Shown here: positions 1 through 64,000 of the stretch, one piece after another
Position numbering within the stretch: the stretch's first letter is position 1
Layout: the number at the start of each line of letters is the position of its first letter
Source of the DNA: Bacteroidales bacterium
Lineage (GTDB): Bacteria; Bacteroidota; Bacteroidia; Bacteroidales; F082
Assembly: GCA_016291135.1 (NCBI GenBank)
Contig: JAEFAE010000008.1
Coordinates: forward strand, 1-64,000
Direction: 5' to 3'
Length of the DNA stretch: 64,000 nucleotides
Notes under the pieces: generated by a model
Seen by the model: the letters and a program-made list of their open reading frames with translations, nothing else
The model's database searches: none
Told to the model about the DNA's origin: nothing
Program-made: the position numbers and the translations under genes

Positions 1-793
1 CGGCATCGAATTGGACCGTCGAGGCGGAAATGTTGTTTCCAATCAGTTTCAGGTCCTGGCTTCCCGCCGTCATCTGCATCAATCCGGAGGGAGCTACGGA
101 GATCTTGTGGTTGCTGTCCCGCAGACGAATGTAGGTGGAGTTGGAGGAGGGCTGCTTGGGCTCCAAGATGATGCCAGCGTCCTCGCCGTTGTCCGACTTG
201 ATGTGCAGCTTGGCCGTAGGCGTCACGTCGCCGATGCCCACCTTGCCCGTCTTGTCGGTCACGTTCTGGCCGAGGTTGTTGGGCGAGGACGTAATCGTCA
301 CCGTAGGCTTGGTGCTCAGGAAGCCCACCACCAGGCCGTCGGCCAGCGAGGAGGTCAGCCGGGCTGTCGAGGACAGGCCCTCGCCGACGACGAAGGTGGG
401 TGAGCTGCCGCTTAAAGAGAGGTACCGGCCTACGGCGAACGAGCCGGCGCTCGACACGGCGATGTTACGGCCCAGGCAGATCGAATGCGAGGCCGACACT
501 TCATTGTCGGTACCGACCATAAAGGCGTCTCTCGTATTTCTCGTGACTAGGTTACGTTCACCAAAAGTGAACGAGACAATGCCATTGATGCCATTGTTGT
601 TTCCGAAGGCACCATTGCCGGAAGATCCTACAACCCCATTGAGCGTATCGTAGTAGATGTTGATGGTCTTGCCGGTGATCAGGGTGGTGTCGGTCTGCGG
701 TATGGTCAAATCGTCCGTGTCGTCGCTTTGGGCCGACACTGAAAGGCATAGCATCAAGGTCAATGCCGATAACAATAGGATTCGTTTTATCAT
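1..793 (-). CDS. Secreted surface protein with head-repeat and GIG-D-TPTAKLHI motif, partial
   Basis: The reading frame starts at ATG 793 and is open to the left window edge, so only the first 264 codons are present. The first 22 residues (MIKRILLLSALTLMLCLSVSAQ) form a clear signal peptide. The mature part is rich in Gly, Ser and Asn, with short adhesin-head-like runs (SICLGRNIAVSSAG, SFAVGRYLSLSG, FVVGEGL), then KVGIGDVTPTAKLHI at about residue 190, a motif common in Bacteroidota tail-fibre-like and adhesin stalk proteins. I infer an exported, beta-rich surface protein. The C-terminus, and so any T9SS or peptidase S74-type domain, lies outside the window. No enzymatic motif is visible. Confidence 0.75.
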   Translation of the reverse strand, partial: MIKRILLLSALTLMLCLSVSAQSDDTDDLTIPQTDTTLITGKTINIYYDTLNGVVGSSGNGAFGNNNGINGIVSFTFGERNLVTRNTRDAFMVGTDNEVSASHSICLGRNIAVSSAGSFAVGRYLSLSGSSPTFVVGEGLSSTARLTSSLADGLVVGFLSTKPTVTITSSPNNLGQNVTDKTGKVGIGDVTPTAKLHIKSDNGEDAGIILEPKQPSSNSTYIRLRDSNHKISVAPSGLMQMTAGSQDLKLIGNNISASTVQFDA

Positions 794-842
794 GGCAATG
801 TGTTTTTATAGTTGTTCTTATTATAATCGGTTACTTGCATAG

Positions 843-1220
843 CTAATCCGTCACGTCGAACTCGCCGTAGTATTCGTCACCGTTGGGGAGGGTGATGGTG
901 ACCACGTAGCTGCCCGTGTTGGGGATATAGGCGATGTAGCTGTTGGGGGTCCAGACGTGGCCGTAGCTTACCGCACCGCCCGAGGCGGTGGTGATCTCGA
1001 CCTGGACATCGCCGAGGTTCTCGGTGAACGTCACCGTGAGGGAATGGCCGTTGATATAGGCCAGGATGGAGTTGTTCCTGGGATCGTCTTGTACGGTTGT
1101 CCCATGAATTGTAATATGGCTGAAGCCATCATTCGAGACAGTGCCAAGGGCATTGCCCCATAAAGTCGGCATTAATAAGCCGAGCACAAGAACAAAAGGT
1201 TTGATTTCTGAAATACGCAT
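843..1220 (-). CDS. Small secreted DUF3244-like protein
   Basis: A short exported protein of about 125 residues if started at ATG 1220. I chose this start because MRISEIKPFVLVLGLLMPTL is a signal peptide; the frame can be extended to 1286, but that puts 22 non-hydrophobic residues in front. The mature part reads as one beta sandwich with conserved-looking segments ILAYINGHSLTVTFTENLG, VQVEITTASGG and YGEFDV, which resemble the Bacteroidota DUF3244 family. Such proteins are thought to be small extracellular Ig-like units, but their function is unknown. It sits between two same-strand genes that it does not overlap. The family call is moderate and the coding call is good. Confidence 0.65.
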   Translation of the reverse strand: MRISEIKPFVLVLGLLMPTLWGNALGTVSNDGFSHITIHGTTVQDDPRNNSILAYINGHSLTVTFTENLGDVQVEITTASGGAVSYGHVWTPNSYIAYIPNTGSYVVTITLPNGDEYYGEFDVTD

Positions 1221-1359
1221 CATAATTGAAATGTTCAACATTGTTTGCCATTTCAAAATTATAGCGTTTTTTCCGTATTTTCGCAATAAAAATAGTTGAA
1301 AATAGTTGCCATAATTTAAGCAACAACTTGTTTTTCAACCAATTGATAATGATAATTTC

Positions 1360-3153
1360 CTATATTACCAGGTCTTTCATGAACATTTGAAGCGTTTTTT
1401 CCGTGCCAAAAGCCTTTTTCAGTTTGTTACTACGCTTCTTGACAGTCGAAAAATCATTGCGCATCAGAGCAGCAATCTGAACATCTGTTAGGTTCAACAG
1501 ACTGAGTTGGCATTGGATAGTATCATTGCGACTCATTCTCGGACAACGCTCGGCCAATATACCAACAAGACCACAGAAATGTTTCTCAATAGCCATCTCC
1601 AATTGGAATAGTTGCTTGTCATCGAGTGCTATTTCTGGATGATCAGAGTATTTAGAGCCCCTTTTTGGTTGAGTTTCCTTAAACGCAGCAAGGATTGATT
1701 GGCAAATATCCTCGCTAATGAAGTCGTTGTAACTGTCCCAAGCCGTTTGAACTTTCAAGGCATTCAATTCCTTGATGAGTTTTTCGTTTTCATCTTTTTG
1801 CATTCGCAAAGCCTTTCCGCTTTCACTTAACCTTTTCCCAATTGCCCTTTGTTTCACTTGATGGGCACGGCGCTCTTTTGACAACTCAACCTCAAGTAAC
1901 TGTTTTTCCCTCTTCCTGACACGATAGAAAAATAATAATATCAATAGCAAAATGCTTAAGAATGCAAGAATGCCAGCAGCCGTCTGCATGATACGAGAGG
2001 TCTCATACTCGTGGCTTTTTTGAAGGCAATTGTCGGTGTGACCACTATAAAGTGCTACCAAATGAGTTTTTACACCACTGTTGTTCTCCTCTTGGTTGGC
2101 GAACTGAACCAAAAAGTCCGCATATTCATCAAAATCCAAACCTTGCAGTTTACAGATTTTTACAAGAAACTCAGCAGCCTGTCTTTTGTTGTCGTTGCTT
2201 TCGGATTCTCGATAGACTGTGTTCAAAAATAACCGAGCGGAATCGTATCTTTGTTCGTGATAATACACTTCGCCAATGGCCATGCTTCGTGAATAGTATT
2301 CCTTTGGGCTTTCCGAAAGGAGAAGCATTCTATACAAGCGTTTTAGTGTTGAAATAGGGTCTCCTTTCTCTTTATAAGACAATATGGCTGAATGTGACTC
2401 AACATCTCGATAAGTCAAGTTGTCTGTGTCGGTTAATAGTTTTACCGAAGATTGGTAATAATAATTTGCGCTATCATAGTTTTCCAACATGTCATATTGA
2501 GCACCGATGCCCTCAAGCATCCACGACACATGCCAAGGTGTCGCCTCAAATCTTTTGAAGTAAGACAACGACTGTTGCCCAAAATGAATGGCTTGTTCAT
2601 GGAGATACTGGTCGGAATACAATTTTGTCAAGCGGGTATAAGCCATCGCCATGAACTGGGCCTTCTTCCCCACCAGTTCCTTCTCGCTGAAGCGGTCCTC
2701 CATCACTTCCACGGCCTTCAGGTAGTGCTCGCAGGCGGGCACCACGCTGTCCATTTCATAGTAGCCCGCCCCGTCGATGTAATGGGCGCGGGCATCCAAG
2801 AAAACCAAAACGGGATGAATACGATTACCACCCGCATCCACAAGCGAATCGAAATAATCTACAGCATTCAGAAGATCGGAACGGTTTGACTGTTCACAAT
2901 AGTTCTTATAAAGCAGCTCCGAGAGCAGGAGGTGGAAGAAATGTCTATTAAAGGTATCGAGGCTGTCGATGGCGTGGTTCGCGTCGAAGTCTTGCAACCG
3001 GGCAAAGGCGCTGTCGGGTCGACTCCACAACAGGCTATCGATGGCAGCCAAAGAGGGATCGGTAGTATGCACGGATCCCTTCGGTTCTGAACACGACGAA
3101 CAAACCGCCATCAACATCGCCACAACAAAACCGATCCACGCACCATGTTTCAT
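1360..3153 (-). CDS. Membrane-anchored TPR protein with C-terminal HTH, putative regulator
   Basis: This is a Bacteroidota-type one-protein regulator. It starts with a lipoprotein-like signal (MKHGAWIGFVVAMLMAVCSS followed by Cys); ATG 3153 is preferred over 3168 because it puts the signal at the N-terminus. Residues of about 30-380 are alpha-helical and fit tetratricopeptide repeats. One transmembrane helix (about 390-412, ILAFLSILLLILLFFY) is followed by a basic coiled coil (about 413-470). The last 70 residues (LTDVQIAALMRNDFSTVKKR) look like a LuxR-type helix-turn-helix. The topology predicts extracytoplasmic TPRs and a cytoplasmic DNA-binding end. The target is unknown. The 3' two thirds (1360-2640) are clearly more AT-rich than the 5' third (2641-3153). 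Confidence 0.75.
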   Translation of the reverse strand: MKHGAWIGFVVAMLMAVCSSCSEPKGSVHTTDPSLAAIDSLLWSRPDSAFARLQDFDANHAIDSLDTFNRHFFHLLLSELLYKNYCEQSNRSDLLNAVDYFDSLVDAGGNRIHPVLVFLDARAHYIDGAGYYEMDSVVPACEHYLKAVEVMEDRFSEKELVGKKAQFMAMAYTRLTKLYSDQYLHEQAIHFGQQSLSYFKRFEATPWHVSWMLEGIGAQYDMLENYDSANYYYQSSVKLLTDTDNLTYRDVESHSAILSYKEKGDPISTLKRLYRMLLLSESPKEYYSRSMAIGEVYYHEQRYDSARLFLNTVYRESESNDNKRQAAEFLVKICKLQGLDFDEYADFLVQFANQEENNSGVKTHLVALYSGHTDNCLQKSHEYETSRIMQTAAGILAFLSILLLILLFFYRVRKREKQLLEVELSKERRAHQVKQRAIGKRLSESGKALRMQKDENEKLIKELNALKVQTAWDSYNDFISEDICQSILAAFKETQPKRGSKYSDHPEIALDDKQLFQLEMAIEKHFCGLVGILAERCPRMSRNDTIQCQLSLLNLTDVQIAALMRNDFSTVKKRSNKLKKAFGTEKTLQMFMKDLVI

Positions 3154-3195
3154 GCTGCGAAGATACAAAAAAAAACGGGAAACGGAGCAGTTTCC

Positions 3196-4083
3196 TTAAT
3201 CCATCCAAACGACCGTTTCCTCCCTTAAGAAAGCCTGCGCTTGGGCAACATCCTCGGTGAAGCCGAGCACATAGCCGCCACCACCGGACCCGGAGATCTT
3301 GAAGCCGATAGGGAAATCGGGACGCTCCAAGAAGAGGTCGATGTTGTTGTCGGTGATCATCGGACGGAGGAACTTCAATTGGCCATTAGTGAGTTGGCGC
3401 AAAGAGGCAAAGAAATCCTCTTTCTCCCCTGCCACCAGCTGGTCGATACAGGCCTTCACACAAGGCACATACTCCGTCTGGAAAGCATCCAGATAAGCAG
3501 GATCGTTGCGCTTCTCCTTGAAATACTGCACCAGGGGTTTGGTGTTGCTTTTCACCCCAGTATCGACCAAAAAGACATGGATGTCGCTGGGAAGGAAATC
3601 CTCAGGAAGCAGGGTCACTCCTTCGGGACCGATCCTGAAAGGCCGTTTGAGATAGCACTGCAAGGGGTCGATGCCCGAGCTGCTGCCATGGAAACAGCTT
3701 TCCATGCGACCCAGGATGCGTTTGAGTTCCATGAGGTCGTCCATCGGCCGAAGCGCATAGCGTTTGAAAACCGCTGCCGTGAGGGTACCCGAGCTGCCCA
3801 GGCCATAGCCCGAAGGCACATCGGAATCGAGAAAGAGGCCTTGGCCCAAATCGGCATCAAGATGCTGCAGATCAAAGTGCATGGAAAGCTCCGGGTCGTC
3901 AGCGAGGTATTGCATGAACTTACGGATGCTCTTGTTGGAAGCCAGCGCGCCAGGACCGTCCAACAGGGGATTCATCTTCCACTCCGCCTTGAAATGGCGA
4001 AACGGAATCATCAAGGCGGTACTGTCGAAGATCATGGAGTACTCGCCAAAGAGGATGATTTTGCTATGGAAGGTCTCGTTCAT
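3196..4083 (-). CDS. GHMP kinase, mevalonate kinase-like
   Basis: A 295-residue GHMP-superfamily kinase, probably phosphorylating mevalonate or phosphomevalonate in the isoprenoid pathway. All three family motifs are visible: the N-terminal substrate loop (KIILFGEYSMIF), the ATP loop (PSGYGLGSSGTLTAAV) and the C-terminal glycine loop (KISGSGGGGYVLGF). The start at 4083 is chosen because it puts motif 1 at residue 9; the frame extends to 4245, but that extra sequence reads as noise and runs into the upstream decarboxylase gene. It lies 19 bases downstream of mvaD and is the last gene of the mevalonate block. Which of the two phosphorylation steps it performs cannot be read from sequence, because the operon's other kinase is of the GYDIA family. 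Confidence 0.85.
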   Translation of the reverse strand: MNETFHSKIILFGEYSMIFDSTALMIPFRHFKAEWKMNPLLDGPGALASNKSIRKFMQYLADDPELSMHFDLQHLDADLGQGLFLDSDVPSGYGLGSSGTLTAAVFKRYALRPMDDLMELKRILGRMESCFHGSSSGIDPLQCYLKRPFRIGPEGVTLLPEDFLPSDIHVFLVDTGVKSNTKPLVQYFKEKRNDPAYLDAFQTEYVPCVKACIDQLVAGEKEDFFASLRQLTNGQLKFLRPMITDNNIDLFLERPDFPIGFKISGSGGGGYVLGFTEDVAQAQAFLREETVVWMD

Positions 4084-4102
4084 GGCAATAGGAGTTAGGG
4101 AT

Positions 4103-5173
4103 TCAGCATCGGGAGGCACCTTCGCCGACGCGGTCGGCGATCCACTGGCCACCGACACAGTAGCGCTCCAACTCATCCATGATGAAACGCTCCACGATCT
4201 CGGCATCGGCGTCGGGATAGAGCAAATGTACATTGGGGCCCGCATCGAGGGTGAAGCAAACCGGGATGTCGGTCTCGCTGCGGAATTCCTTCAAGGCCTC
4301 GATGATCTTCAAGGTGTTGGGTTTCATCAGGACAAAGGAGGGATCGGAGCACATCATGAGGGCATGGAGCTGCATGGCCTCCGACTCGACAATATGCATA
4401 AAGGCAGCTAGGTCGCCTGTACGAAGTGCCTCCAGCAAGGCAAGGGTGTTGTCGTTCGCCACGGCATAACGGGTGGACGCGTAAGGGTTGGTCTCCATCA
4501 GGGCATGGCCTGCCCGGCTCGAAACGGCCTTCTGCGCATCGCTGACAAGGAGGATGCTGTCGTGATAGGTTTGGAACACTGGGGCGATGCGGTCTTGGAG
4601 CGACACGGCATATTCGTCGGAACTGCCCGGCACCGCTTTGCAGGCACCCCACAAGGCCATCTTGGGGAAAAGCGACCGGCAGGCACTGCCTGAGGCGAGA
4701 CGGGAAAAGTAGGAGGCTTTCTTCAGGTCGATCTCGCTTTCGCCTTTGGCCATGCGTTCGATGTCGAGCAGGCAGAGCACCAAGGCACTCATCGAGGAAG
4801 CCGAAGAGGCGATGCCCGACGAATGCGGGAAGGTGTTGTGGCTGGTAATGTGGAAATCGAGCTGTTGGATGAAGGGGAAGAACGCCGCCTGGGCGAGCAA
4901 GAAGTCGCTGATCTTTTTCTGGAACGCTGGCTGTTCGCGGCCATCGAAACGGAAATGCAAGCCAAAACGGTCCGACTTCTCATAGAAAATGGCGGTCTCG
5001 GTACGGCACTGGCTCAGGGTGAAGCTGACCGAGGGATTCTGCGGGAGCTGCACGCCTTTCTTGCCCCAGTATTTCACCAAGGCGATGTTCGAAGGGCTCT
5101 GCCACTTCACGCCGCCGTGGAAGTCTTCCGGCAGCCCAGCCTGATAGGCCTCTTTGATCCAAGTTTCGTTCAT
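4103..5173 (-). CDS. mvaD: Diphosphomevalonate decarboxylase
   Basis: ATP-dependent decarboxylation of mevalonate 5-diphosphate to isopentenyl diphosphate, the last step of the mevalonate pathway. The 356-residue protein shows the family hallmarks: SNIALVKYWGK near the N-terminus, the serine-rich ATP loop HSSGIASSASSMSALVL, the segment RLASGSACRSLFPKMALWG, and the catalytic Asp in FTLDAGPNVH. With those residues intact I read it as a diphosphate, not monophosphate, decarboxylase; substrate specificity is an inference. The start overlaps the stop of the upstream kinase gene by four bases (ATGA, 5170-5173), which suggests translational coupling. Confidence 0.9.
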   Translation of the reverse strand: MNETWIKEAYQAGLPEDFHGGVKWQSPSNIALVKYWGKKGVQLPQNPSVSFTLSQCRTETAIFYEKSDRFGLHFRFDGREQPAFQKKISDFLLAQAAFFPFIQQLDFHITSHNTFPHSSGIASSASSMSALVLCLLDIERMAKGESEIDLKKASYFSRLASGSACRSLFPKMALWGACKAVPGSSDEYAVSLQDRIAPVFQTYHDSILLVSDAQKAVSSRAGHALMETNPYASTRYAVANDNTLALLEALRTGDLAAFMHIVESEAMQLHALMMCSDPSFVLMKPNTLKIIEALKEFRSETDIPVCFTLDAGPNVHLLYPDADAEIVERFIMDELERYCVGGQWIADRVGEGASRC

Positions 5174-6114
5174 AGGATGATATCGTGATAGCGGATGACA
5201 GTATCCAAACCATGTTGTTCAAAATAGGCGGCCACAGCCTCGTAAGATTGATCGGTGGCAGCCAGCAGGAAGTCGCCTCCCCAAGCACCCAACGACTTCA
5301 GCACCCCGTCGAAACCGGGGAACTGCCGTTGGATGGGCTCACGGCCGAGACAACGGGACAAGAGGTCCTCATGCACCTGTAGCAGCGTACGGAAGTCCTC
5401 AAAATAGGGGATGGTGGGAAGGGCCATGCTCAGCGTCGAGACGGTCTGCAGTTCGGCGGTGAGGTCGGTTTCCTCCCAGTGGCGGTTGAAGGCCTTCACC
5501 TCCTCGGAGGAGTGTTGTTTCTTGCCTTGATACACCAAGAAGAGGTGCTCGGCAAAGGGAGGGTCGAACGCCACGGGCGTCACTTGGGGCGTTCCGTTTT
5601 CCAGCCGATAGAACAGGGGTTGGTTGGCGGTGGCACAGGCGATGTCGTAGCCCGAACCACCCAAAGTATTCCGAAGCAGCTCGTAAGGGTTGACTTCAGC
5701 CCACTGAGCCAAGAGCGAGAGCAGCGTGGAGCTGCTGCCAAGGCCCCAGGCAGGGTCGAAGTCGAGTTGCGTCGTGAAATGAAGGCCCGGTGTGATGGCC
5801 TTGGGGTTCAATGCTTGAAGGGCTTTCAGGATCTGCGACAGCTTTTCCGCCTTGGCAGGGGCGTCGGTATCGAGAACCTCTAAGGTATCAGGGGCCAAGG
5901 TAGCTGAAAACCAGAGACCGGAGGGTTGGTAGGCGGTCCAAAAGAGGGTCGAGGTAGCCTGTCCAGGGTGCCTGAGGTCCAAGGATGCTTCGTCCAACGA
6001 CGCCACCGTGAGGGATTGTCCCAGACGGGTGGGCAGGGCCAAGGCCAAGGCGCCCTTCAGGACGAGATACTCGCCCGTGAGCAGCAGTTTTCCGTGGGCA
6101 CGATAGGTGTTCAT
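5170..6114 (-). CDS. GYDIA-family GHMP kinase
   Basis: A 314-residue GHMP kinase of the Bacteroidota GYDIA type, named for the motif seen here as GGSGYDIACATANQPL. Also visible are the N-terminal motif GKLLLTGEYLVLKGALALAL and the ATP loop GLGSSSTLLSLLAQW. These proteins recur next to HMG-CoA reductase and diphosphomevalonate decarboxylase in the phylum, so a role as mevalonate or phosphomevalonate kinase is inferred from context. No canonical phosphomevalonate kinase occurs in the window, which makes this protein the best candidate for the second phosphorylation. Both ends overlap neighbours by four bases (6111-6114 with hmgR, 5170-5173 with mvaD). Confidence 0.85.
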   Translation of the reverse strand: MNTYRAHGKLLLTGEYLVLKGALALALPTRLGQSLTVASLDEASLDLRHPGQATSTLFWTAYQPSGLWFSATLAPDTLEVLDTDAPAKAEKLSQILKALQALNPKAITPGLHFTTQLDFDPAWGLGSSSTLLSLLAQWAEVNPYELLRNTLGGSGYDIACATANQPLFYRLENGTPQVTPVAFDPPFAEHLFLVYQGKKQHSSEEVKAFNRHWEETDLTAELQTVSTLSMALPTIPYFEDFRTLLQVHEDLLSRCLGREPIQRQFPGFDGVLKSLGAWGGDFLLAATDQSYEAVAAYFEQHGLDTVIRYHDIIL

Positions 6115-7436
6115 TTCCGGAGGGATTCGAGATATTGCTCTACAGCGGCGTACGAAACGGTCTTGTCCTTGAAATAGTCGCGGGCCTGCCGTTGTTCGTC
6201 GTCGGAGGCCTTCAGCTGGTTGAGGATGTTGTTGAGGTGCATCTTCATGTGACCGGCCTGGATGCCCTTGGTGGTGAGGGAACGCACCGCGGAGAAGTTG
6301 TTGGCCAGGCCCATGGTGGCGGCGATGGTCATCAGCTCGGGAGCGGTGGGGTTGCCCAGCAGCTCAAGCGACTTCTTGGCCAAGGGGTGCAGGCTGGTGA
6401 GGCCGCCCACGGTACCGAGGGCCATGGGCACCTCCAACTCGAAGTGGAACACACCGTTCTCCACGGTGACCGACGAGAGGCTCTCGTAGCGTCCGCGACG
6501 TGCGGCGTAGGTATGTCCAGCGGCCTCCACGGCGCGGAAGTCGTTGCCGGTGGCGATGACCACGGCGTCGATGCCGTTATAGATGCCTTTGTTATGGGTG
6601 GTGGCCCGGTCGATGTCGATATGGGCGATGTCGACGGCCTTCTTGAACTTCAGCGCATATTCCGCCCCCGAGAGGTGTTCGTCGATACCATCAAGCTGCT
6701 CCACGGGGCATTCCACCCACACCTTCACCCGACAGTCGGGCGTGTTGTTCGAGAGGATGGTCATGATGGTCTCCGTCTCGCGCAGCGGCTCCGGCAACTC
6801 GGCCTGCTCGGCAAAGAAGTCGTGCAGGCTGTGTCCGAACTGTTCGAGCACCGTATTGATGAAATTGGCCCCCATCGAGTCGCAGGTGTTGAACTCGACC
6901 CGCAGCTGGTAATAGTCGGGAATCTGTGCGGTATAGTCGCGAAGCTGGATGTCGAGGATGCCGCCACCCCGCTTGCGCATGTTGGCGGTGATGGTGTCGG
7001 TGTCGTGCAGCAGGCGTTCCTTGATGGCGGGGAACAGCGCCTGGAGCTGCTCCAGCGAGCCTTTCCAACCGAAATGCACCTGTCCCACCTTGCGGACGTC
7101 GGGGACTTCGGCATGGAAGCCGCCACGTTCTCCCCAGAACTTGGCCGCCGCCGAGGCGGCGGCCACCACGGAACTCTCCTCGATGACCATCGGGACGATG
7201 TAGTTCTTCCCGTTGATCATCACATTGGGCGAGATCCCGTAGGGCGTAAAGAAATTGGTGATGGTGTTCTCACTGAATTCGTCGAAGAGCTTCTGTTGGC
7301 CTTTGTCGGCATGCCAGTAGCTTTTCAACAAGTTGACGACTTCGCCGGGATTCTCAAAGTAGTTGGCAATGAGCTTGAGCTTCTCCTCTTTGAGGAGCTT
7401 CGAAAAGCCTTTTTTGATACGTTCACGCGAGCCCAT
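6111..7436 (-). CDS. mvaA: Class II hydroxymethylglutaryl-CoA reductase
   Basis: Interconverts HMG-CoA and mevalonate. The 441-residue length, the absence of membrane segments and the sequence MVIEESSVVAAAS mark the class II (bacterial) enzyme. Catalytic residues can be placed by motif: Glu in IEESS (about 86), Lys in THNKGIYNGID (about 282), Asp in ATGNDFRAVEAA (about 298) and His in QAGHMKMHLNN (about 395), the spacing known for the Pseudomonas mevalonii enzyme. Class II enzymes can run either way; the two kinases and the decarboxylase encoded immediately downstream argue for synthesis. It begins 13 bases after the lipoprotein gene stop, in the same transcription direction. Confidence 0.92.
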   Translation of the reverse strand: MGSRERIKKGFSKLLKEEKLKLIANYFENPGEVVNLLKSYWHADKGQQKLFDEFSENTITNFFTPYGISPNVMINGKNYIVPMVIEESSVVAAASAAAKFWGERGGFHAEVPDVRKVGQVHFGWKGSLEQLQALFPAIKERLLHDTDTITANMRKRGGGILDIQLRDYTAQIPDYYQLRVEFNTCDSMGANFINTVLEQFGHSLHDFFAEQAELPEPLRETETIMTILSNNTPDCRVKVWVECPVEQLDGIDEHLSGAEYALKFKKAVDIAHIDIDRATTHNKGIYNGIDAVVIATGNDFRAVEAAGHTYAARRGRYESLSSVTVENGVFHFELEVPMALGTVGGLTSLHPLAKKSLELLGNPTAPELMTIAATMGLANNFSAVRSLTTKGIQAGHMKMHLNNILNQLKASDDEQRQARDYFKDKTVSYAAVEQYLESLRK

Positions 7437-7449
7437 GGGATTTGAGAAT

Positions 7450-8301
7450 TTAGAATTTGGTATTGAGCGGTGAGAGGAAGGAGGTGGTGTCGACAGCCAG
7501 GTTCAGCACGAGGCCCGGATGGCGTTGATAATACAGGATGGAAGTGTCGGCAAGGCTACCACCAAGAACCTCGCTCACATTCACAAAGGCTTCGGAGGAC
7601 CTGCTGTCGATCTCCATCCGATCCACTTCGGTTTCGAGCAGGTTCAGCGAGCAGTTCCCTTGGAGTCCAGCCTGTACCTTGGTGGCCGATCCTCCGTAAT
7701 TGGTCAGACGGGCATCGTCGAGCATTGCAATAGTCAATTCCTCGCTCGCCGTGAGGGTTCCCTTGAAGGTCGAGCTGCCCTCTACCAAAACATCACAGCG
7801 CGTGGCGTTGACATTGAAATCCACCATTTGGGCGTTTGAACGCAGCTTCAAAGAACCCGTCGTTCCAGTAAACGAGCCACCCTTGCAAAAGCAACCCGAT
7901 TCAAGCGTCACATCGATGTCCCCCTGGAACGCCCCGTCAATAACCGCCGTCGCAGCTTTATTCAAGTTGAGGGCATAGAGGAATGGGGTATGGATGGTGG
8001 CCTTCAGCACCGTGTTATTGGGCAAGTGGGGATGCGAGGTGAGGTAAAAGCGGAAGGCCCCGTCTGATTGGTTGATGCGCATGTACTCCTGTAGGAAGGC
8101 GGAATACTCCAGCTCCACATACGAAGGCCCGTCGTCCTGCACGATGGTGAGGTTCCAAACGTCGTCGGCCTGGATACGATTGATCAGGTACTCCCGATAC
8201 CAGGTTTCCTGAACCAACGTCATGTCCGGTTCCCTGTCGCGGCAACTTGCCATCACAGCGACCACGCCCAACAGCAATATCGTTCCTTTTAGCAATCTCA
8301 T
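7450..8301 (-). CDS. Lipoprotein with DUF2807-like (auto-transporter head GIN) domain
   Basis: A predicted outer-membrane or periplasmic lipoprotein of 283 residues. ATG 8301 gives MRLLKGTILLLGVVAVMAS followed by the lipobox Cys; the longer start at 8331 overlaps rlmH and adds a polar leader. After a polar linker, about 200 residues form short repeated beta strands (for example VIDGAFQGDIDVTLESGCF, LKLRSNAQMVDFNVNATRC), the pattern of the DUF2807 or GIN-type beta helix common in Bacteroidota surface proteins. Molecular function is unknown. It lies between rlmH and HMG-CoA reductase in one same-strand run and has no obvious link to either. Confidence 0.75.
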   Translation of the reverse strand: MRLLKGTILLLGVVAVMASCRDREPDMTLVQETWYREYLINRIQADDVWNLTIVQDDGPSYVELEYSAFLQEYMRINQSDGAFRFYLTSHPHLPNNTVLKATIHTPFLYALNLNKAATAVIDGAFQGDIDVTLESGCFCKGGSFTGTTGSLKLRSNAQMVDFNVNATRCDVLVEGSSTFKGTLTASEELTIAMLDDARLTNYGGSATKVQAGLQGNCSLNLLETEVDRMEIDSRSSEAFVNVSEVLGGSLADTSILYYQRHPGLVLNLAVDTTSFLSPLNTKF

Positions 8302-8327
8302 GATGAATGTATTTTCAATTTCAGTTT

Positions 8328-8801
8328 TCAACTATGATGATACGGCTCCCCCTTCAGAATCGTGAATGCGCGATACAGCTGCTCCACAAAGATCAGGCGC
8401 ACCATCTGGTGAGAGAAGGTCATCGGGGAAAGCGACATCATCGCGTCGGCCCGATCATACACCTCCTGGGCAAAGCCGTATGGGCCACCCACCACAAACA
8501 CCAAACGCTTCACACCTGAGGCCATCTGTTTTTCAAGGATCTCAGAAAAAGCTACAGAAGTGTAGTTTTTGCCACGCTCGTCCAACAACACCACCTGATC
8601 ACCTGGCTGTAGCTGCGAAAGCAACAGGAAACTCTCGGCTTTCTTCTGCTGTTCCTCGTTCAAGGTCTTGCGGTTGCGGATGTCGGGGAGTTCCTTCAGC
8701 TCAAACGGAACATAATGCCCCAGGCGTCCGACATATTTCTTGATGCCGGTGATGAGGTAGTCCTCATCGGTCTTCCCTATGACGAGGAGCAGGATTTTCA
8801 T
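8328..8801 (-). CDS. rlmH: 23S rRNA (pseudouridine1915-N3)-methyltransferase RlmH
   Basis: Methylates pseudouridine 1915 in helix 69 of 23S rRNA. The 157-residue SPOUT-fold protein is of normal length and carries the diagnostic C-terminal half: VVLLDERGKNYTSVAFSEIL, then FVVGGPYGFAQEVYDRAD and SLSPMTFSHQMVRLIFVEQL ending in YRAFTILKGEPYHHS. Its start overlaps the upstream DUF4340 stop by four bases (8798-8801). It is therefore likely co-transcribed with the gld genes, although the function is unrelated. Confidence 0.96.
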   Translation of the reverse strand: MKILLLVIGKTDEDYLITGIKKYVGRLGHYVPFELKELPDIRNRKTLNEEQQKKAESFLLLSQLQPGDQVVLLDERGKNYTSVAFSEILEKQMASGVKRLVFVVGGPYGFAQEVYDRADAMMSLSPMTFSHQMVRLIFVEQLYRAFTILKGEPYHHS

Positions 8802-9889
8802 TCCTCGATCTGGTAATGCTCGATCTGATATTGGATGGGATTGCCCGCGATATAGTAGTTCACGTCTTTCAACACCTTGTCGAAGATGTAGTATTGGACC
8901 GTCACCAGGTCGCGATCGTCGAACACGAAGGCGTACATGCGGTCCAAGTCGTCCTTGTATTCCTCCTCGGGAACGTCGAAGACCGAAACGACCTTTTTGT
9001 TGTGGGTGGTCATGGAGACCTTCTCTCCCTGCTTGTTCTCCAACGTGATCCGATGGAGGAAAGGCGACTGCCTGATGGAGTCCATACGCTTCGGATCCGT
9101 CTTGCCGGTGAGCAGGTCTTCGTAACGCAGGTCGCTGAACGACGAAAGCAGGTTGATGACCTTCAGCGTGTCGAAAGGAATCGACTGACCGTCGGCCAGA
9201 CGGGTGAGCTTGTATTCATGCTTGCCGACATTGTCCACCCGGAAACCGAGGCTCGGGTCGTCGCCAAACGCCATGGTCAGCGACTGGATGTTGGCCAGGT
9301 CCTCATGGAAGACCACGTGGTCGCGCCATTCGATCGGGTCGGCGGCATACCGCGTGGAGATGTAACCGCGGAACCCGGGGATGTTGACGATATAAGGCTG
9401 GTCGGCGCCCTCCTTGAGCATGAAGGTACCGTTGCTGTCCATGGTAGCCTGTCCCACATAGAACACCTTGGTACGCTTCTCCCTGATGAAGAGTTTGATA
9501 CGGTTGAACAGGTTGATGCGAGGCACCATCTGATACACTTCCACCTTGGTGCTGTTCACGGCCATCTCCTTGATGACGTTGTCGTGGCTGGCCACCGAGA
9601 CGGGCATCCTGACATGCACTTTGTACATGGTGCTCAACAGCTGGTTCACCTTGACATCGTGTGCCTTGTAGTCGTGGTTGATGGTCCATCCGTCTTCGTG
9701 ACGCTCCAACAACGACTCGTGGTCGAAACGGTCGGCCAAATAGATCTTGGTGACCGAGGCGGTGTCCCAGACGGCGAAATCGGCCGCGGCCCCTCGGATG
9801 GTGGTGAGGTATCGGTTGTTCCAGATCAGCACACCGGCGATGGCAATCAGCACGATGGTCAAGATGACGGTAAGTTTATTCTTTTTCAT
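8798..9889 (-). CDS. DUF4340-type membrane-anchored protein of the gld operon
   Basis: A 363-residue protein with one N-terminal transmembrane segment (KLTVILTIVLIAIAGVLIW) and a large extracytoplasmic beta-rich region. It resembles DUF4340 proteins, which commonly follow gldF and gldG. ATG 9889 is preferred over 9943 because it puts the membrane segment directly at the N-terminus. The start lies inside the end of gldG (14-base overlap), so translation is probably coupled. Segments such as YLADRFDHESLLERHEDGW and VRMPVSVASHD match the repeated DUF4340 layout as I recall it. A role with the Gld ABC transporter is inferred only from gene order. Confidence 0.8.
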   Translation of the reverse strand: MKKNKLTVILTIVLIAIAGVLIWNNRYLTTIRGAAADFAVWDTASVTKIYLADRFDHESLLERHEDGWTINHDYKAHDVKVNQLLSTMYKVHVRMPVSVASHDNVIKEMAVNSTKVEVYQMVPRINLFNRIKLFIREKRTKVFYVGQATMDSNGTFMLKEGADQPYIVNIPGFRGYISTRYAADPIEWRDHVVFHEDLANIQSLTMAFGDDPSLGFRVDNVGKHEYKLTRLADGQSIPFDTLKVINLLSSFSDLRYEDLLTGKTDPKRMDSIRQSPFLHRITLENKQGEKVSMTTHNKKVVSVFDVPEEEYKDDLDRMYAFVFDDRDLVTVQYYIFDKVLKDVNYYIAGNPIQYQIEHYQIEE

Positions 9890-11651
9890 TGGGTTTGGTT
9901 TGTTTGATGCTGTATTTCTTTTTCCTGAAATAGGCCATGACAAGGCCGAAGAGGATGACGATGCCTACCGGCACCAGGATATTGACCAACTGCCAGCGCA
10001 GGCGTTGGCTGTTTTTCTTCTCGGGATCGAGGAGACGGATCTTGAGCTCGCGGGAGCGGATATCGATCAGCCCTTCCCCATCGACCAGATAACTGATGGC
10101 ATTCTCAATGAATCCTTTGTTGCCATACGTGTTTTCGGTATATTGGTCGAAGCCCAGGGGCAAGGGGGTCTTGCGCTTGATGTCGATCTGGTTGCGGATG
10201 ACGTCGCCGTCGGCCACCACGATCATGGCGGTAGGCAGGCTCTCGGAACGGAACTGCATCTCCTTGCTCTCTTCGATCTCGGCTGTGATGCGGTTGGTGT
10301 AGAGCGAGGGGAAGGTGCCCTTCAGCAGGTAGGCCACATTCTGTCCGGTGGAAGGGAACATGCGCTTGTCGGGGTTCTGCTTGAGCATGGCCAGGCTGAT
10401 GAAGACCGGGGCACCCGAGACCTTGGTGTAGTTGGAGGTGCGAAGCAAGGGGGTCTTGACCACGTCGCCATCGGAGTTGACGGCCTCCATGGAGCTGACG
10501 AAGTCGAGCTTGATGGCATTCATGTTGCGCACCAGGGGATGGTTGGAAGCCGCCTGCACCAAGGGGAAGTAGAACCAGCGGTAGAACTCAAGCTGGGGCT
10601 GGCCGGCCACCTGTCCTGTGCGGATGGGCAAGGGAGCGCAGTTGAGGTCCAGCAGCAGGTTGCGGTTCAAACGGACGCCATACTTGAAAAACAGGTCGTC
10701 GAGGTTGAGGTCCAGCTCCGTGCCGATGGTGGACTCCTGCATGGTGAGGCTGTCCATGGTGGCAAAGACGGGTTCCACCAGCCAGAGCACCTTGCCCCCA
10801 TGCATGATGTACTGGTCGATCAAGAACTTGTCTTTCTCGTCGAAAGGCTGGGTGGGTTTGGCGACGATGATGGCATCGTAGTTGGTGAGTACACTGACCT
10901 CTCCCTTGGAATTCGGCTCCGTGCGACGCACCAGGGCATCCACTTTTCCGGCAATCTCCAAACGGTCCACGTTGTAGTTCTGCGAGAGGCTCTGGGTGAT
11001 GTCGTAAACCTCGTTTTCGGAAAGCTCGCCATGGCCCTCGATGAAGGCGATGGAGGGCTTCTTGAAACGGGTCACCTTGCGGATGGCGTCCAGCAGACGG
11101 AACTCCAGGTTCTGGATGGAGGCGTTGAGTGCCGCTTCCGACGACTGGCCCAGCTGGCTTTCGAGCAGGTCGATGGGAATCTCGGTGTTGTTGCGATAGC
11201 TGACGAGGGCACCCGGCCAGATGATCATCTGCTTGGAGCTGCCATCGGAGCCCTGGATGGTGAGGTTGGTGGGATTCAACCCCGATTGGTAGAGCAACTT
11301 GTAGGTATCGTTGATCTCGGCGCGATCGCTCCCTGCCGAAGGATTGATGAACTCATAGTCGATGAACTTGCTGTAGGCCCTGAACTCATCGAGCATCTCC
11401 TTGGTCTCGCGCCGAAGCTTCTTGAAGCCGGCCGGGAAGTCGCCTTCGAGATAGACCTTGAAGTAGACGTAGTCTTCGAGGTCGTTCAAGGCCTCCTTGG
11501 TGGTATCGGAGAGGGTATAGCGCTTCTCGCTGGTGAGGTCGAAGCGGGTAAACACATAGGCGCCGATGACATTGATCACCGCGATGAGGATCACGGTAAG
11601 TCCAAACGACACCAACTGGTTTCTTTTCAGATTCTTGCGTTTGTTGTCCAT
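9876..11651 (-). CDS. gldG: GldG, gliding-motility-associated ABC transporter accessory protein
   Basis: A 591-residue membrane protein with an N-terminal transmembrane helix (LVSFGLTVILIAVINVIGAY), a large extracytoplasmic region of the ABC-type auxiliary (GldG) family, and a C-terminal helix (NILVPVGIVILFGLVMAYF) followed by a basic tail. Conserved features include TSEKRYTLSDTTKEAL near residue 40 and FIEGHGELSENE. In Flavobacterium the GldA-GldF-GldG transporter is needed for gliding. ATG 11651 is an alternative to 11669; either start overlaps or abuts the gldF stop at 11663. No gldA ATPase gene is in the window. Confidence 0.9.
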   Translation of the reverse strand: MDNKRKNLKRNQLVSFGLTVILIAVINVIGAYVFTRFDLTSEKRYTLSDTTKEALNDLEDYVYFKVYLEGDFPAGFKKLRRETKEMLDEFRAYSKFIDYEFINPSAGSDRAEINDTYKLLYQSGLNPTNLTIQGSDGSSKQMIIWPGALVSYRNNTEIPIDLLESQLGQSSEAALNASIQNLEFRLLDAIRKVTRFKKPSIAFIEGHGELSENEVYDITQSLSQNYNVDRLEIAGKVDALVRRTEPNSKGEVSVLTNYDAIIVAKPTQPFDEKDKFLIDQYIMHGGKVLWLVEPVFATMDSLTMQESTIGTELDLNLDDLFFKYGVRLNRNLLLDLNCAPLPIRTGQVAGQPQLEFYRWFYFPLVQAASNHPLVRNMNAIKLDFVSSMEAVNSDGDVVKTPLLRTSNYTKVSGAPVFISLAMLKQNPDKRMFPSTGQNVAYLLKGTFPSLYTNRITAEIEESKEMQFRSESLPTAMIVVADGDVIRNQIDIKRKTPLPLGFDQYTENTYGNKGFIENAISYLVDGEGLIDIRSRELKIRLLDPEKKNSQRLRWQLVNILVPVGIVILFGLVMAYFRKKKYSIKQTKPNEKE

Positions 11652-11662
11652 GTCGTTCCCTC

Positions 11663-12394
11663 CTACCATTTACGGCTCGATAGCACCAGTTTTGTCATAC
11701 TCAGGAAGAGCGCCATCACGCTCAGGAAATACAAGATGTCGCGGGTATCGACCACGCCGCGGCTGATGGAGCTGTAATGGGCCGACATGCCCAGGCGCTG
11801 GATGAAGAGGTCGATGGGGCCGAACAGCGACAACGAGAAAATGAACTCGAATCCAATGTAGAGGAACCCACAGAGGAATACCGAGAGGATGAAGGCGAGA
11901 ATCTGGTTGTTGGTCACCGAAGAGCAGAAGAGCCCGACCGCCACAAAACTGGCACTCAGCAGGAACAACCCGATGTAGGAGCCCATGATGCCGCCGCTGT
12001 CGAGGTTGCCGACCGGTAGGCCCAGACGGTACACCGAAAAGTAATACACGGCCGTGGGAAGCAGCGAGAGCAGCACCAGGACCACGCCCGCCAGAAACTT
12101 GGCAAAGATGATCTGCCAGTCGGACAGCGGCTTGGTAAGCAGCATCTCGATGGTGCCCGTACGGTTCTCCTCGGCAAAGCTGCGCATGGTGACGGCGGGA
12201 ACCAGAAACAGAAAGACCCAAGGCGCCAGGATGAACAACCCGTCGAGGTTGGCATACCCATACGAAAGCAAGTTGAAATCGCTCTGGAACACCCAGAGGA
12301 ACAGCCCCGTGACCAGTAGAAACACCACGATGACCATGATGCCGATCAAGGAGCTTAGGAAGTTGCTGATTTCTTTCTTAAAAAGTGCGTACAT
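11663..12394 (-). CDS. gldF: GldF, gliding-motility-associated ABC transporter permease
   Basis: A 243-residue ABC-2-type permease with about six transmembrane helices. The segment AVTMRSFAEENRTGTIEMLL is the hallmark of this permease family, and GldF is indicated by length and by the adjacent gldG. It is the first gene of a nine-gene minus-strand run reaching to 3196. A -7 element lies just upstream at 12416-12423. It would work in the inner membrane with an ATPase that must be encoded elsewhere. Confidence 0.9.
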   Translation of the reverse strand: MYALFKKEISNFLSSLIGIMVIVVFLLVTGLFLWVFQSDFNLLSYGYANLDGLFILAPWVFLFLVPAVTMRSFAEENRTGTIEMLLTKPLSDWQIIFAKFLAGVVLVLLSLLPTAVYYFSVYRLGLPVGNLDSGGIMGSYIGLFLLSASFVAVGLFCSSVTNNQILAFILSVFLCGFLYIGFEFIFSLSLFGPIDLFIQRLGMSAHYSSISRGVVDTRDILYFLSVMALFLSMTKLVLSSRKW

Positions 12395-12415
12395 TCCTTT
12401 TTTGGATTAAACTTG

Positions 12416-12423
12416 CAAAGATA
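12416..12423 (-). promoter_or_regulatory. -7 promoter element upstream of gldF
   Basis: The reverse strand reads TATCTTTG, a full match to the Bacteroidota -7 consensus TAnnTTTG, 22 bases before the gldF ATG. No convincing -33 TTG at the usual spacing was found. It lies in the only sizeable gap between the methyltransferase gene and gldF, so the nine-gene run probably starts here. Confidence 0.55.
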
Positions 12424-12448
12424 CAAATAATTCCTGAACCACGCCAAA

Positions 12449-13615
12449 TTATTCGCCCGCTGCCTTCACGGTCCTGACAATCACCTTCCGGTCGCCGACA
12501 AGGGTGGTGGCAAAGAGGTATACGGCGTCGCCCTCGGCCATGCCCAGGGCCTTGCGCAGCTGGGCCACCGTCAGCGGGAAGTTGCGGGTGGCGATGCTGG
12601 CCTTGTCGACATCGGCCAGCAAGGTCTTTCCGATCTTCTTGTTGTAGGGGGCCCAGCCTTCCACCCGAAAGGTCCGGCCGGGGAAGCCGGCCACCCACTG
12701 GTCGGAGGTGTAAAGATGGCTGTTCGGGTGGAGTTTCCTCACCCCGAAACGTTGGGTCGGGAGCTTGAAACAGCCGCCCTTGAGCAGGGCGGCGTTGGGC
12801 TCATAGAGGTAGTGGGACACCGTTTCGGCGAGCAGCGGCTGGCAGGAACGCTCCTCCTCCTCGGTGAAACGGACCGAAGGCTGGTCGCTATGGAGGTTCA
12901 CACAGGTGAATACCGGGGCACCCTCATGGTCGGGGTCGAGCAAAAACAGCACCTCCTTGCATTCGTTGCCGACGGCCACCAGATGCACCTCGCTGACATG
13001 GTGCAACTGTCCGAGCGCCTGATGGAGGTCGAGCATGGGCGAAAGCTTCAGCAGCACCCTTCGGGCCCGTTGCAGCAACCGGTCCTGCAACACCGTCACG
13101 TCGGGCGTGCAGTCGGCGATGGACACGGTCTTCCGTCCATGGGCGTCGCGCCGTGCCGGATCCAGAAAGATACAGTCGACCGGAGCCGCGTCCTGCAGGT
13201 AGTCTTCAGCGGTACGGTGGCACACCCGAATCCGGTCGCCCAGCACCCCGAAGTTGTGTTCGGCCAAGGTACAGAGCCCTGCATCGGCCTCCACATAGTC
13301 CGTGTGTTGAAACTGTTTTGAGAGGAAATGGCAGTCGACCCCCAAGCCTCCCGTCAGGTCGGCAAAGGTGTCGCCTTGCACTAAGGTGGCCTTGTATTGG
13401 GCAGTGGCCTCGGAGGAACATTGCTCCAGCGAGAGGTGCTGGGGAAACAGCAGCGCATCGTTCCCGCTCCAGGAAGGCACCTTGCGGCGCAGCAACTGCC
13501 GGGCCGCTATTTGACGCAATGCCAAGGCCATATCGACCTTGGCATTGCGGTATTTCAGGGCCAATTCATGAACATCGTCATCGAGATGTTCGGCGATGAA
13601 CTGCCTGGTATCCAT
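12449..13615 (-). CDS. Class I SAM methyltransferase with THUMP-like domain (PG_1098 family)
   Basis: A predicted RNA methyltransferase of 388 residues. The SAM-binding core shows TFADLTGGLGVDCHFLSKQF (motif I) and VDCIFLDPARRD (motif IV-like, with a DPAR where N6-adenine enzymes have DPPY), followed by a C-terminal region resembling the THUMP-like domain of Porphyromonas gingivalis PG_1098. The substrate is unknown, with tRNA or rRNA inferred from the domain. ATG 13615 shares one base with the stop of the pseudouridine synthase gene (TGATG), so the two RNA-modification genes are translationally coupled. The longer start at 13663 would overlap that gene by 49 bases and is less likely. Confidence 0.8.
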   Translation of the reverse strand: MDTRQFIAEHLDDDVHELALKYRNAKVDMALALRQIAARQLLRRKVPSWSGNDALLFPQHLSLEQCSSEATAQYKATLVQGDTFADLTGGLGVDCHFLSKQFQHTDYVEADAGLCTLAEHNFGVLGDRIRVCHRTAEDYLQDAAPVDCIFLDPARRDAHGRKTVSIADCTPDVTVLQDRLLQRARRVLLKLSPMLDLHQALGQLHHVSEVHLVAVGNECKEVLFLLDPDHEGAPVFTCVNLHSDQPSVRFTEEEERSCQPLLAETVSHYLYEPNAALLKGGCFKLPTQRFGVRKLHPNSHLYTSDQWVAGFPGRTFRVEGWAPYNKKIGKTLLADVDKASIATRNFPLTVAQLRKALGMAEGDAVYLFATTLVGDRKVIVRTVKAAGE

Positions 13616-14892
13616 CAGATTTTCTTCAGCATGGCCACTTCCTTGTCGGAGAGGAAACGCCATTCACCACGAGGAAGCTTGTATTTGTCGAGACCGGCGA
13701 ACATGACACGGTCGAGACGGGTCACCTCGTAGCCGAAGTGTTCGAAGATACGGCGGACGATGCGGTTGCGTCCCGAGTGCAGCTCGATGCCGATGCTCTT
13801 CTTGCTCTCGTCGTCTTCGTCGTAGGCGATGGTGTCGGCAGCGATGAAGCCGTCGTCGAGTTCCACGCCATCGGCGATGCGAAGCATGTCGTTCTTGGTG
13901 AGCGGCTTGTCGAGGATGACATGGTACAGCTTGCTGACCTGGCTGCTCGGATGGGTGAGCTTCTTGGCGAGGTCGCCGTCGTTGGTGAGCAACAGCAAGC
14001 CGGTGGTCATCTTGTCGAGACGGCCCACAGGGAAGATGCGTTCGTTGCAGGCGCCCTTGACGAGCTCCATCACGGTGTCGCGGCCTTCCGGATCGTCGGC
14101 GGTGGTGATGAAGCCTTTCGGCTTGTTCAGCAGGATATAACGGAGCTTCTCACGGTTGAGGGTCTGGCCACCATAGACCACCTTGTCTTCGGTCTTGACC
14201 TTGAAACCCATCGTGGTGACCACCTCGCCGTTGACGGTGACGCAGCCGGCCTTGATCAGCTCATCGGCCTCGCGGCGTGAGCAGACGCCACAGTCGGCCA
14301 AGTATTTGTTCAGACGGATCTCGCCCGTTGCGGCGGGACGGTCGTACATGGGATCCTTTTCCCTGACATAGCCCTTGCGGCCACGGCGAGGGGCTTCCTC
14401 CTCCATTTCCTCTTGGAAACGGCGGCCACGGGCCGGACGGTCCTCATCGTTGAAACGACGGCGGGGACGCTCTTCGTCGCCGAAGCGACGGCGCGGACGG
14501 TCTTCGTCGTTGAACTTGCGGCGGGGACGGTCTTCATCATTGAACTTGCGGCGCGGTTTCTCGTCGGATTCGAAGCGACGGCGCGGACGGTCTTCGTCAT
14601 TGAATTTACGACGGGGACGGTCTTCATCATTGAATTTACGACGGGGACGGTCTTCATCGTTGAACTTGCGGCGGGGACGCTCTTCGTCGTTGAAACGACG
14701 GCGCGGACGGTCCTCATCGCGGTGCGGGCGTTCACCTCTCGGCTTCTCGCCAAACTTTCTCTCTTTTCTCGGTCCTTCTTCGTCACCGTCACGGTGGGAA
14801 ATCCTGAAGGACTTGTTCTGCAGGAACTCTTCCTTGTGCACTGCAGGTTTTCTGGTACGCGGACGCTTACCAGTGTTTCCTTGTTCTGTCAT
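13615..14892 (-). CDS. RluB/RsuA-family rRNA pseudouridine synthase with Arg-rich repeat N-terminus
   Basis: Probably isomerises a uridine in the large or small rRNA. Residues of about 1-165 are highly charged low-complexity sequence, dominated by about ten copies of a ten-residue unit FNDEDRPRRK. From about 170 comes an S4 domain (IRLNKYLADCGVCSRREADE) and then the catalytic domain with the active Asp in GRLDKMTTGLLLLTNDGD. The C-terminal half is ordinary RluB. Basic, repetitive N-terminal extensions occur on this enzyme in Bacteroidota and may bind RNA (inference). A -7 element TAATTTTG lies at 14924-14931, 31 bases before the ATG. Confidence 0.9.
   Translation of the reverse strand: MTEQGNTGKRPRTRKPAVHKEEFLQNKSFRISHRDGDEEGPRKERKFGEKPRGERPHRDEDRPRRRFNDEERPRRKFNDEDRPRRKFNDEDRPRRKFNDEDRPRRRFESDEKPRRKFNDEDRPRRKFNDEDRPRRRFGDEERPRRRFNDEDRPARGRRFQEEMEEEAPRRGRKGYVREKDPMYDRPAATGEIRLNKYLADCGVCSRREADELIKAGCVTVNGEVVTTMGFKVKTEDKVVYGGQTLNREKLRYILLNKPKGFITTADDPEGRDTVMELVKGACNERIFPVGRLDKMTTGLLLLTNDGDLAKKLTHPSSQVSKLYHVILDKPLTKNDMLRIADGVELDDGFIAADTIAYDEDDESKKSIGIELHSGRNRIVRRIFEHFGYEVTRLDRVMFAGLDKYKLPRGEWRFLSDKEVAMLKKI
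14436..14725 (-). repeat. 30-base in-frame tandem repeats in the pseudouridine synthase gene
   Basis: About nine to ten imperfect copies of a 30-base unit encode FNDEDRPRRK or close variants (FESDEKPRRK, FGDEERPRRR). Because the period is a multiple of three, copy number can change without a frameshift. Several adjacent units, for example those around 14585-14665, are nearly identical, so slippage or recombination has probably acted recently. Confidence 0.85.
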
Positions 14893-14923
14893 GTCAAATG
14901 GTAAATAGGTAAGTTTTGGGCGG

Positions 14924-14931
14924 CAAAATTA
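14924..14931 (-). promoter_or_regulatory. -7 promoter element for the pseudouridine synthase-methyltransferase operon
   Basis: The reverse strand reads TAATTTTG, matching TAnnTTTG, in an AT-rich gap. It lies 31 bases upstream of ATG 14892. No clear -33 partner was identified. Confidence 0.5.
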
Positions 14932-14946
14932 CGAATTCTTCCGGGA

Positions 14947-14980
14947 TTGATGCGTGGTATTGGAAAAAATTGTATTTTTG
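14947..14980 (+). promoter_or_regulatory. Promoter of the candidate structured RNA
   Basis: TATTTTTG at 14973-14980 fits the -7 consensus TAnnTTTG, with a possible -33 TTG at 14947-14949 spaced by 23 bases, slightly longer than usual. Transcription would start near 14986-14990, just at the first predicted hairpin of the RNA. No plausible coding sequence follows on this strand until 16304. Confidence 0.5.
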
Positions 14981-14987
14981 CATTCAC

Positions 14988-15223
14988 ATAGTGTGTCCGT
15001 AACAACCACGGAACTATGGGTTTTTGCTATTGTTTCACGTCGAAAACAGCCTGGGAACTATTTTCGTAACGTTAATAGTAATGCAATCAGCATTGGTTGC
15101 CTAAAGTGTCGAATACTGGCAAAGTCCCCTCATCTGAACAAGGTGTGGGTACTTTGTCTACGACACTTCGGGGACATGACCCAGGCGCCCGTCGACGTGA
15201 GAGACAATCCCACACCTTTTTTT
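14988..15223 (+). ncRNA. Candidate structured non-coding RNA with U-tract terminator
   Basis: A 236-base non-coding stretch between convergent-facing housekeeping genes is packed with complementary segments. Helices seen: 14988-15016 (ATAGT/ACTAT enclosing TCCGT/ACGGA); 15056-15080 (ACTATT/AATAGT around CGT/ACG); 15083-15100 (GCAATC/GGTTGC); 15104-15168 (AAGTGTCG/CGACACTT enclosing CAAAGT/ACTTTG); and 15141-15217 (AGGTGTGGG/CCCACACCT), which ends in seven T. The last two compete for overlapping bases, so they form a pseudoknot or alternative folds. I do not recognise it as tmRNA, SRP RNA, RNase P RNA or a typical 6S RNA. Family is unknown; the non-coding call rests on structure plus flanking promoter and terminator. 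Confidence 0.5.
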
Positions 15224-15315
15224 CGGGACAAAGATACATGGTTTTTTTTGGAATTCCAAGAAATATTGTTAAATATTTTTCAACAATATTTATTTAATTA
15301 TTTAAACATTGAAAA
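15224..15315. other. AT-rich spacer with inverted repeat
   Basis: Between the RNA terminator and the stop of the BASS transporter gene is an AT-rich spacer. AATATTGTT near 15262-15270 pairs with AACAATATT near 15282-15290 around an AT loop. It might act as a weak terminator for the transporter gene read from the right; I see no coding signal. Confidence 0.35.
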
Positions 15316-16230
15316 TCAAGGCGTTTGCACTTCCTTCGCATGGTTGTCGCGGCGTTCCTTCTGCATCATCTGGAAACTGTTATAGAGGTTTTGCCACAAC
15401 ACGTACAAGGTGGGAACGATGCAACTCAGATCGAGCAGGAAGGTCTGCGACATCCAGATGGCCAGCACGGTGTTCTTTTGCCCGAGCGACTGCCCGCCCG
15501 CCACGTAGTCGCCATACCGCTTGCCGATACGGTGACCCACGAAAAACTGCAGGAAACAAAGGAAAATGGAAAGCGCCACCATCCAAAGGAACATGTTCCG
15601 GTGCTCATAGAACTGGTCGACCAGTTGCTCGATGGCCCTGGAGATGACCACCGTGAGCGACACCGCCCAGATATAGAAAGAAAGGTTCTTGTGCCGGTTG
15701 ATGGCTGCATTGGCCTTAGGCCACAGCCATCGGGTGAGCACCGCCAGCACAAAGGGGGCGATCAACAGCGGGAACACCTTACCCAAAATGGTCAGGAAGG
15801 AACTCCAAAACGAGATGTCGGGATCGGCACCGATCAGCGTGAAGGAAAGCGGAGCCACGACGGCCACCATCAGGTTGCAGGCAATCAGGTAGGTGCTCAT
15901 CATGCCGATGTTGGCCCCCAGGATCAACGAGACCGCAATGGCCGCCGAGGCGGTGGGAGCAAGCACCGTAACGAAGCCCCCCTGGGCGATCACCGGATCG
16001 AAGGGACGCAACAGAAAATACACCGCCGCCGAAACCACCAACTGGAAGAGAAGCAGCCAAAAATCGAACATCGTAAAACGCATCTTTTTGACATCCAACG
16101 AATTGAATGAAAAGAACAGCATCAAGAAGATGAAATACGGCAAAGCAGGCTGCAGTACCACGATGTATTCGTGGAAAAAGATGCCCAATAGGATGGCAAT
16201 GGGAAGGATCCAGCTTTTGTAACGTTGCAC
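15316..16230 (-). CDS. Bile acid:sodium symporter (BASS) family transporter
   Basis: A 304-residue integral membrane protein with nine or ten predicted helices and few polar loops. Segments such as VTVLAPTASAAIAVSLILGANIGMM and VAVVAPLSFTLIGADPD (near 100-140) and GQSLGQKNTVLAIWMSQTFL (near 255) match the two discontinuous, Pro/Asn-containing core helices of the BASS superfamily. Bacterial members transport organic anions with sodium; the substrate is unknown here and bile acids should not be assumed. It has its own promoter, diverging from the TatD-like gene. Confidence 0.75.
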   Translation of the reverse strand: MQRYKSWILPIAILLGIFFHEYIVVLQPALPYFIFLMLFFSFNSLDVKKMRFTMFDFWLLLFQLVVSAAVYFLLRPFDPVIAQGGFVTVLAPTASAAIAVSLILGANIGMMSTYLIACNLMVAVVAPLSFTLIGADPDISFWSSFLTILGKVFPLLIAPFVLAVLTRWLWPKANAAINRHKNLSFYIWAVSLTVVISRAIEQLVDQFYEHRNMFLWMVALSIFLCFLQFFVGHRIGKRYGDYVAGGQSLGQKNTVLAIWMSQTFLLDLSCIVPTLYVLWQNLYNSFQMMQKERRDNHAKEVQTP

Positions 16231-16250
16231 AACGATGGGATTTCAGACTG

Positions 16251-16287
16251 CAAAAGTAAGAACAATGCGGGAAATAAACTACTTTTG
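16251..16287. promoter_or_regulatory. Divergent promoters for the BASS transporter and TatD-like gene
   Basis: TACTTTTG occurs on both strands: reverse at 16251-16258 facing the transporter gene (ATG 16230), forward at 16280-16287 facing the nuclease gene (ATG 16304). Both match TAnnTTTG exactly and are identical, 21 bases apart. -33 elements are not obvious; in each direction that position would lie over the other promoter, so occupancy may be mutually exclusive. Confidence 0.55.
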
Positions 16288-16303
16288 CATCAAAATAAAC
16301 GCC

Positions 16304-16954
16304 ATGGACGTTCCCTTTGTCAACCTCCACACCCACCATCCCGCCGGGGAAGCGCTCACCCTGTGCAGTTCGGGCATCCATCCATGGTGGCTGGACGACC
16401 CCGGTTACGACTGGGAACAAGCGCTGGAAGCCCTGGAACGCCAACTCAGGGAAGGCACCCTTGAGGCCATCGGGGAAGCGGGCCTCGACAAGATGCATCC
16501 CGACACCCTGCCCCTGCAGCAAAAGGTCTTCGAACGGCAGATCCTGCTCTCCGAACAGTACGGCAAGCCCCTGGTCATCCATTGTGTACGGGCCAACGAC
16601 GCCCTCCTGACGCTATGGAAGCGGCACCGGCCCCGACAGGCCTGGATCCTCCATGGCTTCAACGGGACCAAGGAAACGGCAGAACAACTGATAGGCAAAG
16701 GCTTCTACCTCTCAGTGGGAGCGGCCCTTTTGTTCAAAAACAGGAAAATCACCGAATCGATACAATACATCCCCTTGGATCGTCTCTTTTTTGAGACGGA
16801 CGAAGCGACGTGCGGGATCGAAACGGTATATGCCGAAGCCGCCCGCCTTCTTTCGATTCCCATGGAGGTGCTGAAAGAACGGATTCTCGCGAACTATGTC
16901 CGACTAAGCAAGAAAGAGGGAAGTGCTATTGATCCTCCATTCGGATCAACATGA
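16304..16954 (+). CDS. TatD family metal-dependent hydrolase
   Basis: A TIM-barrel metal-dependent nuclease or hydrolase of 216 residues. Metal-ligand motifs appear in the family order: VNLHTHH (residues 6-12), GEAGLDK (near 68), VIHCVRA (near 100), LHGFNGTKETAEQL (near 122) and FETDE (near 164). It is shorter than typical TatD (about 255-265), the N-terminal loop between strand one and the SSGIHPWW segment being compressed. The start at 16304 is chosen because motif one follows at once and the upstream promoter at 16280-16287 excludes the longer frame. Its 3' end overlaps the convergent GH5-like gene by 29 bases. Confidence 0.88.
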   Translation: MDVPFVNLHTHHPAGEALTLCSSGIHPWWLDDPGYDWEQALEALERQLREGTLEAIGEAGLDKMHPDTLPLQQKVFERQILLSEQYGKPLVIHCVRANDALLTLWKRHRPRQAWILHGFNGTKETAEQLIGKGFYLSVGAALLFKNRKITESIQYIPLDRLFFETDEATCGIETVYAEAARLLSIPMEVLKERILANYVRLSKKEGSAIDPPFGST

Positions 16955-19001
16955 ACACCGCATCGCCGAAGGTGTTTTCGTAATGAGCTCCCTTTCGGAG
17001 GGAAGCAGGGAAGCTCAGCGTCAAGATCCTGCCCCGGAACAGCCGGTTCCGAACCACGGCGGTAGTCGCCTCCTCGGGGATTTCCAATCCGGTTTCCGCG
17101 TCGAACCAACGCACCTGGTAACGGGTGCCTCGACGGGTGTGGGGTACCGGGATGTAGAAATGGTCTTTTACCGCGGCTCCCCGGGGTTTCTTGGATTCAT
17201 CCAAGGTATAGGCATACCCCTGGGGATCGAAGATCCCGTCGTTGACGAAGTGGGCATCGCCTCCAACCCAGTCGGTCAACCGGCGCAAGGCTTGGTAGGA
17301 GAACGCCTCATCCTGACACCATCCATAGAGGGTGTCTTCCGTAACGTTGATCAGGTAATAGGTCTGGTACTTGTCGGGGAAGTAGAGCGCCATGCCATCC
17401 GCCTCGCCCGTGGTGGCCGGGTAGAAGTTGTCCGAAAGGACGGGAAGTCCATTGCAGAAGGTGGTTATGGGTTTGAATCGGCCAAAGAGTTCGCATCGGT
17501 CCAAAGCGGTCCAATACCAGAAAGAGGCGGGACCCATCGATCCGGAGAACAGGGACGACCAGGTGGAGTTATGAACATCGATGCCCTTGGGATCGCGACT
17601 CTGGTAATTGATCCCTGAGACGGTGTTGTCCAAACCGTATTCCCCCATGAAGCAGGGCTTGTCGGGATAGCGTTGCCGCATCGCCTCGGATTTGCCCAGC
17701 AGCAGGTAGGTCATCTGCTTCGAGTAATTCGCCTTCTGGATGTTGTCGTAGAAATGGTCTTGTACCACATCGAGCGGTTCGTAGAGTCGGTTGAGCAGCA
17801 GGTCCTCTCCACCATCGTAGCCAATCGAGGTGGTGATCAAATGCCGATGGGGATCGCATTCGCGGATCACCTCGGCCGTATGGCGGTGCCATTCGTTGAT
17901 GGCCATGGCCTCGACGGAGGTCAAACCCGTTAGCTTGAAGATGTTGCCCACCTCGTTGAACAATTCCCAGGCCGTGAGATGGGTGGCATAGCCCCAACGG
18001 GCCACGATGTAACGGACGAGGTGGTCCGTGATGCGGATGGCTTCAGGGTCGGTAAAGAACTCCAACGGATCCCGTAACTTGAGCACCGTATGGTATGGAT
18101 TGTAGCGCCATCCGCTGGGCATGGAGCCGTACTGCTGGCTCTTTTCCAAGTCCTCACTGTCATCCCTGAGATCGCCATAGGTAAAGAAGCACAGCATCAG
18201 GGTAAGGCCGTGATCGGCCGCGTCGTTGACAATCTCGTCCAACTCCGCGGCATCCTTCTGGTTCAGCTTCGAATCGAAATACACCATGGGCTTGCCTTGC
18301 TCCCGAATGGTGTGTTCCGGCCCATATAACGAGAGATACTGATACCGGGTAAGCCAGATCCTCACATAGTTGGCGCTGCCCTCCAAGAGGTTGAAATAGC
18401 GCTGGAAATCGTAGATGCCGTAAGGTTGCTGGTACTTGTGATAGTCTGCCGAGGTGTACCAGGCCACATTGGGTCCCACCGGAAAATAGGCATGGTCGCG
18501 TCGCTCACCTCCGGCAAAAGCTTCCCGCTTCAGATAGCGTGTGTTGGCCGTGCGAATGAATCCCTCCGCATCCTTGGCCTTGCATTCAAATGCCAAGGAC
18601 CTGCCGTCCAAGGCACTCAACTTGGCATGGCCGGTCCGGTCCACCGCATGGATCGTATAGGTCCATCGGCCCACCGCATCGGGGGTGAAACGGATCTTCC
18701 AACCATCATTGTCGCGTTGGCGTGAAGCCAACTCCACCTTGCTCTGTTCACGGAACCGATAGCCTTCGTAGTAGAAGCCGTTCGCCCGAAACGTCTCGCC
18801 TTGGGGACTGCGAAACTCCGCATACACGTCGATCACCTCGGGGTCGTAGGGGTTGTCGTAGTCGTCCAAGCCGAACGACAGCTCGTATTTTCCATAGATG
18901 TCCACCGTATTCGGAGCCGTCACGTTGGTAATGGCCGGCTGTCCGAAGCCTCCTGCCGCCATCGCGCACAGGATGGCCAAACACACCCACCTTCTCATCA
19001 T
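16926..19001 (-). CDS. Secreted GH5-like glycoside hydrolase with N-terminal DUF5060 domain
   Basis: A predicted exported polysaccharide-active enzyme of 691 residues. ATG 19001 gives the signal peptide MMRRWVCLAILCAMAAGGFG and forms an ATGA overlap with the L,D-transpeptidase stop. Residues of about 25-130 match DUF5060 (YGKYELSFGLDDYDNPYDP, TPDAVGRWTYTI). A TIM barrel follows, with candidate acid/base Glu in AWELFNEVGN (near 355) and nucleophile Glu in CFMGEYGLDN (near 467), the clan GH-A layout. The C-terminal 150 residues form a beta-sandwich-like region (YQVRWFDAETG). No T9SS sorting domain is seen, so periplasmic placement is likely. The substrate is not predictable. Confidence 0.83.
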   Translation of the reverse strand: MMRRWVCLAILCAMAAGGFGQPAITNVTAPNTVDIYGKYELSFGLDDYDNPYDPEVIDVYAEFRSPQGETFRANGFYYEGYRFREQSKVELASRQRDNDGWKIRFTPDAVGRWTYTIHAVDRTGHAKLSALDGRSLAFECKAKDAEGFIRTANTRYLKREAFAGGERRDHAYFPVGPNVAWYTSADYHKYQQPYGIYDFQRYFNLLEGSANYVRIWLTRYQYLSLYGPEHTIREQGKPMVYFDSKLNQKDAAELDEIVNDAADHGLTLMLCFFTYGDLRDDSEDLEKSQQYGSMPSGWRYNPYHTVLKLRDPLEFFTDPEAIRITDHLVRYIVARWGYATHLTAWELFNEVGNIFKLTGLTSVEAMAINEWHRHTAEVIRECDPHRHLITTSIGYDGGEDLLLNRLYEPLDVVQDHFYDNIQKANYSKQMTYLLLGKSEAMRQRYPDKPCFMGEYGLDNTVSGINYQSRDPKGIDVHNSTWSSLFSGSMGPASFWYWTALDRCELFGRFKPITTFCNGLPVLSDNFYPATTGEADGMALYFPDKYQTYYLINVTEDTLYGWCQDEAFSYQALRRLTDWVGGDAHFVNDGIFDPQGYAYTLDESKKPRGAAVKDHFYIPVPHTRRGTRYQVRWFDAETGLEIPEEATTAVVRNRLFRGRILTLSFPASLRKGAHYENTFGDAVFMLIRMEDQ

Positions 19002-19579
19002 TCGTCTTTTAGGATGACGACCTTCATGCCGACCCAGGCATAACGCTCCTTCAACAGGTCGAGGTCCTCGTTGCGCAAACGGATGCAACCTTCACTCCCA
19101 CGGCCCGGCACCGAGCTCTCGTTGTTGGTGCTGCCATGGATGCCGATGCCCTTGAATCCGGTCTTCAGCCGCATGAACCAGTTGCCGTAGGCCAGGATGG
19201 AGCCGCGTCCGTCGCCGAAGTCGTGTACCCAAGTGGAAGCGGGCTTGATCTCGGTGATGGTGAAGGGGTTCTCGAACGTGCATTCCGGGGTCTTCATGTC
19301 GCCCGTCTTCTCTTTCTGTCCATAGTTGAGCCCCACACATACCGGATAGCGGGCCAACAGCACCGTGTCGCCCTCCTGGTCTTCGTAAACGCTGAGATGC
19401 AGCGCCGGTTTGTCAATCACGATGAAGCATTGGTCGCGGTTGACCAGTTCGCCGAAAACCAAGGGCGCTTCCTGTTTCACCGTATCCTCGCTGGGCAAGG
19501 CTTCGTCCACATTGTTGGCTTTTCCGCCACAGGCCGTCATCAAGACCAGGCCCAACACAAAAAAGGCTATTCTTTTCAT
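18998..19579 (-). CDS. L,D-transpeptidase (YkuD) lipoprotein
   Basis: A 193-residue lipoprotein: ATG 19579 gives MKRIAFFVLGLVLMTA and a Cys lipobox. The catalytic domain (about 60-190) has the YkuD signature His then Ser-x-Gly-Cys-Ile-Arg: GIHGSTNNESSVPGRG followed by SEGCIRL, with the nucleophilic Cys near 171. Such enzymes form 3-3 peptidoglycan crosslinks or attach proteins to peptidoglycan. The gene is translationally coupled to the downstream GH5-like gene by a four-base overlap, which suggests a shared envelope role (inference). The longer start at 19624 puts polar residues before the signal and is unlikely. Confidence 0.92.
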   Translation of the reverse strand: MKRIAFFVLGLVLMTACGGKANNVDEALPSEDTVKQEAPLVFGELVNRDQCFIVIDKPALHLSVYEDQEGDTVLLARYPVCVGLNYGQKEKTGDMKTPECTFENPFTITEIKPASTWVHDFGDGRGSILAYGNWFMRLKTGFKGIGIHGSTNNESSVPGRGSEGCIRLRNEDLDLLKERYAWVGMKVVILKDE

Positions 19580-19642
19580 ATTCAAATGATTTTTCCAACG
19601 AATCCAATTCCAACCCCACCCCAAAAACGATGGACCACATTC

Positions 19643-20383
19643 CTATCCCGTCACCATGAACACCCTCGAATCCTTCCATTTCGACCGTTTGATCATCTCA
19701 ATGGTGAAGTGGGTGCGGCTTGAGGCCTTGTCGAGGATCGCACGGGCCGTCTCAAACTGACGCAGCTCCCGGTGGATCTCGGGCAGCTCCAGATCGACCT
19801 GCTCTTCGGGATGCTTCTCCAACAGCACCAGCAAGCGGTTGAGGTTGGCGTTGAAGTCCTTCAGGTTTTTCAGGAACAGCTTCTCCCCTTCGAGCAACAT
19901 CCGCCGGTAGGCCGACCATACGCCATAGCTCATGAATCCATTGAAGAGATACTTCCAACGGATGTAATGGAAGTTGCGGTGCAGGTCGTTGTAGGCCCAC
20001 CACAGCAGGCGACGCAGGTAGATTTCCTTTTTCGGCTCGTAGGAACTCTTCTTCAGGAAATACTGATAGTGCTTGATCAAGGCCAATTTGCCCTGGTTGT
20101 TGGTGAAACTGACGCCATAGAAACGCCAGGTGTTCCACGAATAGACCGCGACGGGTGGCTTCTCGGTGGTGATGAAGGGCTCCTCGGGCCGTTCCACCCA
20201 AAAGCTATGGCCGCAAGACGGACAGAGCACCATCTTCTGTGGGGTGGTGATGAGGTTGTCGTACAAGATCTTCCCATCGGAATAGAGGATGGCCTCGTTC
20301 ACCAGCTCCGACTTGAGGTTACGGCCCTCGAGCCAAGCCTGGCAACAGGGACATTGGAAGTAATATGGATCGAACTTCAACAT
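19643..20383 (-). CDS. Zinc-ribbon, helical protein of unknown function
   Basis: A 246-residue cytoplasmic protein. Two Cys pairs, FQCPCCQAW (residues 9-17) and VLCPSCGHSF (about 52-61), form a likely rubredoxin-type zinc ribbon. The rest is alpha-helical and charged, rich in Tyr, Trp and Arg (about 110-160) and ending in two amphipathic helices with TPR-like spacing. It vaguely resembles DUF2225-type proteins, but I cannot assign a family with confidence. It is 63 bases upstream of the L,D-transpeptidase gene on the same strand. Confidence 0.6.
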   Translation of the reverse strand: MLKFDPYYFQCPCCQAWLEGRNLKSELVNEAILYSDGKILYDNLITTPQKMVLCPSCGHSFWVERPEEPFITTEKPPVAVYSWNTWRFYGVSFTNNQGKLALIKHYQYFLKKSSYEPKKEIYLRRLLWWAYNDLHRNFHYIRWKYLFNGFMSYGVWSAYRRMLLEGEKLFLKNLKDFNANLNRLLVLLEKHPEEQVDLELPEIHRELRQFETARAILDKASSRTHFTIEMIKRSKWKDSRVFMVTG

Positions 20384-20425
20384 TCCTCTATGGTGATTTT
20401 CGCGGTAAAGGTAGTCTTTATTTTT

Positions 20426-21100
20426 TTATTTCCTTCCAAAATCGGCAGGAATTTCTCCCCAAATCTCTGTTTTCCATTTCAAAACAGGGATGTCAAGGGC
20501 ATGTTCTTTCATCCAATCGTCGTTCTCGTGCAGCCATTTCTCGGCACGGGCGATCAGTTCGAACAGATAGGCGTTCTTGTCGTTGGGCTGCAACTTGGTC
20601 TTGCATTGCTTCTCCCGCACCCATTTCTGGGCGTTGACGGAGTCGCTGTAGAGGGGATACTGTACCCGTTTCTGCTTCATCCAGGCCAAGGCGTGGACGA
20701 TGGCCAAAAACTCCCCGATGTTGTTGGTGCCGTTCTCGAACACGGGACTCTTGAACAGTTGTGTTGTGGTGGGCGGCTGGGTTCCCAGGGCCACAAACAC
20801 CCCTTGGTACTCCATCTTGCCGGGGTTGCCCGAGCAGGCCGCATCGACGGCGACGAAAACGGAAAACGGAGGAAGCCCGAGGGGTTGTTTTCCTTTCCCC
20901 GCGGCAAGGTCGAGGCCGTCGGCGTTCCGTTTCACGAACGCCGACGGCCCTTGTGCGTAAGCCGCTTCGGCACTGGCCTGGTCGGGAAAGCCTTTGTACA
21001 AGGCGCCCGCAAAGCCGTCGATCTCCTGCTTGCAGGCTTCCCAGTTGTCATACACCCCTGGGGTACGGCCTTTCCACACCACGTAGAACTTGTTTTTCAT
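20426..21100 (-). CDS. rnhA: Ribonuclease H with N-terminal viroplasmin domain
   Basis: Cleaves RNA in RNA-DNA hybrids. Residues 1-50 (KFYVVWKGRTPGVYDNWEAC) are the small hybrid-binding domain seen on eukaryote-like bacterial RNase HI. The catalytic domain follows with the DEDD set: Asp in FVAVDAACSGNPG (near 86), Glu in NIGEFLAIVHALAW (near 127), Asp in LYSDSVNAQKW (near 152) and Asp in EIPADFGRK at the C-terminus. At 224 residues it is of normal length. It lies 26 bases after the phosphofructokinase stop, with a repeated AGAAGTCnGAAG spacer between. Confidence 0.92.
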   Translation of the reverse strand: MKNKFYVVWKGRTPGVYDNWEACKQEIDGFAGALYKGFPDQASAEAAYAQGPSAFVKRNADGLDLAAGKGKQPLGLPPFSVFVAVDAACSGNPGKMEYQGVFVALGTQPPTTTQLFKSPVFENGTNNIGEFLAIVHALAWMKQKRVQYPLYSDSVNAQKWVREKQCKTKLQPNDKNAYLFELIARAEKWLHENDDWMKEHALDIPVLKWKTEIWGEIPADFGRK

Positions 21101-21126
21101 AGAAGTCAGAAGTCGGAAGACAGCGG

Positions 21127-22221
21127 TCAGAATCCCAACGATATATCGACGCCTTTGGCGGTGTTCACCAGGTCGCTGTCGATGGTGACCAGGTTGGGTT
21201 TGGCGATGGCTTCGGCCAGCGGCACGGCCACCAGGTTGGGATGATGGTAGGCCACCATCTGGCCGAACTGGCCGTTGAGCACCATCTCGAAGGCTTTCAC
21301 ACCGAACTCGGAGGAGAGCACCCGGTCGTAGGCAATCGGCACGCCGCCGCGCTGGAGGTGACCCAAGATGGTCTCGCGCAGGTCGTGCTTGAAGCCAGCA
21401 GCCTTCAGCTGGCTGATGAGGGCGCGTCCGATGCCACCCAGCTTCTTGTTCTCGTAACCCACCTCGGTACTGATCTCGTAGATCTGCTGTCCGTCCTTGG
21501 GACGGGCGCCTTCGGAGGCCACGATGACGGCGAAGCCGCGGTCATGGTCGAAGCGTTTCTCGAGCCGTTCCTTTACCACGTTGATGTCGTAGGGGAACTC
21601 GGGCAGCAGACAGACCTCCGCGCCGCCGGCGATGGCCGAGTGGAGGGCGATCCAGCCGGCGTCGCGTCCCATCACCTCGAGGATGAAGACACGGTTGTGC
21701 GAGGCGGCCGTGGTGACCAGCTTGTCGACAGCCTCGGTGGCAATCTGCACGGCAGTCTGGAAGCCGAAGGTGCATTCCGTCATGGAGAGGTCGTTGTCGA
21801 TGGTCTTGGGTACGCCGATGATGTTCAACCCCTTCTCGTAGAGCTTCTGCGAGATGCGCTGCGAGCCGTCGCCGCCGATGCTGATGACGGCGTCGATGCC
21901 CATGTATTGCAGCTTGCGGAGCATCTCGTCGGAACGGTCCACGGTGGTCCAGGTACCGTCGTTGTTCTTGACGGGCCAGTTGAACGGGCCGCCCTTGTTG
22001 GTGGTCTCGATGATGGTGCCGCCACGGAAGTGGATGCCGCGCACCACCTCTGGCGTCAGCCTTACGACTTCAGTGGGTTCCCACAAGACGCCATTGTAGG
22101 CTTGGATGCTGCCGAGCACTTCCCAGTCTTTCTCTTGGGCAGCTCGCTTGACGATGGCGCGGATCACGGCGTTCAAGCCTGGGCAGTCGCCGCCACCGGT
22201 TAATACGAGTAGACGTTTCAT
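21127..22221 (-). CDS. pfkA: 6-phosphofructokinase with mixed ATP/PPi-type residues
   Basis: Phosphorylates fructose 6-phosphate in glycolysis. The 364-residue protein has the PFK-A fold motifs TGGGDCPGLNAVIRA at the N-terminus, SIGGDGSQ (near 105), PKTIDNDLSMTECTFGF (near 127), MGRDAGWIALH (near 174), and LGHLQRGGVP (near 290). The phosphoryl-donor diagnostic positions are split: Gly in GGDGS as in ATP enzymes, but Lys in PKTIDND as in pyrophosphate enzymes. This pattern is known in the group III subfamily. I infer ATP use without certainty. The gene's upstream side is the AT-rich insert. Confidence 0.9.
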   Translation of the reverse strand: MKRLLVLTGGGDCPGLNAVIRAIVKRAAQEKDWEVLGSIQAYNGVLWEPTEVVRLTPEVVRGIHFRGGTIIETTNKGGPFNWPVKNNDGTWTTVDRSDEMLRKLQYMGIDAVISIGGDGSQRISQKLYEKGLNIIGVPKTIDNDLSMTECTFGFQTAVQIATEAVDKLVTTAASHNRVFILEVMGRDAGWIALHSAIAGGAEVCLLPEFPYDINVVKERLEKRFDHDRGFAVIVASEGARPKDGQQIYEISTEVGYENKKLGGIGRALISQLKAAGFKHDLRETILGHLQRGGVPIAYDRVLSSEFGVKAFEMVLNGQFGQMVAYHHPNLVAVPLAEAIAKPNLVTIDSDLVNTAKGVDISLGF

Positions 22222-22308
22222 TTATTTAAAGATTTAAAGATTCAAAAATTTAAAGATTCAATACCTACCTTAAAAGCTAAATCTAAAAAGATTCAAAAAT
22301 TTAAAGAT
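22222..22308. repeat. AT-rich repeat, left flank of the four-helix-bundle insert
   Basis: Five imperfect copies of ATTTAAAGATT (spelled TTTAAAGATTTAAAGATTCA and AAAAATTTAAAGATTC) fill the gap. The reverse complement of the same motif fills the right flank at 22714-22757. Base composition differs sharply from the GC-rich pfkA and aspS genes outside. Confidence 0.8.
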
Positions 22309-22713
22309 TTAAAGATTCGATTGGGGTTTAAACTTGCTTCCTTTTATGTCTGAAGTACTTAAATAATCAATAAAATTACTTAGAGATTTTGAAATATCTT
22401 CCGATTCATTTTTTAGTTCAACAAACTGTTCTTCCAAAAGATAACCATAATCAAAAGCGCGATATAACTGACTACGTGTTTCTCCACAGGATCCTTTTGC
22501 TATGAACAGGAATTGTTTGAATTCACCGTTACCATTACGTTCAAAACCTTCAGCAATATTATCCATAATTGAACCAGAAGAAGCTCGGATTTGAGCACAA
22601 AGCCTAAACTCCTTTGAGAATTTATCTCCAAGAGTAGCTTCAAAAACCTTTTTGGAAAAGACACGTGCCCTTTGCCAAATTGGTAAATCCTCAAATCTTC
22701 TATAACCCGCCAT
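22309..22713 (-). CDS. Four-helix-bundle protein (23S rRNA intervening-sequence family)
   Basis: A 134-residue protein matching the four-helix-bundle family first seen in 23S rRNA intervening sequences: FEDLPIWQRARVFSKKVF, ASSGSIMDNIAEGFERNGN, then FLFIAKGSCGETRSQLYRA. The family forms homopentamers and is related to the Avd protein of diversity-generating retroelements; its role outside them is unknown. No reverse transcriptase or rRNA gene is nearby. The gene is AT-rich against GC-rich neighbours and is framed by inverted AT repeats, so it looks inserted between pfkA and aspS. The ATG at 22713 agrees with the family N-terminus. Confidence 0.9.
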   Translation of the reverse strand: MAGYRRFEDLPIWQRARVFSKKVFEATLGDKFSKEFRLCAQIRASSGSIMDNIAEGFERNGNGEFKQFLFIAKGSCGETRSQLYRAFDYGYLLEEQFVELKNESEDISKSLSNFIDYLSTSDIKGSKFKPQSNL

Positions 22714-22757
22714 TTAGTCAATAATTTTTAAATCTTTAAATCTTAAATCTTTAAATT
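22714..22757. repeat. AT-rich repeat, right flank of the four-helix-bundle insert
   Basis: Reads AATTTTTAAATCTTTAAATC and continues with two more AAATCTTTAAAT-like units into the last codons of aspS. It is the inverted counterpart of the left flank. The final copy overlaps the aspS stop region at 22743-22757. Confidence 0.75.
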
Positions 22758-24500
22758 AAGCGCAATCTGCAACTCATCGAGCTGTTCCTGGGCAATCGGG
22801 GCGGGCGAGCCGCTCATGACGTCGCGTCCGGCGTTGTTCTTCGGGAAGGCGATGAAGTCGCGGATCGAGTCGGCGCCACCGAAGAGCGAGCAGAGACGGT
22901 CGAAGCCGAAGGCCAGACCAGCGTGAGGCGGTGCTCCGTACTCGAAGGCACCCATCAGGAAGCCGAACTGCTCCTGGGCCTTCTCGTCGGTGAAGCCAAG
23001 GGTATGGAACATCTTGTTCTGCAAGGTGCGGTCGTGGATACGGATGGAGCCACCACCGACCTCGACGCCGTTCATCACGATGTCGTAGGCATTGGCGCGG
23101 ATGTCACCCCACTTGGAAGGATCGTCGAGCAAGGCTTCGTCTTCGGGCTTCGGGGCGGTGAAGGGATGGTGCATGGCATAGTAGCGTTGCGTCTCCTCGT
23201 CCCACTCCAACAGCGGGAAGTCGATGACCCACAGCGGTGCGTACACATCGGGGTTGCGCAGGCCGAGCTGGTTGCCCATCTCGAGACGCAGGGCGTTGAG
23301 TTGCACCCGGGTCTTCATGGCCTCGCCGCAGAGGATGAGCATCAGGTCGCCGGGCTTGGCACCGAACTTGTCGGCGATGACCTTCAGGTCTTCGGGCGTA
23401 TAGAACTTGTCGACGGACGACTTGAACGTGCCGTCGGTATTGTACTTGATATAGACCATGCCTCCGGCACCCACCTGCGGACGCTTCACAAACTCGGTGA
23501 GCGCGTCGAGTTGCTTGCGGGTGTATTCCGAACATCCCTCGGCGCAGATGCCGACAACCAATTCGGCATTGTCGAAGAGGCCGAAGCCCTTGCCTTTGAC
23601 CACGTCGTTGAGCTCCACGAACTTCATTCCAAAGCGGATGTCGGGCTTGTCGGAGCCGTAGTATTTCATGGCATCGTGCCAGGTCATGCGCGGGAACGGT
23701 CCGAATTCGAGGCCTTTCATCTCCTTGAAGAGGTGCTTGGCCAGTCCTTCGAAGGTGTTCAACACGTCTTCCTGCTCCACAAACGACATCTCGCAGTCGA
23801 TCTGGGTGAACTCCGGCTGACGGTCGGCACGGAGGTCCTCGTCGCGGAAGCAACGCACGATCTGGAAGTAGCGGTCCATGCCGGCCACCATCAACAGCTG
23901 CTTGTACTGCTGCGGACTCTGCGGCAAGGCATAGAACTCACCCGGGTTCATGCGTGAAGGCACCACGAAGTCGCGGGCACCCTCGGGCGTGCTCTTGATG
24001 AGCATCGGGGTCTCGATCTCAAGGAAGTTTAGGTTGCTGAGGTAGTTGCGCACCAGCATGGCCATGCGGTGGCGCAACTCGAGGTTTTGGCGCACCGGGT
24101 TGCGGCGGATGTCGAGGTAGCGGTATTTCATGCGGAGGTCGTCGCCACCGTCGCTATTGTCTTCGATGGTGAAGGGAGGGGTCTTGCTTTCATTTAATAA
24201 GGTGAATGCGTTGACACGGATCTCAATCTCGCCCGTGGGCACCTTGGGATTCTTCGACTCACGCTCAATGACGGTACCCTTGGCTTGGATGACAAATTCA
24301 CGGCCGAAAGAACGGGCCTGCTCCACCAGCTTCGGGTCGCTGTTCTCGTCCAACAGGAGTTGGGTGATGCCATAACGGTCACGAAGATCGATCCAAACCA
24401 AAGCGCCTTTGTCGCGCACACGCTGTACCCAGCCGGCCAAGGTCACTTCCTTGCCCGCATCGGCAAGTCGAAGTTCCCCACAAGTATGTGTTCTATACAT
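22743..24500 (-). CDS. aspS: Aspartate-tRNA ligase
   Basis: Charges tRNA-Asp. The 585-residue length includes the bacterial insertion domain, as in E. coli. An OB-fold anticodon-binding domain begins at the N-terminus ([20 protein letters not shown]), class II motif 2 appears as [20 protein letters not shown] (near 217), and motif 3 as [17 protein letters not shown] near the C-terminus. The ATG lies 36 bases inside a promoter region shared with the divergent Ig-like lipoprotein gene. The last codons are made of the AAATCTTTAAAT-type flank repeat, so the C-terminal ALNLKI may have been shaped by the insert. Confidence 0.97.
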
Positions 24501-24542
24501 ATTTTAAAAGAATTAAGAATTCAGAAATAAGAATTAAGAAGG

Positions 24543-24569
24543 CAAAATTACAACTTTTTCATATTTTTG
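24543..24569. promoter_or_regulatory. Divergent promoters for aspS and the Ig-like lipoprotein
   Basis: Reverse TAATTTTG at 24543-24550 faces aspS; forward TATTTTTG at 24562-24569 faces the lipoprotein gene, whose ATG (24575) begins only six bases later. The forward transcript would therefore be leaderless or nearly so. The two -7 boxes are 11 bases apart. Confidence 0.55.
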
Positions 24570-24574
24570 CACCG

Positions 24575-26206
24575 ATGAAGGTCAAAATAATATCCATACT
24601 GTCATTTGTCGCCATGGTTTTCCTAAGCCGTTGCGCCAATATCGTTGCTCCCACGGGAGGTCCGAAAGACCTCACCCCACCCAAGGTGGTGGAAGCCATC
24701 CCTGCCGCACGGAGCACCGGTTTCAACGGTAGAAGGATCAGCCTTACTTTTGACGAATACATTACCCTTGACAATGCCGCCCAAAACGTCCTTTTTTCAC
24801 CGCCCCTCGACACCAAGCCCGACATCAAGTTGAGCAACAAAACGGTCGTGATCCGGCTGAAAGAAAACCTAAGGCCCAACACAACCTACAGCATCCAACT
24901 CGGGTCGGCCGTCAAGGACCTGCACGAGGGCAACCTTTTCAAGGAAGACCATTACACCTTCTCGACCGGCGACCGGCTTGACACCCTGACCCTTTCGGGC
25001 AAGGTGCTGGATGCCAACGACAAAAAACCTGCCGAAGGCCTCTTCGTATGCCTCTATGCCCCTTCCGCAGACAGCCTCGCCACCGATTCCATCGACGCCC
25101 TTTTCCAACAGCCCATGAAGCGGCAACCCGACTATCTGGCGAAGACCGACAAGGAAGGAAAGTTCACCCTGCGGGGGCTTCCCGACCGGGCATTTCTGGC
25201 GGTTGCCTTGAAAGACATGAACAGCAACCTGTTGTACGACTTGCCCAACGAAACCGTGGCTTTTCTCGACACCCTGGTCGCTGCCAGCCAACCCTCGGAC
25301 CTCACCTTGTACGCTTTCACGGCCCGCGACACCACTCAAATGCTGCTTGAGAAGAAACTGGTGGAGGAAGGCATGCTCCGTTTCGTGTTCCGCCAACCGG
25401 CCGATTCCGTGCGCATCGAGACCACCGACACCTTGGCCGATGCTTTCCGTCTGGCCGAGGTATGGTCGCCCACCCACGACACGCTGTGGTGGTATTTCAC
25501 CCCTCATGTCATGGACAGCCTACAGGTCCATATCCAATACGATACGGTGATCGACGACCACACCCGCTACGCCCTGAACTACCGTGAAACCGCCCAAGGC
25601 GGCAGGCCGGCAAAGAAACAGCTTACCATTGGCAACAATCTGAAAAACAATATGTTGTTACCAGGAGAAACCCTTACCTTGCATTTCGCAGAACCGATAG
25701 CGGACGACACGGTCCGTTTCGATTCGACGGTCTTCGCCAAGGCCGACGGACAAGGCTTGCATTATGTGTTGGTGGGGGCTCCTGTCGATTCGGCCAACCA
25801 TGTGCTTTCCATTCCGGATTCCGTCTTCCTGAGCGTACGCGGACGCGCCAACGACTCGTTGCGGATCACCTACCGCACCGCCAAGGCCTCCGACCTGGGC
25901 AACCTCTTCATCACCGTGGTCCCGCCCTCGGGAACCCAAGCGGTGGTGCAGCTGCTCAATGCCCGGAACAAGGTGGTGGAAACCCGCACGGTCCGAGCCG
26001 AAGAAAAACTGGCTTTCAAGCAACTGCTCCCCGAAAAATACCAATTGAAAGCCATCCTCGACACGGACGGCAACGGCCGTTGGAGCACGGGCGATTTCCA
26101 CAAACGGTTTCTCCCCGAAACCGTGTTGGACTTCAAAGACCCGCTCGACATCAAAGCGGGTTGGGACATCGATTTGGAAGAAAAATGGATTCTTTTTTCT
26201 GAATAA
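24575..26206 (+). CDS. Ig-like (SbsA-type) domain lipoprotein
   Basis: A 543-residue lipoprotein. ATG 24575 gives MKVKIISILSFVAMVFLSR, then Cys and the phylum-typical ANIVAPTGGPKDLTPPKV. Residues of about 37-125 match a bacterial Ig-like domain of the SbsA type (ISLTFDEYITLD, LRPNTTYSIQLG, FSTGD), and about 130-220 a prealbumin-like insert (LSGKVLDANDKKPAEGLFV). The rest is beta-rich and ends without a T9SS signal. Family members sit in the outer membrane of Bacteroidota; their role is unknown. The longer frame from 24488 runs back through the promoter and aspS leader and is rejected. Confidence 0.85.
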   Translation: MKVKIISILSFVAMVFLSRCANIVAPTGGPKDLTPPKVVEAIPAARSTGFNGRRISLTFDEYITLDNAAQNVLFSPPLDTKPDIKLSNKTVVIRLKENLRPNTTYSIQLGSAVKDLHEGNLFKEDHYTFSTGDRLDTLTLSGKVLDANDKKPAEGLFVCLYAPSADSLATDSIDALFQQPMKRQPDYLAKTDKEGKFTLRGLPDRAFLAVALKDMNSNLLYDLPNETVAFLDTLVAASQPSDLTLYAFTARDTTQMLLEKKLVEEGMLRFVFRQPADSVRIETTDTLADAFRLAEVWSPTHDTLWWYFTPHVMDSLQVHIQYDTVIDDHTRYALNYRETAQGGRPAKKQLTIGNNLKNNMLLPGETLTLHFAEPIADDTVRFDSTVFAKADGQGLHYVLVGAPVDSANHVLSIPDSVFLSVRGRANDSLRITYRTAKASDLGNLFITVVPPSGTQAVVQLLNARNKVVETRTVRAEEKLAFKQLLPEKYQLKAILDTDGNGRWSTGDFHKRFLPETVLDFKDPLDIKAGWDIDLEEKWILFSE

Positions 26207-26239
26207 TTGTTCTACCGATTGTATTTTTTTTTATTTTTG
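26207..26239 (+). promoter_or_regulatory. Promoter of the giant T9SS adhesin gene
   Basis: TTG at 26207-26209 and TATTTTTG at 26232-26239, spaced by 22 bases, match the Bacteroidota -33/-7 architecture. The predicted 5' leader is about 105 bases and contains a small hairpin (CTCCG 26264-26268 with CGGAG 26277-26281) and three AAATTATC-type repeats before the ATG. Confidence 0.6.
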
Positions 26240-26353
26240 CGAGTTAAAAGTAGAATTGGAATGCTCCGTTTCCATGCGGAGAAGACTAATATTAATGCAT
26301 TAATTTTAATCTAATTATCAAATTATCAAATTATTAACTAAATTCAGTCGTTT

Positions 26354-29300
26354 ATGAAAAGAAAAGTATTTTCATTGATGATGTTGTGTCTGTTTGCTTA
26401 CCTAGGCATGGCAAACGCACAAGTCAGTCCGCGCGACAAGGGTGGTATTACCATCACCCCCAACCCCGTCGAGATGGGTTACCGTCCCAACGGAGCGTGG
26501 ATGCGCCCATTCGAGGCACAGCTGACCAATTCAGGCGCAGCTGAGACCGTTACAGCGATCGAAACCACGAATGAGGATTTCTTCATTATCGATGCGAACT
26601 TGCCGGCCGTGGTCAACTCGACCAAACCGCTCAATTTCACCATCGATAATCCCGACGCCCCTGCTGGCCCCTACAGCGCAGAACTCGTTGTGTGGACCAA
26701 CAGCCGTCTGGCTTACACTTTCAACATCTCCGCGACGACCTACGATCCTATCGAGGCCGACGTGGTGGAGACGGCTCCCACAGCTACCGAGTCGTTCTCG
26801 GCCACCTTTGGTGCCGACATCTACGACAACTACCTGCTTCCTGGTGATGAACCGGATGGCAAGGATGTGGTTTACAAACTGGAAGTCGAAAACGATGTGC
26901 TTTTCAACGCCCAAGTGGCTGGTGCCAACGGTAAGGTGGCCCTCTACCTTCCCGACTTCAATGGCCAGCCCGGACCTGGTGCCGACAACAACTACACCGG
27001 CAATGCCGGTGGCGGTGGCGGTGGCGCTCCCTACGAAGCACAAATCGGTGAAACGGATGGAACTAGCACGACTGGTTACTCCCCCTTCTACACCCTTTAC
27101 AACTACTCCATTTCCGAGAACCTCTTCCACGCCGACGAGCTGATGGAAGCCGGCATGACGACTGCCCCGATGGGCAGCATCAGCTATTATGCCACGAACC
27201 AATATGGCTATGAGCAGAAGAACATCTCCATCTGGATGGCCAACGTATCGGACGAGGCTCTGACCTCCACCTCCCACACCGTTGACGGCATGACCTTGGT
27301 GCACCAAGGCGATGTCACGCCCGTCATCGGCTGGAACGAATTCGTGTTCAACCAAGGCACATTCGCATGGGACGGCTCCAGCAACCTGCTGGTCCTTATC
27401 CAAAGAAACAACGGCGCTTGGAACAGCACCATCAACTGGAGAGCCCAAGCTACCGGTTTCAATGCAATGGCTTACAGGTATCAGGACAGCGGTGCCTATG
27501 ACGTGAACGTGGCAAACAGCATGTACACCAGTGCCAGCCGTCCTATTGCCCTGTTCAAGAGCCTTGGTCGCAACGACAGAGCCGTTGCCGCCAACATCAA
27601 TGACATGACGCTCACCCCCGGTGAATATTACCTGGTGGCTTCTTCTACCAGCGATGAGTTCACCCTGAACGTCAACATGGATGTAATCCCGCTTCCTGAA
27701 CCGGTTGCCAATCCTTTCCCGGCTGACGGCGACACCGAAATCGGCATGCCCCTCACCTTTACCTGGGAACTTGGCCAATACACCACTGAATATCGCATGA
27801 TCTGTGGTACTACCTATCCTCCGACCGATGTCGTGGTGGATTGGACCAACAATCTTGCCGAGAGCCTGACGGTGACCAACCTCTTCAACAACACCAACTA
27901 TTTCTGGAGAATCGACGAAAGAAACAGCTCCGGCGAAGTGATCGGTCCCATCTGGGGATTCACCACCACCTTCAACAAACCCCAAAACGTGGCTGGCAAT
28001 CCTGAGAAGATTTACGAAGGCGACGTCCTCCATATTACTTGGAGTGGTGTCGTGGATCGTTCCTACAGAGGCTACAACGTGTATCAAGACGGTGTCAAGT
28101 TGAACGACGAAGTGCTTACCGAAACCCAATACGACGTGGAAGGCCTTGCCTACAACATGGATGGTTACATCTTCAACGTGACCGCCGTGTACGACGAGGG
28201 CGAATCGCTCTTCTCCGATGACTTGGTTGTGTTAGTGACCGGCAACGGCACTGTGAGCGGCAAGGTCACTGAGCAAGACGGCACCACCGGCATTGCCGGC
28301 GCCACGGTCGTGTTCACCGGTATCGACGAATTCAACGCCGAAGCCATCTTCACCTTCACCACGGGTGCCAACGGCAACTACAGTGGTAACATCCTGGCCG
28401 GTACCTACACTGCGGCAGCTTGGAAGGAAGGCTATCAACCTGTGGAACGCGAAGAAGAAGTCAACATCACCTATAACACCAACACGCCCAACATCGACTT
28501 CTCACTCGACGAGAACTGGCTGCCTGTTGGCGAAGTCATCGCTGAGGAAGTGGACGAGAACCTGGTGAAGGTCTATTGGAGCCAGAACATCATGAGCGAG
28601 CTCATCGAAGACTTCGAGACCGGTGATCTCAGCGCCTTCGATTGGCAGAACGATGCCACCTATCCTTGGACCATCACGAATGGTGGCGCTGACAGCGAGA
28701 GCCAATATTGCCTCAAGAGCGGCAATGCCGGCGTCGCCTCCAGCACGTCTGCCATCCAAGTTAGCGTGGAAATCTCCCGCAACGGTTTGATGAGCTTCTA
28801 TGGCAAGATCTCCTGCGAGAGCAGCTACGACAACGGTTACTTCTACATTGACGGAACCCAGAAGGCTTCCTTCACCGGTTCTGGCAACTGGACGCAGAAA
28901 GAGTTCCCCATCACCTCGGGTACGCACACCTTCAAGTGGGCTTACACCAAGGACGGCAGTGTCAACAGCTATGACGACTGCTTCTACATCGACAACATCA
29001 GCTTCATCCACGATGCCGCTCCGGCTGAAACCGGTTGGATCACCTACGAAGACGGTACGAACCAAGACGCCATCGGCCTCACCGCCGGCGGTTCGTTCTA
29101 CTGGGGCATCTGCTTCCCGGCTGAAATGATGGCCAATTACGGCAGCTTCACCATGACCAAGGTCAAGATGTTCGACCACGAGGCCCATACGGGTAAGGTG
29201 ATGATCTACAAGGGCGGCACCACCGCTCCCGGTACGCTTGTCACCGAGCAGAACTACACCTGCACGGGTTCCGAAAACTATGTTGAAGTCACCCTCAGCA

Positions 29301-32300
29301 ACCCGGTGAGCATCGATGCCAGCCAGAGCATCTGGGTGGTCCTCAACAACTTCGATGGTCAATACGTGGCATCCTGCTGCTCCAACACGGGTGATCCCAA
29401 CGGCCGTTGGATCAGCATGGACAACGTCGAATGGATGGACATCCTCGAAGCTTCCGCTTCGCTCGATTACACCTGGCAGATCCAGGCCTACGTGACCGAT
29501 GGCGCCAAGACCACTCCGCTCCGCAAGGATGTGGCTGCCGCTCCGGTCTATACGCCTAGCAACCTGCAATTTGGTAGCGCCAGCGACCTGCAAGGCGATC
29601 CCAACTGGACGAAACCTGCCAACCGCGCCTTCAAGCAATACAACATCTATCGCACCGCTTGCAGTGACATGACGGGCGAGGATGCCGAGTTCCTGGGCAG
29701 CACCAACGACACCATCTACTTGGAAGAAAACTGGGCCAACATGGAACCCGGTGTCTACAAGTGGGGCGTCAGCCGCTTCTACGAAGGCAACCGTGATCGC
29801 AACCGCGTGACCTATGACTTCGAAGGCAGCGACCTCCAAGGCTGGACCTCCATCGACAACGATGGCGACGGCAATGGTTGGGCCAATTGGAACAGCGATG
29901 GTACCGTTGCCCACTCCGGCACCGGTGTCGCCGCTTCTGAAAGCTACATCAACAATGTGGGTGCCTTGACGCCTGACAACTGGCTGGTTTCACCTCAGGT
30001 TGCCCTGGGTGGCACCATGACCTTCTGGGCTGCTGGCCAAGATCCTTCATGGGCTTCCGAGCACTTTGCTGTGTACGTGTCCACCTCTGGCACTGCCATC
30101 TCGAACTTCACCCAAGTGATGAACGAGACGGTGGCCTCCGGTACCATGACCCAATACACGGTTAACCTGAGCAGCTACTCCGGCAACGGTTACGTGGCCA
30201 TCCGCCACTACAATATCACCGACATGTTCCGCCTGAACATCGATGACATTACCCTCGGTGCCGGCGGCGGTGATGATCCGCAACCTCCGACGCCTCCGAC
30301 GCCTCCTGTCATCCCCGGTGGTGACATGACTTACACGGGTGTCCACGGCGAATCTGGCGTGGTTTGGTCCAACTGCATCGAGCACAGGATGTATGTCAGC
30401 CCCACCATCAACGTCACCACCAATAGCGGCGACGCTGTGACAGGTACCACGGTCACGCTGTACAACACCAGCGAACCTGACCTGAACCTGACCTACAATG
30501 TCACGCTCGACGAAACGGGCACCTACACTTGGGAATCCATGCGTAGAGGCACCTACGAGCTGAACATCAACCTCGAAGGCTTCACTCCGATTGCTGAAAC
30601 GGTGGAGATCACCGACGGCACGGTCCTCAACTACACGCTGAATGAAGTGATTGCTGAAGTTGGCGACCTCTATGTCTCCGGTACCGGTTGGGCCATGTTC
30701 GGCCAGATGCCGGCTCCGACCCCGGTCGATCCCGTTGATCCTCCGACTCCTCCGACCGAAGGTCAGTGGTATTACTATGGTGATGATGTCAACTCCAACA
30801 ACATCGGTGCTGGCGGTGCCTTCTACTGGGCTGTGATGTTCCCCGCTGGAACGTACACGGGCAACCAGGTAACCAAGGTGGCCACCTGGGCCACGGGTTA
30901 TGAAGCCTTCACCGGCTCGGTCACCATTTACAACGATGGCACCACGGCTCCCGCCAACGCTGTTGGCACCATGGATGTCAACGTCCCCATGGGTCCTGAA
31001 ATGTATGAAATGGAATTCCCGACCCCGGTGACGATTGATCCTTCGAAGAACCTCTGGGTGGTCATGTACAATGCCACGAGCACTGACTATATTGCTGGTG
31101 CTTGCGCCGACGCTGGTACCGTCAACGCCCGTTGGGTCTCCCTCGACGGCACCTCATGGATGGATCTCGCTACCGCAGGTGTCCCTGGCTGCTCATGGAT
31201 GCTTCGCGCCTACATTGCCTCTGGCAAGGGTGAAGTCACCGAGATCGCCTACGAGCCTCAGCCCTGCCACAACACGGGCTTGGTTGCCTCAGGCCAAGGC
31301 AGAAGCCTCCAATATTATAAGGTGATGCTCGACGGTGTCCTCGAAGGCACTACGACCCACCCGTTCTTCCAGCATGATGTGGAGAACCTCGTGGAAGGCG
31401 AAACCTACACCACTTCCGTCCAGAAGGTCTATACCACGGGCGAAAGCGAGTGGGTCAGCTTCGACTGGGTCTACACGGCTTGCGACAACTTCGAAGGCCT
31501 GAAGGAAGATCCTACCGCACGTCGTGAAGGTGACAACGTGGTCCTCGAATGGGTGCTGCCTGAAAGCGGCGATGACCCGACGCCTCCGGATCCACAACCC
31601 ACCCTCACTTGGGACTTCGAAAGCAACCTGAGCGGATGGACGACCATCGATGCAGACGGTGACGGTTACACCTGGTGCGACCTCAACACCCTCAGCAACT
31701 ATACCGACTACTATGATGGCATGACCCTTGACTGGTATCATGGTGGTAGCAACGCTGCCATCAGCGGTTCCTACATCAACGGCATCGGCGCCCTCAGCCC
31801 GGACAACTACCTGGTGTCACCTCAAGTGACCATCGCCAACGGTTCCAAGTTCTCCTTCTGGGTAGCCGCCTGCGACCCGAGCTATGCTTCCGATCACTTC
31901 GGCGTGTTCGTGTCCACCACGGGTACCAACCCGAGCGACTTCACCTCTGTCCAGGAGTGGACGTTGACCGCCAAGGCCACCTCGGCTGAAAAGAGCCCCG
32001 CTTCACGCGAAGGCAAGGGCAACAGACTGGGCAACTGGTATCACTACGAAGTTGACCTCAGCGCCTACGCCGGACAGGCTTACATCGCCCTCCGTCACTT
32101 CAACAGCTACGACTGGTACATCATGACCATCGACGATGCCGCCCTCAGCAACGGCAAGGGCACTCGCGACGTTACGGAAGGTTTCGAAAGCGGTATCCCG
32201 AGCGGTTGGCTCACCCTTGACGCCGACGGTGACGGTTACACCTGGTGCGACCTCAACACCCTCAGCAACTATACCGACTACTATGATGGTATGAGCCTTG

Positions 32301-33967
32301 ATTGGTATCACAGCGGCTCCAACGCTGCCATCAGCGGTTCCTACATCAACGGCATCGGCGCCCTCCACCCGGACAACTACCTCGTAATGCCTCAGGTGCA
32401 GCTCCAAAGCAACTCCGTCCTGAGCTTCTGGGCGGGTGCTGCCGACCCGAGCTATGCCTCCGACCACTTCGGCGTGTTCGTGTCCACCACGGGCACCAAC
32501 CCGAGCGACTTCACCTCTGTCCAGGAGTGGACGCTGACCGCCAAGGCCACCACGGCTGAAAAGAGCCCCGCTTCACGCGAAGGCAAGGGCACCCGCATGG
32601 GTACTTGGTACAACTACACCGTTGACCTGAGCGCCTACGCCGGACAGAACGCCTACATCGCCTTCCGTCACTTCAACAGCTACGACTGGTACATCATGTC
32701 CATCGACGACATCAGCCTGACCGCTGGCAGCGGTGGTGACGACCCGATCGATCCTCCGACTCCGGGTGCCAACGTCATCGGCGTGGAGATCTTCCGCGAC
32801 GGCGAATGGATTGCTGAAGTGAAGGCTCCTGCTCAGACCTACACCGACATCAATCCTGGTGAGTTTGACGAGTATGAGATCCGCGTGGTCTACAACGGCA
32901 ACACCGAAGACTACACCTACTACACCATGTCCTGCCCCGAAATCGCAGTGGTGCCTGAGGTGGTCTGCATCGCCCCCGAAAACCTCACCGGTTCTTACGA
33001 GTACTTCAACGAGGACAACTTCGGTGCCCTCATCACCTGGACGTATTCCGAGGAAGTGGCTGGTGGTTGGAACTACTATGACAACGGTGTCAACACCGAT
33101 GCCATCGGCACGGGTGGCGGCCAGTTCTACTGGGCCATCATGCTCCCCGCCGGTTCCTACCAAGGCAGCACGCTCACCAAGGTCACGGCTTACGACTACA
33201 GAGCGATGACCGGTACCTTGACGATCTACAACGACGGCACCAACAGCCCGAGCAACCAGGTCGCCACGATGAACATCGAATTCACCGGTGCGGGAACGGA
33301 TGCTGAGTTTGTCTTTGACTCACCCGTCATCCTGGATCCCACCAAGAATGTTTGGGTTGTCTTCTACAACGCAAGCGGTACCGACTACCCGGCAGCTTGC
33401 TGCAACGATGAAACTGGCGATCCGAACGGACGCTGGGTCTCCATCGATGGTACCTCGTGGATGGATCTTGCCACTGCCGGCGTTGCCGGTTCGTGCTGGA
33501 TGATCCGCGCCTACACCTCCGACATGCTGTTCTTCAACGTGTATCGCAACGATGAGCTTATCGCCCAGTTGCCTTACGTTGACGGCGAACTGCAGACCTA
33601 CTACGATCAAGTGGAGATCGGCAACTACACCTACCAGGTGACCGCCCTCACCGCTGATTGCGAGTCTGATCCCGCCTTGACGCCTGACCTGAGCCATGAC
33701 TATGTCCAGGTGAACGTCACCGACGTGAACGAGGTCGGCAGCATCACCAAGGTGTACCCGAACCCGACCAACGGCATGGTGAAGATCGAAGCCGCCGGCA
33801 TGACCCACATCACCGTGGTGAACGCCCTCGGCCAGGTCCTCTACGATGCTAATATCAACGGCGACATGACCGAACTGAACTTAGGTCAGTACAACGCTGG
33901 TATCTACATGGTCCGCATCGCTGCCGAAAGCGGCGTGAGCGTGAAACGCGTGACCGTGGTCAAGTAA
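26354..33967 (+). CDS. Giant T9SS-exported adhesin with repeated cleaved-adhesin domains
   Basis: A 2537-residue secreted protein. Signal peptide 1-23 (MKRKVFSLMMLCLFAYLGMA). Regions in order: beta-sandwich (about 30-150), Gly-rich linker (about 216-225), Fn3-like (about 450-630), carboxypeptidase-regulatory-like (about 632-720), jelly roll (about 750-885), then three copies of a module with DAIG...FYW and NDGT/WVVxxNA motifs (about 895-1045, 1470-1620, 2235-2390) interleaved with cleaved-adhesin (choice-of-anchor J) domains at about 1155-1300, 1752-1930 and 1942-2125. The last 75 residues (KVYPNPTNGMVKIEAAGMTH, then LNLGQYNAGIYMVRI) form a type A T9SS sorting domain. The domains recall Porphyromonas gingipain/hemagglutinin adhesins; no protease domain is present. 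Confidence 0.9.
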   Translation: MKRKVFSLMMLCLFAYLGMANAQVSPRDKGGITITPNPVEMGYRPNGAWMRPFEAQLTNSGAAETVTAIETTNEDFFIIDANLPAVVNSTKPLNFTIDNPDAPAGPYSAELVVWTNSRLAYTFNISATTYDPIEADVVETAPTATESFSATFGADIYDNYLLPGDEPDGKDVVYKLEVENDVLFNAQVAGANGKVALYLPDFNGQPGPGADNNYTGNAGGGGGGAPYEAQIGETDGTSTTGYSPFYTLYNYSISENLFHADELMEAGMTTAPMGSISYYATNQYGYEQKNISIWMANVSDEALTSTSHTVDGMTLVHQGDVTPVIGWNEFVFNQGTFAWDGSSNLLVLIQRNNGAWNSTINWRAQATGFNAMAYRYQDSGAYDVNVANSMYTSASRPIALFKSLGRNDRAVAANINDMTLTPGEYYLVASSTSDEFTLNVNMDVIPLPEPVANPFPADGDTEIGMPLTFTWELGQYTTEYRMICGTTYPPTDVVVDWTNNLAESLTVTNLFNNTNYFWRIDERNSSGEVIGPIWGFTTTFNKPQNVAGNPEKIYEGDVLHITWSGVVDRSYRGYNVYQDGVKLNDEVLTETQYDVEGLAYNMDGYIFNVTAVYDEGESLFSDDLVVLVTGNGTVSGKVTEQDGTTGIAGATVVFTGIDEFNAEAIFTFTTGANGNYSGNILAGTYTAAAWKEGYQPVEREEEVNITYNTNTPNIDFSLDENWLPVGEVIAEEVDENLVKVYWSQNIMSELIEDFETGDLSAFDWQNDATYPWTITNGGADSESQYCLKSGNAGVASSTSAIQVSVEISRNGLMSFYGKISCESSYDNGYFYIDGTQKASFTGSGNWTQKEFPITSGTHTFKWAYTKDGSVNSYDDCFYIDNISFIHDAAPAETGWITYEDGTNQDAIGLTAGGSFYWGICFPAEMMANYGSFTMTKVKMFDHEAHTGKVMIYKGGTTAPGTLVTEQNYTCTGSENYVEVTLSNPVSIDASQSIWVVLNNFDGQYVASCCSNTGDPNGRWISMDNVEWMDILEASASLDYTWQIQAYVTDGAKTTPLRKDVAAAPVYTPSNLQFGSASDLQGDPNWTKPANRAFKQYNIYRTACSDMTGEDAEFLGSTNDTIYLEENWANMEPGVYKWGVSRFYEGNRDRNRVTYDFEGSDLQGWTSIDNDGDGNGWANWNSDGTVAHSGTGVAASESYINNVGALTPDNWLVSPQVALGGTMTFWAAGQDPSWASEHFAVYVSTSGTAISNFTQVMNETVASGTMTQYTVNLSSYSGNGYVAIRHYNITDMFRLNIDDITLGAGGGDDPQPPTPPTPPVIPGGDMTYTGVHGESGVVWSNCIEHRMYVSPTINVTTNSGDAVTGTTVTLYNTSEPDLNLTYNVTLDETGTYTWESMRRGTYELNINLEGFTPIAETVEITDGTVLNYTLNEVIAEVGDLYVSGTGWAMFGQMPAPTPVDPVDPPTPPTEGQWYYYGDDVNSNNIGAGGAFYWAVMFPAGTYTGNQVTKVATWATGYEAFTGSVTIYNDGTTAPANAVGTMDVNVPMGPEMYEMEFPTPVTIDPSKNLWVVMYNATSTDYIAGACADAGTVNARWVSLDGTSWMDLATAGVPGCSWMLRAYIASGKGEVTEIAYEPQPCHNTGLVASGQGRSLQYYKVMLDGVLEGTTTHPFFQHDVENLVEGETYTTSVQKVYTTGESEWVSFDWVYTACDNFEGLKEDPTARREGDNVVLEWVLPESGDDPTPPDPQPTLTWDFESNLSGWTTIDADGDGYTWCDLNTLSNYTDYYDGMTLDWYHGGSNAAISGSYINGIGALSPDNYLVSPQVTIANGSKFSFWVAACDPSYASDHFGVFVSTTGTNPSDFTSVQEWTLTAKATSAEKSPASREGKGNRLGNWYHYEVDLSAYAGQAYIALRHFNSYDWYIMTIDDAALSNGKGTRDVTEGFESGIPSGWLTLDADGDGYTWCDLNTLSNYTDYYDGMSLDWYHSGSNAAISGSYINGIGALHPDNYLVMPQVQLQSNSVLSFWAGAADPSYASDHFGVFVSTTGTNPSDFTSVQEWTLTAKATTAEKSPASREGKGTRMGTWYNYTVDLSAYAGQNAYIAFRHFNSYDWYIMSIDDISLTAGSGGDDPIDPPTPGANVIGVEIFRDGEWIAEVKAPAQTYTDINPGEFDEYEIRVVYNGNTEDYTYYTMSCPEIAVVPEVVCIAPENLTGSYEYFNEDNFGALITWTYSEEVAGGWNYYDNGVNTDAIGTGGGQFYWAIMLPAGSYQGSTLTKVTAYDYRAMTGTLTIYNDGTNSPSNQVATMNIEFTGAGTDAEFVFDSPVILDPTKNVWVVFYNASGTDYPAACCNDETGDPNGRWVSIDGTSWMDLATAGVAGSCWMIRAYTSDMLFFNVYRNDELIAQLPYVDGELQTYYDQVEIGNYTYQVTALTADCESDPALTPDLSHDYVQVNVTDVNEVGSITKVYPNPTNGMVKIEAAGMTHITVVNALGQVLYDANINGDMTELNLGQYNAGIYMVRIAAESGVSVKRVTVVK
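31610..32740 (+). repeat. 570-base tandem duplication inside the adhesin gene
   Basis: Two cleaved-adhesin units lie 570 bases apart. Stretches such as 31655-31719 recur exactly at 32225-32289, and the linker encoding VQEWTLTAKAT...AEKSPASREGKG is almost identical in both. Intervening parts have diverged slightly, so this is a duplication still partly homogenised. Confidence 0.88.
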
Positions 33968-33994
33968 TTGACATCAACGTCAATGTGCAAAAAA

Positions 33995-34020
33995 GGGTGG
34001 TCGATGACCACCCTTTTTTT
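33995..34020 (+). terminator. Rho-independent terminator after the giant adhesin
   Basis: GGGTGGTC/GACCACCC stem with a short GAT-type loop (33995-34013), immediately followed by seven T. It starts 28 bases after the adhesin stop. Confidence 0.9.
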
Positions 34021-34023
34021 GTG

Positions 34024-34067
34024 CAAAGAAAAAGAAAACCGGCGGCAGGCTTCAGCCTGCCGCCGGT
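34024..34067 (-). terminator. Terminator-like hairpin after adenine deaminase
   Basis: A 13-base-pair GC-rich stem, ACCGGCGGCAGGC pairing with GCCTGCCGCCGGT around TTCA (34038-34067). On the minus strand it is followed by a T-rich tract broken by single C residues (TTTTCTTTTTCTTT). It is placed 18 bases past the ade stop and faces the adhesin terminator, so the two convergent genes have separate terminators. Confidence 0.75.
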
Positions 34068-34084
34068 GTCATATCATATAAGAA

Positions 34085-35716
34085 TCAGGCCAAGGAAGTG
34101 AACTGGAAGCGGGTGACATCGAACAGGCCGCGGTCGCTCAGCTTGAGTTCGGGGATCACCAGCAGCGACATGAACGACAGCGTCATGAAGGGACTCGAGA
34201 GGGTACAGCCGAAGTCATGCGCCAAGCGGTCGGCCCGCTCGTAATCCTCCGCCACACGCCCGCCTTCCTCCAGGCTCATCAAACCCGCCACAGGCAAGGG
34301 CAGCAAGGCAAACTCCGTCTCGCTGCACGCCACCATGCCTCCCTGGGTAAGCACCAGCATGTTGATGGCCCGGGCAATGTCTTCGTCGGAACAACCCACG
34401 GCAACGATGTTGTGGCTGTCGTGTGCCACCGATGTGGCCAGCGCCCCGCGTTTCAAGCCAAAATGGTTGATGAAACCGACGGCAGGCTTGGATGGCCGAT
34501 AACGGTTCAGCACCACGACCTTCAAGATATCGCGGGTGGTGTCGCTCACCAGGTTGCCCTCGACGACCTTGGGGGTGGCCACGATGGTATTGGTGATCAG
34601 GCTGCCCTCCATGCAGGCAATGACCTTGATCGGCTTGCCTTCGTCAGGTACCCGAAGGTCTGCAGCAGTGATCGGCTGCGCACAGAAACGGTTGCAAGCG
34701 GTTTCCTTACGGTATTGTATGCAACAACGACCCGACTCCGCCATCAACCTTCCTCGGATATACGTCTGGAGCACATTGAAATCGTTGATGCTGTCCACCA
34801 CGATAAAGTCGGCATCGTCGCCAGGTTGCAGCAACCCCACGTTGAGTCCGTAATGCCGCACCGCATTGAGCGAAGCCGCACGGAGCACATCCATCAGCTT
34901 ATAGCCTTTTTGGAGGGCACGTTTCACCAGCAGGTTGATGTGGCCCTTCATCAGGTCGTTGGGATGCTTGTCGTCGGAGCAGAACATGAGTTTTTCGGGG
35001 TATTGTGCCATCAGCGGAATCAGCGCATCGAAGTTCTTGGCGGCGCTACCCTCGCGAATCAGGATCTTCATACCCAGACGAAGCTTCTCGAGGGCGTCCT
35101 CGAGGGCATAGCACTCATGGTCGGTGGTCACCCCGGCGGCAATGTACTTCTCGATATCCTTACCGGTCACCATGGGTGCATGGCCGTCGATGGGCTTGCC
35201 CTTGCGACGGGCCGCCTCAAGCTTGCTAAGGACTTCGGGGTCGTCGGCCAACACGCCTGGATAATTCATCATCTCGGCCAGGAAATAGATGTCGTCGCGT
35301 TCCATCAATGCCTGGATCGTAGCCGCATCAAGTTTGGCTCCCGAGGTCTCGAAAGGGGTGGCCGGCACACAGCTTGGTGCACCGAAAAAAAACTTGAAAT
35401 GGCCTCTTTTCCCGTTTCGGACCATATAGTCGATGCCCTCCACGCCCATCACATTGGCAATCTCATGCGGATCGCTCACCGCCGCCACCGTGCCATGGCA
35501 TACGGCCATACGGGCAAACTCGGTGGGTGGCACCATGGTGCTCTCGATATGGATGTGGGAATCCACAAAACCAGGCATGATCAGCCGCGTTTCGTCGGTA
35601 TCCGAAGGGGTGATCTCAAGGATCTTCTCCCCGCTGACCGTGACGGTCCCGGGGAAGATACGGGAATGGCACAGATCCACGATCTGTCCGCTCAAGGAAA
35701 AAGTGGTTGCATTCAT
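34085..35716 (-). CDS. ade: Adenine deaminase
   Basis: Converts adenine to hypoxanthine in purine salvage. The 543-residue amidohydrolase shows the metal site motifs LIMPGFVDSHIHIESTMVPP (near 50), IDGHAPMVTGKD (near 180), TDHECYALEDA (near 200) and FCSDDKHPNDL (near 262). The C-terminal domain (GRVAEDYERADRLAHDFGCT) is also family-typical. ATG 35716 is chosen over 35743 because the reverse -7 element at 35741-35748 would lie within a longer frame. Confidence 0.94.
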   Translation of the reverse strand: MNATTFSLSGQIVDLCHSRIFPGTVTVSGEKILEITPSDTDETRLIMPGFVDSHIHIESTMVPPTEFARMAVCHGTVAAVSDPHEIANVMGVEGIDYMVRNGKRGHFKFFFGAPSCVPATPFETSGAKLDAATIQALMERDDIYFLAEMMNYPGVLADDPEVLSKLEAARRKGKPIDGHAPMVTGKDIEKYIAAGVTTDHECYALEDALEKLRLGMKILIREGSAAKNFDALIPLMAQYPEKLMFCSDDKHPNDLMKGHINLLVKRALQKGYKLMDVLRAASLNAVRHYGLNVGLLQPGDDADFIVVDSINDFNVLQTYIRGRLMAESGRCCIQYRKETACNRFCAQPITAADLRVPDEGKPIKVIACMEGSLITNTIVATPKVVEGNLVSDTTRDILKVVVLNRYRPSKPAVGFINHFGLKRGALATSVAHDSHNIVAVGCSDEDIARAINMLVLTQGGMVACSETEFALLPLPVAGLMSLEEGGRVAEDYERADRLAHDFGCTLSSPFMTLSFMSLLVIPELKLSDRGLFDVTRFQFTSLA

Positions 35717-35740
35717 GAAGGAAGACGTTTTTTTGTCCTG

Positions 35741-35776
35741 CAAAGATAACTATTCCCGTTCAATCCCGTATCTTTG
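35741..35776. promoter_or_regulatory. Divergent promoters for ade and the RlmI-like gene
   Basis: Reverse TATCTTTG at 35741-35748 and forward TATCTTTG at 35769-35776, identical boxes 20 bases apart. The forward start codon (35791) is 15 bases after the box, so its leader is very short. Confidence 0.6.
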
Positions 35777-35790
35777 CAAAAAATGAATCC

Positions 35791-36993
35791 ATGAACAACG
35801 AACCCCTCTACCCTGTCATCCGCCTCTACAAAGGCAAGGATGAAGCCGTGCGCCGTTTTCATCCCTGGATCTTCTCCGGCGCCATCGAACAAGGTCCCGA
35901 AGGCCTTCAGGCTGGCGACACCGTCACCGTCACCGACCACGCGGGCCACATCCTCGGCACCGGCTTCTGCGAGTCGGAAAGCATCGCCGTCAAGATGCTC
36001 TGCTTTGAGAACCGAAAGATCGACGAGTGGTTTTTCCTCGACAAGCTGAAAAACGCGCTGGAGGTGCGCCGCACCCTGGGGCTGCTCGACAACCCACACA
36101 CCAACTGTTTCCGTCTGGTGCACTCCGAAGGGGACGGCCTGGCCGGGCTGATCATCGACGTGTACCACCATACCGCAGTGGTGCAAGCCCAGACGGAAGG
36201 CATGGCCCTCCATCTGAAGGAGATCGTCAGGGCCCTGAAGCTCCTGCCCGACCTCGGCCTGCAAGCCATCTACAACAAGAGCGCCGAGGCCATGCAACGC
36301 ATGGGCAAGGAAGATGCCGTGGCCGACGGCTACCTCTTCGGCAACGCCCTCGGCGAGCCGGTGTTGGAAAACGACAGCATGTTCCGGGTGGACTGGGAAC
36401 AGGGACAGAAAACCGGGTTTTTCCTCGACCAACGCGACAACCGCGAGTTGGTACGCCAACTGGCCAAGGGCAAGCGGGTGCTCAACGCCTTCGGCTACAC
36501 GGGCGGTTTTTCGGTCACCGCCTTGAAAGGCGGTGCCCAACGCGTCGTCACCGTCGACGCCTCTCGCAAGGCCATGGACGCTGCCGAGACCAACTTGGAG
36601 CTGAACGGTTACTCGAAGGAGGCCAACCCCTGCCTGGTAGCCGACATGAAAGCGTATATTAATGAGGTGGAACCGGGAAGCTTCGACATGATCATCCTCG
36701 ACCCGCCCGCCTTTGCCAAACGGCATCACGACCGACATCGTGCCCTGCAGGGCTACCGGTTCTTGAACGCCGAGGCGATCCGCAAGATTGCCCCGGGCGG
36801 CCTGCTGTTCACCTTCAGCTGCTCACAGGCGGTTGACAAAGCCACCTTCCAAGGCATCGTTACCGCCGCCGCCATCGAGGCGGGACGTCATGTGAGGATC
36901 CTGTACCAGCTATCGCAGCCGGCGGACCACCCCATCAACATTTTCCATCCGGAAGGGGCTTACCTGAAGGGCTTGGTGCTCTTAGTGGAATAG
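35791..36993 (+). CDS. RlmI/RlmK-like class I rRNA methyltransferase
   Basis: A 400-residue SAM-dependent methyltransferase with an N-terminal PUA-type RNA-binding domain (RRFHPWIFSGAIE, residues 21-33) and a Rossmann domain. Motifs: KTGFFLDQRDNRELV (near 208), LNAFGYTGGFSVTAL (SAM-binding, near 232), IILDPPAFAK (near 301) and FTFSCSQAV (near 344, where the Cys would be catalytic in m5C enzymes). The layout fits RlmI, which makes m5C1962 in 23S rRNA; the exact site is inferred. A nearby ATG at 35783 is followed in frame by a stop after two codons and is not the start. The 3' end overlaps the convergent lipoprotein gene by 12 bases. Confidence 0.88.
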   Translation: MNNEPLYPVIRLYKGKDEAVRRFHPWIFSGAIEQGPEGLQAGDTVTVTDHAGHILGTGFCESESIAVKMLCFENRKIDEWFFLDKLKNALEVRRTLGLLDNPHTNCFRLVHSEGDGLAGLIIDVYHHTAVVQAQTEGMALHLKEIVRALKLLPDLGLQAIYNKSAEAMQRMGKEDAVADGYLFGNALGEPVLENDSMFRVDWEQGQKTGFFLDQRDNRELVRQLAKGKRVLNAFGYTGGFSVTALKGGAQRVVTVDASRKAMDAAETNLELNGYSKEANPCLVADMKAYINEVEPGSFDMIILDPPAFAKRHHDRHRALQGYRFLNAEAIRKIAPGGLLFTFSCSQAVDKATFQGIVTAAAIEAGRHVRILYQLSQPADHPINIFHPEGAYLKGLVLLVE

Positions 36994-37659
36994 CTCCTGG
37001 CTCAGGTGCGGCACCCGGTTGTGACGGCTTTGGCCCCCTTTGGCAACGCTCTTGGGTGCCGGGCCCACCTTTCTCATGAAGAACCGCTCCAGCTTCTCGG
37101 TATGCGTGGCTTGATCCTGCTGGTACCGGTTTTCCGAGATAAAGGTGTTGTCGGTCAGTTCGACAATATGCATCTTGAAGGTGCGGAGATAGTCCATGTT
37201 CATGTAAAGGTCCTTGTCATCGGCATCGTAGAGGTAGGTGTATTGGTTCACCAGCGTGGTGTCGGGACAGTAGATGACACTGTCGAAACCACCGTCGGGA
37301 TGCACCAGGAAGACGTCATAGTCTTGGAGCTCCTCGTTCCACTTGAACCAAATCGAGTCGATGGCGAAGTCGCGGTATTCGCCGGTCTTGTCGGAGTTAT
37401 ACACCAGTTGGATGCCATAGCCCGGGTCGTTCACATCGTACGTAAACTCGCCGGTTTTCTCGTATGAAGCGGCGATGGGGTTGCCCGCATAATCGATGTT
37501 GTATTCCCAGTATTCGAGTTTTTCAACGCCCCAAACCCCGATAAAGTTCTTATAGCTTTGTGAATCGCCCCCATCGGAACCCCCATTGTCGGAACCCCCA
37601 CAGGAAGCCATGCCGAAAACCATCAGCATCATGGCAGCAATAAATGCAATCTTTTTCAT
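36982..37659 (-). CDS. Hypothetical lipoprotein, lipocalin-like
   Basis: A 225-residue predicted lipoprotein: MKKIAFIAAMMLMVFGMAS followed by Cys-Gly-Gly, then a Gly/Ser/Asp-rich linker. The rest has the strand pattern of the lipocalin-like proteins found in Bacteroidota (FIGVWGVEKLEYWE, GEFTYDVNDPGYGIQLVYN, YLRTFKMHIVELTDNTFI). The C-terminal 25 residues are basic. Function is unknown; the family assignment is only by the shape of the sequence. Confidence 0.7.
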   Translation of the reverse strand: MKKIAFIAAMMLMVFGMASCGGSDNGGSDGGDSQSYKNFIGVWGVEKLEYWEYNIDYAGNPIAASYEKTGEFTYDVNDPGYGIQLVYNSDKTGEYRDFAIDSIWFKWNEELQDYDVFLVHPDGGFDSVIYCPDTTLVNQYTYLYDADDKDLYMNMDYLRTFKMHIVELTDNTFISENRYQQDQATHTEKLERFFMRKVGPAPKSVAKGGQSRHNRVPHLSQELFH

Positions 37660-37702
37660 ACTTATATACTATTGATTTGTATTATACATACGGATTGTGT
37701 GA

Positions 37703-37739
37703 CAAAAATAGTAAACTTTTGGAAGAATTGCTATCTTTG
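37703..37739. promoter_or_regulatory. Divergent promoters for the lipoprotein and EEP genes
   Basis: Reverse TATTTTTG at 37703-37710 faces the lipoprotein; forward TATCTTTG at 37732-37739 faces the endonuclease/exonuclease/phosphatase gene, whose ATG is at 37758. Both match TAnnTTTG; no good -33 was found for either. Confidence 0.5.
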
Positions 37740-37757
37740 CATGACAAAGCACTAAAA

Positions 37758-39041
37758 ATGAAGCGATTTGTATTTCTATTGACCGCCTGGTGGCTGCTTG
37801 CCGGTGTCGGATGGGCCCAAGACACCCTCACCGTGATGCAGTACAACCTGCTCTATTACGGGAACTACAACAGCGGTTTCGCCGACTGTTACGAAACCAA
37901 CAACAATACCCAACGCAAGGACGAGTGCATTCGCACCATCATGAACCATGTCAAGCCGGATATCTTCACGGTGTGCGAGTTCGGCGCCACCCAGCGACTG
38001 CAAGACGACTTCATGTCACACAACCTGAACACCGGTGGAATCACCTATTGGAAGACCGACAACATCATCAACTATGCGCATGAGTCGATCATCAACCATA
38101 TCTTCTACGATTCCCGTAAGATGGAGCTGAAGCAGCATGTGGCGCTGCGCACCTCGCCCCGCGACACCGACGTCTACGAACTCTACCTGAAGACCCCTGG
38201 GCTGGCTTACGGCGACACCACCCGACTGGTCTGCATCGTCGCCCATCCGAAGGCAGGCATGGGCTACGAGTCGAACCGTCGCGCCACCATGCAGGTCGCC
38301 ATGGACTACGTCAACCGGAATTATCCCACGGACAACGTGCTCATCATGGGCGACTTCAACATGTACGGTGCCAGCGAGAGCGGCTACCAGCTGCTTACCC
38401 GAACCTACAGCAATCCCAACATCCTGTTTGTCGATCCCCTGGCCAGCCTGAACGGGGTGGGCGAATGGAACAACAACGGCCAGTTTGCCCCCTTCCACAC
38501 CCAATCCACCCGAAGCTATTCCGATGAGTGTTTCTCGAGTGGCGGGTTGGACGACCGTTTCGACTTTATCCTCATGTCGGACGAGATCTACATGGGCTTC
38601 AACAAGGTCAAATACCTGGACCGTTCCTACCATGCGGTGGGCAACGACGGGCACCATTTCAACCAGAGCATCGACCAAAACGGTAACGATGCGGTGCCTT
38701 ACGAGGTGGCCGAGGCCCTGTTCGACGGCTCGGACCACCTGCCGGTGACCATGAAGCTGCTGGTGTATGACAAGCTCGACGTGGAGGAATACTTGGCCGG
38801 CGGTTTTCGGGTATACCCCGTTCCGGCCGACAACCAGATCACCATCGAGACCGAAGGGGACGGCACACCCATGGCATACCGCATCACCAACCTGTTGGGA
38901 CAGACCCTACTGTCAGGACGGTTTGGCGAACAGGACGATGGGACAGGGCCATTCAAGACCTCCCTCGACGTATCACGGCTTCCAGCGGGAATCTATTTCA
39001 TCACCCTGGACAGCAAAACAAGAAAATTCATCAAAAAATAA
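37758..39041 (+). CDS. T9SS-exported endonuclease/exonuclease/phosphatase-family protein
   Basis: A 427-residue secreted phosphodiesterase-fold protein. ATG 37758 gives the signal peptide MKRFVFLLTAWWLLAGVGWA. The EEP core (about 25-340) shows MQYNLLYYGN, VCEFGA (metal Glu), MGDFNMYGASES (Asp/Asn), and SDHLPVTMKL (catalytic His). The last 80 residues (VYPVPADNQITIE, LPAGIYFITL) are a type A T9SS sorting domain. Nuclease, phospholipase or phosphatase activity cannot be told apart; an extracellular nuclease is one option. The longer start at 37644 runs across the promoter and is rejected. Confidence 0.88.
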   Translation: MKRFVFLLTAWWLLAGVGWAQDTLTVMQYNLLYYGNYNSGFADCYETNNNTQRKDECIRTIMNHVKPDIFTVCEFGATQRLQDDFMSHNLNTGGITYWKTDNIINYAHESIINHIFYDSRKMELKQHVALRTSPRDTDVYELYLKTPGLAYGDTTRLVCIVAHPKAGMGYESNRRATMQVAMDYVNRNYPTDNVLIMGDFNMYGASESGYQLLTRTYSNPNILFVDPLASLNGVGEWNNNGQFAPFHTQSTRSYSDECFSSGGLDDRFDFILMSDEIYMGFNKVKYLDRSYHAVGNDGHHFNQSIDQNGNDAVPYEVAEALFDGSDHLPVTMKLLVYDKLDVEEYLAGGFRVYPVPADNQITIETEGDGTPMAYRITNLLGQTLLSGRFGEQDDGTGPFKTSLDVSRLPAGIYFITLDSKTRKFIKK

Positions 39042-39054
39042 CTAGGATCCTTGT

Positions 39055-39184
39055 CCCCGGGGTTGCGTTCCGCAACCCCGGGGTGACCGACAGAGAACCC
39101 CTACGGGGTGCAAATGGATTGATTTTTATCCCAGGGGTCGCTGTGGCGACCCCATGGCTACTGACAGCGAACCCCTATGGGGGT
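39055..39184. repeat. REP-like palindrome pair between convergent genes
   Basis: Two related units. Unit 1: a perfect-stem palindrome at 39055-39083 (CCCCGGGGTTGCG/CGCAACCCCGGGG), followed by GACAGAGAACCCCTACGGGG ending near 39109. Unit 2: GGGGTCGC/GCGACCCC at 39134-39153, followed by GACAGCGAACCCCTATGGGG ending at 39184. Both keep the order large palindrome, ACAGnGAA, small CCCCTAnGGGG palindrome. They lie in the gap between the EEP gene and map, both convergent, and could also act as terminators. Confidence 0.8.
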
Positions 39185-39189
39185 CTTCA

Positions 39190-40044
39190 TTAATGGGTTA
39201 GGATTTCCAGCCCGTGTTCCGTCATGAGGAAGGTGTGCTCCCATTGGGCGGACGGCAGTTCATCTTCGGTGATGACCGTCCAGCCGTCGGCGCTGTCGAC
39301 AAAGACCTTCCAGGTACCCATGTTGATCATCGGCTCGATGGTGAACACCATGCCGGGCACCAGCAGCATTCCCGTGCCTTTCTTGCCGTAATGCAACACC
39401 TCGGGATCGTCGTGGAACTTCACGCCCACGCCGTGTCCGCAGAGGTCGCGCACCACGCTGAAGCCGTTCTTGTGGGCATGCCGCTCGATGGCGTTGCCGA
39501 TGTCGCCCACAAACCCGAAGGGCTTGGCCGCCTCCATGCCGACGAGCAGGCATTCCTTGGCCACCTCCACCAGTCGCTGCTTGCGCGGCGTGGTCTCACC
39601 GATGACATACATCCGGGAGGCGTCGGCATAAAAGCCGTCGAGGATGGTCGTGCAGTCCACATTGACAATGTCGCCCTCCTTCAGGATCTCCTTGGCGGAA
39701 GGGATGCCGTGGCAGACCACCTCGTTGATGGAGGTGCAGACACTTTTCGGGTATCCCTCATAGCCCAGGGTGGCCGGCGTGGCGCCATGCTCAATAGTAT
39801 AGTTGTAAACCAGCTCGTCGATCTCCAGGGTGCTCATGCCTGCATGGATCTTCTCACCCACCAGGTCGAGGATGGCCGTGTTGATTACGCCGCTACGCTT
39901 GATTCCCTCGATCTCCTCGGGGGTCCGGATCAACGAACGCTTCGGCACCAAGGCGCCGTGGCTCTCAAAATACATCACCTTCCGGTCCAATGCGGTGGGT
40001 TCCACTCCCGCAGGGACGCGCCATCTTTTTCGATTGTTAAACAT
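39190..40044 (-). CDS. map: Methionine aminopeptidase, type I
   Basis: Removes the initiator methionine. The 284-residue protein includes a 25-30 residue N-terminal extension and the full catalytic domain with the five metal ligands: Asp in VNVDCTTILDGFYADASRM (two Asp), His in GHGVGVKFHDDP, Glu in FTIEPMINMG and Glu in SAQWEHTFLMT. The substrate His is in VVCHGIPSA. It is 28 bases downstream of dnaG in the same direction; a separate promoter was not seen. Confidence 0.96.
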   Translation of the reverse strand: MFNNRKRWRVPAGVEPTALDRKVMYFESHGALVPKRSLIRTPEEIEGIKRSGVINTAILDLVGEKIHAGMSTLEIDELVYNYTIEHGATPATLGYEGYPKSVCTSINEVVCHGIPSAKEILKEGDIVNVDCTTILDGFYADASRMYVIGETTPRKQRLVEVAKECLLVGMEAAKPFGFVGDIGNAIERHAHKNGFSVVRDLCGHGVGVKFHDDPEVLHYGKKGTGMLLVPGMVFTIEPMINMGTWKVFVDSADGWTVITEDELPSAQWEHTFLMTEHGLEILTH

Positions 40045-40072
40045 TTTCTATATTTTTATTTATTAATATATA

Positions 40073-42028
40073 CTATTTAGTAATTACAATTCCCAATTCT
40101 TTGTTGATCTGCACCCGAAGGTCGTCCCACCGTTTCTTTTCCTTCATCAAAATCAACTGGTTGTCGAGGTCGGTCTCCATCTTCAGGTTGTCTTGGATCG
40201 TCTTCCTCCGGGCATCGATGATCAAGTCCTTGTAGCGAAGGATGGCATATTTCACCGTGGCGTACAACACATCCTGCTCCGTCTTCACAAAGATGCCGTG
40301 TTTTTCCCACTGGTCCAGCTTGTAGGGCGATGACAGCAGGTCGATGGCCAACTGGGAAAGCGATTCGTCTTCGTTGGAGATAAAATACTGGTCGTCGGGA
40401 AGATGGTCGGTATTCAACGCCTGGTCGTAGATGTCGAAAACCTTGCGGTTGACCGGATCGCTGAAGACGATGCCGTCGTTGAGCAGGTCGTCCACAATCA
40501 TCTGTGCCACCGGCATCGTCTCCTCCACCTCCTGGTCCGCTTCGTCCTTCACGACACGGGACACCGGTTCCGACCCGTAGAGCAGGAGCATCTTCACCAG
40601 CTCGCGTTCCTGGTAATAGCCCGGCGGCAGCGTCTCCTCCTCTTGCTCTTGCTTGGGCGCAACGACTGTATCGTCCGGAATCGCCTCGGCTTCCACCCCC
40701 AGCGATTTCTTGAACTGCGCCCGAAGCAGCTTGTTCAACTCGACCATGAGGGTCTCTTCGGGCATGTCGAGCAGGAGGGCGGCCTCCTTGACATAGGCAA
40801 TGCGGAAGATCGAGTCGGGCACCACGGCGATGGTCTCCACCACCGTACGCACCACCTGGGCTTTCTTGATGGGGTCGTTGGCGGCGTCTTTCAGCAGCAG
40901 CTCGGTCTTGAAGCGGATGAAATCCTTGGCGTTGGCGGAAAGGTAACGGACCACCTCCTCGGTAGGATAGGCCTTGCCAAAGCTGTCGGGGTCGTGTTCG
41001 GGGGGCAGGACCACCACCCGGACGTTCATGCCCTCGGCGAGGATCATGTCGGTGCCCCGTAAGGCGGCATGGATGCCGGCCTCGTCGCCATCGTAGAGTA
41101 TGGTGATGTTCTTCGTGTAGCGTTTGATGAGACGGATCTGCTCCGTGGTGAGCGAGGTGCCGGAACTGGCCACCACGTTCTCGATGCCCAGCTGGTGCAT
41201 CCGAAGCACATCGAAATAGCCCTCCACCAAGATGCACTCGTCATGGTTGACGATGGCCCCCTTGGCGAAGTAGATGCCGTAGAGCGTCTCCTTTTTCTGG
41301 TAGATCTCCGACTCGGGCGAGTTCTGGTACTTGGCGAGTTTTTTTTCGGGATCGGCGTTGAGGATGCGGCCGCCGAAGCCGATGACCTTGCCCGTAAGGT
41401 TGTGGATGGGGAACATCACCCGGCCATGGTAACGGTCGTAATAGTCGCCGTTCTGCCGTTGGATGCAGAAGCCCACCTTTTCGAGGAAGGCCGGATCGTA
41501 ACCGTTTTGCTTGGCATACTCGATAAAGGCCTCCCATTTCGAGGGGCTGTAACCCAGATGGAACTTCTCGATGATGGGATTGAGGTAGCCGCGCTCCCTG
41601 AAGTAAGCCAGACCCACCGACTTGCCTTCGTCGGTATTCCAGAGGGTATCCACGAAGAACTTGTCGGCAAAGGCGTTGATGTTGAACATCTTCTCCCGCT
41701 CGGTCTGGGCCATCCTTTCTTCGGGCGTCAGCTCCTTCTCCTCGATCTGGATGTTGTATTTCTTGGCGAGATAGCGCAAGGCCTCGGGATAGGTGATGTG
41801 CTCATGCTCCATGAGGAACTTGGCCGAGTCGCCGGCTTTGCCACAGCCGAAACACTTGAAGATGTTGCGTGCAGGATTCACGTTGAACGAGCCCGTCTTC
41901 TCGTTGTGGAAAGGGCACAGTCCGATCAGGTTCGCCCCGCGCTTCTTCAGCGTGACGAACTCGCCGACCACCTCTTCGATACGGGCGGCCTGCAGGATCT
42001 GTTCAACGGTTTCCCTTGGAATCGGCAT
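40073..42028 (-). CDS. dnaG: DNA primase
   Basis: Makes RNA primers at the replication fork. The 651-residue protein begins with a CHC2 zinc-binding domain (Cys38, His41, Cys59, Cys62 in GLCPFHNEK and IFKCFGCG). The RNA polymerase domain follows with [20 protein letters not shown] and the TOPRIM-type acidic motif [16 protein letters not shown]. The C-terminal 200 residues would contact DnaB. ATG 42028 is chosen because [12 protein letters not shown] is the family N-terminus and a -7 element lies just upstream (42047-42054). Confidence 0.96.
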
Positions 42029-42046
42029 GGATTGGTTTTGAGGGTG

Positions 42047-42054
42047 CAAAAATA
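42047..42054 (-). promoter_or_regulatory. -7 promoter element for dnaG-map
   Basis: The reverse strand reads TATTTTTG, 19 bases before the dnaG ATG. It separates dnaG and map transcriptionally from polA, whose stop is at 42090. Confidence 0.5.
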
Positions 42055-42089
42055 ACAATAATTTGTCTTCTATCTTCTGTCTTCGAAAC

Positions 42090-44672
42090 TCAATGTGCCT
42101 CCAACCAGTTGTCGCCGGTGTTGATCTCCACCACGACGGGCACCGAGAGCGGGAGGGCGTTCACCATCTTGTCGTTGACGAGGGCTTTCAGCGTCTCCAA
42201 CTCTTCGAGACGGGCGTCGAAAACCAATTCGTCGTGCACCTGCAAGATCATCTTCGACTGTAGCTTCATACGCTGCATCTCCTGATGGATGTGGATCATG
42301 GCAATCTTGATCATGTCGGCCGAAGACCCCTGGATGGGCGCATTGATGGCGTTGCGCTCGGCAAAGCTGCGCACCGTGCCGTTGGCGGCGTTGATGTCGC
42401 GGAGGTACCGGCGGCGGCCCAGGATGGTCTCGGCATAGCCTCTTTCCTTGGCCAGGGCGATGCTGCGGTTCATGTATTCCTTGATACCGGCATATTCCTC
42501 GAAGTATTTCTTGATGATGTCGGCCGCCTCGCCCCGCGAGATCTCCATGCGTTCGGCCAGGCCGAAGGCCGACATGCCGTAGATGATGCCGAAGTTGACG
42601 GCCTTGGCGCGACTGCGCTGTTCCTTGGTAACCTGGTCGATCGGCACATGGAACACCTTGGCGGCGGTGGCGGCATGGATGTCGTGCCCCAGGTTGAAGT
42701 CGGCCACCATGGCCGGGTCGCCACTGAGATGGGCGATGATGCGCAACTCGATCTGCGAGTAATCGGCCGCCATCAGGGTGTATTCGGGACCTCGGGGCAC
42801 AAAGGCGCGCCGGATCTCGCGACCGTTGGCGGTACGCACCGGGATGTTCTGCAGGTTGGGGTTGTTGGAACTCAGCCGCCCGGTGGCAGTCACCGCCTGG
42901 TTATACGAGGTGTGGATCAACCCGTCTTGGGGATTGATGAGGGCCGGCAAGGCGTCGAGATAGGTGGACTTGAGCTTGGTATAGGAGCGGTATTCGAGGA
43001 TGGCGTTGACGATGGGATGCTTGCCGGCGAGCTTCTGAAGCACCTCCTCGCCCGTGGCATACTGGCCCGTCTTGGTCTTCTTGGCCTTGGCGTCGAGCTG
43101 CAAACGGTCGAACAACACCTCGCCGAGTTGCCTGGGCGACGCGATGTTGAATTGGGTGCCGGCCAAGCCGTAGATCGTCTCTTCCAGTTCGTGGATGTGC
43201 CGTCCAAAGGCCTCGCTGATGTGGCGCAGGTTCTGGCTGTCGATCTTCACGCCGTTCTCCTCCATGACGCTCAAGACCTCCACCAAGGGCATCTCGATGT
43301 TGTAGAACAGCGCTTCGAGACCGTTCTCCTGCAACAAAGGCTGGAACACCGCATAAAGCGCCATGACCAGGTCTTCGCCTTCGTCGGGGTTCCAGAGGTT
43401 GCCCATGGGCGAGAAGTCGCGGTGCAGATACACGTCGGCCAGGTAGTCGAGGGTATGGCGCTGCTCGGGTTCAAGCAGGTAATGGGCGATCATTACGTCG
43501 AACAAGGTGCCTTGCGGACGGATCCCCGCCTTCCGCAGTCCGGTGAGGATGGGTTTCAGGTTGTATCCCACCTTGGTGACGGCCGGATCCTCGATGACGG
43601 CGCGCTGCGATTTCCATTGGGTTTCGTCCTGGGAGAGAAAACGCACGTCTTGTCCCAGGGAAACAGGGTGCGGCACCAGCGGTTTGGATGGTTCCTTGAC
43701 GGCTTCGGGCCGGGCAAAAAGATCCATCTGCTGCGGTGCGACCTCCGTTTCGGGTTGGGTAGCTTGCGGTTGGACAGGCTCCACCACGCCGTATTCCCGG
43801 ATAAAGCGTTGCTTGAACGTCCGGAACTCCAGCTCGTCGAAGAGGGCCAACAGGGCTTCGGCATTGGGCTGCTTCACCCGCAAGGCCGCCTCGTCGAGCG
43901 TGACCGGGGCATCGAGCAGGATGGTGGCCAGCTGCTTCGAAAGCCTTCCCTGCTCGGCATATTGCAACACGTTCTCGCGCTGCTTCCCCTTCAGCTCGTC
44001 GGCATGGGCAATCAGGTTCTCCACGCTGCCGTACTTGCCGACCAACAGGGAGGCGTTCTTCTCGCCGATACCGGGGATGCCCGGAATGTTGTCGGAGGCA
44101 TCGCCCCACAGCCCCAGGATGTCGATCAGCTGCTTCGGCTCACAGATGCCATAGCGCTCGCACACCTCCTTGGGGCCCCACACCTGGGCGGGAGCGCCGA
44201 ACTTGGCCGGCTTGTAGATCAGGATCCGGTCGGTGACCAGCTGCCCAAAGTCCTTGTCGGGCGTCATCATGTAGGTGACGAACCCTTGTTGTTCCGCCTG
44301 ACGGGAGAGCGTCCCGATCACATCGTCGGCCTCGTAGCCCTCGGCGGCATAGATCGGGATGTTGAATCCCTCGATCAGCCGTACGATATAGGGGATGGAC
44401 GCCCTCAAGTCGTCGGGCATGGCCTCGCGGTTGGCCTTGTATTCGGTAAACGCCTGCACCCGCACCGTAGGGGCGGCCAGGTCGAAGGCCACGCCGATAT
44501 GGGTGGGTTTTTCGTTGCGCAACACATCGTACAAGGTATTCAGGAAACCCATCACCGCCGAGGTGTTCAGTCCCTTCGAGTTGAGGGCAGGACGTTTGCT
44601 CATGGCAAAGAAAGCCCTGTATATCAATGCGTACGCATCAAGAAGAAAGAGTTTTTTTTCCGGTTGTTCCAT
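42090..44672 (-). CDS. polA: DNA polymerase I with degenerate proofreading domain
   Basis: The 860-residue protein has an intact 5'-3' exonuclease (about 1-290: LFLLDAYALIYRAFFAM, GYEADDVIGTLSRQA, LWGDASDNIPGIPGIGEKNA) and an intact family A polymerase (motif A MAADYSQIELRIIAHLSGD, motif B KAVNFGIIYGMSAFG, motif C QVHDELVFDA). The middle 3'-5' exonuclease region is short: no Asp-x-Glu motif is found, and the position of the next catalytic Asp reads NLKPI where E. coli has NLKYD. It is likely proofreading-negative. ATG 44672 is chosen by homology; upstream sequence to 44885 is intergenic. A near-consensus -7 (TAATTTTA) lies at 44690-44697. Confidence 0.96.
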   Translation of the reverse strand: MEQPEKKLFLLDAYALIYRAFFAMSKRPALNSKGLNTSAVMGFLNTLYDVLRNEKPTHIGVAFDLAAPTVRVQAFTEYKANREAMPDDLRASIPYIVRLIEGFNIPIYAAEGYEADDVIGTLSRQAEQQGFVTYMMTPDKDFGQLVTDRILIYKPAKFGAPAQVWGPKEVCERYGICEPKQLIDILGLWGDASDNIPGIPGIGEKNASLLVGKYGSVENLIAHADELKGKQRENVLQYAEQGRLSKQLATILLDAPVTLDEAALRVKQPNAEALLALFDELEFRTFKQRFIREYGVVEPVQPQATQPETEVAPQQMDLFARPEAVKEPSKPLVPHPVSLGQDVRFLSQDETQWKSQRAVIEDPAVTKVGYNLKPILTGLRKAGIRPQGTLFDVMIAHYLLEPEQRHTLDYLADVYLHRDFSPMGNLWNPDEGEDLVMALYAVFQPLLQENGLEALFYNIEMPLVEVLSVMEENGVKIDSQNLRHISEAFGRHIHELEETIYGLAGTQFNIASPRQLGEVLFDRLQLDAKAKKTKTGQYATGEEVLQKLAGKHPIVNAILEYRSYTKLKSTYLDALPALINPQDGLIHTSYNQAVTATGRLSSNNPNLQNIPVRTANGREIRRAFVPRGPEYTLMAADYSQIELRIIAHLSGDPAMVADFNLGHDIHAATAAKVFHVPIDQVTKEQRSRAKAVNFGIIYGMSAFGLAERMEISRGEAADIIKKYFEEYAGIKEYMNRSIALAKERGYAETILGRRRYLRDINAANGTVRSFAERNAINAPIQGSSADMIKIAMIHIHQEMQRMKLQSKMILQVHDELVFDARLEELETLKALVNDKMVNALPLSVPVVVEINTGDNWLEAH

Positions 44673-44770
44673 GGTAAAGGATTTGGGGGTAAAATTACGA
44701 AAAATGTTTTGAAAAACCAGCGCATCCCCTCCTCTTAACGATGTCATGCCATAGAAAAACGCCGAAAAAT

Positions 44771-44802
44771 TTGGCAGGTATGGAAAAATTGGTGTATCTT
44801 TG
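44771..44802 (+). promoter_or_regulatory. Promoter of the acpP-fabF-rnc operon
   Basis: TTG at 44771-44773 (within TTTG) and TATCTTTG at 44795-44802, spaced by 21 bases: the best -33/-7 match in the window. Transcription near 44809 gives a leader of about 90 bases before acpP, unusually long here; I see no clear riboswitch fold in it. Confidence 0.7.
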
Positions 44803-44899
44803 CCTCGAATTTTGAAAACGAGTGCTTTATTTTGACGTAAAAATATCACATGATTCATTGGTATTATTGCGTCATTGTTAAACAAAAAAATTGAAAACT

Positions 44900-45148
44900 A
44901 TGTCAGAAATTGCAGAACAAATTGTGCCTATTATTGCTGAAAAACTAGGCGTGAACCCTTCAGAAGTCACCATGGATGCCAGCTTCACCAACGACCTTGG
45001 TGCTGACTCTTTGGATACCGTCGAACTGATGCTGGATTTCGAAAAGAAATTCAACATCGCCATCCCGGACGACCAGCAGGAGAACATCGTCACCGTCGGT
45101 GACGTGATCAAACTGATCGAAGAAGAACAGAAGAAGAATCAACAATAA
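44900..45148 (+). CDS. acpP: Acyl carrier protein
   Basis: An 82-residue acidic carrier of fatty-acyl intermediates. The phosphopantetheine attachment Ser37 is in the canonical [18 protein letters not shown]. The ATG at 44900 is used; an in-frame TTG nine bases earlier would add three residues and is not needed. fabF follows 12 bases downstream, the standard arrangement. Confidence 0.97.
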
Positions 45149-45160
45149 TTTGATTAAAAG

Positions 45161-46414
45161 ATGGAATTGAAACGGGTTGTCGTTACTGGGCTGGGTGCCA
45201 TCACACCCATCGGAAACAACGCGAAAGCGTTGTGGGACGGGTTGATTCATGGCAAGGACGGCTTCGATGAGATTACTCGTTTCGATTCCACCAATTACAA
45301 GACCCATTTCGCGGCCGAGGTCAAGGACTACGATCCCTTGGACTATTTCGACCGGAAAGACGTACGCAAGTACGACCTCTATGCGCAATTCGCGCTGATC
45401 GCCGCCCAGCAGGCCGTCGAGAACTCACACCTCACCCCCATCAACACCGATTTCGATGAAGTCGGCGTGGTGCTCACCGCCGGCATCGGCGGCGTCACCC
45501 ATTTCTACAATGAGGTGATGGAGCACGCCAAAGGCGACGGCGTTCCGCGTTTCAGCCCCTATTACATCCCCAAGATGATCCTGAACATTCCCGCGGGCGT
45601 GATCTCGATCAAATACGGTTTCAGGGGGCCCAACTTCGCCACGGTGTCCGCCTGCGCTTCCTCTTCGCACGCCATCACTTCGGGCTTCGAGCTGATCCGC
45701 ACCGGAAAGGCCATAGCCGTGGTTGCCGGCGGTGCCGAAGCAGGCATCTGCGAGGCCGGCATCGGCGGATTCAACGCCATGCACGCCCTTTCGTTGCGCA
45801 ACGACGACCCACACACCGCCTCCCGGCCTTTCGACAAGGGTCGTGACGGCTTTGTCATGGGCGAAGGGGGCGGCTGCATCGTGCTCGAGGAATTGGAACA
45901 CGCCCTCAAACGGGGTGCCGACATCTATGCCGAGATCGTCGGAGCAGGCATGTCGGGCGATGCCTATCACATCACCGCCCCGCATCCCGAAGGCTACGGT
46001 GCCGCCCTCGCCATGGAACGCGCCCTCAGCGACGCCGGCATCCAGCGCACGGAAATCGACCACATCAACACCCACGGCACCTCCACCCCGCAAGGCGACC
46101 TGGCCGAGATCACGGCCATCAAGAAAGTCTTTGGCGACCACGCCTACGACATCAGCCTGAACTCCACCAAGTCCATGACCGGCCACCTCCTCGGAGGCAC
46201 CGGCGCCGTGGAAGCCATAGCCACCATCCTGGCCCTGAAGGAAGGCATCATCCCGCCCACCATCAACCATTTCGAGGATGATCCGCTTATCGACCCCCAA
46301 CTCGATTTCACCTTCAACACCGCCCGCCAACGCGACCTCCGATACGCCATGAGCAACGCTTTCGGATTCGGCGGACAAAACAGCTCGCTCCTGTTCAAGA
46401 AATACACGCTTTAA
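45161..46414 (+). CDS. fabF: Beta-ketoacyl-ACP synthase II
   Basis: Elongating condensing enzyme of fatty acid synthesis, 417 residues. The Cys-His-His triad is visible: Cys in ATVSACASSSHAI (near 165), His in HINTHGTSTPQGD (near 306) and His in KSMTGHLLGGTGAVEA (near 343). The C-terminal NAFGFGGQNSSLLFKKY is also characteristic. It lies between acpP and rnc in one operon. Confidence 0.97.
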   Translation: MELKRVVVTGLGAITPIGNNAKALWDGLIHGKDGFDEITRFDSTNYKTHFAAEVKDYDPLDYFDRKDVRKYDLYAQFALIAAQQAVENSHLTPINTDFDEVGVVLTAGIGGVTHFYNEVMEHAKGDGVPRFSPYYIPKMILNIPAGVISIKYGFRGPNFATVSACASSSHAITSGFELIRTGKAIAVVAGGAEAGICEAGIGGFNAMHALSLRNDDPHTASRPFDKGRDGFVMGEGGGCIVLEELEHALKRGADIYAEIVGAGMSGDAYHITAPHPEGYGAALAMERALSDAGIQRTEIDHINTHGTSTPQGDLAEITAIKKVFGDHAYDISLNSTKSMTGHLLGGTGAVEAIATILALKEGIIPPTINHFEDDPLIDPQLDFTFNTARQRDLRYAMSNAFGFGGQNSSLLFKKYTL

Positions 46415-46425
46415 CCATTTGAGCA

Positions 46426-47160
46426 ATGGGCTTACGGGACTATCTTGCACATTGCCGCTCAAAGGACAAGACCTTATCGGAGTTCATCCACAACGACTTC
46501 GGCTTTTACCCGAGAAACATCAGCCTGTATCAGCTGGCCTTCACCCACAAGTCGGCTTCGGAAGGCAACATCGGCTCCTACAAGATCAACAACGAACGGC
46601 TCGAATACCTGGGCGATGCCGTCCTAGGTACCGTAGTGGCCGACTACCTCTTCCGGCTCTTCCCTACCAAATCGGAAGGGTTCCTCACCGAGATGCGTTC
46701 CAAGATCGTCAGCCGCGCCTCCCTGAACAAGCTTTCCCAAAAGCTGGGATTCGACCAGGTGATCCACTATGCCCACGATGCCCATTCCAACTTCAAGTCG
46801 ATCGGCGGCAACGCCTTTGAGGCCTTTGTGGGCGCCCTCTATCTCGACCGCGGGTACAACTTCGCCAAGAACATCCTAATCAACCGCATCATCCGGGTGC
46901 ACATCGACCTTGAACAGCTGGAGCAGACCGACCTGAATTTCAAGAGCAAACTGCTGGAGTGGTCGCAGAAAGAACGGCATCAGGTGGTCTTCAAGAACAC
47001 CAACGAAAAAACCAACCCCCACGACCGGCTGTATCACATCACGGTGGTCCTCGATGGCGAGGAATACGGAAAAGGCGTCGACTACTCCATCAAGGGTGCG
47101 GAACAGTTGGCTGCAGAAAAAACCTGGCAGATGCTGGTGGAAAAAAACAAGGTGTCATGA
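46426..47160 (+). CDS. rnc: Ribonuclease III
   Basis: Double-strand-specific RNase of rRNA processing, 244 residues. The signature NNERLEYLGDAVLGTVVADY (near 61) and GGNAFEAFVGALYLDRGYNF (near 127) supply the catalytic acidic residues. A double-stranded RNA-binding domain occupies about 175-240 (KLLEWSQKERHQVVFKN, AEKTWQMLVEK). It ends in a four-base overlap (ATGA) with the next gene. Confidence 0.96.
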   Translation: MGLRDYLAHCRSKDKTLSEFIHNDFGFYPRNISLYQLAFTHKSASEGNIGSYKINNERLEYLGDAVLGTVVADYLFRLFPTKSEGFLTEMRSKIVSRASLNKLSQKLGFDQVIHYAHDAHSNFKSIGGNAFEAFVGALYLDRGYNFAKNILINRIIRVHIDLEQLEQTDLNFKSKLLEWSQKERHQVVFKNTNEKTNPHDRLYHITVVLDGEEYGKGVDYSIKGAEQLAAEKTWQMLVEKNKVS

Positions 47161-47594
47161 AAAAGAACAAGTTGTTGGTCGCCGCCCCGTTCGACGACAT
47201 CCACATCATCGGCATCAACGCCACCTTGGTGGATTACAAGCTCGCCTACTACCTCAACGAGTGCTTGAATTTCAACTTCGTGCGACTCAAGGACATCCTC
47301 CTCGACGAAAGCCATCCTTACGCTTTCTTTTACTATAACGCCGGTGAAAACCGGAACGCCTACAACCTGGTCTCGCTGAAATACAAAGACCATTTGTGCG
47401 TCAAACTGAATCCGCATATCGATTACCTGCTCATCATCCGCAACCCTGTCTCCACCGAGCGACTGGCCCAGATCGTCAAGACCCTGCGCGAAATCAAGGA
47501 CGTGGCATACGCCTATACCATGGAGCTGAGCCGCAACCCTGCTGTGGAGGTGCTGCTGGAACGGATCGAGATGCATGAAAGCCAATGCCTATGA
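47157..47594 (+). CDS. IPExxxVDY-like family protein
   Basis: A 145-residue protein of unknown function. Position and pattern match the Bacteroidota IPExxxVDY family, usually found between rnc and pyk: KNKLLVAAPFDDIHIIGI, LVDYKLAYYLNECLNFNFVR and DYLLIIRNPVSTERLAQI. The literal IPE motif is not clear, so the call rests on context and overall shape. The start at 47157 overlaps the rnc stop (ATGA); the longer frame upstream is inside rnc in another frame. The stop overlaps the LytTR gene's start. No pyruvate kinase gene follows here. Confidence 0.7.
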   Translation: MKKNKLLVAAPFDDIHIIGINATLVDYKLAYYLNECLNFNFVRLKDILLDESHPYAFFYYNAGENRNAYNLVSLKYKDHLCVKLNPHIDYLLIIRNPVSTERLAQIVKTLREIKDVAYAYTMELSRNPAVEVLLERIEMHESQCL

Positions 47595-48397
47595 ACGAGC
47601 TCCCGAAAAAACTCTTCTCAAACAAAGGTTTCTGGGGACACCTGGTGGGACTCCCCTTGTTTGTCATCGGACTGTTGTTGCTTTTCTGTCCGTTTGCCTT
47701 CCGTAACTATCCCATCTCCTTTTCGAGGTATTCTTTCCATATCACCATGATTTTCAGCATCATCGTCGTGGTGATGCTCATCTCTCGCTTGGCCTTGCTT
47801 TTCATCAACAAGAAGAATCCGTTGACCCGGACGCAATACTATTTGGCCTGTCTGTTCGAGATCCTGTTTGCCTCGGGTTTCTGCGCCCTCTACCTGTGGC
47901 TGTTCCTGAAGAAGCATCAAGCCTATTTCCTTTTCTTCGGCTATACGTTGGTGTATCTGTCCGTGGCGATGATCATCCCCTACCTCATCCTCTTCCTCCA
48001 CTACCAGGTGCAAGACAGGGAGCAACAGTTGGACGAAGCCGGAAAAGCGGGTCAGGGAGAGAAGATACGTTTCCTGGACGAACGTGGAAATGTTAAATTG
48101 ATTGTATCACAATCGTCTATCTTATATATACAATCCGACGAGAACTACCTGCGCATCTATTACCTCGATGAAGGCAAGATCAACAGCTACCTGCTGCGGA
48201 GTTCGATGAAACGGATTGAAGACATGTGCGCCAAGAACGGGCTCATCCGTTGCCACCGTTCCTATTTTGTCAACAAGGAACGGGTGCAGGTGCTCCAAAA
48301 AGACAAGGAGTTCACCTACGCCATCCTCGACGTGCCGAATGCCGCGCATATCCCGGTCAGTAAGAACTATTACGATCAGGTGTCGGCGATTCTATAA
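47591..48397 (+). CDS. Membrane LytTR-family transcriptional regulator
   Basis: A 268-residue protein with four predicted transmembrane helices (about 20-140, for example LPLFVIGLLLLFCPFAF), a charged linker, and a C-terminal LytTR DNA-binding domain (about 165-265: ILYIQSDENYLRIYYL, LIRCHRSYFVNKERV). It lacks a receiver domain, so any signal is sensed in the membrane part. ATG 47591 overlaps the preceding stop by four bases (ATGA); an in-frame ATG at 47585 is possible. Being coupled to acpP-fabF-rnc, it might respond to membrane state (inference). Its 3' end overlaps the convergent glycosyltransferase gene by 41 bases. Confidence 0.85.
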   Translation: MNELPKKLFSNKGFWGHLVGLPLFVIGLLLLFCPFAFRNYPISFSRYSFHITMIFSIIVVVMLISRLALLFINKKNPLTRTQYYLACLFEILFASGFCALYLWLFLKKHQAYFLFFGYTLVYLSVAMIIPYLILFLHYQVQDREQQLDEAGKAGQGEKIRFLDERGNVKLIVSQSSILYIQSDENYLRIYYLDEGKINSYLLRSSMKRIEDMCAKNGLIRCHRSYFVNKERVQVLQKDKEFTYAILDVPNAAHIPVSKNYYDQVSAIL

Positions 48398-50072
48398 GCA
48401 CGTCCACCGCATGCTCCGTGGTGGAGAAAATGGATATGCGGTCACCAATCCCCAGTGTCAGACGGTTCCGACCCGGAGGAAGCTCCCGGGGCAGGACGGC
48501 TTTCAGCCATCCGGTATGGGTGGCCCCTGGAGGAATCGTACCCACGGTGTCGTGCCAGGCGTAGAAATGGGTGCCGGTGTCCAACAACAGCAATACCAGG
48601 TTCATGTCGAGCTGTCCGTGATGGAAATCCACCGCCTGGGGATAGGGGTTGTGGATCGTGTACTCGAGCTGGATGCTGTCTCCGGCATGGAATGAAGGGA
48701 TCCCTTCCCGGGCAGGGACAAACCATTGGTCTGTCACCAGGCGGTTGGCGCTTTGGAAGGGCGAGGCAAAGAATCCCTTCACTTCTCCGAAATCGGTCGG
48801 ATAGGATTGGTTCAGCGTGCTGAACGTGGTTTGCACGAATACCTTCCCACCCTGCCAGTCGCGATCGAACTGCCACAGGTCGAACTGGGTCATGCGGTCG
48901 TAATAGCTGCGGAGCGTCGAACTCGCCTTACCCGTGAAATAATGATAGAGCGCCGGCTGTTGGAAAGAGCCTTGGAACGCCACCGGGGCGTCGCCCGCCA
49001 CCGCCTCGACGGCCCGGTAATGCGGTTCCTTGCCCGAGAAGCCGTAAGGCGCCGACAAGGAAGTCGGCAACACGATGCGCAAGGCAAGCATCAACAACAG
49101 CGAGGGCAGGATCACCCTTTTCACATAACGCCGCAACCGTTGGTCGCTCAAGCTCCAGCGGTACAGCAACACCACCACGGGGAGGGCGCTCACCACCGTC
49201 CAATGGGGCTCGACATGGCCCCGGAAGGCCATCGCCCAAAAGAAAAAGAAGAAGCCGACCATGAGGAAGCGCAGGCCACGCTCAAACCGGTCCTGGGCGC
49301 GATGGCGCACCAAGACCGCCACCACGGCGGCTACCGTGAAGGGGTTGAACACCAGCAGCTGGTTGGGCAGGTATTCCAAGACGTACTGCCAACGAAACGG
49401 CTCGCTGCGTTGCACCAGGTGATAGCGGAGGCTGGGGAAATCCGCCCGCACCTGCCACAGCAGGTGCGGCGTCATCAGCAACAACGCCACCCCACAGGCC
49501 ACGTAAAACCGACCGTCTTTCAGCAAGGAAAGGTTGGAGAGCACCACCAAGCCCAACAGCAGCAGGGCGTGGTACTTGCTATACAGCATGCAGGCCATCA
49601 GCACGCCCATCCAGAGGGCCCGGGGCCAGCTGGGCGCTTTCAGATAGTCGCGGTAAACCAAGAGGAACAGGCTCGAAAACAGCAGCAAGGGGACATCGGG
49701 CGTGGTGATGAATCCGTAGAGATGAAGCATCGTCACAGAGCCGAACAGGGTGAGAAAAAGCCCTACCTTTTTCCAATCTGGGGCCGCCTCGTCGACCAAC
49801 TTCCAAAGAATGAAAAGCAACAGGGAGGAACTCAGGATGGTGAGCAGGCGGACGCCCATCAAACCCGAAAACAGGCGGCTACCGAGCCAGGTCATCAGCC
49901 CCACCATGGGCGGATGGTCGAAATAGCCCCAGGCCAGGTGTTCTCCATAGAGGGCATAATAGGCCTCGTCCTCCTGGATCTCGGTGAAACACCCTTGCAG
50001 CAGGTTGACCAGCAGCCAAACAAAAATGCCACAACAAAGGAAGGTTTTCCAATGGCACTTTTCCCTTGTCAT
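48357..50072 (-). CDS. ArnT/PMT-like (GT39/GT83) membrane glycosyltransferase
   Basis: A 571-residue polytopic protein with about ten helices in residues 10-370 and a soluble C-terminal region. The first periplasmic loop has the acidic motif TEIQEDEAYYALYGEHLAW and then YFDHPPMVGL, typical of polyprenol-phosphate-sugar transferases of the PMT/ArnT clan. It would move a sugar from a lipid carrier to a lipid or protein. The C-terminal 170 residues form a beta-rich extension. The acceptor is unknown. The gene precedes no obvious partner; glnA is upstream. Confidence 0.83.
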   Translation of the reverse strand: MTREKCHWKTFLCCGIFVWLLVNLLQGCFTEIQEDEAYYALYGEHLAWGYFDHPPMVGLMTWLGSRLFSGLMGVRLLTILSSSLLLFILWKLVDEAAPDWKKVGLFLTLFGSVTMLHLYGFITTPDVPLLLFSSLFLLVYRDYLKAPSWPRALWMGVLMACMLYSKYHALLLLGLVVLSNLSLLKDGRFYVACGVALLLMTPHLLWQVRADFPSLRYHLVQRSEPFRWQYVLEYLPNQLLVFNPFTVAAVVAVLVRHRAQDRFERGLRFLMVGFFFFFWAMAFRGHVEPHWTVVSALPVVVLLYRWSLSDQRLRRYVKRVILPSLLLMLALRIVLPTSLSAPYGFSGKEPHYRAVEAVAGDAPVAFQGSFQQPALYHYFTGKASSTLRSYYDRMTQFDLWQFDRDWQGGKVFVQTTFSTLNQSYPTDFGEVKGFFASPFQSANRLVTDQWFVPAREGIPSFHAGDSIQLEYTIHNPYPQAVDFHHGQLDMNLVLLLLDTGTHFYAWHDTVGTIPPGATHTGWLKAVLPRELPPGRNRLTLGIGDRISIFSTTEHAVDVLIESPTPDRNSSY

Positions 50073-50124
50073 GGCATTTTGTTTTGGGTAGCGGCACGCC
50101 CTGGCACGCCACTACAATGAGGGT

Positions 50125-51636
50125 TTATCCGACGTGGATGTTCTCGTTGACCAGCTTCATGATCTTCTCGGTGTCGTCGCCCAGCTCCTTGCGGAGGTTG
50201 GCATCCTTGAAGTCACTGAGGAACTTGATCATGTAGTCGATGATGGCATCGGAGAACACGCCCTTATCGGTGTAGATCTTGCGGTCTTTCTTGAGTTCCT
50301 TGGCCGCGGCCACGCAGCTGTCGGGCAGCTGTTCGAGGGCTTCCTGCACCTTCTTGTTCTTGGCATCGTGGATGTTCACGCCGAGGCCGACATAGGTCTT
50401 CTCGGCCACCTTGAGGGCGTCGGGCATCTCGAAGCCGTGACGGGCGGCGGCACAGAGGGCGGCCATCAGCAGGTACATGTCGGCGCAGCCGTCGGAGGCA
50501 CGCCATTCGAAGGTCTGCTTGTCGCTGAAGTCGCGGTTCGATTTCTTCTCGATCGGGTTGCAGTCGGCCACCATGTCCTTGCCGTTGTTGATCCAGCCCA
50601 GCGGCACACGCACCAAGGCGCTGCGGTTGCTGTACGACCAGCACAGCGAAGTGGGGGCTTCCTGATGGGGCACCAGACGGAGGAACGACAGCGGGTTGGG
50701 GTTGCCGAAGGCAGGCAGCGAGGTGCCGGCATCCATGTAACCGGCGATGGCGCGCTTGCCATAGTCGCTGAGCTCGCCCTTTTCCACCATCACGCTCTTG
50801 CCGTTCTTCGTGAACTTGCAGTGCACGTGCATACCGGAACCGGCCTTGCCCACGGTGATCTTCGGGGCGAAGGTCAGCACCACGCCATACTGGTAAGCCA
50901 GCTGACGCATGATCCACTTGGCCACCACCAGCTGGTCGGCAGCGTCCTCGATGTTGGTGGGCAGGAACTCGATCTCGTTCTGCTCGTAGATCTTGCCATC
51001 GTGGGTAAAGTTACCCACCTCGGAATGACCGTATTTGATCAGACCACCGGCCTGGGCGATGAGGCGCATGGCCTCCACACGGTACTCGGTGAACTTGTTG
51101 AACGGGGCGCTCTCGTGATAGCCTCTCTGGTCGGGCACTTCGTAGATTTCCTCATCATCGGCGATGATGTAGTATTCCAGCTCGCCCATGGTCTGCATCT
51201 CGAGACCCGTGGTTTTCTTGAAGACTTGGTGGGCCTTGCGGAGGATGTACTCCGGAGAGCTCTCGAAGGGCTCGCCGTCACGGTTGTAGAACGAGCAGAG
51301 GATGTCGAGGGTGGGCACCTCGGAGAAGGGGTTGCGGAAGGCGGTCTTGTACTTCGGCACCACGTAGAGGTCGCTCTTTCCGGCTTCGATGAAGGGGAAG
51401 AGGCTGGAGCCGTCCACACGCTCGCCCGCGGAGAGGATGTTCTCCAGGTGTTCGGCGCTATGAATGACGAAATTGAGGGTTTTGAGCTTGCCATCCCATC
51501 CACAGTAGTGGAAGTTCACGAATTCGATTTCGTTTTCCTCGCAGTAGCGGATGATGTCGGCGCGGGTAAATTCGGCTGCCGGTTTCTGAAGATACTGAAC
51601 CAGCAGGTTGGGGTTCATTGCAATGCGTTGATCCAT
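50125..51636 (-). CDS. glnA: Glutamine synthetase
   Basis: Assimilates ammonia into glutamine. The 503-residue protein has the type I layout: beta-grasp N-terminal domain (FVNFHYCGWDGKLKTLNFVI), then FFEAGKSDL-like segment FIEAGKSDLYVVP, catalytic Glu in MGELEYYIIADDE, ATP loop KAGSGMHVHCKFTKNG, and active-site NRSALVRVPLGW. The Tyr adenylylation site of enterobacterial enzymes is not evident. An alternative ATG lies six codons in. A -7 element (TAACTTTG) is at 51684-51691. Confidence 0.95.
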   Translation of the reverse strand: MDQRIAMNPNLLVQYLQKPAAEFTRADIIRYCEENEIEFVNFHYCGWDGKLKTLNFVIHSAEHLENILSAGERVDGSSLFPFIEAGKSDLYVVPKYKTAFRNPFSEVPTLDILCSFYNRDGEPFESSPEYILRKAHQVFKKTTGLEMQTMGELEYYIIADDEEIYEVPDQRGYHESAPFNKFTEYRVEAMRLIAQAGGLIKYGHSEVGNFTHDGKIYEQNEIEFLPTNIEDAADQLVVAKWIMRQLAYQYGVVLTFAPKITVGKAGSGMHVHCKFTKNGKSVMVEKGELSDYGKRAIAGYMDAGTSLPAFGNPNPLSFLRLVPHQEAPTSLCWSYSNRSALVRVPLGWINNGKDMVADCNPIEKKSNRDFSDKQTFEWRASDGCADMYLLMAALCAAARHGFEMPDALKVAEKTYVGLGVNIHDAKNKKVQEALEQLPDSCVAAAKELKKDRKIYTDKGVFSDAIIDYMIKFLSDFKDANLRKELGDDTEKIMKLVNENIHVG

Positions 51637-51645
51637 TACGATTGA

Positions 51646-51819
51646 TTTAAGATTTCAAGATTTCAAATTTCAAGATTGGGAGGCAAAGTTAATAAATAAT
51701 TGGCATAATTCAGAAATAATTGTGAATTTGCAAGGAAATAGCGTTTTTGATATGGACGGGCAACAAAGTACGCAAACGGCAGCGGATAAAAGTGAGATTC
51801 CGCTGGTTTAAGAACTTTT
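51646..51819. other. AT-rich glnA upstream region with GATTTCAA repeats
   Basis: Directly before glnA lie four to five copies of a GATTTCAA/GATTTAA-type unit (51646-51677), then the reverse -7 box TAACTTTG at 51684-51691 and a further 125 bases of AT-rich DNA without a coding signal up to the stop of the AAA ATPase gene at 51820. No NtrC- or CRP-like operator was recognised. Confidence 0.5.
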
Positions 51820-53253
51820 TCAAACGAAGAGGTCATCAAGCAGCACCTCCGACTGCACTCGGTTGCTGTATAGATTCCTTTTTACGCCGTAGGTAGTGAT
51901 CATGGTCAACTGAAGCGCCTTCTTGGTCTTACTTTCCTCACGGAAGGTTTCCATTTTGTTTCTCAAGATGGCATCGTAATCCTTGTCGATGGTAAACTCA
52001 TTGAGGGAGAACTTCATCTCGCAAACATTAATCACCCGGTCGCGTCTTTCAATAAGCAAATCGATTTGCATACCACGTTTTCTTTCCTCTCCTTCTTCCG
52101 GCTTGTGAAACCACGCCGACACTGCACACTGCACGGCAGAGATGCCGATGGCCCGTTTGATTTGCTCCAGATGATAAAGACACAGCTGCTCAAAGGTATA
52201 ACCCGCCCATGATCGTCGCGACGGGTCGTCGATACGGTTGGTCCAATAATGTGGGTCATGTCCATAATTGTCCTTGATATAGGAAAAATAGAACATGCTA
52301 TAGAAATCAGTCAGTTGATAAATGGTGTCTTGTTTTTTCTTTCCATAATAGTTGTACGGACGGACGAACTCATTGTTCACCAAATTGTCAAGGACGGTCT
52401 TGATGTTGCCATTGTCGTGAAGTTTGGTGGCCTTAATGATTTCGTTACGTGTCAAGCCCATACGCTTTTTGGAGAGAGCCTCCACCACAGCGATGTGGTT
52501 TTCAGGCTGTTTGAAGAGGGTATCATAAAGATGGTCGAACTCATCCCAAAGCAGTCCTTTTTCCTTGAAGAAAATGTTGTCGATGTTTTGTGTGTAGGTC
52601 CATTTCGGATTCAGTTGCTTTAAGTAGAACGGGATGCCGCCCATGATCATGTAACATTCGGCAATGTCGTAGCGGGTCCATTCGATTCCTTTCGACAGCA
52701 GGTATTCCTCGGTCTCCATAAGTGTGAACGGGCGCACGAAAATCCTCGAACCGCAACGATTGAAAAGACCACCTTGATTGGCAAGGAGCTTGTCGGTCAT
52801 CCACGAGGTGGCGCTTCCGCAGGCAATCAGCAAGATGTCACCTTCGGCGGAAGCCCATCCATTCCAAAACTGCTCAAAAGCAGCAACAAAATTGGAACCC
52901 TCTGTGTCTAACCAAGGCATCTCATCGATAAATACAACCTTTTTACCTTGGGTTGTTGTCTGCCTAAGAAGTCTCTTGAGTTTGTCAAATGCCTTGTACC
53001 AATTCTCGGGAATGGTGGCATCATCCCCGTATTCTTCCATTTGCGCGGCAAAACGTTCCAACTGAACCGAAGTGGGTTGATTATAAACTCCTGTCAGCTT
53101 AAAGGTATATTGGTTTTTGAAGAAATAATTGACAAGAAAGGTCTTGCCGACACGACGACGGCCATAAACCACCACAAGTTCCGATTCTTTCGACTGGACA
53201 TGCTGTCGCAACAGCTCCATCTCGTATGCTCTGCCTATGATTTTTTGTTCCAT
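51820..53253 (-). CDS. AAA ATPase with C-terminal nuclease-like domain (archaeal ATPase/DUF234 type)
   Basis: A 477-residue protein of the prokaryotic ATPase family often called archaeal ATPase. Walker A is VYGRRRVGKTFLVNYFF (near 28), Walker B KVVFIDEMPWLDTEG (near 105), followed by a winged-helix region (about 270-330) and a C-terminal PD-(D/E)xK-like core (IDLLIERRDRVINVCEMKFS, near 400). Function is unknown; the family is common, patchily spread, and frequent near mobile DNA. The gene is less GC-rich than its neighbours. A -7 TATCTTTG sits at 53273-53280. Just upstream are palindromic TTTCCGACAA repeats. Confidence 0.85.
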   Translation of the reverse strand: MEQKIIGRAYEMELLRQHVQSKESELVVVYGRRRVGKTFLVNYFFKNQYTFKLTGVYNQPTSVQLERFAAQMEEYGDDATIPENWYKAFDKLKRLLRQTTTQGKKVVFIDEMPWLDTEGSNFVAAFEQFWNGWASAEGDILLIACGSATSWMTDKLLANQGGLFNRCGSRIFVRPFTLMETEEYLLSKGIEWTRYDIAECYMIMGGIPFYLKQLNPKWTYTQNIDNIFFKEKGLLWDEFDHLYDTLFKQPENHIAVVEALSKKRMGLTRNEIIKATKLHDNGNIKTVLDNLVNNEFVRPYNYYGKKKQDTIYQLTDFYSMFYFSYIKDNYGHDPHYWTNRIDDPSRRSWAGYTFEQLCLYHLEQIKRAIGISAVQCAVSAWFHKPEEGEERKRGMQIDLLIERRDRVINVCEMKFSLNEFTIDKDYDAILRNKMETFREESKTKKALQLTMITTYGVKRNLYSNRVQSEVLLDDLFV

Positions 53254-53272
53254 ATCAATCCCGCTTATGCGG

Positions 53273-53280
53273 CAAAGATA
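53273..53280 (-). promoter_or_regulatory. -7 promoter element of the AAA ATPase gene
   Basis: The reverse strand reads TATCTTTG, 20 bases before the ATG at 53253. The region where a -33 would fall is AT-rich with no TTG at standard spacing. Confidence 0.5.
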
Positions 53281-53324
53281 TTAACTTTATCCGAATAATT
53301 GTCGTTTTCTTTGATAAAAAAATG

Positions 53325-53392
53325 AGTTTCCGACAAAAATATATATCGAAAATTGTCGGAAAGTGTGTTTTTAAAGTGAGTTTCCGACAAAT
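53325..53392. repeat. TTTCCGACAA inverted and direct repeats
   Basis: TTTCCGACAA at 53327-53336 pairs with TTGTCGGAAA at 53353-53362, and a further direct copy in GTGAGTTTCCGACAAATC lies near 53377-53394, abutting the meaB stop. The copies share a longer context, nTGAGTTTCCGACAAA. Between the AAA ATPase promoter and meaB there is nothing else. Confidence 0.8.
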
Positions 53393-53394
53393 CT

Positions 53395-54510
53395 TTATCT
53401 TTTCAGCATGTTGAAATACGCATCCAGCAGCTTTTGGGCGCCGATGTAGGCGCTCATGCGTTGGTTACGGACGTCGTTTTCGACCAAGGGCAGGAGGTCG
53501 GTGACCAGCTGGTTTTGGTAGAAATCCGATTTCAACGCCGATTCCATGCTGTCGATCATCATCTGGACGTCCTGCTGGGAACGTTTTTGCTGGAGGTAGC
53601 CGTTCTCGCGGATGGCCTGCACATGGTCAAACACCATCTGCCAAACGGCGTCGACGTTATAGCCGGTGAGCGAAGAGCAGGTGAGCACCTTCGTCTCTTG
53701 GCCCGACTCGGGCATGGGGAACAGATGGAGGGCGGTACGGCATTCGGCGGCGGCACGTTCGGCACGCAGCACGTTGTCGCCATCGGCTTTGTTGACAGCG
53801 ATGCCATCGGCCATCTCCATGATGCCGCGTTTGATGCCTTGCAGCTCGTCGCCGGCACCGCTGATGAGAATCAACAGGAAGAAATCGACCATGGAATGCA
53901 CGGCGGTTTCCGATTGTCCGACGCCGACGGTCTCGATGAAAATGGTATCATAACCGGCCGCTTCGCACAGGATGACCGTCTCGCGGGTCTTGCGGGCCAC
54001 GCCGCCGAGGGTACCCGCTGAAGCCGAGGGCCGGATGAAGGCGTTGGGGTGCACCGAGAGTTCTTCCATACGGGTCTTGTCACCCAGGATGGAGCCTTTG
54101 GACCGTTGGCTGGAGGGGTCGATGGCCAGCACTGCCAGCTTGTGGCCGTTGCGGCAAAGATACATGCCCAGGGCCTCGATGAAGGTGCTCTTGCCGGCAC
54201 CCGGCACACCGGTAATGCCCAAACGAAGCGCCTTGCCTGAATGGGGCAGGCAGGCGGCGATGATCTGCTGGGCAAGTTCCTGGTGCTTGGGCAAGGCGCT
54301 CTCCACCAGGGTGATGGCCTTGCTGAGCGCCACACGGTCACCCTTGAGGATGCCTTCCACATACCAATCCAGCGGCATCAGCTGCTGCTGGTTGCGCCGC
54401 AACCGTTCCAACGCTTGGGGATTCACCTGTACCGGTTGGTCCACGCCTTCCGCCACTTTTAGGTTGGAATCCCATTCATGTTCCTGATTCTCAAAATGTT
54501 CAATTTCCAT
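53395..54510 (-). CDS. meaB: Methylmalonyl-CoA mutase-associated GTPase MeaB
   Basis: A G-protein chaperone that guards B12-dependent methylmalonyl-CoA mutase. The 371-residue protein has P-loop ITGVPGAGKSTFIEALG (near 99), AIDPSSQRSKGSILGDKTRM (switch region), IFIETVGVGQSE (near 190), and the NKAD base-recognition motif in GIAVNKADGDN (near 240). The mutase subunit genes are not in the window, though in Bacteroidota they are often near. It diverges from the glycogen synthase gene. Confidence 0.94.
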   Translation of the reverse strand: MEIEHFENQEHEWDSNLKVAEGVDQPVQVNPQALERLRRNQQQLMPLDWYVEGILKGDRVALSKAITLVESALPKHQELAQQIIAACLPHSGKALRLGITGVPGAGKSTFIEALGMYLCRNGHKLAVLAIDPSSQRSKGSILGDKTRMEELSVHPNAFIRPSASAGTLGGVARKTRETVILCEAAGYDTIFIETVGVGQSETAVHSMVDFFLLILISGAGDELQGIKRGIMEMADGIAVNKADGDNVLRAERAAAECRTALHLFPMPESGQETKVLTCSSLTGYNVDAVWQMVFDHVQAIRENGYLQQKRSQQDVQMMIDSMESALKSDFYQNQLVTDLLPLVENDVRNQRMSAYIGAQKLLDAYFNMLKR

Positions 54511-54532
54511 GCGACCGATAGGTTATCGTTGG

Positions 54533-54590
54533 CAAAGATAGCGTTTATAAAAGATTTTTATCGTTGTTTCGGATTTTTTTTGTAACTTTG
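54533..54590. promoter_or_regulatory. Divergent promoters for meaB and glycogen synthase
   Basis: Reverse TATCTTTG at 54533-54540 faces meaB (ATG 54510); forward TAACTTTG at 54583-54590 faces the glycogen synthase gene (ATG 54614), with a TTG at 54564-54566 at slightly short spacing. Confidence 0.55.
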
Positions 54591-54613
54591 CATTTAATCT
54601 ATATCTACGCACC

Positions 54614-55432
54614 ATGACTAACAAGCATCGGGTACTTTTCGTACATCAAGAAATCGCCCCCTACCTGCCTGAAACTCCGATGAGCTTGCTGGGAAGAAAC
54701 CTGCCCCAAGCCACCCAAGAGAATGGAAAAGAGATCAGAATCTTCATGCCGAAATACGGCAACATCAACGAACGGAGGAACCAACTGCACGAGGTGATCC
54801 GCCTTTCGGGCATGAACCTGATCATCAACGACACGGATCATCCGCTGATCATCAAGGTCGCTTCCATCCAAAAAGCCAGGATGCAGATCTATTTCATCGA
54901 GAACGAAGATTTCTTCACCAAGAAAAAATACACCCTCTACGACAACCACGGCAAGTTCTGCGAAGACAACGACGACCGCACCATTTTCTTCAACCGCGGC
55001 GTCATCGAAGCGGTGCGCAAACAGAACTGGTCGCCCGACATCATCCATTGCCACGGCTGGTTCACCGCCCTGATGCCCCTCCTCATCAAGCGTGCCTATA
55101 AGGACAACCCGCTGTTCAACGAGTCAAAGGTCATCTATTCGATCTACAACGACGACTTTACCGGTACGCTCCGGAGCGGCTTCGAAAAGAAAGTGAAGCT
55201 TCCGGGCATCACGGTCAAAGACCTCAAATACTATAAAGAAGCTTCCTACGTTAATCTGACCAAGGCGGCGATCGACTACTCCGACGGGATCATCATCGGC
55301 AGCGAGACCATCCACCCCGAAATCGAGGCCTATCTCAAGAGCTGCAACAAGCCCATGCTGGCCTATCAAGGACCCGAGAACTATGCCGACGCCTATAACG
55401 CCTTGTATGACACCGTTTTAAATAGCAAGTGA
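54614..55432 (+). CDS. Short glycogen/starch synthase (GT5 N-terminal domain only)
   Basis: A 272-residue protein matching the N-terminal Rossmann half of GT5 glycogen synthase: HRVLFVHQEIAPYLPETP, FMPKYGNINERRNQ, and WSPDIIHCHGWFTALMPL. The usual C-terminal GT-B half is absent, and the next gene follows at once. Such short forms occur across Bacteroidota, so this is a family trait, not a local truncation. Whether it is catalytic, regulatory or needs a partner is unknown. It heads the run with DUF4270, cyclophilin and pheS. Confidence 0.85.
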   Translation: MTNKHRVLFVHQEIAPYLPETPMSLLGRNLPQATQENGKEIRIFMPKYGNINERRNQLHEVIRLSGMNLIINDTDHPLIIKVASIQKARMQIYFIENEDFFTKKKYTLYDNHGKFCEDNDDRTIFFNRGVIEAVRKQNWSPDIIHCHGWFTALMPLLIKRAYKDNPLFNESKVIYSIYNDDFTGTLRSGFEKKVKLPGITVKDLKYYKEASYVNLTKAAIDYSDGIIIGSETIHPEIEAYLKSCNKPMLAYQGPENYADAYNALYDTVLNSK

Positions 55433-55439
55433 ATCTAGA

Positions 55440-56798
55440 ATGAAACTGAATCGTTTTTTTACCCATTCATGGAAAGCGTTGGTTTTGTGCCTGTTGGCCG
55501 TGATGGGTTTTTCCTGCAGCAAAACCACGAACAAAATCGGCAACGGACTGCTTCCCGATAGCGACCACATGGCCGCCTTCTTTACCGACACCCTCGAACT
55601 CATCTGCCATTCCGAGACCATCGACTCCATGACCACACGGGGCATGACCAGCTTTTTGTTGGGCAGCATGGTGGATCCGGTGATGGGACGCACCAACGCC
55701 GGCTTCTGCACCCAGCTGCATCTTTCCGCCCCCAACCAACGCTTCGGCACCAACCCCGTCGTCGACTCGGTGGTGCTTCAACTGGCCATCAGCGGCTATT
55801 ACGGCGACACGCTGGCCCTGCAGACCGTGCATGTGTATGAGCTGGCCGACACCTTGAGCGGCCAAGAGCTCTACTATCAGTGCAGCGACGTGGAGACGAT
55901 GCCCACCGACTTGGCCAACGGCTACACGTTCCAGCCCCACCCGACGACGTCCGGTCTCGTGATCGGAGACGATACGCTGACCCATTCCGTCATCCGCATC
56001 CCGCTCGACCACAGCTTCGGCCAACGCCTGATGGACGCCGACACCTCCTTCTACGACTCGGCCGATGCCTTCAAGGAATACGTCCATGGCATCAAGGTCT
56101 GCTGCGAGGCGGTCAGCACGGGCGGCTGCATCAGCTACCTGTACCCCACCAACAACGACGTCACCGTGCTCCAGCTCTACTACCACGACGCTGCTGCGGA
56201 AGAGACAGCCGCCCGAAGATACAACTACTACATCACTTCGGCCGACACCTATTTCAACCAATACGACCACGACTATACCCTGGGCGCGCCTGCCTTCGTG
56301 CAACAGGTGGTGGAACAGGACACCACCCTGGGTCAGGAGGTGCTCTACCTCCAATCCATGGCCGGCATCCGTTCCGTGATCCGTTTCCCCAACCTGAAGC
56401 AATGGGGCGACACCCTGGAACACGCCCATCTCCTCATCAACGAGGCCAAGCTCATCCTTCCCGCCTCGTCCCAGGTCGACGACTCCAGCTGCTACACGCC
56501 GCCTACCTCTTGCGCCCTGCTCAGCATCAACCCCGACGGCTCCACCTCGCTCCTGCCCGACTACTATGAAGGGTCGAGCTATTATGGCGGCAGCTACGCT
56601 TCTGGCACGGGAATTGTCAGCTTCCGCATCGCGGAATACCTGCAACAGGTCATGCAAGGCAAGACGGAAAGCCAAGGGCTGTATCTCTCCATCACCGGTG
56701 CCGCATTCAACAGCCAACGTTGGATCATCGCCGGACCCGATGCCGCCGAGGACAACCGGATGCGCTGCGAGATCAAGTATTCCATCGTAGGAGAATAA
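55440..56798 (+). CDS. DUF4270 family lipoprotein
   Basis: A 452-residue predicted lipoprotein (MKLNRFFTHSWKALVLCLLA...GFSCSKTTN). It resembles DUF4270, which in Bacteroidota regularly follows the short glycogen synthase: KIGNGLLPDSDHMAAFFTD near the N-terminus, then LGSMVDPVMGRTNAGFCTQL and NPVVDSVVLQLAISGYYGDT. Beta-rich, probably outer-membrane facing; the function is unknown. It starts seven bases after the synthase stop. Confidence 0.85.
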   Translation: MKLNRFFTHSWKALVLCLLAVMGFSCSKTTNKIGNGLLPDSDHMAAFFTDTLELICHSETIDSMTTRGMTSFLLGSMVDPVMGRTNAGFCTQLHLSAPNQRFGTNPVVDSVVLQLAISGYYGDTLALQTVHVYELADTLSGQELYYQCSDVETMPTDLANGYTFQPHPTTSGLVIGDDTLTHSVIRIPLDHSFGQRLMDADTSFYDSADAFKEYVHGIKVCCEAVSTGGCISYLYPTNNDVTVLQLYYHDAAAEETAARRYNYYITSADTYFNQYDHDYTLGAPAFVQQVVEQDTTLGQEVLYLQSMAGIRSVIRFPNLKQWGDTLEHAHLLINEAKLILPASSQVDDSSCYTPPTSCALLSINPDGSTSLLPDYYEGSSYYGGSYASGTGIVSFRIAEYLQQVMQGKTESQGLYLSITGAAFNSQRWIIAGPDAAEDNRMRCEIKYSIVGE

Positions 56799-56819
56799 AA
56801 GATAAAACCATTGATAACC

Positions 56820-57446
56820 ATGAAAAAGCTCATTCTTATGACATTGCTATTTGCCGGACTGATGTGCCAGGCACAAGACAAGGAAACGATTGTGGTCATC
56901 GAGACCAACTACGGGACCATCAAGGCCAAGCTGTATAACGACACCCCGCTCCACCGCGACAACTTCATCAAGCTGGTGAACGAAGGCTGGTACAACGGCT
57001 CGCCCTTCCACCGCGTCATCAACAAGTTCATGATCCAAGGCGGCCAGAACGCCGACGGTCGCCAAGACCCGGGCTACACCGTGCCCGCGGAGTTCCGTAC
57101 CAACCACTTCCATAAGAAAGGCGCCCTCTGCGCGGCCCGCCAGGCCGACCAGGTGAACCCCAAGAAGGCCTCCAGCGGCTCGCAGTTCTACATCGTCCAG
57201 GGACAGGTCTTCGACGACAAGACCCTCGACCTCTATGAGAACCGCCTGGGCAAGGTCATCAGCCCCAAACAGCGCCAGGTGTACAAGAGCGTAGGCGGCA
57301 CCCCGCATCTCGACGGCGACTACACGGTGTTCGGCGAAGTCACCGAAGGACTCGACATCGTGGACAAGATCGCCTCCGTCAAGACCGGATACATGGACGT
57401 CCCCGTCGAGCCGGTCACCATCAAGACCATCACCATCGAGAAATAA
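56820..57446 (+). CDS. Exported cyclophilin-type peptidyl-prolyl isomerase
   Basis: Assists folding of secreted proteins by Xaa-Pro isomerisation. The 208-residue protein has a signal peptide (MKKLILMTLLFAGLMCQA) and the cyclophilin core: TIKAKLYNDTPLHRDNFIKL, SPFHRVINKFMIQGGQNADG (catalytic Arg in FHRVI), KASSGSQFYIVQG and DGDYTVFGEVTEGLDIVDKI. ATG 56820 is used; a TTG three codons earlier is not needed. It lies between DUF4270 and pheS in one strand run. Confidence 0.93.
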   Translation: MKKLILMTLLFAGLMCQAQDKETIVVIETNYGTIKAKLYNDTPLHRDNFIKLVNEGWYNGSPFHRVINKFMIQGGQNADGRQDPGYTVPAEFRTNHFHKKGALCAARQADQVNPKKASSGSQFYIVQGQVFDDKTLDLYENRLGKVISPKQRQVYKSVGGTPHLDGDYTVFGEVTEGLDIVDKIASVKTGYMDVPVEPVTIKTITIEK

Positions 57447-57517
57447 CGAAAACCAGATCATTCACGCCCCAAACGGACATCTTAACCCCACCCAGGGCAC
57501 GCCCTGAGGATCGAACC

Positions 57518-58549
57518 ATGAAAGAAACAATCGAAAAGATACTGAACGAGGTCCAAAGTTTCCAAGCGGACAGCAAGGAAGCCTTGGAGAACTTCCGCAT
57601 CACTTACCTGAGCAAGAAGGGCGTCATCCCCGCCCTGTTCGCCGATTTCAAGAACGTGGCCCCCGAGCTCCGCAAGGAGATGGGCATGCGCCTGAACGAG
57701 TTGAAGAACACCGTCACCGAGAAGGTGGAGGAACAGCTGCAAAAGTTCGAGACCCAAAACGCCTCCGAGGCCGGCTTCGACATGACGATGCCAGCCCCCG
57801 AGATGAGAGGGGCACGCCACCCGCTCTCCATCGTGCGCCGCGACATCAACCAGATCTTCGAACACCTCGGCTTCACCATCGCCGAGGGACCTGAGATCGA
57901 GGACGACTACCATGTGTTCACCGCCTTGAACTTCGCCCTCGACCATCCGGCACGCGACATGCAGGACACCTTCTTCATCCAGAAGGACCCCAACGAGAAC
58001 AAGCCCACCGACATCCTGTTGCGCACCCACACCTCCAGCGTACAGGTTCGCGCCATGGAAAAGCAACAGCCGCCCATCCGCATCATCGCTCCGGGCCGTG
58101 TGTTCCGTAACGAGGCCATCAGCGCCCGCGCCCACTGCATCTTCCACCAGATCGAAGGCCTGTATATCGACGAAGGCGTCTCGTTCGCCGACCTCAAGCA
58201 GACCCTCTACCAGTTTGTGCAGGAGTTCTTCGGCGAAGGCACCAAGGTGCGCTTCCGTCCGTCCTACTTCCCGTTTACCGAGACCTCGGCCGAGATGGAC
58301 ATCTCCTGCAACATCTGCGGCGGCAAGGGCTGCAACATCTGCAAGCACACCGGCTGGGTGGAGATCCTCGGCTGCGGCATGTGCGACCCCAACATCCTCA
58401 TCGCCAGCGGCATCGACCCGGAAAAATATACCGGCTTCGCCTTCGGCATGGGTGTGGAACGCATCGCCATGCTCAAGTATGGCATCAACGACTTGAGGCT
58501 CTTCTTCGAGAACGACTTGAAGTTCTTGGAACAGTTTGAACTGGCTTAA
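57518..58549 (+). CDS. pheS: Phenylalanine-tRNA ligase alpha subunit
   Basis: The catalytic subunit of the alpha2-beta2 enzyme charging tRNA-Phe, 343 residues. An N-terminal coiled coil (about 1-85) binds tRNA; class II motifs include GARHPLSIVRRDINQIF (near 106), RVFRNEAISARAHCIFHQIE (near 195) and GFAFGMGVERIAMLKYGIND near the C-terminus. Four Cys in CNICGGKGCNICKHTGW form a zinc-ribbon-like insert seen in many pheS proteins. pheT is not adjacent. Its 3' end overlaps tatC by four bases. Confidence 0.97.
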   Translation: MKETIEKILNEVQSFQADSKEALENFRITYLSKKGVIPALFADFKNVAPELRKEMGMRLNELKNTVTEKVEEQLQKFETQNASEAGFDMTMPAPEMRGARHPLSIVRRDINQIFEHLGFTIAEGPEIEDDYHVFTALNFALDHPARDMQDTFFIQKDPNENKPTDILLRTHTSSVQVRAMEKQQPPIRIIAPGRVFRNEAISARAHCIFHQIEGLYIDEGVSFADLKQTLYQFVQEFFGEGTKVRFRPSYFPFTETSAEMDISCNICGGKGCNICKHTGWVEILGCGMCDPNILIASGIDPEKYTGFAFGMGVERIAMLKYGINDLRLFFENDLKFLEQFELA

Positions 58550-59358
58550 GCCTGGGAGGCTTCCTTGGCAGGAGCCTCATCGGCGTGCCGTTCCGTCTTC
58601 TTGACGATCAGCACGCTGAGCTCGAACAGCAGGTAGATGGGCAACGCCACCAAGGTCAACGTGAACGCATCACCCGTAGGGGTGATGATGGCGGCGAGCA
58701 CCACGACAGCGACAATGGCATGACGGCGGTATTTCTTCATGAATGCCGCCTTCATTATGCCCATCTTGGCCAACAGCCAGCAGAGGACGGGCATCTCGAA
58801 AACGACCCCCAAGGCCAGGCTGAGCATCAGTAAGGTGGAGATGTAGGAATCCAACGAGATCACGTTGTTGACCGAGGGATCCACCTGGTAGGTCCCCAGA
58901 AAACGGAAGGTCAACGGGAAGATGAGGAAATAGTTGAGGAGCACGCCCAGCAGGAACATGACATAGCCACCCGACACCGCCTTCACCACATAGCGCCGCT
59001 CCGCCTCGTACAAGGCGGGAGCCACAAATCCGAACAACACATACAGCACGTAGGGCGACACCAGCAACAAGCCCATCCAAAGTGCCACCTTCAAGTGGAT
59101 GATGAACTGTTGGGCCAACTCGATGTTGATGAGTCCCACCTCGAAGGATTGCAAGGGTCCTACAAGACGTTCGAACAGCCGATAGGTGATGAAATCGGGG
59201 GACTTGGGGGCCAGCACCACCGAAAACAAGAGACTTTTGAAACAAAAGGCCACGATACCCGCCACCAAGGTGACGGCGAGAATACGGAACAGGCAATGGC
59301 GAAGCACCTCCAGGTGCTCCCAAAAGCCCATCTGATCCGTCTCCTTCTTGGGACTCAT
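58546..59358 (-). CDS. tatC: Twin-arginine translocase subunit TatC
   Basis: The receptor core of the Tat system, which exports folded proteins. The 270-residue protein has six transmembrane helices, conserved GFWEHLEVLRHCLFRILAV at the N-terminus, and the glutamate-bearing PLQSFEVGLINIELAQQF loop region. The Cys-poor C-terminal tail ends in KKTERHADEAPAKEASQA. It overlaps tatA by four bases (ATGA), so the pair is coupled. Confidence 0.95.
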   Translation of the reverse strand: MSPKKETDQMGFWEHLEVLRHCLFRILAVTLVAGIVAFCFKSLLFSVVLAPKSPDFITYRLFERLVGPLQSFEVGLINIELAQQFIIHLKVALWMGLLLVSPYVLYVLFGFVAPALYEAERRYVVKAVSGGYVMFLLGVLLNYFLIFPLTFRFLGTYQVDPSVNNVISLDSYISTLLMLSLALGVVFEMPVLCWLLAKMGIMKAAFMKKYRRHAIVAVVVLAAIITPTGDAFTLTLVALPIYLLFELSVLIVKKTERHADEAPAKEASQA

Positions 59359-59567
59359 TGGGCGGCACTGTTGTCCTTGGTGTCGGACTTGGGTTGGTAT
59401 TGGTCGCCGGCAGGCTTCTCATCCTTGCCTTCCATACCTTCCTTGAAATCCTTGACGCCGCGGCCCAGGCTGCGCATCAGCGCCGGAATACGGGAGGCTC
59501 CGAACAACAGCAAGACGATGAGACCGATGAGGAGCAATTCCTGGGTTCCGATGAATAAGATAGTCAT
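59355..59567 (-). CDS. tatA: Twin-arginine translocase subunit TatA/E
   Basis: A 70-residue protein with one N-terminal helix (IGTQELLLIGLIVLLLFG), the hinge Gly and amphipathic helix RIPALMRSLGRGVKDFKEGM, and an acidic tail. It would form the pore-lining component. No tatB is next to it, so the system is of the minimal TatAC type. A -7 element (TAATTTTG) is at 59616-59623, with a CAACC/GGTTG hairpin near the predicted start (59594-59608). Confidence 0.94.
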   Translation of the reverse strand: MTILFIGTQELLLIGLIVLLLFGASRIPALMRSLGRGVKDFKEGMEGKDEKPAGDQYQPKSDTKDNSAAQ

Positions 59568-59615
59568 GACGTATTCTATTAATTACTTCCATTCAACCGA
59601 AATGGTTGATAGATG

Positions 59616-59623
59616 CAAAATTA
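59616..59623 (-). promoter_or_regulatory. -7 promoter element for tatAC
   Basis: Reverse strand TAATTTTG, 49 bases before the tatA ATG. The predicted leader begins with a small hairpin, CAACC (59594-59598) with GGTTG (59604-59608). Confidence 0.45.
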
Positions 59624-59638
59624 AGAATAAATCCCACA

Positions 59639-59959
59639 TCACCGCCGTTTTTTGGAAGCTATGTTGTTTTTTTGTTTTTTTCTTCCTTTTTCCTTTTCGG
59701 CTTTTTTCCTCCGATAGAGGAGGCCTAGCCCACACAGCAGGAGCACGCCGTCGGCCAAGGGCGCATACTGGTCGTGGGTGACACCCAGGTCCGGTATGAA
59801 TGGGGCTTCGTCCACGACACGCCGCCGGGCGTGGTCCGTATCGGACTCCGTGATGATAAGCTGGGCACTGGCCGACAGGCTCAAACAGGCCAGCACGCCC
59901 AAGGTGACGATGAAACGCTTCAAGGGGATTCTATGTTGCTGCAAATTGGTTTTATACAT
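59639..59959 (-). CDS. Small secreted protein with C-terminal sorting-signal-like tail
   Basis: A 106-residue protein. The signal peptide is at about 13-33 (LKRFIVTLGVLACLSLSASA). The middle is short and polar. The C-terminus has three parts: APLADG, a hydrophobic stretch VLLLCGLGLLY, and a basic tail RRKKAEKEKGRKKQ. This resembles PID-CTERM-like protein-sorting tails of Bacteroidota, which are often small proteins of this size; the exact motif is not matched. Candidate partners (an exosortase-like or other sorting enzyme) are not in the window. The next T9SS gene starts 16 bases upstream of it in the same direction. Confidence 0.6.
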   Translation of the reverse strand: MYKTNLQQHRIPLKRFIVTLGVLACLSLSASAQLIITESDTDHARRRVVDEAPFIPDLGVTHDQYAPLADGVLLLCGLGLLYRRKKAEKEKGRKKQKNNIASKKRR

Positions 59960-59974
59960 GGCTTTTGCATCGTT

Positions 59975-62900
59975 TTATGGGATGACAATCTTTTGGGTTC
60001 GTACGGTGCCCGGCTGGGTCAGCCGAAGCAGGTACACGCCTGGTGAAAGCGGGGGGAAACACACCGCCGTGGCCGTGTCGTCCACCTGGGTGGAATACAC
60101 CTTTCGCCCCAGCAGGTCGAACAACTCGAGGGCACCCGGAGACAGGATCCGCCAGCCCGCCCCGAAGGGGCAGGCGAAATCGCCTGTGGCCGCTTCCGCG
60201 GCCAGCTCCCCCACCTCCGTGGGGTCGAACGCCAGGGCAAACCGCGACTGGATGTCGTCGGGGCGGGCCTCGAAAGTATAATGGTCGGCCTGTAGGGCAT
60301 CCACCGCAACGCCGGTCAGGTGGTCGATCAGCCGCAGGTACCCGTAGGAAGCATGGAGGGGCTTCCAGTGTAAGGTATAGACACCTTCCTCCAGGGCAGA
60401 GAAGCGCACGGCCACCCGACGGGGTTGCCCCTCCAGCAAGGCGATGCCATAGGCCTGCCCTTCATGCCCGATGGCGAGCACGCCGTCGCCGGCATGGAGG
60501 CCCTCCAGCTTCAGGACGCCCCCCATACGGTCATGTCCGAACTCGACGGCAGCGTAGTCTTTCGTTCCCGCTGCATCGGTGACCGACAAGCTCAACAAGG
60601 GATGGTTCTGCTTGACATCGGTAGCGGAAGGCTTGGCACCGCACGCTCCGTCGGCAATGCTTTCACGAAAGCTGGAATGCGGCGTCACCACGGTCTGGCT
60701 GGGATCGAATACCAGCAGGTTGTCGTCGGCATTCGTTCTGACAAAGAAACCCTGATGGGGATGCAGGTATCGGGGGGCATAGTCGGGGTTGTCGGAGGCA
60801 CCCGGGCAATAGGTGACATAGCCTCGCTTGTCGGCATCCAACAGGGTATAGGCTTGTTGGGCCAGCAGCTCATCGTTGTCGGCACAAAACGCGTCGAAGT
60901 CGAGGTAGGCCAGATAAGGATTGCCTACGAGGTTGTATCCGGCATAACGGAACCCCTGCAAGGTCGTCTCCCGCTGCATCGGGCCCCGGTTCAGGGTGCC
61001 GTAGGCCTGGAGGGTCGTCTTCTTGTCGATGGCCCAAAGATAGCCTTTGGCCGGAACCAGCTGGGACTCGTTGACATAAGGGATGGGCTCCCCCGTCAGG
61101 TTATGGTAATGGTCGCCTGTGTTTCGTTTGAAGTTCGGCCAGCCTACGTTCGGCTCGTCGTAGCAATAGAAATCCCAACCCGAATAGGGCGTGTTCAGGG
61201 GGAAATAGCCCCGCGCGTCTTCGAAGGCCACCTGGCTGGGAGCCCCCGAAGGCCCGCCGTTTTGGTAGCCCTCGTAGTTGATCCCGACCGGAGCGTCGGC
61301 CAGGCAGGTGCTGAAGGAATGCCAGTCGTAAGGCTGGCCGCCCAAATCGGAGCCGTCGCTGTTGTCGAAGGTAACGGCCACATGGGCGGCCAGCCGGTAA
61401 TCTCCTTTCAAGGTGGCGTCTTCCGTGAGGAACAAGGGGGCTTCCCAAGGCTCCGTGACGTTGTCTGCATGGATGGATTCCTGGTTGGCGTAATAGGCCA
61501 GGGTGTGCCGCTGGGAACGATACGTGGCAGGAAGGGTATTCAAGTCGGCGTAACGCAAGGCGAGCGACCGGTCGTGATGTGGAAGCTGGATGGCGGTGTT
61601 GACCGTACTGCTGCCGTTATGGAACCCATACCGGTGGATGGGCAGGTTGGCATTGAGGGCCTCGGTGCAGGGCACCGACCAGGTACAGTAGCCGTCGGAA
61701 GCCTGTTGGCCGACCCAGTCGTTCAGGCGATCCACCAGGGCCTCCTCGCCGGGTTCGTCGTCCGACACCAGCCGTGGTCCGAAGTCGCCGTACCCGTAAG
61801 GGGTCTGGACCTCCGCATAACGGCTGCACTGTTCCGGGATGCCGTCGGCCACCAGGCCGAGTTGACTCGTTGGCTCGGGATAGTAACAGTGCTGCAGGGA
61901 ACCCGTGTTGTGATAGACAAGCTGCTTGACCTGAGGCGTGGCGGCAGGATGGCCGGCGACCTCCAGCTGGTTGACCTGATGGTCGGGGTCATCGTCGTGA
62001 TCGCGCAAGGTATAGGTGTAAAACTTGCCCGTGTTGTGTTGATAGACCTCGGGAATGGTGTTGACCGTGCCTCCATGGGCCACCCGACCGTCATGGGCCT
62101 GGGCATAGTCCACCTCGAGGGCGTTGATGTAGACCCCGCCTCGCACATAGTAACCATTCAACGCGTCGTTGGCGGTGGAAGTCAACGGCCCATGGGTGAC
62201 CAGGTCCTCCAAAGGGGTGACCCAGGCACCGGTGCCGTCATCCAAGATGTAAAACACGAAGGACTTGACGCCGCCTACATAAACGACATCCCCGATGTTG
62301 TAGCCCGCCCCACTGATGTCGTGCACAAAACGAATCACGCCACCTGTGTTGTTGGTGAACGAAGTGAAAGCCAGGGAATACATCCGGCTGTAAGCGTCGA
62401 TCCCGATCAAGCGCCCTACACGGAGCAGCGAGCTGCTGGCGCAGTAGCCGTCGCCCCAACTGGGAATCAGCCCGTCGTTACGGTTCATCAGCAGCGTCTT
62501 GGCGCCATACATGACACAAAGCTGGCCGATGGAGGCGATATACCACCCGTCGTTGACCATTTTCACATAGCTGTTCTCGATCTGTCCATCGTTGTGATGC
62601 GCCAGGTAACCTGCCTCCGCTTGGTCGTTGAGCACCACCATGCTGGTGCTGGAGTAACAGTTCTGCACGGCCGCCCCATTCAGGACGGATCCCACCAAGC
62701 CGCCCATGACCAGCCCCTCCATGGAGGCGTTGCTCGAACAGTTGACGAGGCTGCCGCCGTCCATCACACCCACCAAGCCGCCCAAGACGGCCCCTGGCAC
62801 GCTCGTCGACACGGAGGCCTCCGTTTCACAATTCTCGATTTGGGTGTCGATGGCACGAGCCGCCAGGCTACCACAAGCCACCGTAGCCTCCATGAACGCA

Positions 62901-63202
62901 CCACCGACGATCAGGTTACGGAGCACGGCGCCTTCGGTAACAGCAAACAGTCCGGCATAACCGGCAGCGTCCGGCACCCCCTTGGCGATGTGAACCAGGT
63001 GTCCACGGCCGTCCAGCGATCCGGTGAACACGCCCAGCGGCGTCCATGGACCGATTTCGATATCGTTGGTCAGATAGTAGTCTCCGTCCATGGACATGGA
63101 GGCCAACTCCGCTGCGGTTCCAACAGGCATCTGCGCTACCAAACCGACCTGCAGGAACGCCATGCATACTACTAATAAGGTCTTTTTCATGGTCATCTTC
63201 AT
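59975..63202 (-). CDS. T9SS-exported protein with GLUG-like beta-helix region
   Basis: A 1075-residue secreted protein. Signal peptide at about 5-24 (KKTLLVVCMAFLQVGLVAQ). Residues of about 40-240 are repeat-rich with the GLUG-like pattern (GSLDGRGHLVHIAKG, GGLVGVMDGGSLVNC, GGLVGSVLNGAAVQNCY), expected to form a beta helix. The long central part (about 250-980) has no family I recognise but is Tyr/Trp/Asp-rich, as in surface-exposed proteins. The last 75 residues (LELFDLLGRKVYSTQ, LSPGVYLLRLTQPG) are a type A T9SS sorting domain. Start 63202 is used; ATG 63190 is an alternative. Confidence 0.85.
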   Translation of the reverse strand: MKMTMKKTLLVVCMAFLQVGLVAQMPVGTAAELASMSMDGDYYLTNDIEIGPWTPLGVFTGSLDGRGHLVHIAKGVPDAAGYAGLFAVTEGAVLRNLIVGGAFMEATVACGSLAARAIDTQIENCETEASVSTSVPGAVLGGLVGVMDGGSLVNCSSNASMEGLVMGGLVGSVLNGAAVQNCYSSTSMVVLNDQAEAGYLAHHNDGQIENSYVKMVNDGWYIASIGQLCVMYGAKTLLMNRNDGLIPSWGDGYCASSSLLRVGRLIGIDAYSRMYSLAFTSFTNNTGGVIRFVHDISGAGYNIGDVVYVGGVKSFVFYILDDGTGAWVTPLEDLVTHGPLTSTANDALNGYYVRGGVYINALEVDYAQAHDGRVAHGGTVNTIPEVYQHNTGKFYTYTLRDHDDDPDHQVNQLEVAGHPAATPQVKQLVYHNTGSLQHCYYPEPTSQLGLVADGIPEQCSRYAEVQTPYGYGDFGPRLVSDDEPGEEALVDRLNDWVGQQASDGYCTWSVPCTEALNANLPIHRYGFHNGSSTVNTAIQLPHHDRSLALRYADLNTLPATYRSQRHTLAYYANQESIHADNVTEPWEAPLFLTEDATLKGDYRLAAHVAVTFDNSDGSDLGGQPYDWHSFSTCLADAPVGINYEGYQNGGPSGAPSQVAFEDARGYFPLNTPYSGWDFYCYDEPNVGWPNFKRNTGDHYHNLTGEPIPYVNESQLVPAKGYLWAIDKKTTLQAYGTLNRGPMQRETTLQGFRYAGYNLVGNPYLAYLDFDAFCADNDELLAQQAYTLLDADKRGYVTYCPGASDNPDYAPRYLHPHQGFFVRTNADDNLLVFDPSQTVVTPHSSFRESIADGACGAKPSATDVKQNHPLLSLSVTDAAGTKDYAAVEFGHDRMGGVLKLEGLHAGDGVLAIGHEGQAYGIALLEGQPRRVAVRFSALEEGVYTLHWKPLHASYGYLRLIDHLTGVAVDALQADHYTFEARPDDIQSRFALAFDPTEVGELAAEAATGDFACPFGAGWRILSPGALELFDLLGRKVYSTQVDDTATAVCFPPLSPGVYLLRLTQPGTVRTQKIVIP

Positions 63203-63217
63203 AGTTATCCTTGTTCA

Positions 63218-64000
63218 CTAAAAAATACGGACTGCCCGAACGGTACGGGCATCACTTTTGAACCAGCCGGTATTCGTATAACTGTACCCATAACCGTTGA
63301 GCGACCAAACCACCCTCGGATCGGAGTTGCCAAACTCGGTGGAAGAATACCAGCATTTTGAGGTGTCCATCAAGGTGCCGCCACAGGCCAACAAGGCATT
63401 GTTGAGACAGCCCAGCTGCCCATACATCATCCGCAGCATCCCATAGGAAGGCATGAACCAGGAAGTCCGCTCCATGGTAGGCTTGACGGAGAAATCGGTG
63501 ACCCCGTTTTTGGTTGCAAAGAGGTAATGAAAGGCCGGCGAGGTAGCCGTCGACAGGGGCGTGTGCTGGTCCTCATAGAGAAAGGCCAACAGCCGATAGG
63601 TGTTCTGCCAGCCGCAAGTATCCGCCATGGCGAGGTGCTTGTTGCTGGGATTCGGGTTATAGGGGGTTTCCACCCCTTCCACCGCATAGCTGGCCACACA
63701 GCGGTTGTAACAAGCCGTGTTTTGCGGGGCCCAGGCCAACAATCCAGACTCGTCCGGCGCCATCAGCCAACCATGCCAACCGGGCTGGTCGTCGAGGGCG
63801 TAGGGCGCCACCCCATAATAGGAATAGAACACCACACCGACGACCTCGCCCAAAGGGTGGTTTTTGTCCCATTCCCGATAATCGACAAATCGCTCCTGGC
63901 CTTGCCCGTCGATATACATCACATCGCCAGGCTTGATCCGGTTGGCGAGGTAACCCTCGTGTTGCGCCCCAACGGTACGGCACAACAACACGAGCATGAA
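63218..64000 (-). CDS. Secreted DUF1566-like surface protein, partial at window edge
   Basis: The frame is open to the right edge; an in-frame ATG at 63997 is preceded by Phe, so the true start is probably outside, giving a normal signal peptide ending at GAQ. At least 260 residues are present. The C-terminal half (YSSTEFGNSDPRVVWSLNGY...RTVRAVRIF) resembles the DUF1566-like repeat found in surface proteins of Bacteroidota and Fibrobacteres. It ends 15 bases before the T9SS gene on the same strand, so the two are likely co-transcribed. No T9SS tail is present. Confidence 0.65.
   Translation of the reverse strand, partial: FMLVLLCRTVGAQHEGYLANRIKPGDVMYIDGQGQERFVDYREWDKNHPLGEVVGVVFYSYYGVAPYALDDQPGWHGWLMAPDESGLLAWAPQNTACYNRCVASYAVEGVETPYNPNPSNKHLAMADTCGWQNTYRLLAFLYEDQHTPLSTATSPAFHYLFATKNGVTDFSVKPTMERTSWFMPSYGMLRMMYGQLGCLNNALLACGGTLMDTSKCWYSSTEFGNSDPRVVWSLNGYGYSYTNTGWFKSDARTVRAVRIF

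Follow-up and report, generated by a model that had tools for sequence, protein, structure and literature searches.

A stand-alone relative of pseudoknotted Bacteroidales leader RNAs that may act in trans on the leader of an HTH-like gene

The stretch of Bacteroidales DNA analysed here (64,000 nucleotides, hereafter the window) carries in an intergenic region of its + strand an RNA of ~240 nt, at about 14986-15224, which we consider with high confidence to be a genuine structured RNA that is related to a family of 5' leaders but stands alone. This family is absent from Rfam 15 and apparently undescribed. We propose that the window RNA is a trans-acting paralogue of these leaders, and that a seed and an exposed loop within it would dismantle the leader of a small HTH-like gene elsewhere in the same genome (C42), thereby raising expression of that gene. 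For this explanation as a whole we estimate a probability of about 0.6; action in trans on the C42 leader, taken by itself, is likely.

The window RNA would be read from a promoter of its own, in divergent orientation to an rluB/rsuA-type pseudouridine synthase gene (13615-14892, - strand; Pfam PseudoU_synth_2 and S4). Towards its N-terminus the rluB-like protein carries a long repeat of low complexity (RRRFNDEDRP-like; 14400-14760, - strand) that varies between relatives. On the other side lies a gene at 15316-16230 (- strand) in the same orientation as the rluB-like gene; its product, for which searches of Pfam and NCBIfam gave no match, looks by impression like a bile-acid/sodium symporter. 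A standard scan of the RNA locus found no sigma-70 promoter and no short-loop terminator, and an ordinary terminator of that kind at the RNA's end was accordingly rejected. The -7 element makes this a Bacteroidota-type promoter, for which TAnnTTTG is the consensus (excerpt of PMC7366714); the motif sits just 5' of the seed in all seven RNAs found at rluB loci, and no clear -33 element was identified at the window promoter. Both the -7 element and the terminal T7 tract lie exactly where the original prediction had placed them (Table 1). As also predicted, no convincing same-strand gene follows, and the inverted repeat that typically stands ahead of the gene in family leaders is absent from the window copy. 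With neither this repeat nor the start codon of a controlled gene downstream, the RNA is to be regarded as a stand-alone relative and not as a leader. Overlapping ORFs are present in the segment, yet the changes follow the helices, which argues against a protein-coding reading.

The predicted fold is unusually stable. Its minimum free energy (MFE) is -93.7 kcal/mol compared with -61.0 +/- 4.6 for 200 dinucleotide shuffles (z -7.13), none of which reached the native value, and the RNA contains six exact 8-nt complementary arm pairs compared with a mean of 0.38, a number equalled by 2 of 500 local shuffles. The prediction had recognised no housekeeping RNA here. Rfam 15 likewise offers no identity: a scan of the whole window gave no family at its gathering score, and searching the stretch up to E 10 gave two matches (E 4.1 and 5.9), both far under their own gathering scores.

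Table 1. Elements of the window RNA and its promoter
Element	Position	Strand	Basis or remark
-7 promoter element TATTTTTG (TAnnTTTG)	14973-14980	+	sequence; 7/7 rluB-locus RNAs
Seed CATAGTGTGTCC	14987-14998	+	complements HTH-like-gene leader at G000:C42:9239-9250
5' hairpin enclosing the seed	14987-14992/15013-15018 and 14996-15000/15008-15012	+	MFE
P1 5' strand TCACGTCG	15035-15042; extension 15029-15034	+	alignment; P1 covaries in family
P1 3' strand CGACGTGA	15193-15200; extension 15203-15208	+	alignment
P3 hairpin GAAAA/TTTTC	15042-15046/15061-15065	+	P3 covaries in family
P2 5' strand GCCTGGG	15049-15055	+	alignment
P2 3' strand CCCAGGC	15180-15186	+	alignment
P5 5' strand AAGTGTCG	15104-15111	+	several compensatory changes among 3 homologues
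P5 3' strand CGACACTT	15161-15168	+	alignment
P6 5' strand GGCAAAGT	15118-15125, pairs with 15151-15158	+	alignment, MFE
P7-like 5' strand, rival for 15141-15149	15127-15135	+	MFE; P7 conserved in family leaders
Shared strand AGGTGTGGG, P7-like pairing or 3' pseudoknot/terminator-like helix	15141-15149	+	
3' strand CCCACACCT of pseudoknot/terminator-like helix	15209-15217	+	
T7 tract, presumed transcript end	15217-15223	+	

The helices on which the original prediction was built are present at the positions it gave, namely the P5 arms with the enclosed CAAAGT/ACTTTG (15120-15125/15151-15156) and the two strands of the terminator helix. Its claim that these helices compete holds in part. A pseudoknot is supported, but the helix spanning 15104-15168 and the 3' helix do not exclude one another, as they cross without sharing a base; competition for the same bases comes instead from the local pairing of 15127-15129/15131-15135 with 15141-15145/15147-15149, found in the MFE structure. 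The third alternative that had been put forward, GTCCCC/GGGGAC (15124-15129/15170-15175), is present in the window but is not kept in the homologues from genomes G008 and G004. The strands of P1, P2, P3, P5 and the 3' pseudoknot all occur in the window copy. P3, whose loop exposes GCCTGGG, is missing from the window MFE, where 15057-15062 pairs with 15074-15079 instead; MFE folding cannot represent pseudoknots. P7 appears in the MFE, interrupted and less perfect than in family leaders. P6 is intact in G004 and has two broken pairs in G008, and the flanks of the seed vary between aligned homologues.

Homologues at the same site were found by blastn against 60 relatives. There are two, in G004 (73% over ~190 bases) and G008 (72% over 110), both upstream of an rluB-like gene; the other matches were many short ones to the promoter region and a single 29-base match in G048. 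In the three-way alignment P1 and several P5 pairs carry compensatory changes, and the main helices are kept, as expected if the RNA is conserved in related genomes. A covariance model of the three RNAs (R1) gave matches at E <= 1 in 20 of 99 genomes of the genus, of which 13 look real; the seven weak ones (E 0.13-0.87) were left out as probably chance. One of the 13, G092, holds a fourth copy at the rluB site, and others hold more distant members. An rluB-type gene occurs in 57 of 60 genus genomes. Thirty of its loci were taken, and 26 were readable beside the gene (L046 and L054 are truncated; in L051 and L057 the start is misplaced): three have the long form, three a short RNA (G023, G060 and G020) and 20 neither. 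The short form shares with the long form its place, promoter type, seed and the motif AGCCTGG, and ends, by eye, in an ordinary-looking terminator hairpin. That only this form occurs in three relatives indicates that the seed, whatever its role, does not require the large fold.

The long form occupies the rluB site in only four of the genomes examined, a scarcity that speaks against a housekeeping RNA of the genus, similar to 6S. Such an RNA would be long and helical with its own promoter, as this one is, and RF00013, the Rfam model for 6S, detects none in the 60 relatives; that silence is weak, since a 6S RNA is reported in Bacteroides (excerpt of PMC7366714), and 6S RNAs of this order may escape the model. 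Against the window RF00013 gave no match at its gathering score or up to E 10. As the relatives of the RNA are leaders, and two further covariance models (R2 and R3, below) place it in the leader family, we consider a 6S-like identity highly improbable.

Away from the rluB site the real-looking R1 matches are mostly 5' leaders, and most family copies examined are leaders of ~210 nt. In the window's own genome (G000) the copy on C42 precedes the gene for the 105-aa HTH-like protein. This gene has 15 close orthologues in the 99 genomes, 13 of them with the leader RNA; in G034 and G079, where the HTH-like gene stands without it, the rluB locus has no RNA either. Upstream of the gene in these two (loci L089 and L091) the leader RNA has given way to a short GGC...GCC hairpin-like remnant. 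The model R2, built solely from the 13 HTH-like-gene leaders with the window excluded, finds the window RNA at full length (15019-15221; 63.1 bits, E 1.5e-13, 82 kb searched), and R3, built from 60 leaders, also finds it at full length (41.2 bits, E 1.6e-8, 172 kb searched). Homologues at the same locus, their compensatory changes and models made without the window RNA that recover it together support the prediction of a stand-alone structured RNA.

In strict-filter whole-genome searches with R2 and R3 (5-6 candidates scored per genome) the window copy was not listed; those listed from its genome were C42, by both models, and by R3 a third copy, C30, which precedes an EcoRI_methylase gene. Across the order, R2 gave matches in at least 17 of 393 genomes and 11 of 206 genera, a lower bound with six candidates scored per genome, and one of the 17, G270, looks like chance. 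Across the phylum R3 gave at least 2 of 395 genomes (5-6 candidates scored in each), one being the window's own; the match in the other, G517, lies inside a 421-aa ORF and was taken as chance. An exact 24-nt family pattern occurred in 68 stretches in a search of genome contigs, all of them titled as Bacteroidales, a Bacteroidales family or genus, Bacteroidia or Bacteroidetes. A phage or plasmid origin was rejected, the pattern having no match in viral contigs and one leader having none among plasmids and phages. Twenty leader loci compared with Rfam 15 gave no match except a tRNA beside one locus, and the matches listed in a literature search, whose coverage left out most subscription papers, included no description of such leaders.

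The genes behind these leaders are varied. Proteins encoded downstream could be scanned for 53 of the 68 stretches (14 have no ORF >= 80 aa, and L214 is out of frame); EcoRI_methylase (PF13651) accounts for 35 of the 53, and the others include N6 methylases, type IIG enzymes, a helicase, glycosyltransferases, a sulfatase-type protein and a YhcG-type nuclease. At L200, L211 and L194 only the 5' part of the leader RNA is present; right at the break begins a YhcG/DUF1016-type gene in L200 and a different gene in L211, as if genes had been swapped behind a fixed 5' end. At L252 (G053:C33) a short RNA-like piece with a AAGCGTCGGAAACT loop lies ~450 bases upstream of the full leader L161. The 105-aa protein itself had no match in Pfam (0.01), NCBIfam or PADLOC (0.001), or PDB (0.1); two weak HTH-type Pfam matches (E 0.16-0.19) fall below the cut-off, and its sequence reads as that of a putative HTH regulator. 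At L216, in another Bacteroidales genome, a leader lies ahead of an 85-aa protein 40% identical to it, and the association of leader and small HTH-like protein may extend beyond a single genus.

The leader structure is supported by covariation. In the 13 HTH-gene leaders 94.0% of cells are paired, compared with 36-52% when the structure is slid, and 11 pairs are doubly changed compared with 3.3 +/- 1.3 in shuffles (0/500); P7 differs in these leaders, which were left out of the P7 count. In the 60 leaders the structure with the 3' helix has 94.7% of cells paired (34-50% when slid; 95.1% for the version with P7) and 143 cells changed on both sides compared with 49 in shuffles. Both whole structures beat all 500 shuffles in paired cells, doubly changed cells and covariation score, as well as all slides. 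Doubly changed pairs were matched by 1/500 shuffles for the P7 version and 4/500 for the 3' helix version of the 60 leaders, and further pair types did not beat the shuffles (45/500 for the 13 leaders; 398/500 and 288/500 for the 60 leaders with P7 and the 3' helix, respectively); these controls leave the relatedness of the sequences in place. P1, P2, P3 and the 3' pseudoknot covary among family leaders.

A single strand, GGTGTGGGC, has two partners in the 60 leaders, either the upstream GCTCGCACC, forming P7 (96.4% of cells paired), or a 3' end of the AGGCCTGCACC type, forming the terminator-like helix (95.1%). The two helices are mutually exclusive and each is conserved, and their use of one strand suggests a switch. 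A T-rich tail (6-7 T of 8, the first T being part of the motif) follows the 3' strand in the 57 of 60 leaders in which that strand was recognised, the other three standing outside the count, and an inverted repeat GTGATTGATAG...CTATCAATCA lies within 12 nt before the ATG in 52 of 60. By eye (L166-L233), the loop of this repeat often has AATGC, the complement of the leader's 5' GCATT. With this anatomy the leaders are probably transcription attenuators in which a pseudoknot would serve as the terminator-like helix, the shared strand going into either P7 or the U-tailed 3' pairing. P5, by contrast with its hypervariable sequence, stays complementary in all 61 leaders in which it was sought, with 6-17 bp; stems of 6-7 bp among these could be chance. 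The near-identical leaders L202 and L225 differ in P5 on both strands, and L213 and other leaders likewise combine a hypervariable P5 with an almost unchanged remainder.

What ties the window RNA to one particular leader is its seed, which lies near the 5' end, as is common in sRNAs, and perfectly complements GGACACACTATG, which lies at the 3' end of the C42 leader's shared strand. In 2.62 Mb of the genome (83% complete), GGACACACTATG is matched perfectly only at that leader and at the seed itself, and with one mismatch at two further places. The GCCTGGG of the P3 loop also complements the P2 3' strand of the same leader; it counts against the proposal that the two trans sites follow each other in one and the same 5'-to-3' order in the two RNAs, which would give two separate duplexes. 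The seed pairs with the same leader site (10-12 of 12 pairs) in every one of the seven genomes whose rluB site carries an RNA, and seed and leader show matched changes in G004, G020 and G060. None of 300 shuffled seeds did as well in G000, G004, G020 or G092, the margin is modest in G008 (8/300) and G060 (6/300), and the G023 seed is no better than shuffled ones (135/300). Predicted binding to the prefolded leader hairpin is better than for shuffles in G000, G004 and G092 and not above them in G008, G020, G023 and G060.

Complementarity also tends to follow the host. Some seeds pair slightly better with another genome's leader than with their own. Partners were permuted over the seven genomes (5040 orders, the true pairing counted). 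Own-genome pairing gave 12/5040 for seed pairs, 68/5040 for seed stacking energy, 38/5040 for the GCCTGG loop with the leader P2 3' strand (the G008 cis value left out) and 2/5040 for seed pairs and loop jointly, figures behind which stand few independent changes. Against the proposal, G010, G061, G062 and G013 have the leader and no RNA at the rluB site, and in G010 and G120 the seed has no perfect match except the opposite strand of their own leader, so the RNA may be unneeded there or have changed.

The window RNA could instead be a decayed cis leader, the relic of an attenuator whose gene was lost, its seed complementarity being due to shared ancestry with the P5 strand. Indeed, 5' leaders make up most of the other family members examined, the downstream region offers no convincing gene to control, and G008, G004 and G092 have lost the T tract. 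A relic would hardly have its fold kept at one site in four genomes, with compensatory changes in the three compared, nor its promoter and seed persisting in three short forms without most of the leader fold, and descent alone would hardly explain a trans complementarity that tends to track the host genome (the joint 2/5040, true pairing counted); we consider such decay unlikely. The earlier suggestion that this may be a trans-acting RNA instead of a riboswitch is supported as regards probable trans action, but not as a clean either/or, the relatives being cis leaders.

If the RNA acts in trans, its seed would pair with the P5/pseudoknot region of the HTH-like-gene leader and its GCCTGGG loop probably with the P2 3' strand, dismantling the leader fold and most likely blocking the terminator-like helix, and expression of the HTH-like gene would rise. 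Activation is favoured because the seed covers part of the strand that the terminator-like helix needs; the sign is a guess from this geometry, and we rate activation by such blocking as just a little more probable than the reverse. In pT181-type attenuators the antisense RNA promotes the terminator and lowers expression (excerpt of PMC3753616), and the mutual exclusion of P7 and the terminator-like helix would allow the same here, with the seed opening P5 and P7, freeing the shared strand and promoting termination. As a full account this repressing version strikes us as improbable, given that the seed covers the shared strand's 3' end, and much of the strand in G004 and G092, which would hinder the terminator-like helix itself.

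The proposed activating system resembles the pT181 type in having a structured 5' leader with one strand either sequestered or in a terminator, and a small RNA that pairs with the leader, where one hairpin can change specificity (excerpt of PMC3753616). It differs in that the leader is pseudoknotted, the trans RNA comes from a separate locus and has the fold of the leader itself, and the system is chromosomal, in Bacteroidales, mainly before DNA-methylase genes, with termination read from the leader anatomy. Like Bacteroidales-1 and Bacteroid-trp (RF01693 and RF01692; excerpt of PMC2864571) these are structured Bacteroidota RNAs from comparative genomics, but the window RNA and the 20 leader loci have no Rfam 15 match. 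With small RNAs of Bacteroides the window RNA shares the TAnnTTTG promoter and an intergenic location (excerpt of PMC7366714), whereas it would be a paralogue of its presumed target leader.

One may speculate that RNA-keyed attenuators are widespread in Bacteroidales, private P5 helices acting as locks and leader-derived stand-alone RNAs as keys, mostly guarding DNA-methylase, defence and surface genes. We regard this extension as doubtful. The C30 leader contains no perfect 8-nt complement of the window RNA, and no trans partner for it was found in the window's genome; a search for partners of methylase leaders in six genomes likewise found none, with counts at control level. These negative results weigh against the main trans-acting proposal as well. 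The sole exact match outside a known leader in that search, L119, has no surrounding leader and looks coding.

If real, the family would constitute a new class of regulatory RNA, large, pseudoknotted and covarying, in many genomes of one order, and its leaders before DNA-methylase genes would give an entry to the timing of restriction-modification genes. Its hypervariable P5 helices would serve as natural orthogonal RNA parts and, should locks and keys exist, would form a natural set of orthogonal switches timing when the guarded genes turn on. With the stand-alone copy in the window one could readily test whether leaders of this kind respond to RNAs acting in trans.
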